Positions 1-64,000 of a stretch of 64,000 nt of DNA are shown one piece after another. Position numbers and translations under genes: made by a program. This stretch comes from Cornus controversa (lineage: Eukaryota > Streptophyta > Magnoliopsida > Cornales > Cornaceae), in contig CM048853.1 in the NCBI GenBank assembly GCA_026545225.1, positions 54,517,755 to 54,581,754 on the forward strand. The letters run 5' to 3'. A model generated the notes under the pieces. It was not told where the DNA came from and did not search any database. It saw only the letters and a list, made by a program, of their open reading frames with translations. How positions within the stretch are numbered: position 1 is the first letter of the stretch; each line of letters starts with the position of its first letter.

Positions 1-116
1 CCGAGGGTCTAGACAAAATCAATATTCTACTTTATGAGCTACTAACCCGAAGGTCTAGACAAAACCTCCTTGGCCAAGTTATAGGCTTTGCACCCTAGGG
101 CTTGGGGTATAGAAGA
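1..116. repeat. short direct repeat before the copia element
   Basis: Two copies of the motif GGTCTAGACAAAA (near 6-18 and 52-64), about 45 bp apart, lie just left of the copia LTR. They are seen directly. No gene is visible and the origin is unknown. Confidence 0.4.
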
Positions 117-2003
117 TGTAAAGTTATTGGTGTATATTTAACAGATAAAGTAGTTCAACTGCATTTGATTTTTGAATGTAATTCTGAAAATATTTCTGTT
201 TAGTCTTCCTTAAGATTAGGCCAGCTTGACTTTTCCTAAGATATATGAGTTAGTTGTTATTTTGTTATATTCATTGTATTATTTAAATAATTGGTTCTAA
301 TGAAAGAGGATTGAGTTTCACAAATATTGATTTATTTATGGTATCAGAGCAATTCCTCTTTCTCTCCTATTAATTTTTTTTCCTTTTGATGGCATTTCTA
401 ATCTGGTTAGTTACAAATGGATTTACCGTATTAAACAATATTATGATGGTTCTATTGACAGGTTCAAAGCTCGCCTTATAACCAAAGGCTTTGATCAAAG
501 ACCGGGTGTAAATTACCATGAAACATTCAGTCCAGTTGTTAAGCCCACCACAGTGAGACTTGTGCTTAGTATTGCAGTAACTAATGGTTGGTCTCTCTAC
601 CAATTGGATGTCAATAATGCCTTTCTCCAAGGCAGGCTCTCTGAAAATGTCTTTATGGCTCAACCACTAGGTTCCGTAGACTCTGATCATCCCTCATATG
701 TCTGTAAACTCCATAAAGCCATCTATGGTCTCAAGCAAGCTCCTTGGGCTTGGTATCACGAATTGCATCAGTTTCTGTTAGATTCTGGATTCACACTCAG
801 ATACCTCTCTCTTTGTTCTTCATAGCAGCCATCATATCTTGTATCTTCTCATGTATGTTGATAACATTATCTTAACTGGTAACATTGATGCTCTTGTTTC
901 ATAATTTATTGAATGTCTTGCTCTCCGTTTCTCTCTCAAATATCTTGGTTCACTTTCTTATTTTCTTAGAGTTGAAGTTGTCCCATATCGTCTTGGCCTT
1001 TTACTCTCACAAAGAAGATACATTGAGAACTTATTTAAACAGACCAATATGGAAGATGCGAAACCTGTTCTCACTCCCTTACCAACTAGTTCAGTAGCAA
1101 TCTCCTTAAACTCGGGCACACATCTCTCAGATCCCACTCCATATCGTGCAGCAGTTGGTAGCCTACAATACCACTCTTTAACTAGACTAGACATCTCTTT
1201 TGCAGTCAATAGAATGGCCCAGTTTATGCACAAGCCAACCAATGAGCATTGGGTTCTTGTTAAGCGTATTTTACACTATTTGTGTGGTACACTAGACAAG
1301 GGGTTTCTTCTCTATCGTGATTCCCCCTTAACTCTTCATGGCTTCTCTGATTCTCTTCATGCTTTCTCAGATGCGGATTATTCTACTATCTGGTTTACCT
1401 TGGGCGGAACCTTGTATCTTGGAGTTCAAAGAAGCAACAAACTGTTGCTCGCTCTTCCACAGAAATAGAGTATCGCTCTGTTGTTGCCACCGCTGTTGAA
1501 CTTCGTTGGGTTTGTTCTCTCCTTTCAGAACTTGGTGTTGGCTTAACGAATTCTCCAGCTGTCTATTGTGATAATGTTAGTGCCACACAGTTAAGTTCCA
1601 ATCCTGTCTTCCATTCTCACAAGAAACATGTCGCTGTTGATTATATTTTATCAGATATCAGGTCCAATCTGATCTACTTCGAGTGGCTCATGTTTCTTCT
1701 GCTGACCAACTTGTCGATCTTTTCACTAAGCCATTGCCTACTTCTCAATTCCTGCTGTTACGAGACAAGATTGGCCTCTCTTAAAAATGTAAAGTTACTG
1801 GTGTATGTTTAACGAATAGAGCAGTTCAAACTGCATTTGATTTTTGAATGTAATTCTAAAAATATTTTTGTTTAGTCTTCCTTAAGACTATGCTAGCTTG
1901 ACTCTTCCTGAGATATAGAAGTTAGTTGTTATTTTGTTATATTCATTGTATTATTTAAATGATTGGTTCTAATGAAAGAGGATTGAGTTGCACAAATATT
2001 AAT
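117..2003 (+). mobile_element. Ty1/copia LTR retrotransposon, internally deleted and decayed
   Basis: Two similar direct repeats of about 205-215 bp (117 to about 330 and 1788 to about 2003), both starting TGTAAAGTTA, are the LTRs. A primer-binding site TGGTATCAGAGC, complementary to initiator tRNA-Met, lies at 339-350. The interior is only about 1.4 kb. It begins in the middle of reverse transcriptase and runs through RNase H to the conserved end before the 3' LTR, so gag, protease and integrase are missing. Frameshifts and stops break the frame, so it is non-autonomous. I could not find a convincing target-site duplication. Confidence 0.88.
388..1785 (+). pseudogene. copia reverse transcriptase-RNase H pseudogene
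   Basis: Successive frames give the copia RT block ([35 protein letters not shown]) at about 520-770. A decayed catalytic motif YVDN, in place of YVDD, lies near 855-866. RNase H segments follow (SDADY near 1370; RSSTEIEYRSV and VYCDNVSATQL at 1450-1600; KKHVAVDY near 1625), then the C-terminal LVDLFTKPLP near 1710-1740. At least three frame changes and internal stops make it non-functional. The catalytic Asp change adds to the loss. Confidence 0.85.
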
Positions 2004-2610
2004 TTTTGTACGGGGCCCTTCTTATTTTTCTGACCACTCTCAAAATCAACAATCGATCACATAAGTTTCAAGTATAACAACACATACAATTTCAAATGTA
2101 TCACGTATTTCCAAACACATCATAATCCACTCGCAATTTTTTGCGCTCATTAAAGTCCTCTTCATTGAGGTAAAAAAGAACTTTTTGAAAATTTTGGTAT
2201 TCTCTCTTCCCATGCAATCAGGTGATCCTATATTGTTCCTAAATGAGATACAATCTTCAACCAAGAACCATATTCTCTTGAGCCAAGTGAACGGCTCTAG
2301 CATGCCCGCACTACAAGTTGATTGTAATCGGCTGATCAAGCCGATTTAGTGTTGAACACAAAATAAAAAATTGAGAGTTCAAATCTTCACAGGGAAAAAA
2401 TAAATGGGATAGAGTAGATATTGGATGATTTGGTCATACCATGTCATTAGTATGTCCACCTAATAAAAAATACAACTTTTAATATAATTGGTCTCACCTA
2501 CATATGTATAAAAAATACTCTTTACCAACTGAAATTTATTAAAATTATACATTTTTATTGGGCGGGCATATCAATGATGTGGTATGTGTCATTGGTATGC
2601 CTGGCTCACC

Positions 2611-3072
2611 CATTATATTCTCAAGCGAGTGTGTCAGTTTATTGTCAAGGTAAAAAAAAAAAATTAGAGACAAGATTAATGTGGGGTATTCATATATCTT
2701 TGTGATGTTAATTCATCTCGCTAATAATTGAAAATATTAGTAAGTAGAGGGACACATTTAAAAGATTACCCATTATATTCTCAAACGAGTGTGTCCGTTT
2801 ATTGTCAAGGTAAAAAAAAAAATTAGAGACAAGATTAATGTGGGGTATTCATATATCTTTGTGATGTTAATTCATCTCGCTAATAATTGAAAATATTAGT
2901 AAGTAGAGGGACACATTTAAAAGATTACCCATTATATTCTCAAGCGAGTGTGGGTAAAAAAAAAAAATTAGAGACAAGATTAATGTGGGGTATTCATATA
3001 TCTTTGTGATGTTAATTCATCTCGCTAATAATTGAAAATATTAGTAAGTAGAGGGACACATTTAAAAGATTA
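2611..3072. repeat. tandem triplication, unit about 160 bp
   Basis: Three adjacent copies start near 2611, 2771 and 2930. Each runs from CATTATATTCTCAA to ACACATTTAAAAGATTA. Copies 1 and 2 are nearly identical. Copy 3 lacks about 16 bp of the TGTCC...CAAGG part and ends at about 3072. Each copy carries an A-run of 10-12 bases. The high similarity implies recent duplication. No gene is present. Confidence 0.9.
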
Positions 3073-4480
3073 TTATTGTTGGCTTGTTATTAATTTGGAA
3101 ATAATATGGATCACACATATTATTCTTGTAAAGCCTTGGAATTCCTTTTAATTTTTAATTGTAATTAATTATGTTTTAATTGTGATAAACCATGAGAAAT
3201 TGGTTTAAATATGTGTTTTGTACATGATGGAATTTTTTTAGAAATTTTTGGATTCGGGTGTAGAACCCAGGAAGAGTCGGATGACTCGGAAGACTCCTAC
3301 GAGTCTTGGGAATCTATATAAGGGTGTATATGAATAATTGAGGGACTTAAAAGATAAGTTAGAAAAAAATATGTTAGTATGTGATTAGTAGAGAGTTAAT
3401 AATAATAATGAGCAAATTAAAAGAAAGAGAATAACTTAGTTGCAAAGATAGTAAATATATATAGAGTCAGTATCATTTATTTCACTCCAAATACCATATT
3501 TTCTTTCATCTCTTATCCCTCTCTCTCTACAACTTCATTCCAACTTCTCTCTATAAATTAGATGGATTAAAGTGAGATTTGAAGATTGCTCTAAAAGGAA
3601 AGATTGTTCCCCTCATCATTCTCTTCGATTTGATCGGTTCGAAGTTCAATTTGGTGGAGTTTGAAGAAATGGGCAAAAATTAGGGTTTGGATTTGGAGAT
3701 AGCTCAAGAAGAGAAAATTGTTCTCCTTGCTATGATCTATACTTCTACGGTTTGACTTTAGAAGAAATTGAAGATTTGGTGATTTTGGGCTTTTCAAAAT
3801 TTAAGCTTGGAATTGGGGTAGGCGTGTTCTCTCCACCTTATCATCGATTCACTAGGAATTGATGTTGATTTCGGATTGTTTAGCATGTTTAGTAGTGCTA
3901 GGAAGTGGTAATTGTGACTCTTGCATCTTTTCTTATACTTATACTTATCAATTGAATCTTCACATAATAATTATGATGTGCATTGATGTTATATATAAAT
4001 ATCTTATTGAATTTGTTGATGGAAAGTATGTTGGTACATGTGTTAATGTGAGTTATTCATGTGAATTATGTTTACATGCCATTTATACTAGAAATTGAGG
4101 ATACTTATTGCTCGTTAGACTGATTTATAGTTGTGGAGACTATGTCATACATGTCGCACGTCACATATTTGATAAAATGCATATGAATGTTCTTTTTTAG
4201 AAAAGGTAGGGAGCAAGAAATATGAGGGAGAAGTAGAGTTAGAGAAAGATAGAGATAGAACAATATTCCAAAGAATATTGTGAAAGAGAGATAAATTGTT
4301 GTAGATGCAATGTCTGTGAAATAGTTGTGGAACCCTTTACTAAAGCTCATATTACACTTATTTATAGAAGAGAGTTAACAACTTTCCAAAGAACATGAAA
4401 CAAAATAAAAATAAAAAATAACTAAATAAAGAAGATAAAAACATGATGTCAAAGTCGTTTTAGACTCACTTCTTTTCCAC
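3073..4480. other. AT-rich non-genic region, possible old LTR remnant
   Basis: No coding exon is recognisable. A TATA-like stretch (CTATATAAGG near 3313-3322) is followed by a CT-rich leader-like segment (3500-3560) and a moderately coding-like stretch (3570-3860), which could be a decayed LTR-retrotransposon end. This is a weak inference. The 4200-4450 part shows nothing beyond AT-rich sequence. Confidence 0.25.
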
Positions 4481-6450
4481 ACCTCTATTTTTAGTGAAAA
4501 AGATATGTTCGTCCATTCTCATGTCAATCAAATCACATTTAAATTCTTTCGACACTCAAAGCCTTAATCCAAGCTTTGGCCAAAACTCTGAAGTTAGAGT
4601 AAGTTTGGGCTCCCTTCTTTCCAACACCTTTATTTTAATGAAAAAGATATAGTCGTTCATTCTAGTGTCAATCAGATCATATTTTAATACTTTTGACACT
4701 TGACCATTTGATTAATTATTCAATTAAAATCCACATTCCACAATAGGATGGATCTTTGTTAAGTGCTAATTCCAAATTAATTCTCAAATGATTCAAAAAA
4801 AACTTTGATGTTGTTTAGAACTAAATTAAACTAAAAATAGAAAGACAAGTAAACCAAAGTAATGAATTCTAATGAGAAATGATTCTAGGGATATTACTTC
4901 ACCACAATCTCCTTACTATTGGCCAATTTGACAATAAAATGAAGGAATTTCAATTCAAGAACACATCATTGGATGACTACAAGCTCAAATAATGAAATTA
5001 GAAACATGCATTCCAATTAAGCTAAATGTTATTCATCTTAAGAGGGCATGACTTGTCTACCTACACTAATTAACACTAATCTAAACTAAATTATAGCACA
5101 AATCATCTCTCATTGGCATGAATTATCAAAGTCGTAATTATAATGTTCAATTCAAACCCTAATTGCATGATTCTTTCTAATTGAACTACAAAAATAACTA
5201 AAAAATGAAGAATAACCATAATTCATTGCATATATTATAAGATTGAAATTCAATTGAGATTGTATTTATAGAATTGAGCACAATAATTCAAGTACAACTA
5301 CTATATCTAATCATGCAATCCGTCTTGAGTACAAAAACTCTCAATTTTAATACAAATGGATCAATAGAAAAGGGAGAAAGAATGTTACAACATCCCTAGA
5401 AGACGTGTCTAACTTTTCATAGATGATTGAATTTCCATCTTCAAGGTGAAATTTTCAATTTCCATGGCCATCCAAGCTCTCAAGAGGTCCAAAATTGCCT
5501 AAAATCAACCACAATTCAGAAAATTCAATGCAGAGTTTGCCAAATGAAGAGTGAGAGAGAGATTTAAGTGAGCTCTCAGGGGCAAGGGCAACCAATCGCC
5601 CTTCACCTGATGCAAGGGTCTAATTTGGACCTTTGTTGGCCCATTTTTGATCTGTTGGACCTTTTTGAACCTTTTTGGACATTTTCTGACCTTTTTCTTC
5701 TTTGGACCTTCGAATTAGCTTGCTTTACGGATGGAACCCAACTCTCTTCAATATACTTCTTCAATTAAAGCCCAGTTTGTAATAATTTGAAAGAAATTAG
5801 CGACAAGACCCTGAAAATCAAATAAAATATAATTCAATATTAAAAGTATAAAAGAAGCGTTACTAAGAGATTAAAATATCCAATTATGAGGGCTTGAATG
5901 TAAAACATTCGGTACTCATCAACACTCAAAGCCTCAATCCAAGCTTTGCCCAAAACTCTAAAGTCGGTGTCATTTTGGACTCCTTTTTTTTTTCCACTCA
6001 CTTCATTCTCACACTTTTATTTTTTAGTGAAAAAGAGATGCTCGTCTATTCTTGTGTCAATTGAATCGAAATTGGAAACCCTTAACCCATAACCCAAAAT
6101 TTGAACCCCAAATATGATCCGATTGACACAAGAATAGACAACCATCTATTTTTCACTAAAATAAAGGTGTTGGAAAGAAGGGAGCCCAAACTTACTCTAA
6201 CTTCAGAGTTTTGGCCAAAGTTTGGATTGAGGTTTTAAGTGTCGAAAGAATTTAAATGTGATCCGATTGACAGAAGAATGGATGAGCATTGCTTTTTCAT
6301 TATAATAAAGGTGTGGGAAAGAAAGGAGTCCAAAATGACACCGACTTTGGAATAGTGGGCAAAGCTTGGATAGAGGACTTGAGTGTCAAAAGTATTCAAA
6401 TTTGATCTGATTGACACGAGAATAGATGAGCATCTCTTTTCACTAAAAAT
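4480..6450. repeat. foldback-like array of inverted repeats
   Basis: A unit containing 'CACTAAAA(A)TAAAGGTGT' and 'ACACAAGAATAGA' occurs in one orientation at about 4480-4700 and 5925-6075, and in the opposite orientation at about 6110-6450. The last two meet head to head near 6085-6105. Repeated marks are the words CTTTGGCCAAAACTCTGAAG and GGGCTCCCTTCTTTCCAAC and their reverse complements. The 4700-5920 segment between the arms is AT-rich with no gene and may be a loop or a later insertion. The class of element is not identified. Confidence 0.65.
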
Positions 6451-6752
6451 AAAGGGTTGAGAAATAAGGGACAACGCACATCCAAATCTTCACATATATT
6501 CAAATCCCACTGATTTAACCTCTTGATCCAAGCTTCCATTAGAGTCATGATCTGTCCTTGAGAATAGATAACCCACAAATTCTACTGAATAAGGACTCTT
6601 TTTTAGTATTATCTTCTTAACAAAATAGTCCCTCTTGATACATACATATCTAGCAATCCATATCCTTATCAAGCCAAACTGTCCAAGATATCTCTCTGCC
6701 CTTGAATATGAAAAGTCCACATACATGGGTATGTGATATAGTCCTTGATATA

Positions 6753-6754
<2 letters not shown>

Positions 6755-6783
<29 letters not shown>
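6755..6783. repeat. (TA)n microsatellite
   Basis: An uninterrupted run of alternating T and A, about 28 bp long, in gene-free DNA. Confidence 0.95.
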
Positions 6784-6786
<3 letters not shown>

Positions 6787-7530
6787 ACAATATATGCACA
6801 TCCTTTAATTAAGACTCTCAATCAAATTGTTCTTTTAAAAAAATAGGCTACTGATGTTGAAAATAATTACACATGAATTATTCCTAATTGATTCCAATCA
6901 CTAGCACAGTGGCAAACACATGGCGCCACTTTTGGATGCCAACATTTTGAATGGTGAGAAAGTACCATTAGACCACAATATTTAATTGAGATGCTTTTGT
7001 CTTTTTACATGTGGGAACAAAATTTTTCAGATTAAGATGAATAAATTAGCATTAGCCAGCATTTTAAAATATCATTATATATATATATATATTGGAAGGC
7101 GGTATTCGCACTCCAATTTCTTACATCTGCACTCCCTTCTTAAAAGAAATGATATTTCTAACATTAACTTCACAACTGAATGAGTATTTTTTCAAATTAC
7201 ACAACTACCCTTTCTGATATCCCCTTCCTATCTCCAATCTTTAATATTTTTGGTCTCTTTTGACAAGCTCCAAAAATAAAAATTACAAAAAAAAAAAAAG
7301 ACTCGAAAAATAATTATCTATGTCGAATAAATTATCTCTTTTGATATAACCCCCCAAAAAAAAGTACCAAAAAAAATGTTAACTTTTGACAGGATCTAAA
7401 AAAAAGTTATTTTTGTAAGACCCAAAAACAAGTATACTACTCAAAAAAAAAATATATATCCCAAAAAAAATGTTATTTCTATTGAATAAATTATCTCCTT
7501 TGATAGGATTGAAAAAAGAAGTATGATACG

Positions 7531-7531
<1 letters not shown>

Positions 7532-7564
<33 letters not shown>
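7532..7564. repeat. (AT)n microsatellite
   Basis: About 32 bp of pure AT dinucleotide repeat within a decayed AT-rich region (7080-7860) that shows no gene. Confidence 0.95.
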
Positions 7565-7567
<3 letters not shown>

Positions 7568-7727
7568 AAATAAATTATCTCCTTTGACATCACTAAGGGA
7601 AAAAACTTATGTTACACAAAAAAAAGATCGAAAAAAAGTTCTCTATGTTGAGTAAATTATCTCATAATTTTGACATGATTCATAAAAAAGAAAAAAGAAA
7701 AAATTGAGTACCCATTATCTCTTTTGA

Positions 7728-7748
7728 CCCCCCCCCCCCCCCCCCCCC
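7728..7748. repeat. poly(C) tract
   Basis: A run of 21 cytosines followed by GG and a poly(A) run. It is seen directly, but its exact length may be unreliable because homopolymers are hard to sequence. Confidence 0.9.
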
Positions 7749-7861
7749 GGCCCAAAAAAAAAAAAAAAGGGTTATGTCAATCAAATAAATTATCTCTTTT
7801 GACTATATATAAAAAAAGATAAAATGCTCCGACACCCCTTCAGGTTTTCGTTTATTGCCCA

Positions 7862-8440
7862 AAGATAATACTTGTATCAAAAATTACTCTGACACCCCCC
7901 GAGATTTGGTTTAACTCAGCCTAACACCCCTTTTTACCACACTACCATTCTTCTTTACTTTTTTTGTTTTCTTTTTCCTTCTCTCTTTTCTCACCTTTTC
8001 TCCTCTACCTATTATCCCTTTTCTTCTCTCATTTACTGGGGATATAAATTTGAAATGTTATTTTGTAAATTCTTATATATTATTATTATTATTATTATAT
8101 AGACACAATAATATACATATATATAAAAATATACACAGTAACTTATATATAGAAATATACACAATAACATACATATAAAAATATACACAATAATGATATA
8201 TAAAAAAATATATATAATATAATAATATATAAGAATATACAAAACAACATTATAAATTTATATCTCCAGTTAAATAGAGAGGGAAAATGGTTAAAAGGTA
8301 GAGAGAGATAAAGGTGTGACGAGAGAAGGAAAGAGAAAACTAGAAAAAAAAAAGTAAAGAAGGGTAGTTTGGGCAGAAAGGGGTGTTAGCGCTAGTTAAA
8401 CCAAAGTGTCAGAGCAATTTTTGACACAAGTGAAAAAGTA
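7862..8440. mobile_element. MITE-like element with long inverted arms
   Basis: The left arm (about 7862-8090) and right arm (about 8215-8440) are inverted copies over some 220 bp. Both contain TCAAAAATT(A/G)CTCTGACAC, GGTTTAACT, CTAACACCCCTTT and a CT-rich stretch, and run inward to ATATAAATTT. The short centre is a decayed tandem repeat based on AATATACACAATAA. There is no coding capacity. The structure fits a non-autonomous foldback or MITE, but the superfamily is not resolved because no clean terminal motif or target duplication is seen. Confidence 0.75.
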
Positions 8441-9418
8441 TCCAAAAAAAAAAGTTATCTTTTGGCCGGAACAAAAAAAAAACGTATTGAATGAAGTAAA
8501 AACAATTAAAACTTATAGTATAAAAGGTAGTTATAAAGTGTACCGGTAAAAAAGTGGAATGCGAACATCGTCTCTCTATTCTACACCTTTTCAATTTCAT
8601 TCATGTGATCTATTCAATGAGGTGGGTTCTCATTGTGAAAATATTAGGTATACACTTGCAACTTTTCATACCCCATCTCATGTAAACACGCGCACATAGT
8701 TTTTCTCTCCATATATTCTATATGTTATTTAATTTATTTGAAAAATTATTTTAACCTTCCTTGTCAAAAATTACTTTTCAATTATGAGATCTGAGAATTG
8801 TCACGTAGTTTTATTCGCATTTCAAATTCTAACTTTCAAGTAGAACAATCTTACCCTTACGGTAAAACTTCTTTTATCTTTGTTGTTAATATGAAACAAT
8901 CACTCATCCATCAGAGTCACTCTGAATGCCTTGTGCATTGACACATGCTAAGATAATAGATCATCAAAGTCACTTGCCGATTGAAATGAATGATTATCAA
9001 ATTACATCATCATAGAAAGCCATATGAAGAAGATTAAATGTTTGCCATACATTTATGAATGAATCATTGAGAATGTGGACGCAACTGTGTAGCCATGCAA
9101 TAAGCACAGATTATGAATCAAACCGGACCAATTGTTACAAACTTACCTATAACTTTCTTTATCGGTGATTTAACAGTCACGATTCACTTATTATATTCAT
9201 ACATAAGTTCACATACACATCCACATACCCTCACACCCCTAAAATGATTGAGTCCAACAATTTTTTTTTATAGTGTTGTAGGCATGGACAATATGCTAGT
9301 CTATATTACATTTAAGCTTGGTCCAAAATGTCTCTATCTACAGTTTAAAATTACTCTATCTAACCATTTAACAGTCACGATTCCGAGTACATTATAGTGC
9401 TGTAAGCAGAGACATACA

Positions 9419-9421
<3 letters not shown>

Positions 9422-9456
<35 letters not shown>
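9422..9456. repeat. (TA)n microsatellite followed by (GT)n
   Basis: About 35 bp of TA dinucleotides followed directly by a short GT run. The surrounding 8.4-9.5 kb shows no gene. Confidence 0.95.
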
Positions 9457-9458
<2 letters not shown>

Positions 9459-9494
9459 GTGTGTGTGTCCACTTTTGGAAGTAACTGTCTAACT

Positions 9495-9920
9495 AGGAAG
9501 CATGGACACCAGCACGGGCATGATATGACACGGATACAGCGATACGAGAAATTCCAAAAAAATAGGACACGGACATAGTCTATAAAATAATAATATAATA
9601 TATTAATATTTATTAATTATTCAACAAAAAAAGACTACATTAAAGAAATATTTCAATTCATCATTAAGCAATTAAAAACTAAATAAACTTATAAACAAAA
9701 ATAGACAAATAGATTATACCCAGACTTATTTAGTCCTCTACATATATTTAACTTAAATTTTTAATCATAACTTAATCGCATATAATTTTTTTTCGAAATA
9801 CTTGAATATACATCACTGTTACGAAGTGTCTGACACGTGTTCGAAGATTGTCTAAGGAGTGTTCGAGAAGTATTCTAAAAAGAAAAAATGTCTGGACAGT
9901 ATCCGAGCGACTAAGTAATG
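9495..9920. repeat. dispersed repeat, copy 1
   Basis: The start (CATGGACACCAGCACGGG, then ACACGG and CGATACG words and TATAAAATAATAATATAATA) and the end (GTGTCTGACACGTGTTCG, then GTGTTCGAGAAGT) match the layout of the segment at 39,565-40,350. Both look like decayed copies of one AT-rich non-coding mobile element. No transposase is present. Confidence 0.5.
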
Positions 9921-10740
9921 ATCATTTGCTACTGATAGTAGAAACGCGACCTAGAATGGAAATAAGTGTTGTAAGATACTTTTTTGTATCCGTTCTTTTT
10001 AAGGAAATTATAATTTTAGAGCTATGAGAGACTTTTTAATGAATATTTTTTTCAACTCAGCTTCCTGAAAATTATCAACCAAATAAAATTTATTACTATA
10101 TATATTTTTTCAATATTTGGAAACAAAAACCAATTCTAAAAAAAGTGAACCAAGTAGACCCATTGAGTTAGGAGTCCTCAATCTTTTTTTCTCAATTATA
10201 TATTAAATTACATTATTTATATATATATATAAAAAATGAAACAACAAATGGAAAGCCAGTACCAATTTTACAAGTTAAGACTTTGTTTCAAGTGTTGATC
10301 GAGCAATCTTTATAGCGTAACATGCCTTAGCATGGCCCAGCCCATTTTGTGGCTTTACAGCGTAACATGTCTTAGCCGGGCCCAGCCCAAGTCCAATAGT
10401 AAGAGTTTGCTTGGTTGAAAGGAAAAATAGAAGTAAAGATGTAGAAAGAAAAGAGAGCAATGCAAAGTCTTCTGTATCTAAAATAATAACTGTTCAATTC
10501 ATCTTCGTCACTCGTAGAAAAAAAAAAATTCAACTTTGTCCCGAGTTAACCATTGTAGTAGAACACAAAATAAATACTTCTGGTCATTTATAACGTTTTA
10601 CATCAGCTATTCAGGTAAACGACCAAAAATACATGGAAAATATTAAACAAAACCGGAGAATAATTACTGAAACAATTTCAAGAAAATATTACAAGGTCAA
10701 AAGTTTAAAAAAAAAAAAAAAAAAAAAAAATTTGAAATCT
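9921..10740. other. gene-free flank of the LPEAT2-like gene
   Basis: AT-rich DNA without a recognisable exon. Near 10,310-10,390 there is an imperfect duplication of a segment containing AGCGTAACATG and GGCCCAGCCCA. A long A-run lies at about 10,708-10,730. No polyadenylation hexamer for the neighbouring gene was confidently found. Confidence 0.4.
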
Positions 10741-10850
10741 CCACTGCACTGAAATATGAGCAATGGTAACTTCATCCCCCATCAAGGAACACATGATCCA
10801 CATTGACCCAACAGCCCATGAAACTGATCCTTTTTATACATAATTTCCTT

Positions 10851-13800
10851 TTAGCATCCTAGCACCAACTTCTGAGAAGTCCTTGTCAACTGGGGTGAGA
10901 AAAGTGCTATGAGCAATGGATTTTTTCTTAAACAGGTAGTAAAATCATCCTTGCTGATCTTCCCATCACCATCAACATCAAATAAAATGAAGAGTTCATG
11001 GTTCTGCAGTGACAAGTATAACAAAGCTCAAGTGAAAATTAGTAAGTCAGAATTTTTTCAAGGAAATGTTTAAAGAAAGCCTCCCAAAGTCCGATCCCCC
11101 TATATTTTTCTAGTTTTTTTTAACCCCAAATGATGTCTATTACTCACCTCATGCTCATTCAAGTTTGGGATTGACTGTATAATCGAATCTCCTAACTGTT
11201 CCAGATGCATTCAGGAACCAAGAGTGAGCAAGTTAAAGCTTGTCCAAGTTTAAATATATGGGAAATATTAAGAAAAAGAAAAGAAAGACATACTTCTTGC
11301 TCCGAAATGTAATTTTCCCTACCAACATCACATGTGGTGAAAGCTATTTCACAGGCTTGTCGGAATAATGGCTGCTTCAGGACATGAGCAGATCCAAGCA
11401 AGAACTGCAAGCAATTTATACTCCAACCATGAGAAATTTGTGCATCACATTGACCATGCACACATATATAATTAGGGGTGCAACTTGGGTTGGGCAACCC
11501 GAATTCAACCCGAGCCCAACCCGATTTTTTATGAGCTTGGGCAACTATTTTTACAATTAGGGTTGAGCTTGGGTTGAAAAACCTCAACCCGAACTTAATT
11601 AGGGTTGAGCTAGGGTTGAGGTGTCAACAACCCGAGCCCAACCCGAACCCGAATTGTAATATTAGTTTTATACATATTTTTTATTTTAAATATATTATAT
11701 ATAATATTCAAATTATGATAACCTTTTTTTTTTCAACTTCCTTTATTTAAATCTTAATTTATTGTATGTTAACACTTTGGATAATTAATTTCCTAAAAAT
11801 TTGTTTGTAATTTTTTAGAAATTTACATTAAGTTCTTAATTTTGTGTGTGTTTAGGAGTAATATAATATGAAACTTATTAAAGATCACTTTAAATTTTCA
11901 ATATGGAGATTGGTGATATAGATAACCCGAATTAACCCGACTTTCTAACCCGAAATCTCAACCCGAGTTGCAAACCCGAGTTTAAAAATTTAAGGATGGG
12001 TTGAGCTAGGGTTGAGTAGTTAGGGTTAAAAGTAGAGTTAGAGTTGAGTTAGGGTTGAACATTTCATATGTAGGGTTGAGCCCGAGTTGTATCTCTAACC
12101 CGCCCAACCCGCCCGAGTTGCAGCCCTATATATAATTGGCACCAAAGGTTTCAAACCAACAACCATGATTTCTTTGAGTTTAATCACCAGGACCGTTACA
12201 GCTTGTTAACAACCAAGTTTCACTATCCATAAAAGGCGAGTTCAATAACTGATTGATCTCAAATTTAAATATCCCAAAAACTAGAATAAATATCACGATA
12301 ATTTTAACTGAGAAAAGATAAGCTTCCTTCCTTCATGGGGAGATTAGAATGACGCCACTTCTTTGAGAAAAATAACTCTACTACTGAGATTTTGACTATC
12401 AATAGTTTGATCATCATCATCCTTGCCTTATTCCCATATGAATGGAGTCGGCCACATGAAATTCTTCTTTTAACTTGTGTGTTATTTTTTTTATCACATA
12501 AGATGCCACTAGCTTGTCTCCATTTTGTCCACCCTGATCTAATTTTATTAGTTATATCACAATCTATCTCTCCATCCTTTTGTATTATTGATCCTAAATA
12601 GGGAAAGTGGTTTAGTTTGAGTAATATTTCAGTAATCAAGTGTTATTATTATATTATTAAGAATCGAGTCTTTATTAAATTTACATTCCATATATTCCGT
12701 TTTAGTCCGACTAATTCTCAGTCATTTTTTATTTTAGAGCATTTCTTCACATTTCTAATTTTATTGATAAGTTTTCTTTAAATGTATCTAATAACACAAT
12801 ATCAATGGTTTGGATATTAATGTAATTTGAAATCCTCCACTTTTCAATATTATCATCTTAGCCCTTAAATAATAATAAATAACAACAGTGCGATTAATAA
12901 AAATAAAACACTGTTCCTTTATGGCTTTATCCTTGAAAAAGAATACTAATGACATGACCTCTGTCTCTTTATCATAAATGATAGCATCCTTGTCTCTATA
13001 TTTTTTCCTTTCTAAGATGATGTTAAGTGATAGTTAACTCAATTCACCTCAATAAAAACCTTTTCCCAACTACTTCGGGTTAGTTACATAAATGATAAAC
13101 CTATTTTCCCATTTCACTTTATCTAAGGTCATAACCTCAATCAAACCATATGTTAACATATCTTTCTTTCTAACTCTACTCATGTTAATTTTAGTTTTCC
13201 CCTTTCCCTAGCATTACCCTCAATATGGAACATGCCACTCTTCCTAACTGGTGCACTACTGGTCTTCTTTACATGTCCAAACTATTTTAATCGTTTTTCT
13301 CTCCTTTTTTTTTCTCCATTTGGTGCTACTTCAACTATCTAATTAATGTGTTCATTTCTAATTCTATATTGTTTTGTTTTGTTGCACATCCATCTCAACA
13401 TTCGCATTTCCGCAACACCACTTTATGCATAATATATTAAATCTTAGCTGCCCAACATTCTATCCCATAAAAAATGACTACTCTAATAGCTGTCCAACAT
13501 TCTATCCCATAAAGTGATGGTTACGGTAACTAATTCACTAAATCTACTGTTTCTCATTCACTCTAACTCTTGTAGCAATAATTGTCAAGAATGATAATGG
13601 CATTCCCTTTTTCTACCTTACCCTTACACACTAGCACACAGAAACATAGTGTAACAAAATCTACTTAACTATGAATTTGCAAGAATTATACTTTTATCTG
13701 CTTAAAATTGAAAATATAAGGGAGGATAGACCTGCGTTAGACCCTAAAAATTCTCTCAAGCATTTCTTGCATTAATTGTTCACGGGGAAGAAGGTGAGAC

Positions 13801-16800
13801 AGCTCAAGTGCAGGCAAGAGCCACTCAATGGAGTAATTCAGCGTTTATTAATGAACTCAAAGACAAGAAACAACATGGTTCAGTATGGCTGACAACATTC
13901 AGCATTAGTAGTGAAAATTATATGATAACGAGGAAGGTTTGTGCCCTCTGTCCATGCAACAGGTGCTGCACATGTGGCGACTATCAAAACCCAGATGGCG
14001 TCATCCTTCCCACATACAACTCCATTCAAACTGTGGGAACCAACTCAACTGGCGACAGTGACTTCCCCATTGAACATGAGCCTAAATGGAGAGAAATTAT
14101 TAAATGCTCCTGGACCATCTGCCACTTGGTGGTCAAGTCCAATCAAAACTAATGTTCAGGCTTCTTTGTAACATATTATTCAACTCTTGTGGGTCCACTT
14201 TTCTTAATCGGAGAGTTGGGATTGGACTGGACCATCAAGTGTCAATGGACTAAGACCATCTAATAATTTCTCTTAAATGGAGTGGACAAAAAAAAGCAAA
14301 TATTTACCTAAGATGATGAATGGCCCTCGATCTCTTACCCAAATGATGCAGGAAATGCTATAGTTCGAGTCATGCTTCAAGCCTAGTTGCATCTGTTATG
14401 TTGTCGGACTGTTTGGTGGAGATGGCGAATGCTGATCACGCACGCACAGAGGTGTGTTCATTAGACAAGCTGATTTTGTGTCTGCAAGTCAAGCGGGTGC
14501 TGACTTGAGCCCCAGCAATACACATGGGAGATTTTCAAACAAGTGCTACCCAGAATTGAATCTCAAATCAAATTCGAATCCTATGCCTCACAGTGCAACG
14601 ACAAATGGTGCACAACATGCAGCCCCACCCAGTTAAGACTTCAACCTGCCCGAGAATCACAGCATCTGATCCATCAGGGCCAGCGGGAGTGTCTGACCCG
14701 AAGCTGACTAGAACACCATCCCAACTGGTTGAACTATCAAACTTGAACCAACAATTTCAATGACTCCAAAATTCCTCCAATTCATCGATTCTTGACAAAG
14801 GTTTTCCTTGTTCAAAATCAAAAGCGATGAAACCCTTATAACAACTTGATAGTGGCCATATTATTTTAGTGGCAACCTTATTGTTATTAATAAATGACGA
14901 CTGGATTCGGGTTTGGGTCAATGTTTCAAGTGTAATAGACACTCCCTTGACCTTGACGGACAAAACCAAATAAAGTGTAGACTCACATTTACCTGGATCT
15001 GTATGGAGATTCAAGCAAACTGGAAATATCCAAAAGCTTTTAAGTTGAAAATTGCTATTGACATCAAGGTGGAACTCTTTTTAAAGCCATAAAAATATAA
15101 AAATCTGTGTGACATTTGGGAACTTCACCAATGCTTGTCCTACCACCCCAAATCGTCCTCCTAAGCAACAATTGACAGTGAAAAGGAGCATGTGAATGCT
15201 ACACTGCTTACTTGTAGTGAATGGCAAGAAGAAGGGGCAAAGAAGCTTTATTCATCAACATGTACATGAAAGATTAAGAACAATTTTTCGAGCTCTTGTC
15301 CAACCCAACACGTTTGTTATCCTTTCTTTCGTCTTGCCTTCCCAAAAACCTATAGCTAAGGTGGATAAAGAGATAGAGGGCAAGACTAACACTACTCAAT
15401 CTTAGATTCCAAAGAAGTACATGAACCAAAAAACCCTAAAGTGTTATGATAAAAGTTCTATAAGAGAGGAAAAGGGAAAGGGGAAGTCTCAGACTTGAAG
15501 AGATATGAGAAAATGCAATCTTAAATCTATCTTGGGAGAAAGTATTTGGTAACCTGGGGGTACCGAGAATGTAGTACTACCAGCCAACAGTTAGTTGTTA
15601 TTTCCTCTTATCAAGGGAAATGGGGAATATTTATTGGCCCCCGTACTACATAGTAGGTACCCTAGGCTATTCCATATTTTTCCCCATCTTGGAAGCCAAA
15701 AAAGAGGCCTTTAACTTCCAAGAGTAGAAGAAATGGTCACAGACCTCCTTAGCCTCTAGGGTTGGCTCTTGTATTTCTTCCCGATTTTAGGTGGCATGGA
15801 GCACACAAGTAGATTACCTATTCCTCTCAGGTTCATTGCCTTAGGTTTGACCTATCCCTTGGGTTGTAAAAGATTTAATCCTTTTGTTGCCCAGACTTGT
15901 GTTGAACTTGTATATCTTTCTTTTTCATTTAGAATTTAATCTTAACTACCAAAGTATTTTTTTCTTTGATAAGCAAAGTTTATTAGAAAGCGCCCAAAAG
16001 AGGGGGTGAGGCCCAGAACAACTGCACACTTAGTGGCATGACATTACTGTTATTAGCTTAATGGCATTAACATCACTTAGTATTTAAGCGGAAACAAAAA
16101 TTGAATATATAAATAAATAAAATAATTATACAAGCAGCAGTAGCATTATAATTATTTCATAACTTATTCTATTACACCTGCTATGTCCTACATAATATAT
16201 TATTCAATTTACAACCTCCTAAGGTCCACAATCGCAGTTGCAAACGCGGTGTAATGAACTCAGGTCTGTATCGGTGTAATGTAACGAAATCGGTTATTGC
16301 AGTTGTGAATTTGTTTCAACCTCGCACATAGTGACCAAAATGCAACGATATGCGACTTTTTACAACATAATTCAACGAAGATGAATTTTATTGAATTTTT
16401 TAAGATCATTTAGCACAAGTAATGTGACCTATTAATGAATTCTAAGTTGTTATTAAAAATGCTTAGTATTATACTTTTTAAAAGTCTTAGTAATTATACT
16501 TTTACTAAATTAATAAAAATAATAAAAAATAGAATTTTAAGTATAAAAAAAAATGAAAATCCATACCATATATTACATGTGAGAATTGAAAAACAGAAAA
16601 AAAAAATTTTAAATTTAAAATAAATAAAAAATAAAAATAAATTTATGTGTAACATATATATCACAAAAAGTTACCATTTATGTGTAAAAATAAAAATAAA
16701 TTTTTTGAAAGTGTTGTTAGCATGTTTATTTATTGAAAATAAATATTTTAATCACATAATGTATTATCATATAAATTTGATTATTTATTATTTCATGTTT

Positions 16801-19800
16801 GATTATATTTAAAAACTATGAGGCTTATATAGTAGATGTGAAAACAGAATATATGTATAAATATAATAATTGTCCCATAGAATAACAATACAATGTGTTG
16901 TAGTGCTAGAAGCTTGAACTCATCCTACAAGAGCTCCCAATTTTGAGCCTTCTCTCCCTATTTTATATTTTGAACATTAAATTTGCCTTCCTGATGGGAC
17001 AGGTGAGTAGCGGGCCCAATACGGGCGCTTCTTACGATATCTGAACCAGTCATTTTGTGGCGAACCGACCAGTTCGGATGTGAAAACGGAATCACCGATA
17101 TATCGGTGGGACTCAGTATCGGCCAAGCCAATACTGTTGCGAACCATGAAACCTTCTTTTACTTTTTTTTCCCATTGTGCCATCAACAACTTCCTAATCA
17201 ATAACTACAAATAATGCCATTGGTTATGGATATAAGTATTTTCTTCCATTTTCAACTTATTACCTGATGTCTTCACTATCCTACTATTATACTGTTAAAT
17301 TTATACCATTTTTAAATCCTGCAGTACACCCATACTATATGTGAATTATAATTTCAATTTTACGCTTCTATTTTCTTGTGTTAACACACTTCCCATTCTT
17401 ACCCTTACTATCATTTCTATCATATTGAAAATATGAAAAGAATATTTAACTAACTTCTTCAAATTTTGAAATGGTATTTTGCTTTATTAGTAATATTTTT
17501 ATTATTACATATGCCTTGTTAAGAAAAAATTGATATTTTCTATTATCAATACCCTTGCATGCCTTCAACTAGGATGCATAAACACATAATACAGACAGAT
17601 GGACATATATGTATGCAGAGAGAAGAGAGAGACTACCTGTTTGAAAGTTATTTTACCATTCTTCTCCACATCAATGAACCCAAAAATCTGCAGCACAGAA
17701 TAATCTCCATGAAACAAGGAAGATGGAAGCTAGTAATAACTAAATTATAAACATAAACCAAATCAAATATCTATTATTGTTTGGTTCATATTACAACATG
17801 AACAGAAATCGACAATGTTCACATCAGATTACAGCCAAGCAAAGAAAATCTATTCACACCTTTTTTTTTTAATCCATGGCAAACAACTAAAATCTATTCC
17901 AGACACTGAGGCCTAGTTTTCTGTCCATACTCCATAATAGTAAAAGGTTGCATTTTCTCAATTTTTGCTGTAACACACATTGGAGCTATATCAGTAATAC
18001 TTATGTTCCAGTCCTCACAACTATTAAGCTGCCATTCACAAATCCCAAATTCATGCCCTTGTGTGTTTAGCATATATTAGACTCCAGTTTCATGGCAAAA
18101 AGATAAACTAGGAAAAGAAGAAAACATGCAGACACACTTTTGTTGCTAAAAAATCAGATGGAAAATTGTTGCACAAAGATAGCATAAAGAGAGAGAGAGA
18201 GAACAACTATTTGGTACGGACCTTTTCAGAAAGACTACAAGCTTTCAATCTTAGAACCCTGAAGAAGTCTTGAATTTGAACATGTCCACTGTGACCAGGA
18301 TGAAAATCCAGGATGAAAATAGCAAAAATAAGAATTCTTGCATCCGCACAGACGAGAATAGCATAAACCTTTCACAAAAATAATTGCATTTGGAGAAACT
18401 AAAAATAAAAGATAGCATCATCAGTGTCACAAAATTGAACTAGGACAGTATTAAGCAAGTTATCTCAAACATAATTTAAATACATATATGGTCTACATTT
18501 TCAGTCCCACAGTCCGCGGAGCATAATTATAGCCGCCATAAAAGTAAAAGTGGCAATTTCTGAACCCACATAGAACTGACTAAATACTGAGAAACTGCTT
18601 CCTCAAATGAAGTGTTAATTAAAGCTTGATATAAGGTTAAAGTTCAGTATAATAGGAAGATTGTCCAGCAAGACTGAAATGCAATATGCTTATTTGAACC
18701 AAAAAAAAAAAACTAAATAAGAAAAGAAGAATCACAAGAACCCGTGATCAGGAACAGTCTGAGACTAGTTGAGAAACCACTACACATCTAGAGAACGCCA
18801 AGAAATTGAGCAATATTTATAATATATGATTTGAAATAGAATAAACATGTTACTAAAGCAATTTAGATACACGCGGTCTACATCTTCAGTCCTGCAAAAC
18901 TACCATGAATATATAGCAGTCATAGAAGTAAAAGTGACAATTTCTGAACCCACATATTATTGATAAAAACAATAATAAGCAGACGCATTCTCATATATAG
19001 TGTTAACAAAACCTTGATATAAGGGAAAAGTTCAGTATAACAGGATGATTGTCCAGTATGACACAAATGCAGTATACTTGTAGAGAAAATGAGAAATAGA
19101 AAGGAGATGAATCACAAGAATTCATGATGAGTGTTGAAGGATTTAAACATTAAAGTTACACCCTCTCTAACACCTCAAGCTTTTAAAGTAGATGGTTGTT
19201 ATCAATGTAGGCAAGGTCTTGTGTTCAAATCTCACCATCACCCTAATTACTAAAATTGAAACAAGTGTTGGAGCAAAAGAATCTACTCTTCAGTTTTTAG
19301 AGTAGATGGTTGTTAAAAATGAGCAACAACCAAAGACCAGTTGGGAAACTAAAAAATAAATTATACATACTTTTTGATAAAATATGGGGACTTTATAAAT
19401 CTACAATGATTTTGCAGTATCACTAAAGCCACCTTCAAATTCTCCATTGTTTACGGAAATTCTTCATTGTTTACGACACTTCTTCTATATCACCCTTAGA
19501 AGGGAGAGATATAGTCCCAATTGAGATGTAAGGGTGTATCTGTGTGTGTATGAGAGTGCATTTGCTTGTATGCGTTCGTGCGTGTTTGTGTTTTTGTGTC
19601 TTACTAATCAATTAAAAGAAGGAAATAATATTACCACTCCACTTGCTTTTTTCAAAGAATATGACATAATTGTCCTCCAAAAACACACTCGACATTTATT
19701 TCAAAAAATTCCTCTAGCACTCCACTTTTGAGGGGTAATTGTGTCATTTCCATTATTAAAAAATAAAAACAAGTGGAGTCCAAGAATACGAAAGTGGAGT

Positions 19801-22800
19801 GCGAAAATCACATCCCTAAAAAATTAATTCTATAGATGAAAAAAAAATGATAACAAGAGATGAAGACACTGAAAATGGAAAGAAGAGAAGAAATTGAGAA
19901 AAGTACTTAGCTTCTTTCTTTCACAAATACAAAGTACTCAGCCTTCAATCAAACATTATGTCCTTGAATCTTATTTCACACAACAAAGAAAGTCTAATAG
20001 AGTTCAATGCCTTCTATACAAACAGGGAATTCTAGCAAGCAAATCACTCAGACGCATAAAATTACAAAACAGCAAAAGTCGCTATATACAAATTGAAATC
20101 AATAAGTTTTGATCAGAAATACAGCGTCTATGGTTCCTTAGTAACCCAGAGAATCAAAGCAATACGCCATAAGTAAATGTAATTTAGATATAATACTAGA
20201 AACACCAATTTCATGCCACCATACCTGGAGTCTGGATTCATGGAAAGAAACTTATCCAGAAAGTCCACAGCTTCCAAAGTGCTTAAATGGAATGACTGAA
20301 ATAAAGGGTCACAATTCAATTCAATTCATCTTTCATTTCAATTGAGCTAGTATAAGATAATAAAAAGAATCCACAAGGATGTGAGTCAGAATTGTTCCAC
20401 ACAAACAGCAAGTCTCAATGAGTCATAAATCAAGAAATCCTTTTTGAAGTATTTTAAACAATACATGGTTTTGCAAGTGCTACAAATAATTGTTCATCTT
20501 TTCCCCTTTCGTTTTGATAAGTAGAGAAAATTAATTAAACATAAACGGAGAAAGAGCATGCCCCTTGTACACCCAAGTTATACCACATATAAGGCTATCC
20601 TCATGAAAGCAAGAAAGATAAAATGTTTACTAAATTCATAAAATTCAATATCCTATAACCCATGGACCTCAATACCCCTAACGACTCCCTTTCCTAACAC
20701 CCCTTTTAGAACACAAATTGTCCCAAAAGCTAAAGTTGTGCGAAATGGGTACAAGAATGCATATCAAGCTCCAAAACCATCCCTCATGTGCAATCTCGTT
20801 GTGCACATAGCTAGGCAAACAGACCAAACTGAGACGATAACACACCAAACAAGGGAATAAATGCACACATGGAGATTGGAGAATTGTGTGACGTATATTT
20901 TTATAATTGGCAAATTTCGGTGTCAACTAAGTTGATCGAGTTGTACTTTTCATTCCATTCTTTGTAATCGATCATAAAATTGAAGACCGGAAGCATGGAT
21001 AGTGTTCTTCACCAATACAAGTGTATGCTCATATCAACAATGATCTAGAAAAAGAACTTGATCATCTGAAGCATTCAAGAGGTTACAAATGCGCATGGAC
21101 ATCATTGATCGAGTATGAGAGTCACGTAGTCCAGATAAGTTGGTGAGGACACATAGTTTTGAATAGATGAAGTCCAACTTTGAAAATTGGGATTTCAATT
21201 GTAATTTTTTTAGAATTTTCAAAGTTGGACCAGTCCAAACATTCCCCGGACCGGTCCAAGTATGTTCAGGATCTCAAAATTGACAATTGGCCACAGTGGA
21301 CCGGTCCACACATTATCCAGACCGGTCCAACTTAATTCAACAAAGTTGAACCGATCCAGATGTTCCCTGGACCGGTCCAACTCTACTGACTTGGCCCAAA
21401 TTGATTAGAAAAGTCCCGTTTTGACTCAAATTGATTTTTAAAAATCCCTAAGACTTTGGAAAACGCTTTAAAGTGTTTTCAACTTGTTTTCCAAGTAATT
21501 ATAGGACTACATCATCTATAAATACACACTTATGTTTTCTCTCTAATCAAGCTTTCAATACACATTAGAAAAATTATTAGAGTGAGAATTTTTACAGCAA
21601 AAAATTCTCTGTTTATATTCCTTTGAGAGCACACCCATATTTACTGAGTGATTTAAGATGTTGCTATTTGCTTGATCTTATACGAAGACTACTTTAGAGA
21701 TTTCTTATTGATCAAGTCATTGGTTCGTTTGGTTTCTTTTACAACTGTTCGTTGGTGAGAAAGGAGAAGAAGATCGCACTACGAAGGGGACAGAATACTT
21801 GCAGAGTGTTCGCGTTCTTCCAGTTTCCCTTCTGCAAGGATTGTGACGTTAGCCGAAAGATTGTAGCAATTGGACGTAGAGTCGCAAAAGTAAGCCTGAG
21901 GTGTTCCGCATCAAGTTCTTGGCAGAGTGGAGTGGGTGTGAGTATGGACAGAGTTTGTTGTACTTTGCTTCGACGATAGTAAATTTGGTTCTCCAAGGCA
22001 ATAGCCTCACCTGTGGTTGTGGTTTTTTTCCTGTCTTGGATTTTTTAACGTATATCGGGTGTTATTCTGAACTTTACTTTATTTACTTGCTTTATGTGTT
22101 TGGTTAATTTTAATTGAACTTAAAATTGAATTAATTTAAAAAATTAAGCAAACGAGCAAGTAAAACCTAATCACCCCCCCTTCTCGGTTTTAATCAAGCT
22201 TTCGCAACCACTTTCGCAACGCGCTACTCACAAATTGAATCAAAACCACCCAAAACCAAAGCTTTGATACAATGCAATACAATTTCTGATGTACATCATG
22301 TAAGACTTGAGTTGTTAGACAATAGGCCCAATATGTATATCAACCTCCCACACCCCCCCTCACGTGCAATCCCATTTTGTATGTGGCGAGGAAAAGCGAC
22401 CGAAGTAAGAAATAACACACCAAACGGGGGAACAAATGCATATACAGAGACTTGAACTCAAGACCACCTCAAACCAAAATTCTGAAACCATTTTTGAACA
22501 CTAATTACACAAAAGCTTAACCTATTAGAGAATGGACCCAATAACGTATATCAAGTTCCAAGCCTCCAATAAACCCCCTTCCCAAAGAAAAAGAAAAAGG
22601 AGAGAGAGTAGTTTAACTGAGGTTTTTCAAGCTTGTGCTCCTTCCAAGAACAAAGAAGAATCTTTCCAACAACAATAAAGCCGACCACAAACACCAACTA
22701 TGTGCCAAATCCCGGAAACTTCCTTCTCATTGAGGAAGTTAATTCCCTCCAAACATTGAGAAAACCAAGCCCCCTTAACTCTATATACCGGGCAATGTGA

Positions 22801-25800
22801 CAAGTGTGGCCATTTAACACCACATTTTGCACATACAACATCAATTTAATATCATTTATCCACTACTCATTCGATGCTCAAATGTCAAAATTTTGTCAGT
22901 AACCAAGCCCCCCCAGCAAATGAATAATCCCTAAATTTCCTTCATGGAAAAGTACAATAAAACTCCTTTGATAGCATCCTAAATTAGAATCTTAAACTAA
23001 TCATCCAAATGCTCTCTACTTTGGCCAAGTAAAGAACACATAGAAGGTATCAACTGCCACCAAATGTTTGGTACTAAAAAAAGGACCCTAGACACATTTA
23101 CGAAGTATCCATACACCAAATATTAAGTCAAATGAGGACCCTTGACACATCTCCAATGTCAAAACACTAAAATCTTCTAAAACACCCAAACTGAACCTTC
23201 ATGATACCGTTCTGAACTCTAAAACTACTTCCTAGTGAAGTATTTTATTGATGACCCAAAAGGACCAATACCAACTCCCACAAAGAAACCTTTTTTCCAA
23301 TGACCAAATGATACCGAGTTTGACATCCTCACCCTTCCACAGAAAGTCCCCTGAATCAGTAATTAACAATAAACAATGACAATAACTAGGGGATAATGCA
23401 GATCATCTTTGGTCCAGTACAATGCAGACAGCTATATATAAGATCTTTCAAAAATAACCAAGACTTAATTATATAATCCCTCCATCCCAAAATAAATGTC
23501 CTTTTGGGGGCTCTTAACTTTTTAATGGGTTGAAATTCCAAAACCAGATCTCCAAAAATTTAACGGTATAAGTTGCTAATTTAGAAAAAAAATCAAAACC
23601 TCAAGGATAATTTCAAAAAGTCTCAGTTTTTAACATTAACTTTTCAAAGGGGACACTTATTTTGGTACACCCTAAAAAGGAAAAAGCAACAATTAATATG
23701 GAACAAAGGGAGTAATTGGTTCCAAAAATGTAATATAGAAACGTTTTATTTGCAGTTACACGAACATATCAAAGAACCATTCATTATTCACACATTTCGA
23801 TAATCATTAACTGCATTAACTGCATAGAGCATGCTCCTCAGCTTAAGGAGACTGAGTAGTGGGTAAAGTAGATGTGTTGTTGTCCTCTTAAATTGGAATT
23901 GCTCTCAATGTATTTTACTAATGATGATGTCTACCAGAGTCCATAAAACCAAAAAAATTCATACTCAGAAGTTGTAAGTTATTAGAAAGAGTAGAGAAAC
24001 TTAATAAATCGAAGTACTTCAAAACAAAGACTCACAGATTCCTGTCTTGCCATTTCAACCATGTAAAGTGAGGGTTTTTCCTGCAAAATATAACCATGGT
24101 GGCTATTAGTGCCACTTTTCAATCACTAAATGAACACAACTTCAACTCCAAGGAACCATATAAGAATACCCCCCCCCCCCCCCTCTCCCAAAAAAAATAA
24201 ATAAATACTGGAATAATTTATTACTTGATTAAAAAGAATGCAAAGGACTTGGTGGATAAGATGAAAAAGTTTTCCAAAAGCTCTCAAGAAAATACTGGAG
24301 ATGTTAAAGAAACCAATAATGTCAAAGTTGCATCTAGGTGACAGTCAAAGCCAATTTTCAAGGCTAAGGAAAAGTGCACTCTTAACAAATCATTGAATAA
24401 TATTGCTGAAAAAGCAATATAATCCATCAGAAACAAGGTTACATATTTGGTATGACCAACTAGGCACATACTAGACTATCACAAATCAAATCATATTGTA
24501 CAGAAATAAACTAGCAGATAAAATAATAGTTCACAACACCTTAAAAATTGTAAAAAATAGACCCCAAGGGTACATAAGCTCCTTGCAAAGTTTGGGAAGG
24601 TGTATGAAACTCACACCACAAAGCTCAAGTCCAAATAAGATTTAGTGGAACATCTTGAGGCTCCACCTAAGGGAAAAAGTCTCAGGTGTGAGGTGTACAT
24701 GCCCTGTTCTAGACTTGGATATGTCATGTTGCCTCAAACATTAACAGAGTATTACACCTAGGACTTCAAAAACTGTTTACGGTATCCCTATTGACAAAAC
24801 AATATTGGCTATTGCAAAAGCAATATGCAACTGTGGCACTTGCTTTAAAATAGAGGCAGCCTAATGTTTATTGCTCTTCACTCCTTAGTCAACTTTTTAA
24901 TTAACAATTCATAATACACCAAAAGAAATAAGAAATAACAATCCATTACTTAAGTATACCGTATTTACATTTTTCAGTAACTTGTTCAAAACTCAATTTA
25001 TAATGGAAAGATCTCCTCCTAGATACTGAAAATGTTCATGACCATTTACTGACAACTTAGTTTTTCCCAATACTTCTTTGCCTCAATTTTTGTCTATATA
25101 ATCATTTCAATTTATTGCTAAAGCATTTGCATGTTTACGTTATACACTAAAATAATCATTTAGACAACCTTTGCTTCCATCTACCGTATCATTTTTAAAA
25201 TGCGGATTGCAAGCTTAAGCAGTGTGCTTCAAGACCTATATATGATGCATTATTTGGTCCATAAAGAACAACTAAACAAGGAAATTCCAACATTTTAGAA
25301 GGTGCATTATATATAATATTCAAGGTTCATTTGTTATGAGGACCCTGAAATTAAGTTTAAATGTTTATGGGCTGAAACTTATACTTCATTATATAATTGA
25401 ACAGAATAACAAATGAAGATTGTAGAAATGGACCAAACTGTAGACAGACATTGGAAGGCATGACACATCAAGCAAGAAATGTTTACCTGTTTGGACTGAG
25501 ATGCTCGTGTGAGAAGCATTAAGTCCCCATAGGAATGAGATGTTTGTGTAACATTGAGAGCTGTGGCAATAGCAGTGCTGGTCTGCATACATGCATAGGC
25601 ATGAACTTATAGATTATATATGTAATAATTTAAAATCAATAGCATAATAGAAAGAAGGGTATATGCCCGTGCCAGCTTGTAGAGCATATATGTACAGCTC
25701 CACATTCGACAGCACTGTTAGAAAATAATCATATTAATGAAAAAGATTCCCACTCCATTCAGCAGCATTTGCAAAAATTACACAAGGAGAAAGTTGAAAG

Positions 25801-28800
25801 AATTGCGTTAAAGAAGACCTCAAATTCCTAGTCTAATTAGAATTTTATTTTAGAGTTGTATATTATTAGCAGAGTTTCTTGTTAGGCAAGTCTTGAGCTC
25901 CTAGGAATTGTAATCGTTGTCTAACAAGGACCTGAGTTTAAGACTCTATAGATAGATACCTAGCTTATGGGTTAAGACTATAAGAGTGAGAGAGTGTAAG
26001 GGTGTATGAGGTCTTGGATCCTCTACCTCACATGACCCGTAGAGATGTGGTTTATGGGTTGATAGACTGATGGAAAGAAAGGAGTCTTGTGTATCAGCCT
26101 TTATATCCTAGAGCGGGAGTGGGGTACACGGTTAGGTGTTGGGTTCTTCTCTAACTTTATAATTTCTCTACATTATTATAGTGGAATCTCTTTTCATCCG
26201 TGGACGTAGGTAGGCCAGCTGTGCCAAACCACATTAAATCTTGTGTTTGTGTGTGATTTCTTACTATTTGTGATTGGATCTCCAATGCGTTTACATTTCT
26301 ACTTTGTCAACAGACTACATATCAACCACAACAAAGGAAGCAGAAAGGGAAAATATATAAACTAATTGGGTTCAATTGAGAACTCCTTAGCAAAATGGTT
26401 TTCACGATTGCTATATGCTTAATACATGCAAGTCAAACGTACTGTTGCTGTAGGAAACTTGAAAATCCTACTTGTACCCTAACAATATAAAGCATTAGCC
26501 CTTAAAAAAGATTATATAGGAAAGAACACATTCAATTTCCTATTAGATAAATGAAACCATGACAGGCACGAGATTGTGGATTCAAGTCTCAGAACAGCCA
26601 CTTTCTACAAAATAAAAACAAATATTAAGTCCGTCTCTAGTCTTCCCCTTCCAGCACTCCACATAGTTACATGGGACATACACTTGATAATGCTTTTCAG
26701 ATAATTGCCACAATGAGTATGGAATGCATTTGCATATTATGAAACTTTGATGTGTAAGCACATTAAAAAACAATATTTTGACAAAGAAGCAAGGGCAAAT
26801 CGAAATATCAGTGTAACCTCACCCTCTCTGCAAAATGAACAGCATTTTCCTTCCGATTTTCAAGGGGGAAAACAACAGGAAGATATTCCACCTGTACAAT
26901 ATTGGAATAGATTACCTAAATCAATTTTAAGCTAAATATAAGCAATGCAGTAAAAAAAATATTCAAATAGAAGGGCAAGCTTGAAATGGATGTACACATC
27001 ATTGTTTAAAAAGATGCAGACTGAAATGTGTACATGTGGTCTATGGGAAGGCATAGTTAAAGTCTAAAACAAGATTCTAGGATGATATTCAGTTTGAAAT
27101 GTACAAAAACACCACAGTGTGCTTTCAATGATTTTTAGCAGCGCAGTGTATAATGACACAATCATAAGTCATTGTTAAATGAAACCAGACAACAACTTTG
27201 TGGTTTCGGTCTTTCCAGAGAAAGCTTCATCTACCACTCCAGAAACTACTTCTCCTAGTTCAACTCCGTCATTAAACTATGGCATGTTCTGGCTAAGATC
27301 AAACATTATCTACATTACAAATGATTTTAAGTATAACTACCATCCCAGATTTAGTCCAATGAAAGAATCCATTCATAAGCATAGTTGTCCTCTTTGTTAT
27401 ACTATTCACTTTCAAGAGTGAACCATAGGATTTTCAATGGTGTTGAGTCAGAATCAGAGGCAAAGAAAATAACAGGTTAGAAAGAAAAATGGCATGATAA
27501 CCAGCACACTACTTTGTTGGATCTAGATCAATCTACTTTTCCAAGAGTAAAAAAGAGATTTGAACACCACCATGCACACCAATAAATAGACAAGAAACAG
27601 AACCAGGGAGCGGTGGGGCAAGCAAAATATATTAAACAAGACATGTTAACTAATGTCATAAGATGACAAGGAAAAAGAACAAAACAAAAACAAAAAGAAA
27701 CCATATGTACCTTGTATTTTTATGATGATTGAATGTGCATGTTATACACATAAAAATAAAAATAATAATTATAATAAAGAAAACGGACAATATACTGCAC
27801 TAATAATTCTAATTTCTAACACAGGGAAGCTACAGTCTTGATGAAGAACAAATGTTAGTGACAGAAATTAATGAATCTAGATAAAGGAAAATTTTGAGAA
27901 TGAGTTTAATATTCTCAGGAGATCAAAAAGTTGACCATCCAAAGGCCTATCATGACAATATCAAATTCATATGTATAAACACTAGATTATTCATTAAACA
28001 AAAAACTTCGTGTCTTGAGCGCACACAAAACAAACACACAAGGATGTCTGATTAATGGATAATCTAGGGCGACCAATAAAATCATTAACAAAATTATAGA
28101 GCATTAGTGAATATATATCAATGAAACAACTAAATATGATTTTACACCTCGACTATATGGCAATTTTAAAAAGAAATCCAAGCTAAACTACATTTTCAAA
28201 TTATGCAACCATAGAATAATAAATAAATAATCGCAAGCCGAGAGAGAGAGAGGCTGCTGTATACCTCCATAAAATTGTGAAACTGCATGAACATTCTAAA
28301 CAAGAGCTTCCCCAAAGCAATATGTCCCCTAAACAGAATAGCACACCACATAAAGCAAGGTTTGTAAGATACTCCTAAAGACAACATTAAAAAAATTGGA
28401 AACAAGAGAAAATCCTACCAGGATTGGTCAAAGTGCACATGGGGATACCGAACAACTACTGGCTGGATGGGATAATTAGGGATAAATGCACCAAGTTGGA
28501 ATGAAATAAGGACTCTTCCATTGGTCGTGGTTCCCTCGGGAAACAAAAGCAATCGAGGAAATTTATTGCAAGAAGCCTTTCTCTGTATTCAGATCCTTGA
28601 AAGCACAATTCTGTATCAAATAGCTTATAGTTTGATAAAACTTAATAGTTTGTTTTTTTTCTCATTACATCATATGACAATTCATAACAAAACATTCAAT
28701 AAGCCAATGCTTCTGTTGTTAGACTTCAACGCATGCTAAACAATCAATTTGGGGTCAAGATATATTAACAATGATTGCAATAAACAAGTTTCACTAGCAT

Positions 28801-31800
28801 ATAAACAACTGGAAGAGATATCCAAATGGTCAATCACATAGAAATTTCTAAGATAGAGAACATGATCAATATAGACTCAACTTTTACATGTTTGTATGAT
28901 CAATGTCAACAAATAAATTAAGAAACTCACACCAAGTAAAAACCGAAAAAATAAATAATAAATTGAAAAATTACCAAGTACAATCAGTTGAACTCTGGGA
29001 CAATGCTTCCATAAAATTGAGCAATGGAATTCACTAACCATTTAATCTTCAAATACCCAACTCAATTCTTCTTTAAGAAAGAGGGACTAAAGAAAAATAC
29101 CCTTTTAAAAGAGCAGGGTGGTAAAAGTGGATTGCTTCAAGTTGGTTGCAACATCACCAACACTAAAAATATCCCACTAATCATTAGAAATAAAACTCCA
29201 CCCTCTATTTGGTACGAACGATGGAAATTGGATAGAAAGGTATTAGGGCCTTGGGGGTGGAAGAGGTATCCCTTGAGAAATAAAGAGCTCGTATTGTTTA
29301 ATTAGGTTGGAAGAAAATAAGGAACAAATAGAAGAGATATTGTGTGATATTTTCACCATTATTCACCTTCATAACTAAAAAATAGTTTTTCTAGATGGGT
29401 AAAGAAAGAGAGAAAAGTATTGTCAATCATCAGCCTGCTGAAAAAGCCCTTTACTCTTTCTCTAATAATACAGTAAGCTCGTTCACCCCCCTCGCAAAAG
29501 CAACTCACACATCGTCATTCTAAGGAAGAGCCCCTCAGCTTTAAGCTCCAGGTTTTGGGTGGCTATCAATACTGGAGCTCATGCGGTTGTTTGGCTACGT
29601 ACTCCTCGTCTGTGTATCCCACTCTGTCTCTCACCAACTTACTGCCATGCCATGTGTTAAAAGATTTAAATATTAAAGTTATACCCTCTCTAACAACTTC
29701 AGTAAATCTAGATGATATTCCATGATGGATGCCATACCTCTTTGCTTTAGAGATGAATGAGCTGACAAGACACATCCAAGATGATATTCCGTGGTGTATG
29801 TTGTTTGCCGATGATATTGTTTTAGTCGATGAGACTAGAGAAGTTAATGTCAAATTGGAGGTTTGGAGAGAAGCTTTAGAACTAAAAGGGTTTAAGATAA
29901 GTCGAAATAAAACTGAATACATGGAGTGTAACTTTAGTAAATCTAGAAGGACAAATGAGGATGTAGTGAGGATTGAGAATCAAGAGGTACAAAAAAGTGA
30001 ATATTTTTGCTATTTAGGCTCAATTATTCAAAATGAGGGAGAAATTGGAGATGACGTTAATCATAGAATCAAGGCAAGATGGGTTAAATGGAGGGGTGCA
30101 TCTAGTATATTGTGTGATAGGCGTATATCCTTACGATTGAAAGGGGAGTTTTATCGAACAGCTATTAGACCAGTCATACTTTATGGTATCGAATGTTAGG
30201 CAGCTAGGCAACAACATTTGCATAAAGTGAGTGTTGCAGAAATGAGAATGTTGAGATGGATGTGTGGGAAGACTAGAAAGGATAGAATTAGAAATGAACA
30301 TATTCGGGAAATGGTTGGTGTAGCACCAATTAGAGATAAAATGAGAAAAAATCGGTTAAGATGGTTTGGACATGTGTAAAGAAGACCTTTAACTGCGCCG
30401 GTCAGGAAAAGTGACATAGTCCAAATTGAGGGCAATGTTAGGGGAAGAGGAAGATCAAAGCTAACATGGGTAGAGGTAGTAAAGAAAGATATGATAACAT
30501 GTGGATTAACTAAGGAGATGACCTTAAATAGAGTTGAATGAAAATATCGAATTCATGTAGCCGACCCCAAGTAATTGGGAAAAGGCTTGGTGGTTGTTGT
30601 TGTTGTTACACTCTCTAATAACTCAAGCTTTTAGAGTAGATGGTGGCTAATATGGTATCAGAGCCACAGGTCTTGAGTTCAAACCACAACGTCACCCTGA
30701 TAACTAAAATTGAAACACGTGTTGGACCAAAAAGAAGGCCACACGTGAGGTGGCGTGTTAAAAGATTTAAATATTAAAGTTATACCCTCTCTAACAGCTT
30801 ACGCTTTTAGAGTAGATGGTGGCTAACACCATGGTTGAAGCTTCTGTTTTATTCATCAAAGCTCATCCTAATCTCCGTTTGATATTACTGCCTTAGCCTT
30901 GTCCTACCATCTGTATAATGGAGTTCGTCAATTACTGATTTTGATAATTTTTATTTTTTCTTTGTATAATAACTACAGTTAAATAGTATAGTAATTGATT
31001 AAGCTAAGATATACTATAGTATTAAATTGTGTAAAATATAAACTGAATAGCGTATCACTAATTTATTATTACACTATTGTTGATTATAATTACTAGTGTT
31101 TATAATTTACTAATATAGATTAAGATATAATATAGTCACTAATACTAGTTTACTACTAATTTATAATTATATCAAACTAGTAATGCTAACTCAATATCCA
31201 ATCACTTTACAATTTAAAGATGTTTGATTTAGAATTTGTGATTTGGTGCATAAATGGAAGCCTTGTCAAAGTGGAGGCCTATTGATGGTGGTATGAGTTA
31301 AAATATTGGTTGGAAAGTTGGTGTGCTAGTTGATGCAGGCATAAGTTTACTTGTAAATTTGTAAGATAATAGTCTGCGATGGTATGACATAGTTGAAGGA
31401 GCATTTGACACACAAGAAGGATAAGTGACTCCGTGCGAACATGTCAATTGAGAACTTAAGGAACAGATGCTCAAACATCTTTCAAAGGGTAGAGGTTTCC
31501 AAAAAACGAGCTGTCCACTTCCCGATATTCTTCAAGACGACACCTCACAGGGACAACAGCTTTGTTTTTCCTCATCATAGCTAGGCAGCCTTCTAACTCA
31601 TCCAGGTTGGAGGGCAGAATTAAGGAGATGCAGCAACTCACCAACTTGGAGCAGAGCACCACTGAGCATCTTGACATCATGGATTATGCTAAGATGACTA
31701 CAAACAAGTTTTATAACAATAATTAGGATGTCTTAGTTAACTTTGGGATTTAAACATTTTGATCAGTACTTTTATACATGTCCTAAATCCAGTATGTGTT

Positions 31801-34800
31801 AGTTTAACTACTGTTATTTAATTCCAATAAATTATTTATCTAACTATGTAACTAATAATTTATTTAACAAAATATGTAATTAATAATAAACTATGTAGAA
31901 TAAATAATAATTTATTATGAATTAAAAATAATTTAACATAATTAATAATTTATTAAACCAACTATGAAGCATAAACTAAAGCCAAACCATAAACACCGAA
32001 ACCCAAAAACCCGAAACCCGAAAACCTAAATAAATTATTAATAAAACCTAAACCCCAAACTCGAAATAAAAAACCATGAAACCCCAATCTCGCAACACCT
32101 AAACCCACACCCTGGGCAGCATATATAATAATATATTATTAAATACAAACTATGCATAATAAATAATAATTAATAATTTGTTCAACAAATATCTAATAAA
32201 ACTATGTATCATTAATAACAAATATATAATTAAAAACTATATAGCGTAAATAATAATTTATTCAACAAATATCTAATTAATAATAAATTATATTACATAA
32301 ATAATAATTTATTTAACAAAATATGAAACTAATAGTATGTAAAACAGACTATGTAACAAATAATAAACCCTAAACCCTAAATTCAAACCCGAAATTCAAA
32401 ACCACGAAACTCCAATCTCGCAACCCAAGCCCCACACCCTAGGCAGCATAAATAATAATATAATATTAAATACGAACTATTTAAAATAAATAATAATTAA
32501 TTTAAAAATGTATAATTTATCACAAATAACTATTTTATTATGTATTATAAACTGTGTAACATAAATAATAATTTATTTAATCAAGTAATTAATATTTAAC
32601 TATGTAGCATAAATAATAATTTATTTAACCAAGTAATTAATATTCAACTATGTAGCAAAAATAATCATTCATTCAAAAAATATCCAATAATCAATGTAGC
32701 ATAAATGATAATTTTTTTAACAAACTATATAAATAATAATGAACTATGAAGTATGCTTAAATAATAAATTATTTAACTAACTATCACTAATGAACTATGT
32801 AGCTTAAATAAAATTTATTCAACAAATTATATAATTAATAATAAACTATGTAGCATAAAAAATAATTTATTATATATTCAAAACTATTTAACATAAATAA
32901 TAATTTATTTAACCAACTATGCAACTAATAATGAAGTATGTAGCATAAATAATAAATTATTTAACAAACTGTATCATAAATAATAATTTAGTTTACAAAC
33001 AATGCATTTAACTGACTATCTTACCTAATGTATATTCCCTAATAAATAAAAGGATAAATTTAGTTTATAATATGTTTGAGATGTTGTATTATTTTTTAAT
33101 ATTTGAGATTATAATATATATTTTACAACAACAGATAAAAGTAAGGAGAATAGCGATCATGATGACAATATAATACACATTTGACCCCGGAGAGAAAGAG
33201 TTCCCTCTTTGGTTCTTTCCCTTCCCTCTCTTCCCCTCTACCACAGGAACAAAATGCTTTCTATTTATCCTCCTTTTCTTCCTCCCTCTTCCTTCTTTCC
33301 ATATTTCCTCCCTCTTTGTTTCTCATGCGTTATTGAAGTTATGTAATACCTTTAAGGTAACCTATAAAATATCTTTTAGTTAGGAACCATCAGAATTCCT
33401 TTTTTTCCTTTTTATCAGGCTTGGCATCAACACACCACCTTCAATCATAAGCAGTTATTTATAGTCATAACATTCAAGAAGCAAGTATTGACAATGGCAT
33501 GTGCTTATTACATTAATCATCGTCCTGAATAACTATAATACATCAGGGCAAAGATCAGCAAAAAAATAATCAAGATAAACTGGTTAGTAAAGATATAGAA
33601 AAACTCCATACCTTTATCTCACTAACTGCTTGCTTCCTTGACGATGGTGAGAACCTATTAACATATATCACCTAATGACGGAAATAAGAGAAAGCATGAC
33701 TCTTATGTCGATTAATTTATTAAATTCAAAAGCAAACTAAATCTGAAAATTATTGGTATTAATTTACTGAAATAGAACATATCTAAATATATAACCTAGC
33801 ATATGCAAAAAGCTTCATAATATTGTATGGGGATATAAGATTACCTGCATTGCTCTGATAATGGTTCCAACAAAGGGCATGGAATCATGAGACTCAGATG
33901 CAACAATAGTAGGAAATAATTCATAGAAAAAGAAAATAGGTTCAATGTATGACACATGATTAGATACAACTATAGGAGCAGTCTCCCTTGGAGCAGGTCT
34001 TCCTCTTCGTTTTATCCAATGATAGCTGCAACATCCCAAAAAAATATTCTATTTAAATTATTTTGAGTGAATGCAAAAGGAGATTTTTAACAAGCCATAA
34101 CCTCATGCACTTCAACAAACTTGGTTGATTTAAGATAAATATTCTTAAATACAAATATATAGAAATTGAAAAGGGAAAGTTGGATAAGACAAATTTTAAC
34201 ATAATGCCAACAAAAAGGGGATTAACATACTTCAAATAAATCCACCAAATAAAATTCCAACCAATTGGAGTTAGGAACACAAATCTATTCTCGTTGCTCA
34301 ACCAAATCTTAGGATTCATATTCACAAATGGGGTTGGCTTCATGAATGTTCAGCGAAATTTCAGGATCTATGTATTGTAAGGAGGGAGTAATTATTAAGT
34401 ATCCTGGGGATTCCATATTTATAGGAATCCCACCAATAGTAAACATCTATTCCACACAATTTTAGGAGATAATATGAAATAGAGAGTTCTAGTGGTGGGA
34501 TTCCCCCCATACACGGAGTCCCGGTGGTATTCAATAATTTTCCGTAAGGAGGGATTCTAAAAAGGTTCACTATTTGTGTAACGCCCCACCCTGTCCCGAC
34601 ACAATATTGTCCGCTTTTGGTTCCCCCGGACCAGAGACTTCCCAGGGGGTCACCCATCCTGGTACTACTCCCAGCTAAGCACGCTTAACTGTGGAGTTCT
34701 GGTGGGTTCACAACCATCACGGCTTTAAAACGCGTTGTGTCATAGAAGGGTGATAATCATACATATAATACTTCCCCATTCCACACCCAGGCGATGTGGG

Positions 34801-37059
34801 ATTGAGCACCCTGTAGCCTGCCAGTGTGGTAGCTCGCCCAGTGTCTCGCACCCGTCCACATCACACCCGCCCACAAGGGTCACCACAATTCAGGCCTCCT
34901 AGAGGGGTGGATTGTGTTGACCCTTGTGGGCGGGTGTGATGTGGGCGGGTGCGAGACACTGGGCGAGCTACCACACTGGCAGGCTACAGGGTGCTCAATC
35001 CCACATCGCCTGGGTGTGGAATGGGGAAGTATTATATGTATGATTATCACCCTTCTATGACACAACGCGTTTTAAAGCCGTGATGGTTGTGAACCCACCA
35101 GAACTCCACAGTTAAGCGTGCTTAGCTGGGAGTAGTACCAGGATGGGTGACCCCCTGGGAAGTCTCTGGTCCGGGGGAACCAAAAGCGGACAATATTGTG
35201 TCGGGATAGGGTGGGGCGTTACAATTTGTCTACTTATTAAAACCCTCCTACACTAACACTAAGCAAAACATGCAAAGGACCAAAGGTTAAAACTTGAGCA
35301 TTAATTATCTAAAGATTTTTAACATGCAAAAATTATTAAAATTTTAATAAAATTTGGGTATTTTTCCTTCAAAAAATCGTCATAACTTTTTCCAAAAAAT
35401 CTTATGAGCATAATATTTTCTATAGAAATGCTGCAAAATGAAAGCAAGTGTTTTTATAATTTATATATCTCTCTCCATCACGAGGGCTTTTTTTGTTAGA
35501 AAATTCAGTTCTTGCCTCTTGGGTAATCAAAATGGCAAATTCTAGCTTAATATGCCCAGAATAATAAAAAATAAATAACTCCTCGTAATAGCAACTACAT
35601 GAATTTTAAAAATAAAATGGAACAACTTAAGAAATTAAAACCCAAACAAAAAATCCCAATTTTTAAGAAATGAAAATTAGTGTTTTGACACAAAAATCCA
35701 TCATATTGAAAATCACATGTATGGAATAGCAATGACAAAATTTGATTATAATGAAAAAAGTCACTGCCGGTTGCATTTAAAAAAAAAAATTAAAAGGAAA
35801 AAGAAAAAGAAGAATTAATGAAGTTCACACTAAAGGTTTGAATGAAATTTTATTGGCCTTTTGTGTTGGGTAAGTGGAAAGCGGGAAAGGGAAAATGCTG
35901 GTAAATAAAATTTCAACCAATATCCCAAAAAAAAATTGGGGAATGAAGGATTGCAGAAGAATGAATGATGAAAAAAATGGTAAATAAAAAAAATCCTTCA
36001 TTCCCTATTTTATCACAAAAAACATGGTGGTATTCATGAAATACTAAAATAAGATCATAAATCCCAGCAACTCCGTCATTTTCCTGAAGTTAATGAGGTT
36101 CCATGACAGTTCCAGACAGTATCGGTGTAATTGTTATCTAATTTCCAGAACTAATCTCATACAAAATTCTAGAGGTTTCAAAAAAGTTACCACTTACCAG
36201 ACTGGACTGGTTTTACCACTTGAATTCCACCAAGCAGACTCAATACCATTACTTCTCCCTCAAACAAGGTAAGTCAATTTATTGCTATAGGTTTATAATT
36301 AAAACCAACAATAATCAATATAACAAGACCATGGTGGTTACAGTTTTCTTGGAAATTGAAAGAAAAGGATGATGATCAAGTTAGCGTAGGTGTTTAGTTA
36401 AGTTGTTAGTCTCTAGATATTTTCTCCACAGCCCATAATACCCGCAATTTACAACCAAGACAATACAATTGTAGCAGTTTCATAGTTCAATGACCAAATA
36501 AGAAACAATCTAAAATCTCTGTCTCTCTCACACACACACACATGTGCACATACATACATACATATATAGAGTATTTATTGCAACTACAAACTTACCCAAA
36601 ACAGAAGAGGATGCACCGGGTACAAATCCGGGTAATCCACATGATCCTACACCTCCATCTAGGCATTGGGTTCTGCCTATCCTTCCAACCCTGAAGAGCA
36701 AACTTGGTGGCCACATACCCGACCAATAAACACAACGCGAATAACACGAGGCGTATCAAAGCAATGGGCAGGCATATCACCATCTTCAACCACTCATAAA
36801 CCCCTTCGATCCTCGGCGTCTGGTTCCGAAACGGGTCTACGGTGGTCGAACCTGCCACGGCGAACCCACGGGCCCCAATAAACTCAAATGGGTTCTCAAT
36901 CTCCAAATGGTAATTATTCTCAAGTTGTTGAGGAGTCGATACGTCGAGAGATTCAGAATCTGATTCGTCATCGACGGTCAAGATCACTTGGGCTTCATCG
37001 GGCGACTGAGAGAAGCGGTCTGAGGGCAATAGAGGACTGACAACATCGTGTTCCGCCAT
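10851..37059 (-). CDS. LPEAT2: lysophospholipid acyltransferase LPEAT2 (EF-hand type), 14 exons, complete
   Basis: Exons, in transcript order: 37059-36596, 34025-33845, 33671-33612, 28582-28419, 28328-28265, 26891-26823, 25582-25487, 24080-24036, 20295-20225, 18288-18222, 17687-17637, 11404-11294, 11195-11148, 11003-10851. All joins keep frame with GT-AG sites, giving 547 aa. The remembered Arabidopsis homologue is of similar size. The protein re-acylates lysophosphatidylethanolamine and related lysolipids at ER-type membranes. It shows an acidic N-terminus, a membrane segment at about 93-118, acyltransferase motif I NHVSYIE (177-183, Glu where the general family has Asp), the FPEGTTTNG motif (EGT 251-253) and C-terminal EF-hand-like loops. 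The last loop (506-517, [12 protein letters not shown]) is canonical. The loop at 470-481 (DVGREN) has lost acidic ligands. The start is the first in-frame ATG of exon 1. Confidence 0.95.
11473..12128. mobile_element. non-autonomous hAT-type element
   Basis: Inverted termini are TAGGGGTGCAACTTGGGT on the left and the reverse complement of TAGGGCTGCAACTCGGGC on the right. An exact 8-bp direct repeat TATATAAT flanks them (11465-11472 and 12129-12136), the length typical of hAT insertions. The interior is rich in AACCCGA and TTAGGGTTGAG words and has no transposase. It lies in the intron between exons 11 and 12 of the LPEAT2-like gene. Confidence 0.9.
12405..12830 (-). mobile_element. RTE-type LINE fragment (3' end, internally deleted)
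   Basis: The minus strand encodes the LINE block containing [13 protein letters not shown] and [13 protein letters not shown], matching the copies at 29.7 and 55.5 kb. A match to the [10 protein letters not shown] region lies near 12,680-12,720. The element then jumps to the 3' end (CATGTGGCCGACTCC...) and a (GAT)n tail near 12,405-12,425. It is broken by stops and a deletion. Confidence 0.8.
13050..13560 (-). mobile_element. second RTE-type LINE 3' fragment
   Basis: On the minus strand this gives decayed versions of the late LINE region: AEMRMLRWM-like sequence near 13,390-13,410, RLRWFGHV-like near 13,265-13,300, and the end motif AAGTAGTTGGGAAAAGG near 13,060-13,080. It covers a later part of the element than the middle of the 12.4-12.8 kb fragment, so these are two insertions, not one. 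Confidence 0.7.
13690..14760 (+). pseudogene. gene-like fragment of unknown origin, frameshifted
   Basis: Within an LPEAT2 intron this stretch has coding-like composition on the plus strand. Readable pieces include [17 protein letters not shown] (from about 13,775), then [34 protein letters not shown] (to about 14,125) and [18 protein letters not shown] (14,675-14,735). They lie in changing frames with stops between. They look like parts of a normal cellular protein copied into this place, possibly a processed pseudogene or a captured transcript. I do not recognise the parent. Confidence 0.4.
15554..15674. repeat. small inverted repeat
   Basis: CCTGGGGGTACCGAGAATGT (about 15,556-15,575) and its near complement around GTACTACATAGTAGGTACCC (about 15,643-15,662) could form a hairpin of about 120 bp. 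The surrounding 14.8-16 kb shows no gene. The 15,690-15,960 part resembles a LINE 3' end only loosely. Confidence 0.4.
18470..19131. repeat. tandem duplication in an LPEAT2 intron, period about 385 bp
   Basis: Segments at about 18,470-18,760 and 18,855-19,131 align. They share GTCTACAT(T/C)TTCAGTCC, AAGTAAAAGTG(G/A)CAATTTC, TGAACCCACATA, AAAGTTCAGTATAA, AGATTGTCCAG-type sequence and AATCACAAGAA. Several substitutions separate them, so the duplication is not recent. The second copy is interrupted by the TRIM element at 19,132. Confidence 0.75.
19132..19318 (+). mobile_element. TRIM retrotransposon, short copy
   Basis: It starts TGTTGAAGGATTTAAACATT and carries the same LTR as the element at 29,655 (AAAGTTACACCCTCTCTAAC, then AGAGTAGATGGTTGTTA at the far end). 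The exact 5-bp repeat ATGAG flanks it (19127-19131 and 19319-19323). Internal sequence (AGGTCTTGTGTTCAAATC, ACTAAAATTGAAACAAGTG) matches the other copy. The left LTR is near complete and the right one is shortened. No protein is encoded. Confidence 0.85.
20887..22232 (+). mobile_element. solo LTR, 1346 bp
   Basis: It begins TGTGACG, ends CTACTCACA and is flanked by the exact 5-bp repeat AATTG (20882-20886 and 22233-22237). Sequence across the flanks continues the host repeat, showing a clean insertion. Inside are a TATA-like CTATAAATACAC near 21,516-21,527 and a C-run plus TTCTCGGTTTTAATC near the 3' end, as in many Ty1/copia LTRs. There is no internal region or second LTR, so it is a recombined solo LTR. 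Orientation is inferred from the TATA and C-run. Confidence 0.9.
21230..21385. promoter_or_regulatory. array of GGACCGGTCC palindromes in the solo LTR
   Basis: Six near-copies of TTGGACCGGTCCAA or its variants occur within about 150 bp (near 21,225, 21,248, 21,298, 21,320, 21,345 and 21,369), upstream of the TATA-like box at about 21,516. Regular spacing and self-complementarity suggest protein-binding sites in the U3 part of the LTR. This is an inference; no factor is known to me for this motif. Confidence 0.5.
23476..23712. mobile_element. Stowaway-like MITE
   Basis: The left end is ATCCCTCCATCCCAAAATAA and the right end has GGACACTTATTTTGG followed by a distal AACAAAGGGAG. These are the familiar CTCCCTCC...GGGAG termini of plant Tc1/mariner MITEs. 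A TA dinucleotide borders each side (23474-23475, 23713-23714). It is about 237 bp, non-coding, and lies in the intron between exons 8 and 9 of the LPEAT2-like gene. Confidence 0.8.
25790..26320 (+). mobile_element. LTR fragment, copia-like
   Basis: The segment from about 26,100 to 26,315 reads like a copia R-U5 region: TTCTTCTCTAACTTTATAAT, CCGTGGACGTAGGTAGGCC, CCAAACCACATTAAATCTTG and an end at CTTTGTCAACA. The upstream part to about 25,790 is probably U3. I found no matching target repeat, so limits are approximate and it may be truncated. Confidence 0.55.
29655..30828 (+). mobile_element. TRIM retrotransposon interrupted by a LINE
   Basis: The right LTR is 73 bp (30,756-30,828, TGTTAAAAG...GGCTAACA). 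The left LTR has its first about 50 bp at 29,655-29,704 and its remainder at about 30,608-30,652. A primer-binding site TGGTATCAGAGCC (30,653-30,665) follows. The short interior has no gene. The exact 5-bp repeat CCATG borders the whole (29650-29654 and 30829-30833). The TRIM class (very short LTRs, no coding) fits all of these. Confidence 0.92.
29705..30607 (+). mobile_element. RTE-type LINE 3' fragment with RT motif
   Basis: It carries the end of a non-LTR reverse transcriptase: [13 protein letters not shown] with the catalytic FADD (about 29,800-29,840), then [35 protein letters not shown], one stop, [17 protein letters not shown] and RLRWFGHV. It ends with GCCGACCCCAAGTAATTGGG and a (GTT)n tail at 30,593-30,607. 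The 5' part is missing, as is usual for target-primed insertion. A diverged 15-20 bp duplication of TRIM LTR sequence (CCCTCTCTAACAACTTC against CACTCTCTAATAACTCAA) flanks it. Confidence 0.88.
31790..33010. repeat. AT-rich minisatellite with two C-rich blocks
   Basis: A decayed tandem array built on words such as ACTATGTAGCATAAATAATA and ATTTATTTAACAAACTATG, repeated dozens of times at about 50-65 bp. Two related C-rich blocks (about 31,990-32,125 and 32,367-32,455) share CACCCT(G/A)GGCAGCATA, CCAATCTCGCAAC and AAACCC words. The array lies in the intron between exons 2 and 3 of the LPEAT2-like gene. There is no coding potential. Confidence 0.8.
34630..34707 (-). ncRNA. 5S rRNA-like segment in the left arm
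   Basis: This is the reverse complement of the right-arm 5S-like block, with the same box A and box C words. Two divergent Pol III-type internal promoters therefore point away from the palindrome centre. Confidence 0.78.
35093..35170 (+). ncRNA. 5S rRNA-like segment in the right arm
   Basis: This matches the middle and 3' part of plant 5S rRNA, including CAGAACTCCACAGTTAAGCG, GAGTAGTACCAGGATGGGTG and CCCTGGGAAGT. The Pol III box A (AGTTAAGCGTGC) and box C (GGATGGGTGACC) regions are present. The usual plant GGGCGAGAGT reads AGCTGGGAGT. The 5' third of 5S is absent. It is a Cassandra LTR part, not a true 5S gene. Whether it is transcribed cannot be told. Confidence 0.8.
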
Positions 37060-37209
37060 TGTTGGAAGGAGGAAGGTGGTGAAGATGGAGGGGAAGCAGC
37101 AGCTAAAGCTCCAGGGGAGACTACAAAATGTAGAGAGGGAAAGAGGAGAGAGTGTGGAGAGGAAGGGAAGGTAGAGAGAGGCTTTTCAGACATCGTTGCG
37201 TTTTTCGTG

Positions 37210-37218
37210 CTATTTATG
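37210..37218 (-). promoter_or_regulatory. TATA-like box of the LPEAT2-like gene
   Basis: On the minus strand CATAAATAG lies about 150 bp upstream of the start codon. A CT-rich leader (37,070-37,185) follows it, typical of plant 5' UTRs. This is a prediction from position and composition only. Confidence 0.45.
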
Positions 37219-37259
37219 TTTGTGGCGTCCATTTTTGTTTGATTGTTAATCGTCCGATT

Positions 37260-40200
37260 TGCGCAAAACGTGTATTCGATAAGTGATCACGTGCTTTGCA
37301 CGTGGTACAAAGCTCCTTTTTTTTGGTAAGCAGTAAAAAGGGCCTTCGTAAAAAATCAAATAAACTAAATAAAATATCTAAAACAGTCATTATCTATAAG
37401 TCTAATTAATGTTAGAATAAGGTTTATAGTTTCTCTCTCTAGATTATGTTGAGTTGCTATAATTTTTATTTTATACACTCATTTATTCCACCTAATTTTT
37501 TGTTCATTCATATTATATTAGTTTTTTTTTTGTTAGGTAAAATGATATTAATAAACATAGTATACTAGTTACTGAATTCATATTTTGGATTTGAAATTGG
37601 AGAATAATTATTTTAAATTTTGAAATAATGTGATCTGCTTTTTTAATTCACAATTATATATTCGATGCTACCTATTAATCAATATGATGTCATTTTGATT
37701 AATTATAATATCAATTATTGTTAATCAATAATGAACAAGTCATTTCAACATTTAACGCTGAATAATACTTTTTAATCGTAATATATTCTAAAAGATTTCA
37801 AAAATTATACATGTAAGTATAATAATAGCTCAAGAATGATGATTTTCAATTTAACCAACTAAATTACAAGTCTTTTTTGAGTCAATTTTGACTTTTAAAT
37901 GGGTGGTAAGTCTAATCTTATCTCAAGTACCATTTACTAATATTATCTACCTAACCACACCACACAAAATAAATTGAAGGTCCCAAGTCTCAACTAGATT
38001 TTGCCAACTTTAATCTTAAGGTCATAGCCACCCAATCATCCTAATTTTACCCATTAAGGTAGTAATGAATTATGCAAGTTTAGAAAAGTGAAATATAGGA
38101 ATTTTATACAGTAAATTAGGTATATGATTATGATATTGCTACTTCAATAATTAGGTTCTCCAAGGCTAAGTGTATATGGCATGAAAGCAATTATATAATA
38201 CAATTATTATATGCTATGTTAGAGGTTGGACTTTAGTGTCATGACAAGTGCATTTGAGTCAAAATAATGTGTCGCGAATTCGAGATTTGAAAATGACCTT
38301 TCCAAGAACTGAAAATATGACTTATCGGCATTCACTTTCCAAATTCCGCTCAAGCGGGTTTAATTATTATATGCTATGTTAATTATGAACTCATATATGC
38401 GTATATATCAATAATAGATTTGGGAGTTTAATCAATTCAACATGTTCCAAGTTACCACTGTTCTTGCCAAAACAAATGAAAACTACCATAAATCTTAATG
38501 ACAACAATTATACTATAAGGAACTGCAAAAGTATCCAAATATATAATGGGGTGGAAACCCGACCCGATTTGAATTGGGCCCACTTTGAGGAATGTGTCAG
38601 ATGACAGCGAAGACCCAATCAATGTCTAACAAAGATATCACATCACATTTTGAAGTCGGCAAAGAGCCCCCTGTGGCCCCATCTACCTTTCCACGTGTCT
38701 ATGCAATTAGGATTTCACTTCGGGTATGATGGGCCCATTGGATTAATTAATAAGACGGTCTGGTCCACAACTACTACTGAAGTGGTTAGGCTTTTGTATA
38801 TAAATTAATTTTACCAATTATAGAAACAAAGGAGGGAGGAACAATAAATATAAAATTATTTAAATCAAGGGCCTCACTGTAATTAGAGTTATATATTTTT
38901 GCCAATTTTTAATATTATATTATATTTTATTTTATTTTATTTTTGATGGGGAAGCAATTGAGATTTTATTATGGGATAGGGTGGGATGGGGGCTATACCC
39001 CGTGGACAAACAATATGTGAAACTTCCGCTTGATGTTCGAATGAGAAAGAAAATATGTATAAATGAATGGATATGCAGTATTATCTTTAATAGTTTAAAA
39101 TTTTTTGATAGTTGATAAGCGTTTGATGATGCTATAGAGAGACTTAGTTTTTGATCTAATGCCACACCTAACGCTCATTTGGGTGGAGTCTAAGTTTAGA
39201 TTATTACTGAATCCTCCCGTTGTTAGGGAAGACGGGTAAGTAGAGTGGTCCGAACATAATGAAGGCATTACAAGTTCGAGTAAAATTAATGTTAGAGGGG
39301 TCTTCTTTATCTCACATCAAAGTCAAATGAAAAATAAATGAAAAAGAAAATGAGTATAAATGAACAAGTATACAACACTACCTAATAATTTAGACTTTTA
39401 AATTATTGATAAACGCATGACCAATAGTCAAGAACTAAAATAACACATGACTTTTAGGTGATTGATAAAAGCACGTCCAATAGTCAAAGAATGAAAATGA
39501 CACAAAATCCTCATTCTCTTATACCACATGAGAACCATGACCCAAACACCAAGCAACTAAGAAGTAAGGACATGGACACGGGACATGATTACGACACGAC
39601 AAATTTTAAAAAAAAAGACACGAACACGACAGGGATACGACTATAAAATAATAATATATTAATATATATTTAACAAGTTAACCAATATTCACAATACCAT
39701 AAATCTAACAATAAAAAAAAAATTATACAAATACTTGAATTTATTATCAAGCAATTAATGTATTTTCAAAAAGAGTGTTTTCACTATATTCAAACCCACT
39801 ACTAGAATCTTACACGTTATTCATATTTTTAATAACAAACAAATAAATTTAAATACAAAATACCAAACAAAATGACATGGCTTTTATATTAAATAAAGTT
39901 TTATTGACTTTTTTATTTTTTTTGTTTCTAAATTTATTATTTAGAAATTTTATCTAACTATTTTTTATTTTTTAAAATTTTATTTTAGAAAATACTATAT
40001 TTATAAAGAAAATGACATAATAGTCATATTAAATGGTATATATGTCATTATAATTCTTTCAGGGGGTCAAGATATTAGCTTTTAGAAAATGAGGGACTGA
40101 AGTGTTCAAAAAAAATAGTTCAAAGGGTCTTTTTGTAACTTTGAAAAAGTTCAGGAATTTTTTTGAACTTTTAAAAATTACAAAATGTATCTCGTCGTGT

Positions 40201-42000
40201 CTGTCGCGTGTTCTTGCCGTAATCCCTACGTGTCCTAAAAAAAAAAAAATTTCAGAACACTTTTAAGAAGTGTCAAATACGCATTAGAAGAGTGTTCAAG
40301 TGTCCTAAAAGTGTTCCACACAGATAGGACACCCTTATATAAAGTGTCCATACTTTCTAAGGGAGCCACATAACGATGAAACTTACACAAAAGGTTAATA
40401 AAAATGGAATTTTCAACTTGGAACAAGCACTGGAACCATGAGGCGAACATACCATCCCCATGTCGGTCTTAAGGATTCTGTCCAGATTTTTATGGAAGAA
40501 ATTGGACTACAAGTAAACATCGGGAGAATGCTAAACAGTTCAAAAGGTAGTAGATCCCCCCAGCACCATGTGCATCATCATTCATTTGCAGATTATGTCA
40601 GATGGTGATTGACACTTCACTAGTCCTTTTCCATATACACATGGCATGGATTGATCATGATCCTCAAATTAAGGATAAATTGCTGCAAACTTCTCAGACT
40701 TAATTATCCTAAAATTAAAATTTTTGCAAAATTTTTTTAATATCTCTGGCAGAAAAAAAATTCGTTATACAGAATCACATCTAATATATAATTACAAAAG
40801 TATTATCAAATTATAATACTTCTAAGCAAAAATAACTTTAATTTTTAATTATTAAACCACATCAACACTACCGTTATTGAGAACAGTTTTGGTATTTTAA
40901 TTTTTTTATATTAATTGACTTTACTGTCAATCGACATCGAATGTATCTAATATAAAGTCAACCAAATCTCAGGAAAGATTGACTACCATATTTTAAAAAC
41001 TTTAATTCGAAGGTAATTAGACAAAATATAAAAAAGTTAGAGTAATTTACCCTATTTTTTAATGAAACAATTACATTAAAGTCCTACTTTCAAAAAATAA
41101 AAGTTTATCAAATTTTATTAATGAAAGTTTCTTCATTAGACTTGATATGATGGTTCTTTAAAAAGAAAATTAGAATTTCTTTATAATTTTTTCTAATTGC
41201 CTAGTTTAGATGAGTAGACTTAAAATGTGAACTTTATGCCTTATTTAGAAGCAAAATCATAAAAATCCCAAATACAATTTTTTTTCGTAATTGATTAATA
41301 CATGTAGAAGAGACGGTGCATATGTCTAAATAGTGGACAATGGGGCACTCTCAGAACCCAAACACCACCATTTGTTGACGAAATACATAAATAAATAAAA
41401 CATGTGGGTATTTTTGTCCCATAAAGAGAAAATAAAAAAAAAATAAAAAGGAACAATGTCTAGGTTAGCATTTCATAAACTAGTGTAAATAAACAACTTG
41501 AACTCATAAATCAAAAGAACATGTTGATTGTAACTTCTTTAATTAAAAATGTTGGAATGGACAGCTGACACAAACTCATACTCAATAAGCATTTCCTCCA
41601 CTGAATGGTCAAGAGACTTTTCCAAGACATGGAAGCTATTTTTTTAATAGGTAAAAAAGGAATCTAATCATTTTCTTTATTTATTCATACAAATAAACCA
41701 AATATATTATTAATTCAGGACATAAGTAATTTTCACATATTTAAATTATTGAAACTGGTTGAAAGTTCAAAAACAAGTGCGGAAGACTATAGGTACAAGT
41801 TAAAATTTGTAAAATCATTGTTGAGATGGATTTAAAAATGTGCTGGGAAAGCAACTTAAAATGGGTTCAATTTGATTCTACCTTATCCAGGTGAATGAGA
41901 TTTCTCATAGATCAATTTCATTTATAAGCGCACAGAGAAACAGAGTACAAATGTAACAGAGGGTATACCCTCAACCCAAAGTAACTCTAACCTGGCTTTC
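37260..42000. other. intergenic region with scattered repeat remnants
   Basis: No exon is visible between the 5' end of the LPEAT2-like gene and the 3' end of the mCSF1-like gene. A tRNA-like box B (GCGAATTCGAGATT near 38,274) followed by CCTTTCCAAGAACTG suggests an old SINE. Two related segments near 39,035-39,130 and 39,330-39,420 share GTATAAATGAA and a TTGATAA(G/A)CG(C/T) end and may be LTR-like remnants. The rest is AT-rich and featureless. Confidence 0.4.
39565..40350. repeat. dispersed repeat, copy 2
   Basis: It begins AAGTAAGGACATGGACACGG and ends GTGTCCATACTTT, giving short imperfect inverted ends. CTAAG lies on both outer sides and is a possible target repeat. Internal GACACGAACACG-type words, TATAAAATAATAATAT and GTGTTC words match the copy near 9.5 kb. 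There is no coding sequence. It may be a non-autonomous DNA element, but the superfamily is unresolved. Confidence 0.5.
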
Positions 42001-42336
42001 CTTTTCACAAGGATGTGAGAGTCTCACTTGATGGATTTACAACAGATGGCCAAGTAGTATCTGCTTCAATGGATTTTTTCATGAGGTTTAATGGTGTATT
42101 CGTGAGAGATACTGGAAAGGAAGTCCTCTATACCAAATGGGTATTCCAGTAGATCCACATATCTGACTTCATTACCCTTCTTCATGAAGCTTTAAAGCTC
42201 ATCCCCCTTTTTTGTATTCTAGACATGATAATCGAGCAGCACAAGCATCCAACGCAACCAAGACGGCGCTTGTGCTTAGCAGCAAGAAAGAACCAGTTAC
42301 TCACAGCTGGGGTTGAAGTCCTATCCATTGTTGTCA

Positions 42337-45300
42337 TCATTCGAGTACACCTGTACTTGTTGCACCATTAACCAAATCGCTATCTAGATCGTCAAAGGGT
42401 TCACGATCTGTAAGGAAGTGACTGTCCTCTATGGGCTTATAATTATTTCCCCTCCATACAACAATCTGCTCTTTCTCAAATGTGACCAGGAGACAAGGCA
42501 CCAAGTCCTGTATCATTTCATAAAGAATTAGAACATCATTATAGTTTGCAAAGGACAACACCAAGAAAGAAAATGAACCAAAGAAGTTAAGGGAAAGAAC
42601 TTCTTTCCTCTTTCCTTTTCTCTATTTACAATAAATCTTTTAAACCCTTTCATTATATAAGCAATTAAATCTTCAGTAGCAGCAATATAAGAAATTAAGC
42701 CAAGTGGTTCTCTTCATTGACCAAAAAGCTACACGCATGATGGCAAGTGACTTCAACTGAACTGAGTGAATCCATTTTAAATTTCAGTAGGTTGGAAGTC
42801 ATAGAGGACAAGATGAAAAGTGGTCACTGTAAACACCAGACTGGACATGCAAGGAGTACCATGAATCAGGAGGAAAAAGCTATGATGAGGTAAAGAAGGC
42901 CGAAAACTTAAGAGTCAGAGGTGGTGAGAACAAAAATAATATACCAAGAGTCTATGACTTAAGATACAGCATTGAATAATTTCCGTAGCCATAATCAGGT
43001 ATCGGATGTTAGGCTTAACAAGGGTTGCATATAATCAATCTGTTGAAGTTCACACTGCAAGTACTATTGTCTGTTTAGGATGTATTCTCTCTCCTTGAAG
43101 TATAAGTTTAACAAACCATGTATCCACCATGAATTTTATGTAAAATTAGAAAAAATAAAATCTTAAATCATCACTTGTCGAAAACATTTCCGTTGAAGTG
43201 CAATATCACGCACATATGTTTCTATGCTTTGTCGTAGTTGCAGTTAGAAAAGGAAGGTGGGGTGTCCTTTCAATAATGAATGAGGGAAAAAAATGCATTG
43301 AATTGAAATCAGCGAAGTGTCAGCTCCTAGTTCTTGGATTGGCAAACCATGTTCTACCACATCTTTCCCCAAATCATGTTAGTTCTAGTCTTACTCTTCC
43401 CCAAGCATTACCCTCAATAATGATCAGGTCACATTTTTTTTTCCTCCCAAAATTGTTGTAGCTTTTGGCCGTTGTTGCACTTAACTAATCCATCTTAATC
43501 GTTTTTTATCTCATTTTATTTCCAATTGCTAAAAAAAGGGAAGAAGATGCACATGCAATGAAGATTAAAAAAAAAACTCAAGACACTGTAAAAGTTCCCT
43601 TTGATGTGTAAAAACTTCAACTGCACCACCGACTAAATGCAATCTAGAATCACTTGATATGGGGAGCCTATGATATTTTAATTTAAAAAAGACACTCTCC
43701 CTCCACACCCCCTCCCGGGTGATATTTTAATTTAAAAAAGGCTCTCTCTCTCTCCCCCCTGCCCTATTGCAGTCTGCAGAAAACACACAAGTACTATTTT
43801 TCTTTAATTGTTAAAACATATAATAAGCTACAAATAAGAGCATCAGGTAACACAATTTTCATATTGGTAAATAAGAAACCTTCCACAGAGCATGATTAAA
43901 TGACCAAGTTAATGTTCTACCCTCAGTTTGCAGCCAATTTTCTTGTAGTCACTCTTTTCAAGACCTTTGCAGTCTATCCGGACCAACTCATCTGTGAGAA
44001 AAGCATCTCGAACCATGGGTACAAGACTGCCATAATAACCATTTTTAGCTGCAGTTGCAACTTGTGTTAGATACCATACAAATAGATGGTACTGGAAACT
44101 ACTAAATAGAAAGAAAGTCTACCGAGTTTTGTTAAGGCAGAAACAGCAAGTCCTCTCTTTCTCATTTCCTTTGTTTCCTCAATGCTCAGGCCATCAATGG
44201 TAGTTTTGATAAGCCTTGGATATACGGGCTCGTGGGGCCTCCACAGCATTAATGGAATCACAGGCCTCTTCTTGGGGTTGTAATTCCTACCTCTGTACAG
44301 TACCAGTAGGCCACCATGCCTATGGATAATCTTACCGAATGTCTTATCCTGGAATATGCGGATAAACTTTGATCACATGGCAAATCTCAGAGCCAGTTAC
44401 ATAAAAAAAATAATTGAAATCATATGATTTGAAAAAGAAAAATATGTAATAGATGCTAAAATTTGTTAACACAAATCCACGGGTAGAAGTACACTATAAC
44501 AGGGTGCACAAAATTCAACATACTCAAGTACAATACAAGCATGAACTGCCTTCCGAAAAGGAATGCCTCTATGCACTATCCTTTTACAAAAAAATCACTA
44601 AGATGTGATGAAATAAAATAAATAAAAAGGAGCTGCTGCAAGTTTTGAGGAAATAGAATACCTCTAGCTGAGTGCACACGTTTTTCATATCAACAGTGGG
44701 TACACCCATACACTTTATCCTGACTGCTTCAGCATGTTTCCAATGATTATGAATATCATTCAACATGTTGTGTGTTAACCCATCCCTCCCTACAAAGGAA
44801 CACATGAATGCCAAAAGTGAAAGAAAAATGTGTGTGTGTATATATACATATATATAGAGAGAAGGAGATCTATGGAGAACTACTGGACCATTCTGTTTAA
44901 TAAAAGTGAAAGCAGCAACTTGGGCTTTTGAGACTCATTAACGTCCTAAAAGTGTATTCTTTCGAAACATCTAATAAGATCATTCCTAGCAATACTTGCC
45001 AACAGAAGAAACATGTACACTGAGTTATTTGACTGATGTTTTTTTTTTGCTAAACCAGTGACATTATGAAATATTACAGTTGAATGATCCTAAACTACCA
45101 AATACTTCTTAGCTCTAAATAAACAATAATTTTTTAAACACATAAAAGCTTCCCATCAGAGTAAAAAAATTACATTTTGGCAGTCTTCGCTACCTCAATT
45201 ACAGATGATTGACCAAAAACTCATGAACAAAATCAAATTTCCTCCCAAGTTCTTCAGTCTATCGAAACTCATTATCCAATAATCAAATTTATACCGCATA

Positions 45301-45916
45301 CCAAAATAATAAAAAACACTACAAAACCAAAATTATAAATCTTCATACCCAGATTAATCTGCCGCTTTGTTCTATGCCTCTGACACCTCTCCACAAGCGC
45401 TTTCCTCTCGGCATTCGTCAACGGCTCCCCAAGAACTCTCTCTCTCATCGCCTTCCTCTTCTCCTCCAACTTCGGGTCCTCCTTCCCATCCTCCACGGAC
45501 CCCACTCGCGGGCTCACCGCCGGAGCACAAACCCCAGTCCACGCACGGTCCACCCGGTCCGGTCCGAACGGCGAGTACTTTGGCTCACGTAGCCCAATTG
45601 GCCTCACCGCCGGATTGCTTTCTGTGTAACTGTACCGAAAATCGAACGGCAGGTTCGAGCGCAGCGGCTTCTCGCCCGCCCGGTCGAGCGACGACGGCGG
45701 ACGATACGGAGGCTTTTGCTTCTTTGTGTTATTGTTTTCGGCTAGGGTTTTGGAGTTATGGTTAGGGTGGAGAGAGAGAGGAGGCTTGAAGGAGTACTTT
45801 TCGTGGAGGCTTGAAGAAGTAGGGATGGTGGAAGAGGAAAAGAGGCGATGGTGAATGGAGGAGAGAGAAAGAAGGGCTCGTTTTCGCCGGAGGATTCCAT
45901 TGACGGAGATGAACAT
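42337..45916 (-). CDS. mCSF1: mitochondrial CAF-like splicing factor with two CRM domains, 5 exons, complete
   Basis: Exons: 45916-45349, 44789-44662, 44348-44123, 44048-43921, 42507-42337, giving 406 aa with all GT-AG joins in frame. The N-terminus ([20 protein letters not shown]) is Arg/Ser-rich and lacks acidic residues, as in mitochondrial targeting peptides. A conserved [12 protein letters not shown] block follows. The first CRM domain lies at about 165-272 ([30 protein letters not shown]). [12 protein letters not shown] linker leads to a second CRM domain at about 292-375 ([29 protein letters not shown]). CRM proteins bind group II introns, and the remembered plant relative (Arabidopsis At4g31010, mCSF1) acts in mitochondrial splicing. 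The choice of mitochondrial over chloroplast CAF is inferred from sequence resemblance. Confidence 0.93.
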
Positions 45917-46900
45917 TTTGTTAAACAGAGGTTTTGTGCCTTGAGGTTTATAAGAATTATAAATGGAGAAAAAAAATGAGATTAGAGAGAGGTTTTTTTT
46001 TTTTTTAATCTTGTCTAAATCAATGGCTATGCTTATTTTGTCACGAAAAATAATTCACATACCCAATATAGTTCCTTTTATGCCACTGTGTGAGAATACA
46101 ATAATAATATGTATCGAAATTTAGGATGGTAAATGTATTGACTTGAGTTGAGCTCTTGAAACTATTTGAATTTGACTTGTTCATTTGTGACTTTAACTTA
46201 AACTCGGTTCGTTCATTTGTGACTTTAGCATGAACTCAACTTAGTATCGTAAAGAGTTAAAAACTAAGTTTGGACTTGACTTATCATTATTTTAAAAAAA
46301 ATTTGCTTGACTAGTTAGAATTCCACCAAAAAAGATGAACATTTTGTGCAACTGAGATTTTGTACCTCAGGTTTACAAGAATTACAAATGAAAGAGAGAA
46401 AAATGAAATAAGAGAGCTATTTTAAAAAAATAAATAAATAAATAACTCAATGACCTTGCTTATGGTGAATTGATGATACATTCTATTCCAATTTTGTAAA
46501 TAAATGGAGGTGTACTAAATTTTAGCTTGATTTGAGTTTATGTAAGAAATTCAGGTTAGTTATTATGGATAATCATTTTTCATTATTTGGAATATTATAA
46601 TTTTTTAAACTACTTTTAAATCTAGACTCATTTTGAATCATCTCGATTTTAAATTTTATTTTCTCATGATAAATAATTCATATACCAAATATACTCCGGT
46701 TCTTTCTATGCGACTTTGTGATAATCATATGGACTCTAGGATTGCAAAATGAACTGAGTCGAGCAAACTTGAGTCTATTTGGACTCGGCACATTCATTTG
46801 TGGGTTCAACTTTAACTCAGATCGGTATCGTAACGAGCTCGAAAAGCCAAGTTCGAACTCGGCTCATCATTATTTTGAAAAACTCTGACTTGACTCGTTT
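45891..46900 (-). repeat. tandem duplication of the mCSF1-like promoter and first codons
   Basis: The gene start and upstream DNA (45,891-46,316) are repeated at an offset of 426 bp, from 46,317 onward. The second copy includes the start codon (A of ATG at 46,342) and about nine diverged codons, followed by a stop. A segment of about 196 bp (roughly 46,465-46,660) has been added inside it. Matching words include GAACATTTTGT, TAATTCA(C/T)ATACC and CATTCATTTGTG-type sequence. The TATA-like TTTATA near 45,948 reads TTTACA in the second copy. Confidence 0.8.
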
Positions 46901-47765
46901 ACTAACAAAAATCGTTCAGACTCAATTTGAGCTCGTGTTCAAAATCGTTTTGACTTCTTCACGAGCTTACGTTCATAAACCTGTACTAGCTTATGTTTAT
47001 GAACGTGTTCACGAGCTTTATACAAGTCTGTGTCCACAAACATATACGAGCTTATATTTACGAGTCAAATCTAATACCCTTTAGAAATCAAGTTTAACTC
47101 ATTTACTTAACAAACGAGCCCAAGCTACATCTTAAAAGAACTGAGCCCCAGCTTTTCATGAACACCTAAGTTCAGCCCCGCGTGATCCCACCACATTATT
47201 GTGGTAGGACTTGCCTTTTGACTAAGTATTGGTTGTCGCAATTTCACATCTTGTAACATGTAAGTTTTTCATTGAGTCATTATCATACAAGCCAGTTTTC
47301 ATATGATTTTTTCTTTATTATTCAACTTTTCTAGGATTTTAATAATTTTAGCATAGATGTAGACAGTTTCATTATCATTAACATTATTAAGTTGAGAAAA
47401 TAAAAGAAGGGAAATGATATTACACCCTTTGTTAAAAAGAAGATAATGGTAAATCTTTAGGAAGGAGCATTGTGTTTTTCACTTTATTATATTAGATATA
47501 ATGTTAACTTTGTCTTTGTTGTTTGGATAAGGCAATAACATGAATTCCCCCATTTTACTAGCTAATTAGCATTCTGAATTCACACATTACAATAAGCTAG
47601 CTGTTCTCAAACTCTGCAGTTTACTAGACAAAATATAGTCAGTTAACAAATGACTCCAAGACTGTAGCCTAGTGTACTTCTTCACCTTTCACATTTCACA
47701 GTAGAAGGTCCAAGATGGACAAGTGGGTGCGTGTGTTATTTACCAAGATATAAGGGAAGGAAAAA

Positions 47766-47897
47766 ATGCCTCCATTGATCCTCTTATTAGTTCTGGAATT
47801 ACTGATGATCTCCATATTCTGCTATGAAAGAGTACATGGTGGTGAAAGCCAATCAGAGGGCAAGCAGGAAATTCTTTTGGGTTCAAAGTCCTCATAG
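47766..47897 (+). CDS. short signal-peptide-like reading frame (uncertain)
   Basis: This is a 43-codon frame from an ATG in good context (AAAAAATGCC). It has a strongly hydrophobic start (MPPLILLLVLELLMISIFC) followed by a polar tail ending KQEILLGSKSS. It resembles a secreted peptide precursor, or a lost first exon of such a gene. The last 12 codons overlap the first copy of a perfect 51-bp duplication. No family was recognised and it may be chance. Confidence 0.25.
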   Translation: MPPLILLLVLELLMISIFCYERVHGGESQSEGKQEILLGSKSS

Positions 47898-47962
47898 TCA
47901 GGTCTCATGAACAAGCAGGAAATTCTTTTGGGTTCAAAGTCCTCATAGTCAGGTCTCATGAA
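47861..47962. repeat. perfect 51-bp tandem duplication
   Basis: Positions 47,861-47,911 and 47,912-47,962 are identical (from CAAGCAGGAAATTC to GTCTCATGAA). The exact match points to a recent event or an assembly artefact. Confidence 0.95.
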
Positions 47963-49030
47963 CAAGAACAGAGAGTTCAGCTAATACAGTATATAGTAGG
48001 GATCATAAATATTTGATCAAAGGTAGACATGAAGACAAAGTTATCTAAGAAGTTAAATGTAGGAAATTTTCATCAACCAGTTGTTATGGTACCAAGTCTC
48101 CAGCAGCCTTCAAATTCAAAGATCTTTTGTGTCTTTCAAAAAGGAAGGCTAAACAGAATTAAACAATTTCCATCCTTCGGATTTCTTTGTCCGTTTAACA
48201 AACCAGTTCATGCTAATAAGAGGAAATCTTTGAACAAGTTCTTGAAAAGCCATAGATGCATTAAAACTCAACACAAGCAATATCAGAATCGAAAAAGTTC
48301 AGTCAATTACTTGTGTGTGTATATATACATATATATACATGCCTTCAAAAAGTTGGGATTTCCTAAATTATTGGTTTTCAAGTTCTGTTCATTTTCCTCT
48401 AGTTTTTTCACAATCAACCAGAAGGCAATTATTTCTGAAGTGGAACTCATTTGTGTTTAATTAACAGCTTTCCTTAAGAAACTTTTAACTGTTCTGATGA
48501 CCACTATGACACACAAAGAGCATGACTTGAATTGGACTTCAAGTAAGGGTTCTTGATGTAATGGGCTCCTTGTTTACAAGCCATTTCTGCAATCAATGTG
48601 ATAATGATATCAGAAATGTTAGTATCAGACTCATTGGGGATTATCAAACAATTTGCCTACTATAATCTGTAGATTAGTCTTCAGATTAAAATAATGGGGG
48701 ATGTGCATGGTGGCCCCCTATTTGTTAGACAGGTCCATCATGTATCCTCAATATTGCAGTGGGAAGTTATGTGCTTTACAACAAAAATATCAAACAGAAA
48801 CATTGACAATTGCAAGTGTTGCAGAAAGTTTCTTCCAAAAGCTAGAAGGGAAAATCTTAGCTATATGGATCATTGACAAAGAGTGCAAAACAACCAAAAT
48901 TTAATTATCTTCCTTCTACGGTTTCCTCATCGAAACACTCAACAACTAGAGTTAAGAAGTTAAGGTAAAGTTTCTTATTCTTATCTTTTCTGTTATTGAT
49001 ATTTTTGTTTCTTCTAATCCTTCTTGGCTT
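47963..49030. other. upstream region of the subtilase gene
   Basis: There is an open stretch of 143 codons (48,029-48,460), but its tail crosses a GT/TA microsatellite (about 48,311-48,340) and no motif is recognised. I treat it as non-coding. The remainder shows no gene and probably includes the promoter of the gene starting at 49,097. Confidence 0.35.
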
Positions 49031-49036
49031 ACTTTC

Positions 49037-49044
49037 TATATATA
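49037..49044 (+). promoter_or_regulatory. TATA box of the subtilase gene
   Basis: CTATATATAG (TATATATA core at 49,037-49,044) lies 53 bp before the start codon. This spacing would give a leader of about 20-25 nt. It is predicted from sequence only. Confidence 0.55.
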
Positions 49045-49096
49045 GAGAAGAGTACCTGCATATAGTTCATTACAAAGATATATAGCTCCTGCAAGC

Positions 49097-52002
49097 ATGT
49101 TGAAAGAGAGATATATCAATTCCTTTCCAATCCTTTCTTGTTTTTTTTCTCTTGTCTTGACAGGTCTTGTAGCTGTAAATGGAGATGTGCAAAAGGTGTG
49201 ACTAAGTTTTAGCTTCTATTAATTCCTTACATAGTATTATCTAATATCATGACAATTAATTTCATTGAATATAACTTGCAGGAGTTTTATATTGTTTTTA
49301 TGAGAGATCATCCAGTTAATGAAGAGACTGTGCTTCAGTCTCACATGGATGTCCTCTCAACCTTGAAGGGAAGGTCAGTTGAATCCCTCTCCCCTCTATG
49401 CTCTCTATCCTTGTAGGCTTGTATACATACACATACATATATGTGTGCACATCATCTATAGTTATGCATATGGTGACTAACTTATATATGTATATGTAAG
49501 CCTGTTTGTATTCATGTAAAAAATGTTTCTTGACAAATAGAGTTTGTTCATAATGAAACAGTGATCTTGAGGCTAAGAAGTCCCTTGTTTATAGCTATAC
49601 AAAAATCTTCAATGCGTTTGCTGCAAAGCTATCTCAAGATGAAGCAAACAAATTATCCAGTATGTATTGTCTATTGATATTTGATCATGTTTAATTATAA
49701 ATCGTGATCGTATTTAAACTCATTGAAGCTATTGATGTGAACTCATAGGCATGGATGAAGTGCTTTCTGTTTTCCTTAATAAGTACCACAAGCTACACAC
49801 AACTAAATCATGGGAATTCGTCGGATTACCTGCAACAGCAAGAAGAAATTTGAAAATGGAGAGCAATATTATTGTGGCTCTATTAGATACAGGTTCAATA
49901 GTTCTGTTCTATTTTAACCTTACTTTTATTTCTTTTCTTTTTTAATTTGATGAACAATTTATCAAGCACTTGTATAATCCGAGAACAATCACACCATTGG
50001 CTTGCCAGGTATTACTCCACAGTCAGAGAGCTTTAAAGATAATGGATTTGGCCCTCCACCCGCGAAATGGAAAGGAAGTTGTGGCCACTTTGCTAATTTT
50101 TCAGGATGCAACAAGTAAATTGATGTCCTTTTCAGATATGGTTTTCATTTCAAAGCACTAATCAACTAAGTTCAAAGCACTATGTGACTGAACTTTTCTT
50201 TTGCTCTTGGTGAGGTAGAATATATCAAACACTCAATCATTACTATGCAAAGTGGAGATATGGTTAAAATGTTAATGACAGAAGCTATAAAACATGCTTG
50301 CAATTGCACATAGTAATAATTCAATTGAAAGGTGTTTGATAAAATTATGATCATTACTATTATATTAACTACATACCTAAGAACTCCCAAAATTAATCAC
50401 AGTTGATGACAGTAACTTTTTCATGCACGGCCAAGTTAGATGGTGGACATGTAAAATATACACAAAAACCAAACAACACCTAAGGGCTTCTGAGCTCAAC
50501 AAATTGAAAGGGTTTATAGGGACTGTATCTATATCTATTTCTGTGCTTTCATCATGTAAAAAGAATGGCTTGATTAAACTCTTATGTTCTTTTTGGTCAC
50601 CTTGATAAATTGTGCTCTTAAAGCAAGATCATAGGGGCCAAATACTTCAAGCTGGACCAAAATCGAGACCCAAATGACATATTATCTCCGGTAGATGTGG
50701 AAGGCCATGGGACTCACACATCCTCAACCCTAGCTGGAAATATAGTCACGAATGCAAACCTATATGGGCTTGCTAGAGGGACAGCTCGGGGGGCAGTGCC
50801 ATCTGCGAGGGTGGCTGCGTACAAAGTGTGTTGGGCTAGCACTGGTTGTGCAGACATGGACATTCTTGCTGCCTTTGAAGCCGCTATTCATGACGGTGTT
50901 GATGTTATATCCATCTCCATTGGTGGCCTAATGGCTGATTATGTGACAGACTCTATAGCAATAGGGTCATTTCATGCCATGAAAAATGGGATCATCACTG
51001 TTGCTTCTGCTGGAAATGATGGGCCAAACCTGGGTACTGTGGCCAACAACGCGCCATGGATTTTAACCGTGGCAGCAAGCGGTATTGATCGGCAGTTCAG
51101 AAGCAAAATTGTGTTGGGCAATGGAAAGACCACCTCAGTAAGTATTATATATATGTATATATGCTTAATTACAGGGTGGTTGAGATTTATAATGATGCCA
51201 TTTTTGCCATTACTTGACACTAACTCTATATGGTGTATACAAAAATTCCATAAGAATTTTCATAGTTACACTAAGGTTGATGGTGATCATGTACATATTT
51301 GGTGACTAAAAATGGTTCCACCCACCAACAATTTGCTACATAGAGGGAGATTATATGTATATATATAGGTACTTGTATGGCGAATTGATTGGAAATAATG
51401 CATGAGTAATACAGGGAGTTGGAGTGAGCACATTTGATCCGAAACAAAAAACATACCCACTTGTCAGTGGGGCTGATGTAGCCAGTACTTCTTCAAGCAA
51501 GGACAGTGCAAGGTACTACTTAATTTGTTTGACCATTATAAGCTTTCTAGAGAGGGAAATGATTTGTAGTCCGACAATTGAACAACTCCGAATGTTGTTA
51601 TGTGGGTGGGAGGCGAAGGCTCACCAATGTTAGTGGGGGACCCATGCCCCCTCACATAAAAGCGGTCGGAGTTGTCCAAATGTCGGACTCTCTGTCAACA
51701 CTTCTAAAAATGAATTTTTTCTTGTGAAAGAACTATTTTAACTTAGAAGATGTTGTTGCACACTATGATTACAGTTTTTGTTTGGAGAACTCAATGGACC
51801 CTATGAAGGTAAAGGGAAAGCTTGTCCACTGCAAGCTAGGAACCTGGGGTGCTGATTCTGTTATTAAAGGTATTGGAGGGGTTGGTACTATCATTGAAAG
51901 TGATGTGTTCCTTGACGCTGCCCAAATTTTTATGGCACCAGCAACAATGGTGAATGACACAGTAGGTGCAACCATTAGTGAATATATACACTCCACAAGG
52001 TA

Positions 52003-52038
<36 letters not shown>

Positions 52039-53284
52039 TAACCATATTGTAGGCTGTTTTAATTACCAAAGATCAGCACTATATAGATCAGAATATAAAA
52101 GTTAAATTACTTGATCCATCAAATATATGAATATTGACCATCTTGTATTCAATTTAGATCACCATCTGCAGTGATATACAAGTCCAAAGAAGTTAAGATC
52201 CCAGCTCCTTTTATTGCTTCATTTTCATCCAGGGGTCCTAATCCAGGATCAAAACACATTCTCAAGGTATTTGAGTGTGTGTGGGTTTAATGTTTCACCT
52301 TTAATTATATGATCACCAACTATATAGTTGATCATTAAACCTGTTTCTTTGATGTAAATGAAACAGCCTGATATTGCAGCACCAGGCATTGACATCTTGG
52401 CTTCATACACTCCTTTTAAGTCTCTCACCGGGTTGAAAGGCGACACCCAATATTCAGATTTCACTCTCATGTCTGGGACTTCCATGGCATGCCCACACGT
52501 TGGCGGGGTAGCTGCATATGTCAAGTCATTCCACCCAAATTGGTCTCCGGCTGCAATCAGATCCGCCATCATGACCACCGGTACAAAAAGCAATCAACCT
52601 TCTCTTTTCTTGAATTAATCATATAACCATATTAGTACTTAAAGAATAATGACTTATAATCTTGAAGTTATAGCTAGTAATGTGTTTAATTATATAACTT
52701 TCTTGCTATTGTAATGTTTGTATATCAAAGCTACACCTATCAGCTCAAGGATGAACAATGATGCTGAATTTGCCTATGGTGTGGGTCAAGTGAACCCGAG
52801 AAGAGCACTGAGCCCAGGCTTAGTCTACGACATGGATGAGATGTCATACGTTCAGTTCCTATGCCATGAAGGCTATAACAGATCCGATATAGCCATTTTA
52901 GCAGGTTCAAAGTCAGTCAATTGCTCTGCATTGCTTCCTGGAATTGGTAATGATGCTCTCAACTATCCCACTATGCAACTTCCATTGAAAGGCAATAAAG
53001 AGCCAAGATCAGCAGTTTTTCAAAGGACAGTCACTAATGTAGGTCCTGCTCAATCCATCTACAATGCCACCATTAGAGCCCCCAAAGGAGTGGAGATTAT
53101 TGTTAAGCCTATGAGTCTCTCCTTCTCTAGTGCTTCACAGAGGCAGAGCTTCAAGGTTGTGGTGAAGGTGAAACCAATGTCAAGTACAAAGACGATCATT
53201 TCAGGTTCACTCATATGGAGAAGCACTCGGCACATTGTTAGGAGTCCAATTGTTATTTATTTTCCAGAAGATATGGATATGTAA
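49097..53284 (+). CDS. SBT4.14: subtilisin-like protease, XSP1/SBT4.14 type, 11 exons, complete
   Basis: Exons: 49097-49195, 49282-49373, 49562-49659, 49749-49892, 50009-50114, 50624-51137, 51415-51512, 51775-51999, 52158-52266, 52367-52580, 52731-53284. All joins keep frame and give 750 aa, a normal subtilase size. A signal peptide (hydrophobic about 9-28) is followed by an I9 inhibitor propeptide (34-115) ending before HTTKSWEF. The S8 domain follows, with catalytic Asp143 (LLDTG), His208 (GHGTHTSS), oxyanion Asn311 (SAGNDGP) and Ser534 (GTSMACPH). A PA insert lies at about 355-460 and a C-terminal Fn3-like domain at about 650-745. All catalytic residues are intact, so an active secreted serine protease is expected. 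Strong resemblance throughout to remembered Arabidopsis xylem serine peptidase 1 (XSP1) supports the name. Confidence 0.95.
52003..52035. repeat. (GT)n microsatellite in a subtilase intron
   Basis: About 32 bp of GT repeats, starting three bases after the donor site of exon 8. Such tracts next to donors can affect splicing, but nothing here shows that it does. Confidence 0.9.
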
Positions 53285-53467
53285 AAATGAGTGAATTAGG
53301 AGCCAAATGCATGAACAATGAGCAATATGGAAGATGCATGCATGCTCCAACATCATGTGTTATATGGAATGTGCGTGTATACATATATAAGCTACTATAC
53401 TTTTGTAACATGGCAAGACAACAAGCTATTGTAAAACTTGTGTATGGTTTTGAAAATATGTATTTTC

Positions 53468-53473
53468 AATAAA
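53468..53473 (+). terminator. polyadenylation signal of the subtilase gene
   Basis: A canonical AATAAA lies 184 bp after the stop codon in an AT-rich 3' region, a usual plant 3' UTR length. Confidence 0.55.
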
Positions 53474-53539
53474 CAAGGGTATTTGAACCCTTTAGGTTAT
53501 TAGTACCCACATATATCAAGTTAGTGTGAATCTTTTTTA

Positions 53540-53880
53540 TAGCCTCTTCACATGTGGAGGTAAGGTTGCGTACATTTGATTCTCTTTAAACCCTGCAATG
53601 ACGGAAGTCTCGTGCACTGAGTTAACCCTTTTAGGTCCAAAGGAAAGAATCTAACATGGTACCTCCATTTCATAAGTTAACCCTTTTAGGTCCAAAGAAA
53701 AGAATCTAACCTGCGACCTTCATTTCATAAAGAATTGCGTTCATTCTATTCCTTGGAGTCCACGCAATGATGAGACTCTCGTGCACTGAGTTAATCCTTT
53801 TAAGTCCAAAGGAAAGAATCTAACCAGTGACCTCCATTTCATGAAACATTGCATTCATTCTATCTTTGCAAATACTTGTA
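53540..53880. repeat. Au-SINE-like fragments with internal tandem copies
   Basis: GTGGAGGTAAGGTTGCGTAC and TCTCGTGCACTGAGTTAACC resemble the 3' part of plant Au-type SINEs. The segment GAGTTAA(C/T)CCTTTTA(G/A)GTCCAAAG plus GAATCTAAC and CCTCCATTTCAT recurs three times (about 53,620, 53,675 and 53,786). These are decayed copies just after the subtilase gene. Confidence 0.55.
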
Positions 53881-54364
53881 AACAAGCATAAAATGAATGC
53901 ACTCAACTGTGCAACCTTGGGTAGGCCAAGCCCTAATGCACCTCACTAAATGTAATCATGCATTAGACAGTTGATATGAGTGAACCTGTATTCTCCAGTG
54001 CACTGAATTTTCAACCACATGATTGCTCGAAGTTTGAAGCATTGCATATCAAAAGGACTGCACTTGCAAGATCTAACTTGTCCACATTGATTAGACCGTT
54101 GATATCAGTGTTCTATAACACACATGATAGAAGAAAATTACCATTTATCATCAAAAAGGCATAAAAAACTCTATGAACTAGAAAATGGTTCTCCAAACAT
54201 TAATGGAGCAAGAAATAAATAATTGACTTATCATTTGCAGCAGATTGGAAACAACATGCCATCTGTTTGTTTACATAAAAATTTAATAAAATATAAGGCA
54301 ACAGTAAAAACTAAAAGAGAAACAACCAGAGTGATGAGCAGGAGGGTAGTTTCTTTCATTTCTA

Positions 54365-57300
54365 TCAGACCTTTTGTTTTCCTTTTCTGTGTCTTTCTAG
54401 CTCTGCTTCAGCATCTTGTAACTGTTTCCTCAGTGTTGATACTCTCAGCTCCAGTTCTTCCACTGTGCCTTTAATGGTTAGAGACTGATATGGTGATAGA
54501 AAATTACATGAAAACGATTTCAGAGCTTCCACCCCTGTAACCTGCAAAACCCACATATACTAATCAAGGAGCTGATAAAAAGATCTGTGAAATTTCTTAC
54601 AACTGTATATGGAGTGACAATTTTGGAATCCAACAGTTAATTGAAGGAATAACTGGATTTGGACAATAATTTTAAGAAAAAGGAAGCCAAACTAAAAGTT
54701 TAGATGTTACACTGTCACTTTTTTTAGTATGCTGGAAAAGGGGGAAAAAATCAATTTAAATGAAAAGCAAGCTGATAGATGAGCCAAACTTCCCTCTTTT
54801 TTGTTTTATTTTTCCTTGAAATTTTGTTAAGAATATTTGGGCTCATGAAAAAAATCATATTACTAAATTATAAATGATAAGAAAATCACAGATTATTTGA
54901 GATATATTTAAAAAATAATTAAAGCTTGAAACTGTAATTTACCTCCTCTGGCAGCAATGGCAGCTTAGTGATGTGAAAGTCATCATACAACATGTAAAAC
55001 TGATCAAGGTATTTTTGTTGCATCCGCATTCTAGCTTTAAGCAACTTAGACTCAGAACCTACAAAAACAAGACCAATTAACAGTTAGCTTCTGTTTCAAG
55101 CAACGATATTAAATGAGAAAGAATTTCTGGTGCAACGGACATGGTAAGTGCACCTTCTTCATCAAAAAGTACTTGGTTAATAATGATATTATGTGTATCT
55201 ATTTCAAACTTTGTCAACTCCTGCACCAGTCTCTCTGTTTCGTAGAGAGAGAGGAACTCCGGAATGCAAACAGAGACAAAGGTTGTCAAGTCCTGCCAAT
55301 AGGAAATACAAGTGCATTAAAAAAAACTGCAATTTAAACAGTGAAATTTGAATATTATCCCTTTTTCTTTTTTCTTTTTTTAAAAAGTAAAGAGATTTGA
55401 AAATTATTCTATAATTCCGGCCACCGCACCAGTCACGGTGTCTTCAATTCTCAGTACTATTCATAACCTCAAAATAAGATCAACAAAAGCAAGAGCTAAA
55501 ATTGCATCAAACAGAATCTTCCAGAGAATTTTTTTGCCAATGATATCGTGCTCTTGGATCCCTCTAAAGAGAACTTGACAATAAAACTAGAAATGTGGAG
55601 AAATGTTTTCGAACCAAAAGGTGAGAATTAGTCGAACAAAAACCAAGTATATGGAGTATAAATTTAACAAGGATTCGGATATTGAAATGATAGCACTTCA
55701 AGACCAAAAAGTTACTCAAAACAACCAATTTCGATACCTAGGATCGATAATACAAAACGATGGAGAGATAGATAGTGACATAACTAGTAGGATAGGTGCG
55801 AGGTGGACAAAATAGAGGCAAGCTAGTGGAATATTGTGTGATAAAAGGATGACACATAAGCTTAAAGGAAAATTTTATAGGACTCTTATTAGACCAACTA
55901 TGTTGTATGGGGTGGAGTGTTGGGCACTAAAAAAGGGACAAGAACAATGCCTTCATGCAGCGGAAATGAGAATGCTAAGGTGAATGATTGGAGTGACTAG
56001 AAGAGATAAAGTCCCTAATGAGAGAGTGAGAAAAATTAGGTGTAGCACCTATTTGTGAAAAATTAGAGAGAGTAGATTGAAATGGTTTGGACACATATAT
56101 CGGAGACCTAGAGACGCGCCGGTGAAGCGAGGTGGACTAGTTGTAATAAAAGATAAGAGACGGAGAGGGCAACCAAAAATAACATGGGATGAGGTTATCA
56201 AACACGACTTTAAAAAGTTAAACATTGTGGGGAAATGACATGTAATAGAAAAGATTGGAGAGAGAGAATTTATGTGGCCGACCCCGTGCATATGGTATTA
56301 AGGCAAGGATAATGATGATGATGATATATATATGACTAGATTTCTAAGTTGCATTAGCAAACAAAATAATCAAACGGGCCAGTATCAAAAAAACTTCACT
56401 GAAGTTCATTTAACAGCTAACTAGAGAAACCATTTCCCAGTTACTTAAAGAACCTATATGACTTCCAATATGCTGAATACAAAAGACCAACTATAATACT
56501 GCTACCTCACCTAAAAGCTTTGAAACACAAAGCAAACTACTTACAAAAACCCCAACCATAATGCTGTAAAATCTCTTAAAAGCTTTGGATCACAAATCTG
56601 ACTACATCAAGCTCAGAAGAAGGTTTACAATAATTGACTAAAAACAAAAAACTACCAATGATTAAGTCCAGAATAATTCAGCAAACACTTCAAGAAAAAT
56701 GCATCCAGGAGAGAGATGCAGTCTCCATTTGGTACATCTTCCAAAAGAATGTAGCTTTATCCGGCCTTCCAAGGCACCATATAGGGCCCCGTGCTGTTCC
56801 AGAAGAAGCAAGATGGCTCTTTGCGCATGTGTCAAGGGAAAAAGTGGGCTTAGTTGGAAGTATTATGTGTGTGTGGTGGGTGGGTGGGTGGGTGGGTGGG
56901 TGGGGGGTGGTGGTGGTGGCAGAAGTTCTCCATCTGTAGTTTGTAATTTTTGAGAAAAAAATTAAATCTACAATCAAATCATGCAACAGGATTCTTCCTT
57001 TTTTTTTCTTTTTTCTTTTTCCTGCTTTAACACTTCCCCTTATTTTTGACTCGGCAAATATTTTTGACCATTCATAGTAACAAGTTCTCCATTCATGTCC
57101 AAAAAATATTATTTTATTTTCTTTTAATAAGCAAGAAAAAAAAGTTTACTAATCAGAAGTTGACAAGAATCTAATTCGAAGAAATTGATAAAATTAGATG
57201 GGACTCCTGATGTTAGATTTATAGATGCTTTGAATGTTTGTAGTAGATGGAGAGAGCTAAGAAATCTTTTTTTTTTATAAGTTGAGAGAGCTAAGAAATC

Positions 57301-60300
57301 TAATATGACGTAGACATATCCAACCTTAAACTGAATAATTAATCTCTGAGAAAGAGAGAGAGAGGTACAATTCTAGAGTTGCCAATTCAACCTTCTACTT
57401 CTTGCAAAGCTGTGCAAATCATTTATTCTTCATCCTTAAGGACTGCTGAATGAGCAGATATGGCCAACTAAAGAATTCCATTCTGGATTCAAAATGTTCC
57501 ACTAAAGTGTTTCCAAAGCTTCCCGAATTTGAGATTTTAAAAGCTACACTTACCAAGTTTACAGAAGAGCTTTTGCAAGAAATAACTTCCTCTTGAATCC
57601 CATGTGAATGAACTCACGAAACAATCAGAATTTCTCTAAAAGAACTTCCAGGGCCAGAATCCCATTCTGAGCCCCCCCAAGAAGGCTCTGCCAAGCACAC
57701 AAAACACTGGCAAAGCACCTTAGAGATCATGCACTGAAGACAAAACCATTCATGCTTTCTATATAAAAGTTCACATAATTTTTCTTGAGTTACAATTCCA
57801 AAAGTCTATGATCATGCTATAAGAATTGCAATGTTGAACTTCTAAGATGATGACATAATGCAAGGGGACACAGACTTCCAACTTAAATATATTTTTTTTA
57901 CTTCAGTTGAAAATTTTCATTTTATATTCATTTTATAGATTGTAATAAAGTGCCTCCTTCTTTACTGAAAATTCACAGCAGGTGGTAATTATTTAATTCA
58001 CCGCATGTATAAGTTTCAATCTAAGAGTAGCCACTTTCTGCAAAATACAAAAGGTTTAGTCTTCTACCAAGCTACCTCTTATAGCATCTTGCACAGGAAG
58101 GTCTAATAGCTAGTAATGGTTTTTTTTGGTATAGGTTTGAACCTCTTGCAGAAAGTGGGCAGCAGATTTGATAATTTAATCTGTTTTAATTTAACTGTAG
58201 AACAGATAGATAAGTGATCGTTGCTTTAGTGGACTTTTTCGGGATGCCGGTGATACCCTATGACTCGCAAGTGTTTTTCTTCAATTTCCTCTCCCAACAT
58301 AATACCTCTTTCCCTCCTCCATATAACTCTGCTTGGAAAGAGTTCAGAGGAACTTTGTGAGTACTGCAGTCCCTAGGAGGAGGAAGTGCATTAAAGCTAT
58401 GTCGCCTCCTATACTAGTTAACAAATATAAGTACCTTATACTATTAATATCATATTCACCTGTATAATAAATTTAGAGAGACAGATGCTTTCTACTTGCT
58501 ACACAATTTCAATAAATACTTCTATGGTCACTTTTTGATTCGAACCCCTTCATTTCTCTGATTCCCTCTAATTTTTTGAAGCCCCAATTTCCTGCTTACT
58601 TGATCTTATACATCACCCAGACCCCACACTGGGTACGACCTTTTTTATTTGCTCACTAACAGAAGTTTGAATACATTTTACTTAATTTGACACCAGAAAA
58701 ATCTAGAAATCTTCAAGGTTGAGGGATGGTTTTTAATCTTTTACATGACTTCGGTATGGTGCTGTTGTTTATCAGAAGGAATTGTTACACAACAAGAAAG
58801 GACAAACATATACAATTTATTGTAACAGAAAAGAACCACTTTATTATGGGATCTTACTGGATCCTTGAACTGCTTGTTCACTTGTTCAATCATATCTTTC
58901 ATGCCCTCAAGCCTTCCCAGGATTGCATCCTCACCAAATTCATCACTGACACCAAAGAGACGAGTCATCTGCCATTAAAATTTATCAAATCAGTCAGTTA
59001 CATGATCAATATACTTTTCCCGGAAATTTTACATGATCGATATTACCAACAAAGAAATACTAGTCATATTACAACAGTTAGAATATTGCAGGTAAAAATT
59101 GTGACTAAATAAGTTAGAATTCATATATGACAGAAGATGTTTAACCCAAGGAAAAAATCCTACAGACTGATATTACAGTTGGAGTATTCATATCTAGTGA
59201 AAGCAAAGCATACAAGGACCATATACTGGCCAATTACAACACACTTTGTAATTGAAGAAGTCATAAGAAATTGCTAAACTACAAAAGCTACAGAAATAAT
59301 GCAGCTTTTGTGTGTGTGCATGGGTTGGTGGTTAATTTGATTGAACAAAAGAGAAAAACAAAGTTCAACATAACATGCCCAAAATCCTTTGAAGCATTGC
59401 AGAGAGACGGTAGAAGAGAGAAAAAAGAGTAAGTTAAGTGGAGTATGTACAAGTTCGAGCATTGGCTCTCCTAAAAAGGGGAATGAGAAATAAAGACAAA
59501 CTGAACCAGTCTGTGAGATGGAAATATGGAATTTATGGTAGTAGGAGGTGGAAGGCAGAACAAGCTCCCCTAGGGAATTAGACATGCTGCACTTCTAGAC
59601 AGCAGAAGGAAAATCGAATTGCTACTGCTCAAGTCCATCATCTGAATTGAGAGAACCTCTGAAATAAAATAATATTGGTTAAAACTGCTAAAATCTTTGA
59701 TTGCTGGTTTGGTTCATAAATACTGACCATCTACATGATATTAAATGGTTTGGAAGCCAACCAGTTTTACCAGATGACAGTCAGAACAGTTCATCCTTAT
59801 ACAAATTGTGATCCTTCAACTAGAATGTTTGTGTCACTTTGTTCCGTTCCCCAATTTGTATAAGGATTATACCTTTTGAGTGGATTTCTTGTGGGAAAAA
59901 TAATTATATAGTTGGATGGGGCTTTGGAGACAAGCAATTATTTGTGCTGGACACATTCCTTGCATAAGAACCTATTCACTTTCTGTCTGATTAATCGACT
60001 ATGTTTTTTGTTTGTTATGATTGCAAGACCATTAGGGTTCTCTGTTGGATGGCAGAACATGGAGAAACAGAACTTTCCCAGACATGACCAGTTTGGAATG
60101 AATTTTTTTTTCTCTTTTGGTTGGGGGGGGGGGGGATAAAATTCATTAAAATGTTGAAAATAACCTCAAATGTGTAAGAATGGATGACTGGACTTCAGGT
60201 ACCCTTTTCCTATATACTTAGTAGAGTAAATGAGTTAAAGGGAACACTGGGTGATGATCCAATTTTGTGGTGTGGTTGCATCTAAGTGAATTAAGTTGCC

Positions 60301-63300
60301 TCGAAAGCACCACTTTAAATCCCTAACCAAACTGAACTGTTCTGACTATCGTCTGGTCTCAGATAACATCTAAAACTGTTTGACTTCCAAACCATTTAAT
60401 ATCATGTAGATGGTTAGTATTTATGTTGACATGAACACAACCCGTTTATTAAACGGGTTTACTTGTTTAACCTGTTCAACTTAAATGGGTCATGTAACCC
60501 CCATTTATTAACTTAAATATAAAATGCAAATATGTTGAAAAAACTGAGATAATAGATGACTAAATTCATGACAAAAGAATAATTGAAACAATACAATTAC
60601 AAAAAAAGGCCAAAAACAATATCCATATTGAATTTATATTGAACGGGTTGACACAATTATGACACGAACACGATTAAGGTCAACCCAAACCTACTAACTT
60701 CATGTCGTGTTCAAGTCGTGTTGGCAGGTCATGTCGAATTTTGCCACCCCTAGGGAGAAGGAAATAAGGATCTAACGGGCTGTTTGGAAACGCTGTCGGA
60801 TTCCATTTTCTAATTCCTAAAAAATGGAATCTGAAAACCTGTTGTGTTGCCATTTCTGTCAAAAACAAAATCCGTTTGGTAGCGGCATTTGCTGTAATAA
60901 TTTTAAAAGCTGAAATCTGAAAATATGTTTGGTAATCCAAAATTAAATTTCAATACTACTCTCTTTTTTCTTACTGTTCATCATCTCCCTCACTCCCGTT
61001 ATTGAATCCAAAATGCACCCCTGTTTCTGCCATCTTCCAACCATCAAAACTCAACCAATCTTCCATCAATTTAACCCAAATTTTACACCATTCAACCCCC
61101 CCACCCCCCAACACACACACAACACATACACCCACCTAATGGGTGCCATAGTACGGTCAGATCGCCTCTTCTCCAGCCCCAACCTGCCACCAGAATGGGT
61201 GCCACGCGCCGCCGGAGCGCGTGGGGAATTCACTGACCTGGAGACCATCTTCTTCCTTCTTCAAGCTACAGACCTGATATCTTGCCCTGTTCACAACTTA
61301 TATTTTTGCCACTGTTCAGCCATTAAAATCAAACCTAAACTCCATCAATTCATCTCGAAATTTATACCATTCAACTCCCTTTCCTTTAATCTTTCTATTG
61401 GAACAAAAGTCTAGAACAATAATGCTCTAATTCGGTCACACCATTGCATGTACAATTTCTAGGGTTTCTCACCTTCAATTTGGGTTTTCTTCAATCAACC
61501 ACAAATACTTCCAATTAATACAATCAGTCATGTTAGGGAAGCAATATGACACCAGACTCATCAAATATTACCATCATAGCAGACTAGTATCCTCTGCGAC
61601 TAATACAATCCCAATCTTTCTTCAAATCAGTCCCCAAACACATCAAAGTGGTGGATAGATTTTAGGTCTTTACAGTGGTGGATCATTTCCGGTGATGGCC
61701 ACAGCAGTGAAGACACAACAGTGGAGAGAGATGGAGTTCCGATTCTGGTGGGTCTTTGTTGGTTGGTGCATGGAGCTTTGGTGATGAGCTTGGAGGAGCT
61801 TGGTGTCGGACGGTGTTATGTTATTTCCGATTTACTTGTCCGTAATTTTTTAAGTGCCACTATAGCTCCGCTACATTGTCCGTAAATATGGAATCTCATT
61901 TTGAAAGCCATAAAATAGAGCTTTCAAAATATACCTGATCATTGTAAAAAATTTGGAATCGAATTTTAAAATTTCAAAATCGAAAACTGATTACCAAACG
62001 CGTTTCCAAGCGTGGCTTTCAAAATTTTGAAATTGGCAACCGAAATCTGGAATCGGAATGGTTTCCAAACAGCCTCTAAGCAGGCAGACATGCCACTTTC
62101 ACTTGGCCAGCTATCTTTAATAGATTTATGAAAGAGCCACTAATCATGCAAATGAATTATCATCCCATCATTCCATGAGAAAGCAAATTTTTCCCACACA
62201 TGTATTTGGAGGCTATTTGACATATATAATTATATTAGAAAAAGAAGAGAGATAGAAGACAATCGCGTTTCAGCATAATGAGCTACAAGTTGCACTATGA
62301 GATCCCACATGTATTAACTGGGAAAATTTGGACCTGGGAAAGAACAACAATACCTGACTCAACATGCCACCAAATTTATTCTTCAAGGTCATCATTTTAG
62401 CGAGTCCCTTCTCCAATGTTGATGGAAATTGCAATAGCCGGAGAGTATGGCCAGTAGGAGCCGTATCAAATACTATCACAGAATAATCCATTGTTTGGAC
62501 CAATCTACAGGAATGAAATAAAAGCATTAAAACATAAGGAAAAAGATCAATAGAAATATACTATGCAGCATGAGGCAATCTATAATAAAAATCAGTCAAC
62601 TTCTAACCAATATATAAAATTGTAGATTACAGAATTCATTTTATAAAAAAATGGAGAGATATGGAATTTGACTAATAATCCCCCGCACTTCAGTGGTGAT
62701 GGTGAAAGGTAATATTGGTGAGTGTTCCATTGAAAACCTAGTAAATAAATTAATGAGAGAATATTTAGAGTTGTCACAATGGCATATTTTCAATTTATTG
62801 AAGCTGGTAGGAGGGAGGCCTCTCTCATTCGGTGGTCAACATCATAAATTCATAATTGAGGAAAGCTTTTCTGCTGTGATAAAATGGTCTAGAACAAGAA
62901 CTTAGTCATAGACTCATTGCTGTAACCAAAAACTCACACTCAAAGTTGTGGGCATATCTCTTAACATGATACAATTACCTCTCATAAAACTAAATCCTCC
63001 TGGATGCTTCAATCAGCAAATTTAAGAGACTAATAAAAAAAACAAATCAGCCAACTTAAGAGCAAACTTTTCAGCCATAAAGGTATTTGTTTCCTTTGAA
63101 AGAATTCCAATCACTTCTTTTCCCTTGACAGCTTGCTTAGCTATAAGGTTGCTCCATTTAATTTGCTCTGTTGTGACAGGGGCGTTACGTGAAGGATATC
63201 TATCTCCCTTTGCATCTAATGTTCTATTTTCCATGATTAATTTTTCATACAATAGAATATAAGCCATCAAAAACATCAAGGTTTGTTGATTAAAATTAAT

Positions 63301-63528
63301 TGATCAGAAAGCCTTTCAATCCACTTAAACATGAAAGGAGCATAGTGACTTGAGATATTTACATTATGCAAAGTTATTAAATCAAATAAAACAAGCAACT
63401 TACTTCAGCATCTCCGCAAAACTCATAGCCTCATCAATCCCAGGAATTGCATTCGCTAGATCAGAAAAGAAACCATCCATTCCGTCTGCACCATGCATAT
63501 CTTCACTCTCCACATTGGGATCCACCTC
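54365..63528 (-). CDS. GET3A: cytosolic GET3a/ArsA-type ATPase, 3' six exons; 5' part beyond the window
   Basis: Exons present: 63528-63404, 62504-62354, 58968-58858, 55292-55154, 55058-54943, 54541-54365, giving 272 residues in continuous frame to the stop. By comparison with the plant homologue, about 80-90 N-terminal residues are missing, including the GGKGGVGKTT P-loop, upstream of 63,528. GET3 is a dimeric ATPase that receives tail-anchored proteins and delivers them to the ER receptor. Visible blocks are [14 protein letters not shown], the switch II motif [10 protein letters not shown], the client-groove region after [23 protein letters not shown] and the nucleotide-contact region [10 protein letters not shown]. 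The donor after exon 55154 (G|GTGCAC) is unusual. A coiled-coil-like C-terminus ends KGKQKV. The CxxC zinc motif of fungal and animal GET3 is not present. Confidence 0.94.
55520..56330 (+). mobile_element. RTE-type LINE 3' fragment in a GET3A intron
   Basis: It encodes [14 protein letters not shown] (catalytic FADD changed to FAND), [56 protein letters not shown] and AEMRMLR, followed by frame breaks. It ends with GGCCGACCCCGTGC and a (GAT)n tail at about 56,310-56,325. It lies opposite to the gene. The 5' end is truncated, and no clear target repeat was found. Confidence 0.87.
56875..56930 (+). repeat. (GGGT)n G-rich tract
   Basis: Eight or so GGGT units followed by GGGG and GGT triplets form a strongly G-rich plus strand, so the GET3A transcript carries the C-rich complement. 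G-quadruplex formation in the plus-strand DNA is plausible from the pattern. Confidence 0.9.
56950..58850. other. GET3A intron sequence with SINE-like scraps
   Basis: No exon is seen. GAGTAGCCACTTTCTGCAAAA (near 58,025-58,045), GAACCTCTTGCAGAAAGTGG (58,140-58,160) and CCCAGACCCCACACTGGG (58,616-58,633) resemble Au-type SINE pieces. A similar one lies near 26,590 in the LPEAT2-like gene. Confidence 0.4.
59713..60428. repeat. long inverted repeat, arms about 90 bp
   Basis: The left arm (about 59,713-59,795) and right arm (about 60,335-60,428) are inverted copies. They share CATCTACATGATATTAAATG, GGTTTGGAAG, CAGTTTTA and AGTCAGAACAGTTCA-type sequence. The loop of about 540 bp includes a poly(G) run near 60,124-60,136. 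Possibly an old foldback element. No terminal duplication was found. Confidence 0.65.
60429..60755 (-). mobile_element. probable non-autonomous hAT-like element
   Basis: It contains the common plant repeat signature around CCTAGGGGTGGCAAAATTCG (minus strand at about 60,734-60,753), GTGTTGGCAGGTCATG, CGGGTTGACACAATTATGAC and ACACGAACACG. The start (GAACACAACCCGTTTATTAA) is a degenerate counterpart. It has no coding part. The superfamily call rests on the terminal motif style only. Confidence 0.5.
60775..62076. mobile_element. non-autonomous DNA element with GGCTGTTTGGAAAC ends
   Basis: The left end GGGCTGTTTGGAAACGC and right end GGTTTCCAAACAGCC are inverted copies. TCTAA lies beside both (near 60,770-60,774 and 62,077-62,081) and may be the target repeat. 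Inner sequences TCGGATTCCATTTTC and CTGGAATCGGAATGG are inverted too. The 61,130-61,260 part is unusually GC-rich and could be captured host sequence. A stretch around ATCTTCCATCAATTTAACCC recurs in diverged form near 61,335. No transposase is visible. Confidence 0.65.
63022..63279 (-). pseudogene. coding-like fragment of unknown origin in a GET3A intron
   Basis: The minus strand reads without a stop through [39 protein letters not shown] and [20 protein letters not shown]. The balanced amino-acid mix is unlike the AT-rich surroundings. It does not join GET3A in frame with known family sequence, so it is more likely a captured or retrotransposed fragment than an exon. The parent is not recognised. 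Confidence 0.35.
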
Positions 63529-64000
63529 CTAAAGATACATGAGACAATCATAAAACGAGACAACATAGTATTGAAGTATTTAAAAAAAAAATAGAATCAA
63601 CTAGCAAAGGAGGCAACCAAAAAAAACTGGACAATTATAATCCATTTGAAGATAAAGCACGTGACCAGAAGTCATAGCGAACTTGTAACTCAATCTTCTA
63701 AAATGAAAAATGGAAACCTAGATGATTCAACCCAAGCAAGATAAATCCAAGGAATGCCTTGTTACAAGACTTCACACTCACTGAGCTAGTGAGGTCCAAT
63801 CATCACATGCAGGTCACACAAATCTATATGTATATATGTATATATATGATGCAGCCACAGAATCCCTAATTTTTTAGGGTTAACTTCATAATTTTTAGAA
63901 ACTTTCCATATTTTGAATTTTCCTAATTTTATGTAATTTCCTTATTTTCAGTAATTTTCTTGTTTTAGTTTTAATTTATATTTGGTAGTTGTCTAATCTA
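63529..64000. other. GET3A intron running off the window
   Basis: Intron sequence upstream of the exon at 63,528. I see no further GET3A exon here. A short TA-rich run lies near 63,827-63,848. Confidence 0.6.

Follow-up and report, generated by a model that had tools for sequence, protein, structure and literature searches.

Head-to-head Cassandra insertions with U5 at both ends in the genome of Cornus controversa: candidate products of aberrant reverse transcription

Described Cassandra arrays and composite TRIM insertions

The closest described systems are the Cassandra TRIM arrays of PMC7215508. According to the available sections of that paper, these elements carry 5S A- and C-boxes in the LTR, a TGGTATCAGAGC primer site, a small non-coding internal domain, and a 5-bp target repeat, and they form tandem LTR-internal-LTR arrays; all of these characters are shared by the elements analyzed here. 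The arrays in those sections run head-to-tail, whereas the arrays described below turn round and bear U5 at both ends. Where the word "inverted" appears there, it refers to PCR primers.

An inverted TRIM has a precedent in maize. In the part of the article available to us, Gao et al. 2016 (PMC4717578) described one inverted pair of SMART elements enclosed by a single 5-bp target repeat, an arrangement that was verified there by PCR and sequencing; given this precedent, the inverted TRIM form is not wholly new. The maize case is, however, a single example from another TRIM, for which that part neither states an orientation rule nor analyzes the junction or offers a mechanism. The complex insertions of the Triticeae (PMC1950507) are similar in that a composite lies within one 5-bp target repeat and template switching during reverse transcription was proposed, but as far as the accessible text goes they differ in containing three LTRs and two cores; the terms inverted, opposite, and palindrom do not occur in the main text. 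Likewise, inverted, palindrom, and head-to-head do not occur in the text of PMC10853983. Our literature search, the coverage of which was incomplete for Cassandra papers, found no report of head-to-head Cassandra insertions.

Anatomy of the palindromic unit

The window analyzed is a stretch of 64,000 nt (C9:54517755-54581754). The ordinary Cassandra element of this genome was defined by direct copies with target repeats (L020, L022, and L025), in which an LTR of ~311 bp (TGTGGTGACCC...GGGGCGTTACA) is followed by AATGGTATCAGAGC, with a ~68-bp internal domain that terminates in a polypurine tract, and then by a second LTR. The repeat unit is 380 bp long, and the longest perfect palindrome within it is ACAATATTGT (10 bp). 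A longer LTR variant (L016, L035, L037, L021, and L008) contains an extra ~142-bp segment that looks tRNA-like and a second copy of ACAATATTGT; no match at threshold was obtained for this variant by ARAGORN (L016, L035) or Rfam (L016, L037).

In the window, a palindrome of 647 nt (34577-35223, corresponding to C9:54552331-54552977) is composed of two arms of 322 nt each (34577-34898 and 34902-35223) separated by a 3-nt loop. The arms differ by six mismatches, four of which fall within their inner 16 nt. The original prediction of inverted arms of about 320 bp with few differences, a single ATTTG repeat round the whole, and non-complementary flanks was confirmed in all three respects; the flanks are also unrelated to each other. 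ATTTG is absent from the centre of the unit and the single repeat encloses both arms, so that a target repeat belonging to each arm, which would mark two separate LTR insertions, was not found. This single repeat also supports the earlier proposal that the unit entered as one DNA, perhaps from self-primed or intermolecular reverse transcription.

Because the direct copies fix the limits of the LTR, the arms can be recognized as two LTRs joined head to head, each of them complete and accompanied by a short piece of the internal domain. The unit is bounded on either side by an LTR 3' (U5) end, and the 25 bp between the LTRs are remnants of the internal domain from the polypurine-tract side. The features are compiled in Table 1.

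Table 1. Features of the head-to-head Cassandra insertion (positions in the window)
Feature	Position	Strand	Basis
Target site repeat ATTTG, left copy	34572..34576	.	Flank comparison
Cassandra LTR, 311 bp, U5 outward (TGTAACGCC... on + strand)	34577..34887	-	LTR boundaries as in direct copies flanked by target repeats (e.g. L020)
ACAATATTGT palindrome, left copy; turning point at other loci (L038, L042)	34601..34610	.	
5S-like sequence, left arm	34625..34722	-	RF00001 33.2 bits, below gathering score; box query match 34690 (-)
Centre: internal domain from the polypurine-tract side, ~5 nt contributed by the left arm and ~20 nt by the right	34888..34912	.	
Cassandra LTR, 311 bp, U5 outward (...GGCGTTACA)	34913..35223	+	
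5S-like sequence, right arm	35078..35175	+	RF00001 33.2 bits, below gathering score; box query match 35110 (+)
ACAATATTGT palindrome, right copy	35190..35199	.	
Target site repeat ATTTG, right copy	35224..35228	.	Flank comparison

The 5S-like sequences of both arms face outward (E 7e-5, under the gathering score of 38), and the Rfam scan of the window gave nothing at gathering score. The 5S-derived A-box and C-box lie inside the LTR in both arms, where the corresponding part of the published Cassandra query (PMC7215508) matches. In the direct copies L020, L022, L025, and L032 the boxes are followed by the TGGTATCAGAGC primer site, whereas the window unit is devoid of the TGGTATCAGAGC-bearing part of the internal domain, so that the full published query finds no match there. 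Similarly, its two LTRs are inverted, whereas those of its close relatives in the same genome are direct. The 5-bp target repeat is present. The window unit derives from Cassandra but departs from the standard form.

The fold of the 647-nt strand was calculated at -700.5 kcal/mol, compared to a mean of -236 for 20 shuffles. Matches to miRNA precursors at the centre (MIR169, MIR4228, mir-2329, and mir-3117) were rejected, as they lie far under their gathering scores and reflect the hairpin; a tRNA gene search across the window found none. It had also been suggested that transcripts from one arm could pair with those of the other. Reasoning from the anatomy argues against this, since the predicted internal promoters of the two arms face outward and would transcribe the same strand of the LTR, and the arm transcripts would therefore be nearly identical and not complementary. 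Self-folding would be possible only for a transcript through the whole unit.

Two further repeats were observed in the window. The left flank of the insertion (34397-34545) is part of a separate high-copy repeat with inner inverted repeats (matches ≤94%). An imperfect 500-bp palindrome at 7905-8405, 76.6% complementary and with ends near TCTGACACC/GTGTCAGA, resembles a foldback or MITE-type element and is unrelated to Cassandra.

Recurrence across the genome

One assembly of 771.7 Mb in 61 contigs was searched. The window unit gave at least 262 matches, and the matches listed were grouped into a first set of 40 places (L006-L045). This set comprised 17 head-to-head insertions with U5 at both ends, 15 direct copies (U3/U5), eight partial or chimeric places, and no U3/U3 insertion. 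An exact 5-bp target repeat was found at 14 of the 17 head-to-head insertions, and 14 of the 15 direct copies had a target repeat. The head-to-head insertions L008 and L042 exhibited no matching repeat, which counts against an origin by switching during reverse transcription, while L009 gains the repeat CAATG, a motif repeated nearby, if a divergent left LTR is included. As these 40 loci are scored matches to a palindromic query, the share of inverted loci among them is biased, and contig C1 provides a less biased sample.

A 35-mer of the U5 end had 295 exact matches (131 on the plus and 164 on the minus strand), compared to zero for a reversed-pattern control. The C1 sample was drawn from the first 100 of these in coordinate order and consisted of 25 clusters, of which 24 were examined (C1:84024589 was left out). 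Five were head-to-head, 11 direct, four solo LTRs, and four partial or chimeric (L045, L046, L057, and L061); head-to-head insertions thus made up 5 of 16 complete insertions. Each of the five is enclosed by a target repeat (L007 ATAAC, L048 ATGCT, L050 AATCC, L056 TAGCT, and the left array of L062 ATATA), as are 10 of the 11 direct insertions, L052 being the exception.

Three more places were chosen for opposing strands. Two of these, L066 (CGTAC) and L067 (ATCTG), are head-to-head. The third, L065, exhibits two inversions inside one repeat (TAGTC) and ends in U5 and U3; in this region (L065:1049-2194, near C2:71749948) the order is U5 - + - U3, with one turn at ACAATATTGT. Among the other loci on C2, L063 contained no match to the unit exceeding 93%, and L064 holds a direct copy.

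Altogether, 62 loci (40 + 19 + 3) yielded 23 head-to-head insertions, 21 of which have an exact 5-bp target repeat, all 21 different, with L009 counted only by virtue of its divergent left LTR. Recurrence with different target repeats had been set beforehand as a test of mobility, and 20 head-to-head insertions other than that in the window, each with a different repeat, were found.

At L062, two neighbouring arrays (278-2307 and 4435-5501) contain a mixture of two Cassandra LTR subfamilies. The right array also turns from minus to plus; it runs off the fetched stretch and was left out of the count. A tail-to-tail interpretation of L062 was rejected, as both arrays turn from minus to plus and the left one lies within its repeat ATATA.

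Insertions with U3 at both ends were not found among the 62 loci examined. Genome-wide, 98 outward-facing U3 ends matched exactly without a preceding T, and none of them could be paired with another outward end at a distance of up to 10 kb. For U5, 123 outward-facing ends matched exactly without a following A; among the first 100 of these there were nine outward pairs, seven of them firm or likely. One of the nine, at C3:769342, lies in L042, whose LTR is followed by a G that may belong to a variant primer site, and the members of a pair on C6 are 8 kb apart; of the remaining seven, six correspond to examined loci and one is C3:15469435. The pairs C3:15469435-15470340 and C6:750743-758910 are possible further head-to-head insertions. 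Nine same-strand outward U3 ends were observed within ~55 kb at C8:12577138-12632530, probably a duplicated array, and LTR elements repeated head to tail were observed at C14:919423-954571 and C6:3309725-3325751, with spacings of ~5221 and ~7838 bp.

At five loci, a sequence made of the two flanks and a single copy of the repeat could be aligned across the join with adjacent satellite monomers, which represent the empty site. Among the matches listed, the alignments are gapless for L014 (500/500 nt, 98.2%), L018 (500 nt, 95.6%), L019 (500 nt, 96.6%), and L035 (498 nt, 96.2%); that of L037 covers 388 nt at 95.4% with one gap column. For the window locus, a genome search for an empty site spanning the join found none, because the left flank belongs to a separate high-copy repeat. 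Ten loci (L010, L014, L018, L019, L035, L037, L042, L043, L050, and L067) are sited in tandem satellite with monomers of ~0.7-0.9 kb. The satellite location of many Cassandra insertions possibly reflects a target preference or better survival there.

Junctions, mixed templates, and the origin of the insertions

The junctions, arm lengths, and numbers of LTRs vary among the loci examined, and most of the 20 mapped junctions fall inside the LTR or the internal domain. Turns free of any loop were found at ACACAATATTGTGT / CCCGACACAATATTGTGTCGGG, the ACAATATTGT motif (L038 and L042), and at GGGCGCCC / TTTGGGCGCCCAAA (L037), while L019 turns at AGCTAAGC-AC-GCTTAGCT. Switches at microhomologies were placed by eye at L016 (ACCACA), L011 (CCAGG), L018 (ACC), and L056 (GGA). 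Several others share only 0-2 nt and resemble random joins, 16% of which are expected to share at least 2 nt; this counts against reverse transcription. Among 18 mapped junctions without long filler, seven are symmetric within 8 nt, compared to 0.8 expected (P 7e-6; the set did not include L037, L050, or L062, and manually assigned positions were used for L006 and L014). When the ACAATATTGT palindrome was considered alone, breakpoints fell near it at 4 of 20 loci, which is not a significant excess (P 0.09). A significant excess was obtained for right arms beginning at u222-242 (5 of 20, P 0.004), a region chosen only after inspection of the data.

In LTR retrotransposons, minus-strand DNA begins at the primer site, and its 5' end is consequently always the U5 end. 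We consider it probable, at roughly 75%, that the window unit is a two-U5-ended Cassandra cDNA that arose by aberrant reverse transcription and was inserted by an integrase. Judged from the anatomy of the insertions, minus-strand synthesis would proceed in a virus-like particle until the growing 3' end pairs with a minus strand, either its own (snap-back) or a co-packaged one, through a self-complementary sequence or a short stretch of microhomology. Copying of the switched strand to its 5' end would give a double-stranded product with U5 at both termini, for which neither plus-strand priming nor the second strand transfer would be needed. The integrase could insert this product with the usual 5-bp target repeat, a U3 end not being required. 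In the window, a switch adjoining the polypurine tract, placed by eye near 34892/34893, would have produced two complete LTRs head to head.

Minus-strand switching predicts U5 at both ends, and switching of the plus strand would yield insertions bounded by U3 on either side, of which no case was met among the loci examined. Furthermore, switching of the minus strand would account for the orientation, the target repeats, the unequal arms, the varied junctions, the double inversion, the subfamily mixtures, and the gypsy inserts. The turn from plus to minus in L065 is counted against this explanation; it indicates that switching in the opposite direction can occur inside one insertion.

Several insertions combine sequences of different origin. 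L009 and the left array of L062 contain two LTR subfamilies, with ends GGGGCGTTACA versus GGGGTATTACA. Between the arms of L021 lies a Ty3/gypsy pol segment of ~351 bp in minus-strand direction, which is found at 39 other places among 40 scored matches and exhibits weak chromodomain and SH3 matches under the Pfam cut-offs. Its entry point is the 8-nt CGGGGACG, common to the Cassandra internal domain and the end of gypsy pol. One such gypsy unit, L068, contains a ~2.76-kb LTR that ends in GGGGCGTGACA; TGGTATCAGAGC and a leader come next. Fragments resembling this leader were found in L048 and L050 and also adjoining the Cassandra LTRs of L024, L045, and L046; leaders and LTRs of these gypsy-like pieces are only 79-87% identical, and the pieces may not be of one family. 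Cassandra is joined to gypsy-like ends in L010 and L012, the latter with the target repeat AAACT and a short reversed gypsy-like U5 end on the left, and taken together there are six loci (L010, L012, L024, L027, L045, and L046) at which a gypsy-like leader, LTR end, or primer site is joined to a Cassandra LTR. The gypsy pieces point to co-packaging and to a candidate helper, which may be the source of the reverse transcriptase and integrase. The accessible part of PMC10886601 (2024) states that nothing indicates which autonomous family is responsible for Cassandra.

The main rival to minus-strand switching is the joining of two co-integrated cDNAs, each inserted by its U5 end into one target, with the free far ends linked by host end joining. 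One 5-bp repeat, unequal arms, microhomology, and filler would all result from this route; L007, where two complete U3 ends are joined with one extra base, also fits the ligation of two finished cDNAs, and L048 contains 283 bp of other sequence between its arms. However, end joining predicts U3-U3 pairs as well, none of which were met, and mostly full-length arms, whereas most mapped junctions are internal. The loop-free palindrome turns and the minus-direction gypsy segment also fit reverse transcription better, and we regard end joining as unlikely.

A later inverted duplication or inversion between tandem copies at the DNA level, following an ordinary insertion, could draw on tandem arrays, which are present here (e.g., L028) and known for Cassandra from the available sections of PMC7215508; it predicts one U3 end and no target repeat enclosing two U5 ends, whereas every one of the 23 counted insertions has U5 at both ends and a target repeat accompanies 21 of them, making this origin very improbable. 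Still less credence is given to a separate foldback or MITE-like family transposing as a palindrome, which the original prediction had offered as an alternative: inverted terminal arms, 5-bp target repeats, and more than 20 loci would suit such a family, but junctions and arm composition differ by locus, the arms are LTR and internal pieces of a direct element of the same genome, and the same unit with the same junction at unlinked sites was not found among the loci examined, a subset of the 295 sites. The insertions look like independent products of ordinary Cassandra. Palindromic chimeras are a known kind of sequencing artefact, and an inverted-read or assembly chimera is equally far-fetched here, as the flanks are unrelated, the target repeats exact, other sites differ in junction and flank, and satellite monomers provide the empty site at five loci.

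The head-to-head units are best read, on the evidence of their structure, as a recurrent aberrant route of Cassandra replication and not as a separate foldback family. More tentatively, and at somewhat less than even odds, palindromic integration by U5 alone might be a standing alternative life cycle of Cassandra, in which minus strands would cross-prime at palindromes or microhomologies and Ty3/gypsy elements with a matching primer site and similar U5 would provide the carrier particles. If true, this would account for the share of head-to-head units among the complete insertions of C1.

The study of EVD in Arabidopsis (PMC11624286), based on short-insert reads, likewise considered close head-to-head LTRs as a possible source of hairpin RNA and sought a silencing trigger; it differs in that, in the sections available, no close opposing LTR pair and only one antisense nested insertion were found. 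The insertions described here suggest that minus-to-minus strand switching is not only a dead end and that its products integrate at a rate sufficient to supply a sizeable share of the insertions of a TRIM family. On this reading, their junctions preserve a natural archive of the errors that reverse transcription makes in a plant, and closely spaced head-to-head LTRs would be ready sources of hairpin RNA if transcribed through.
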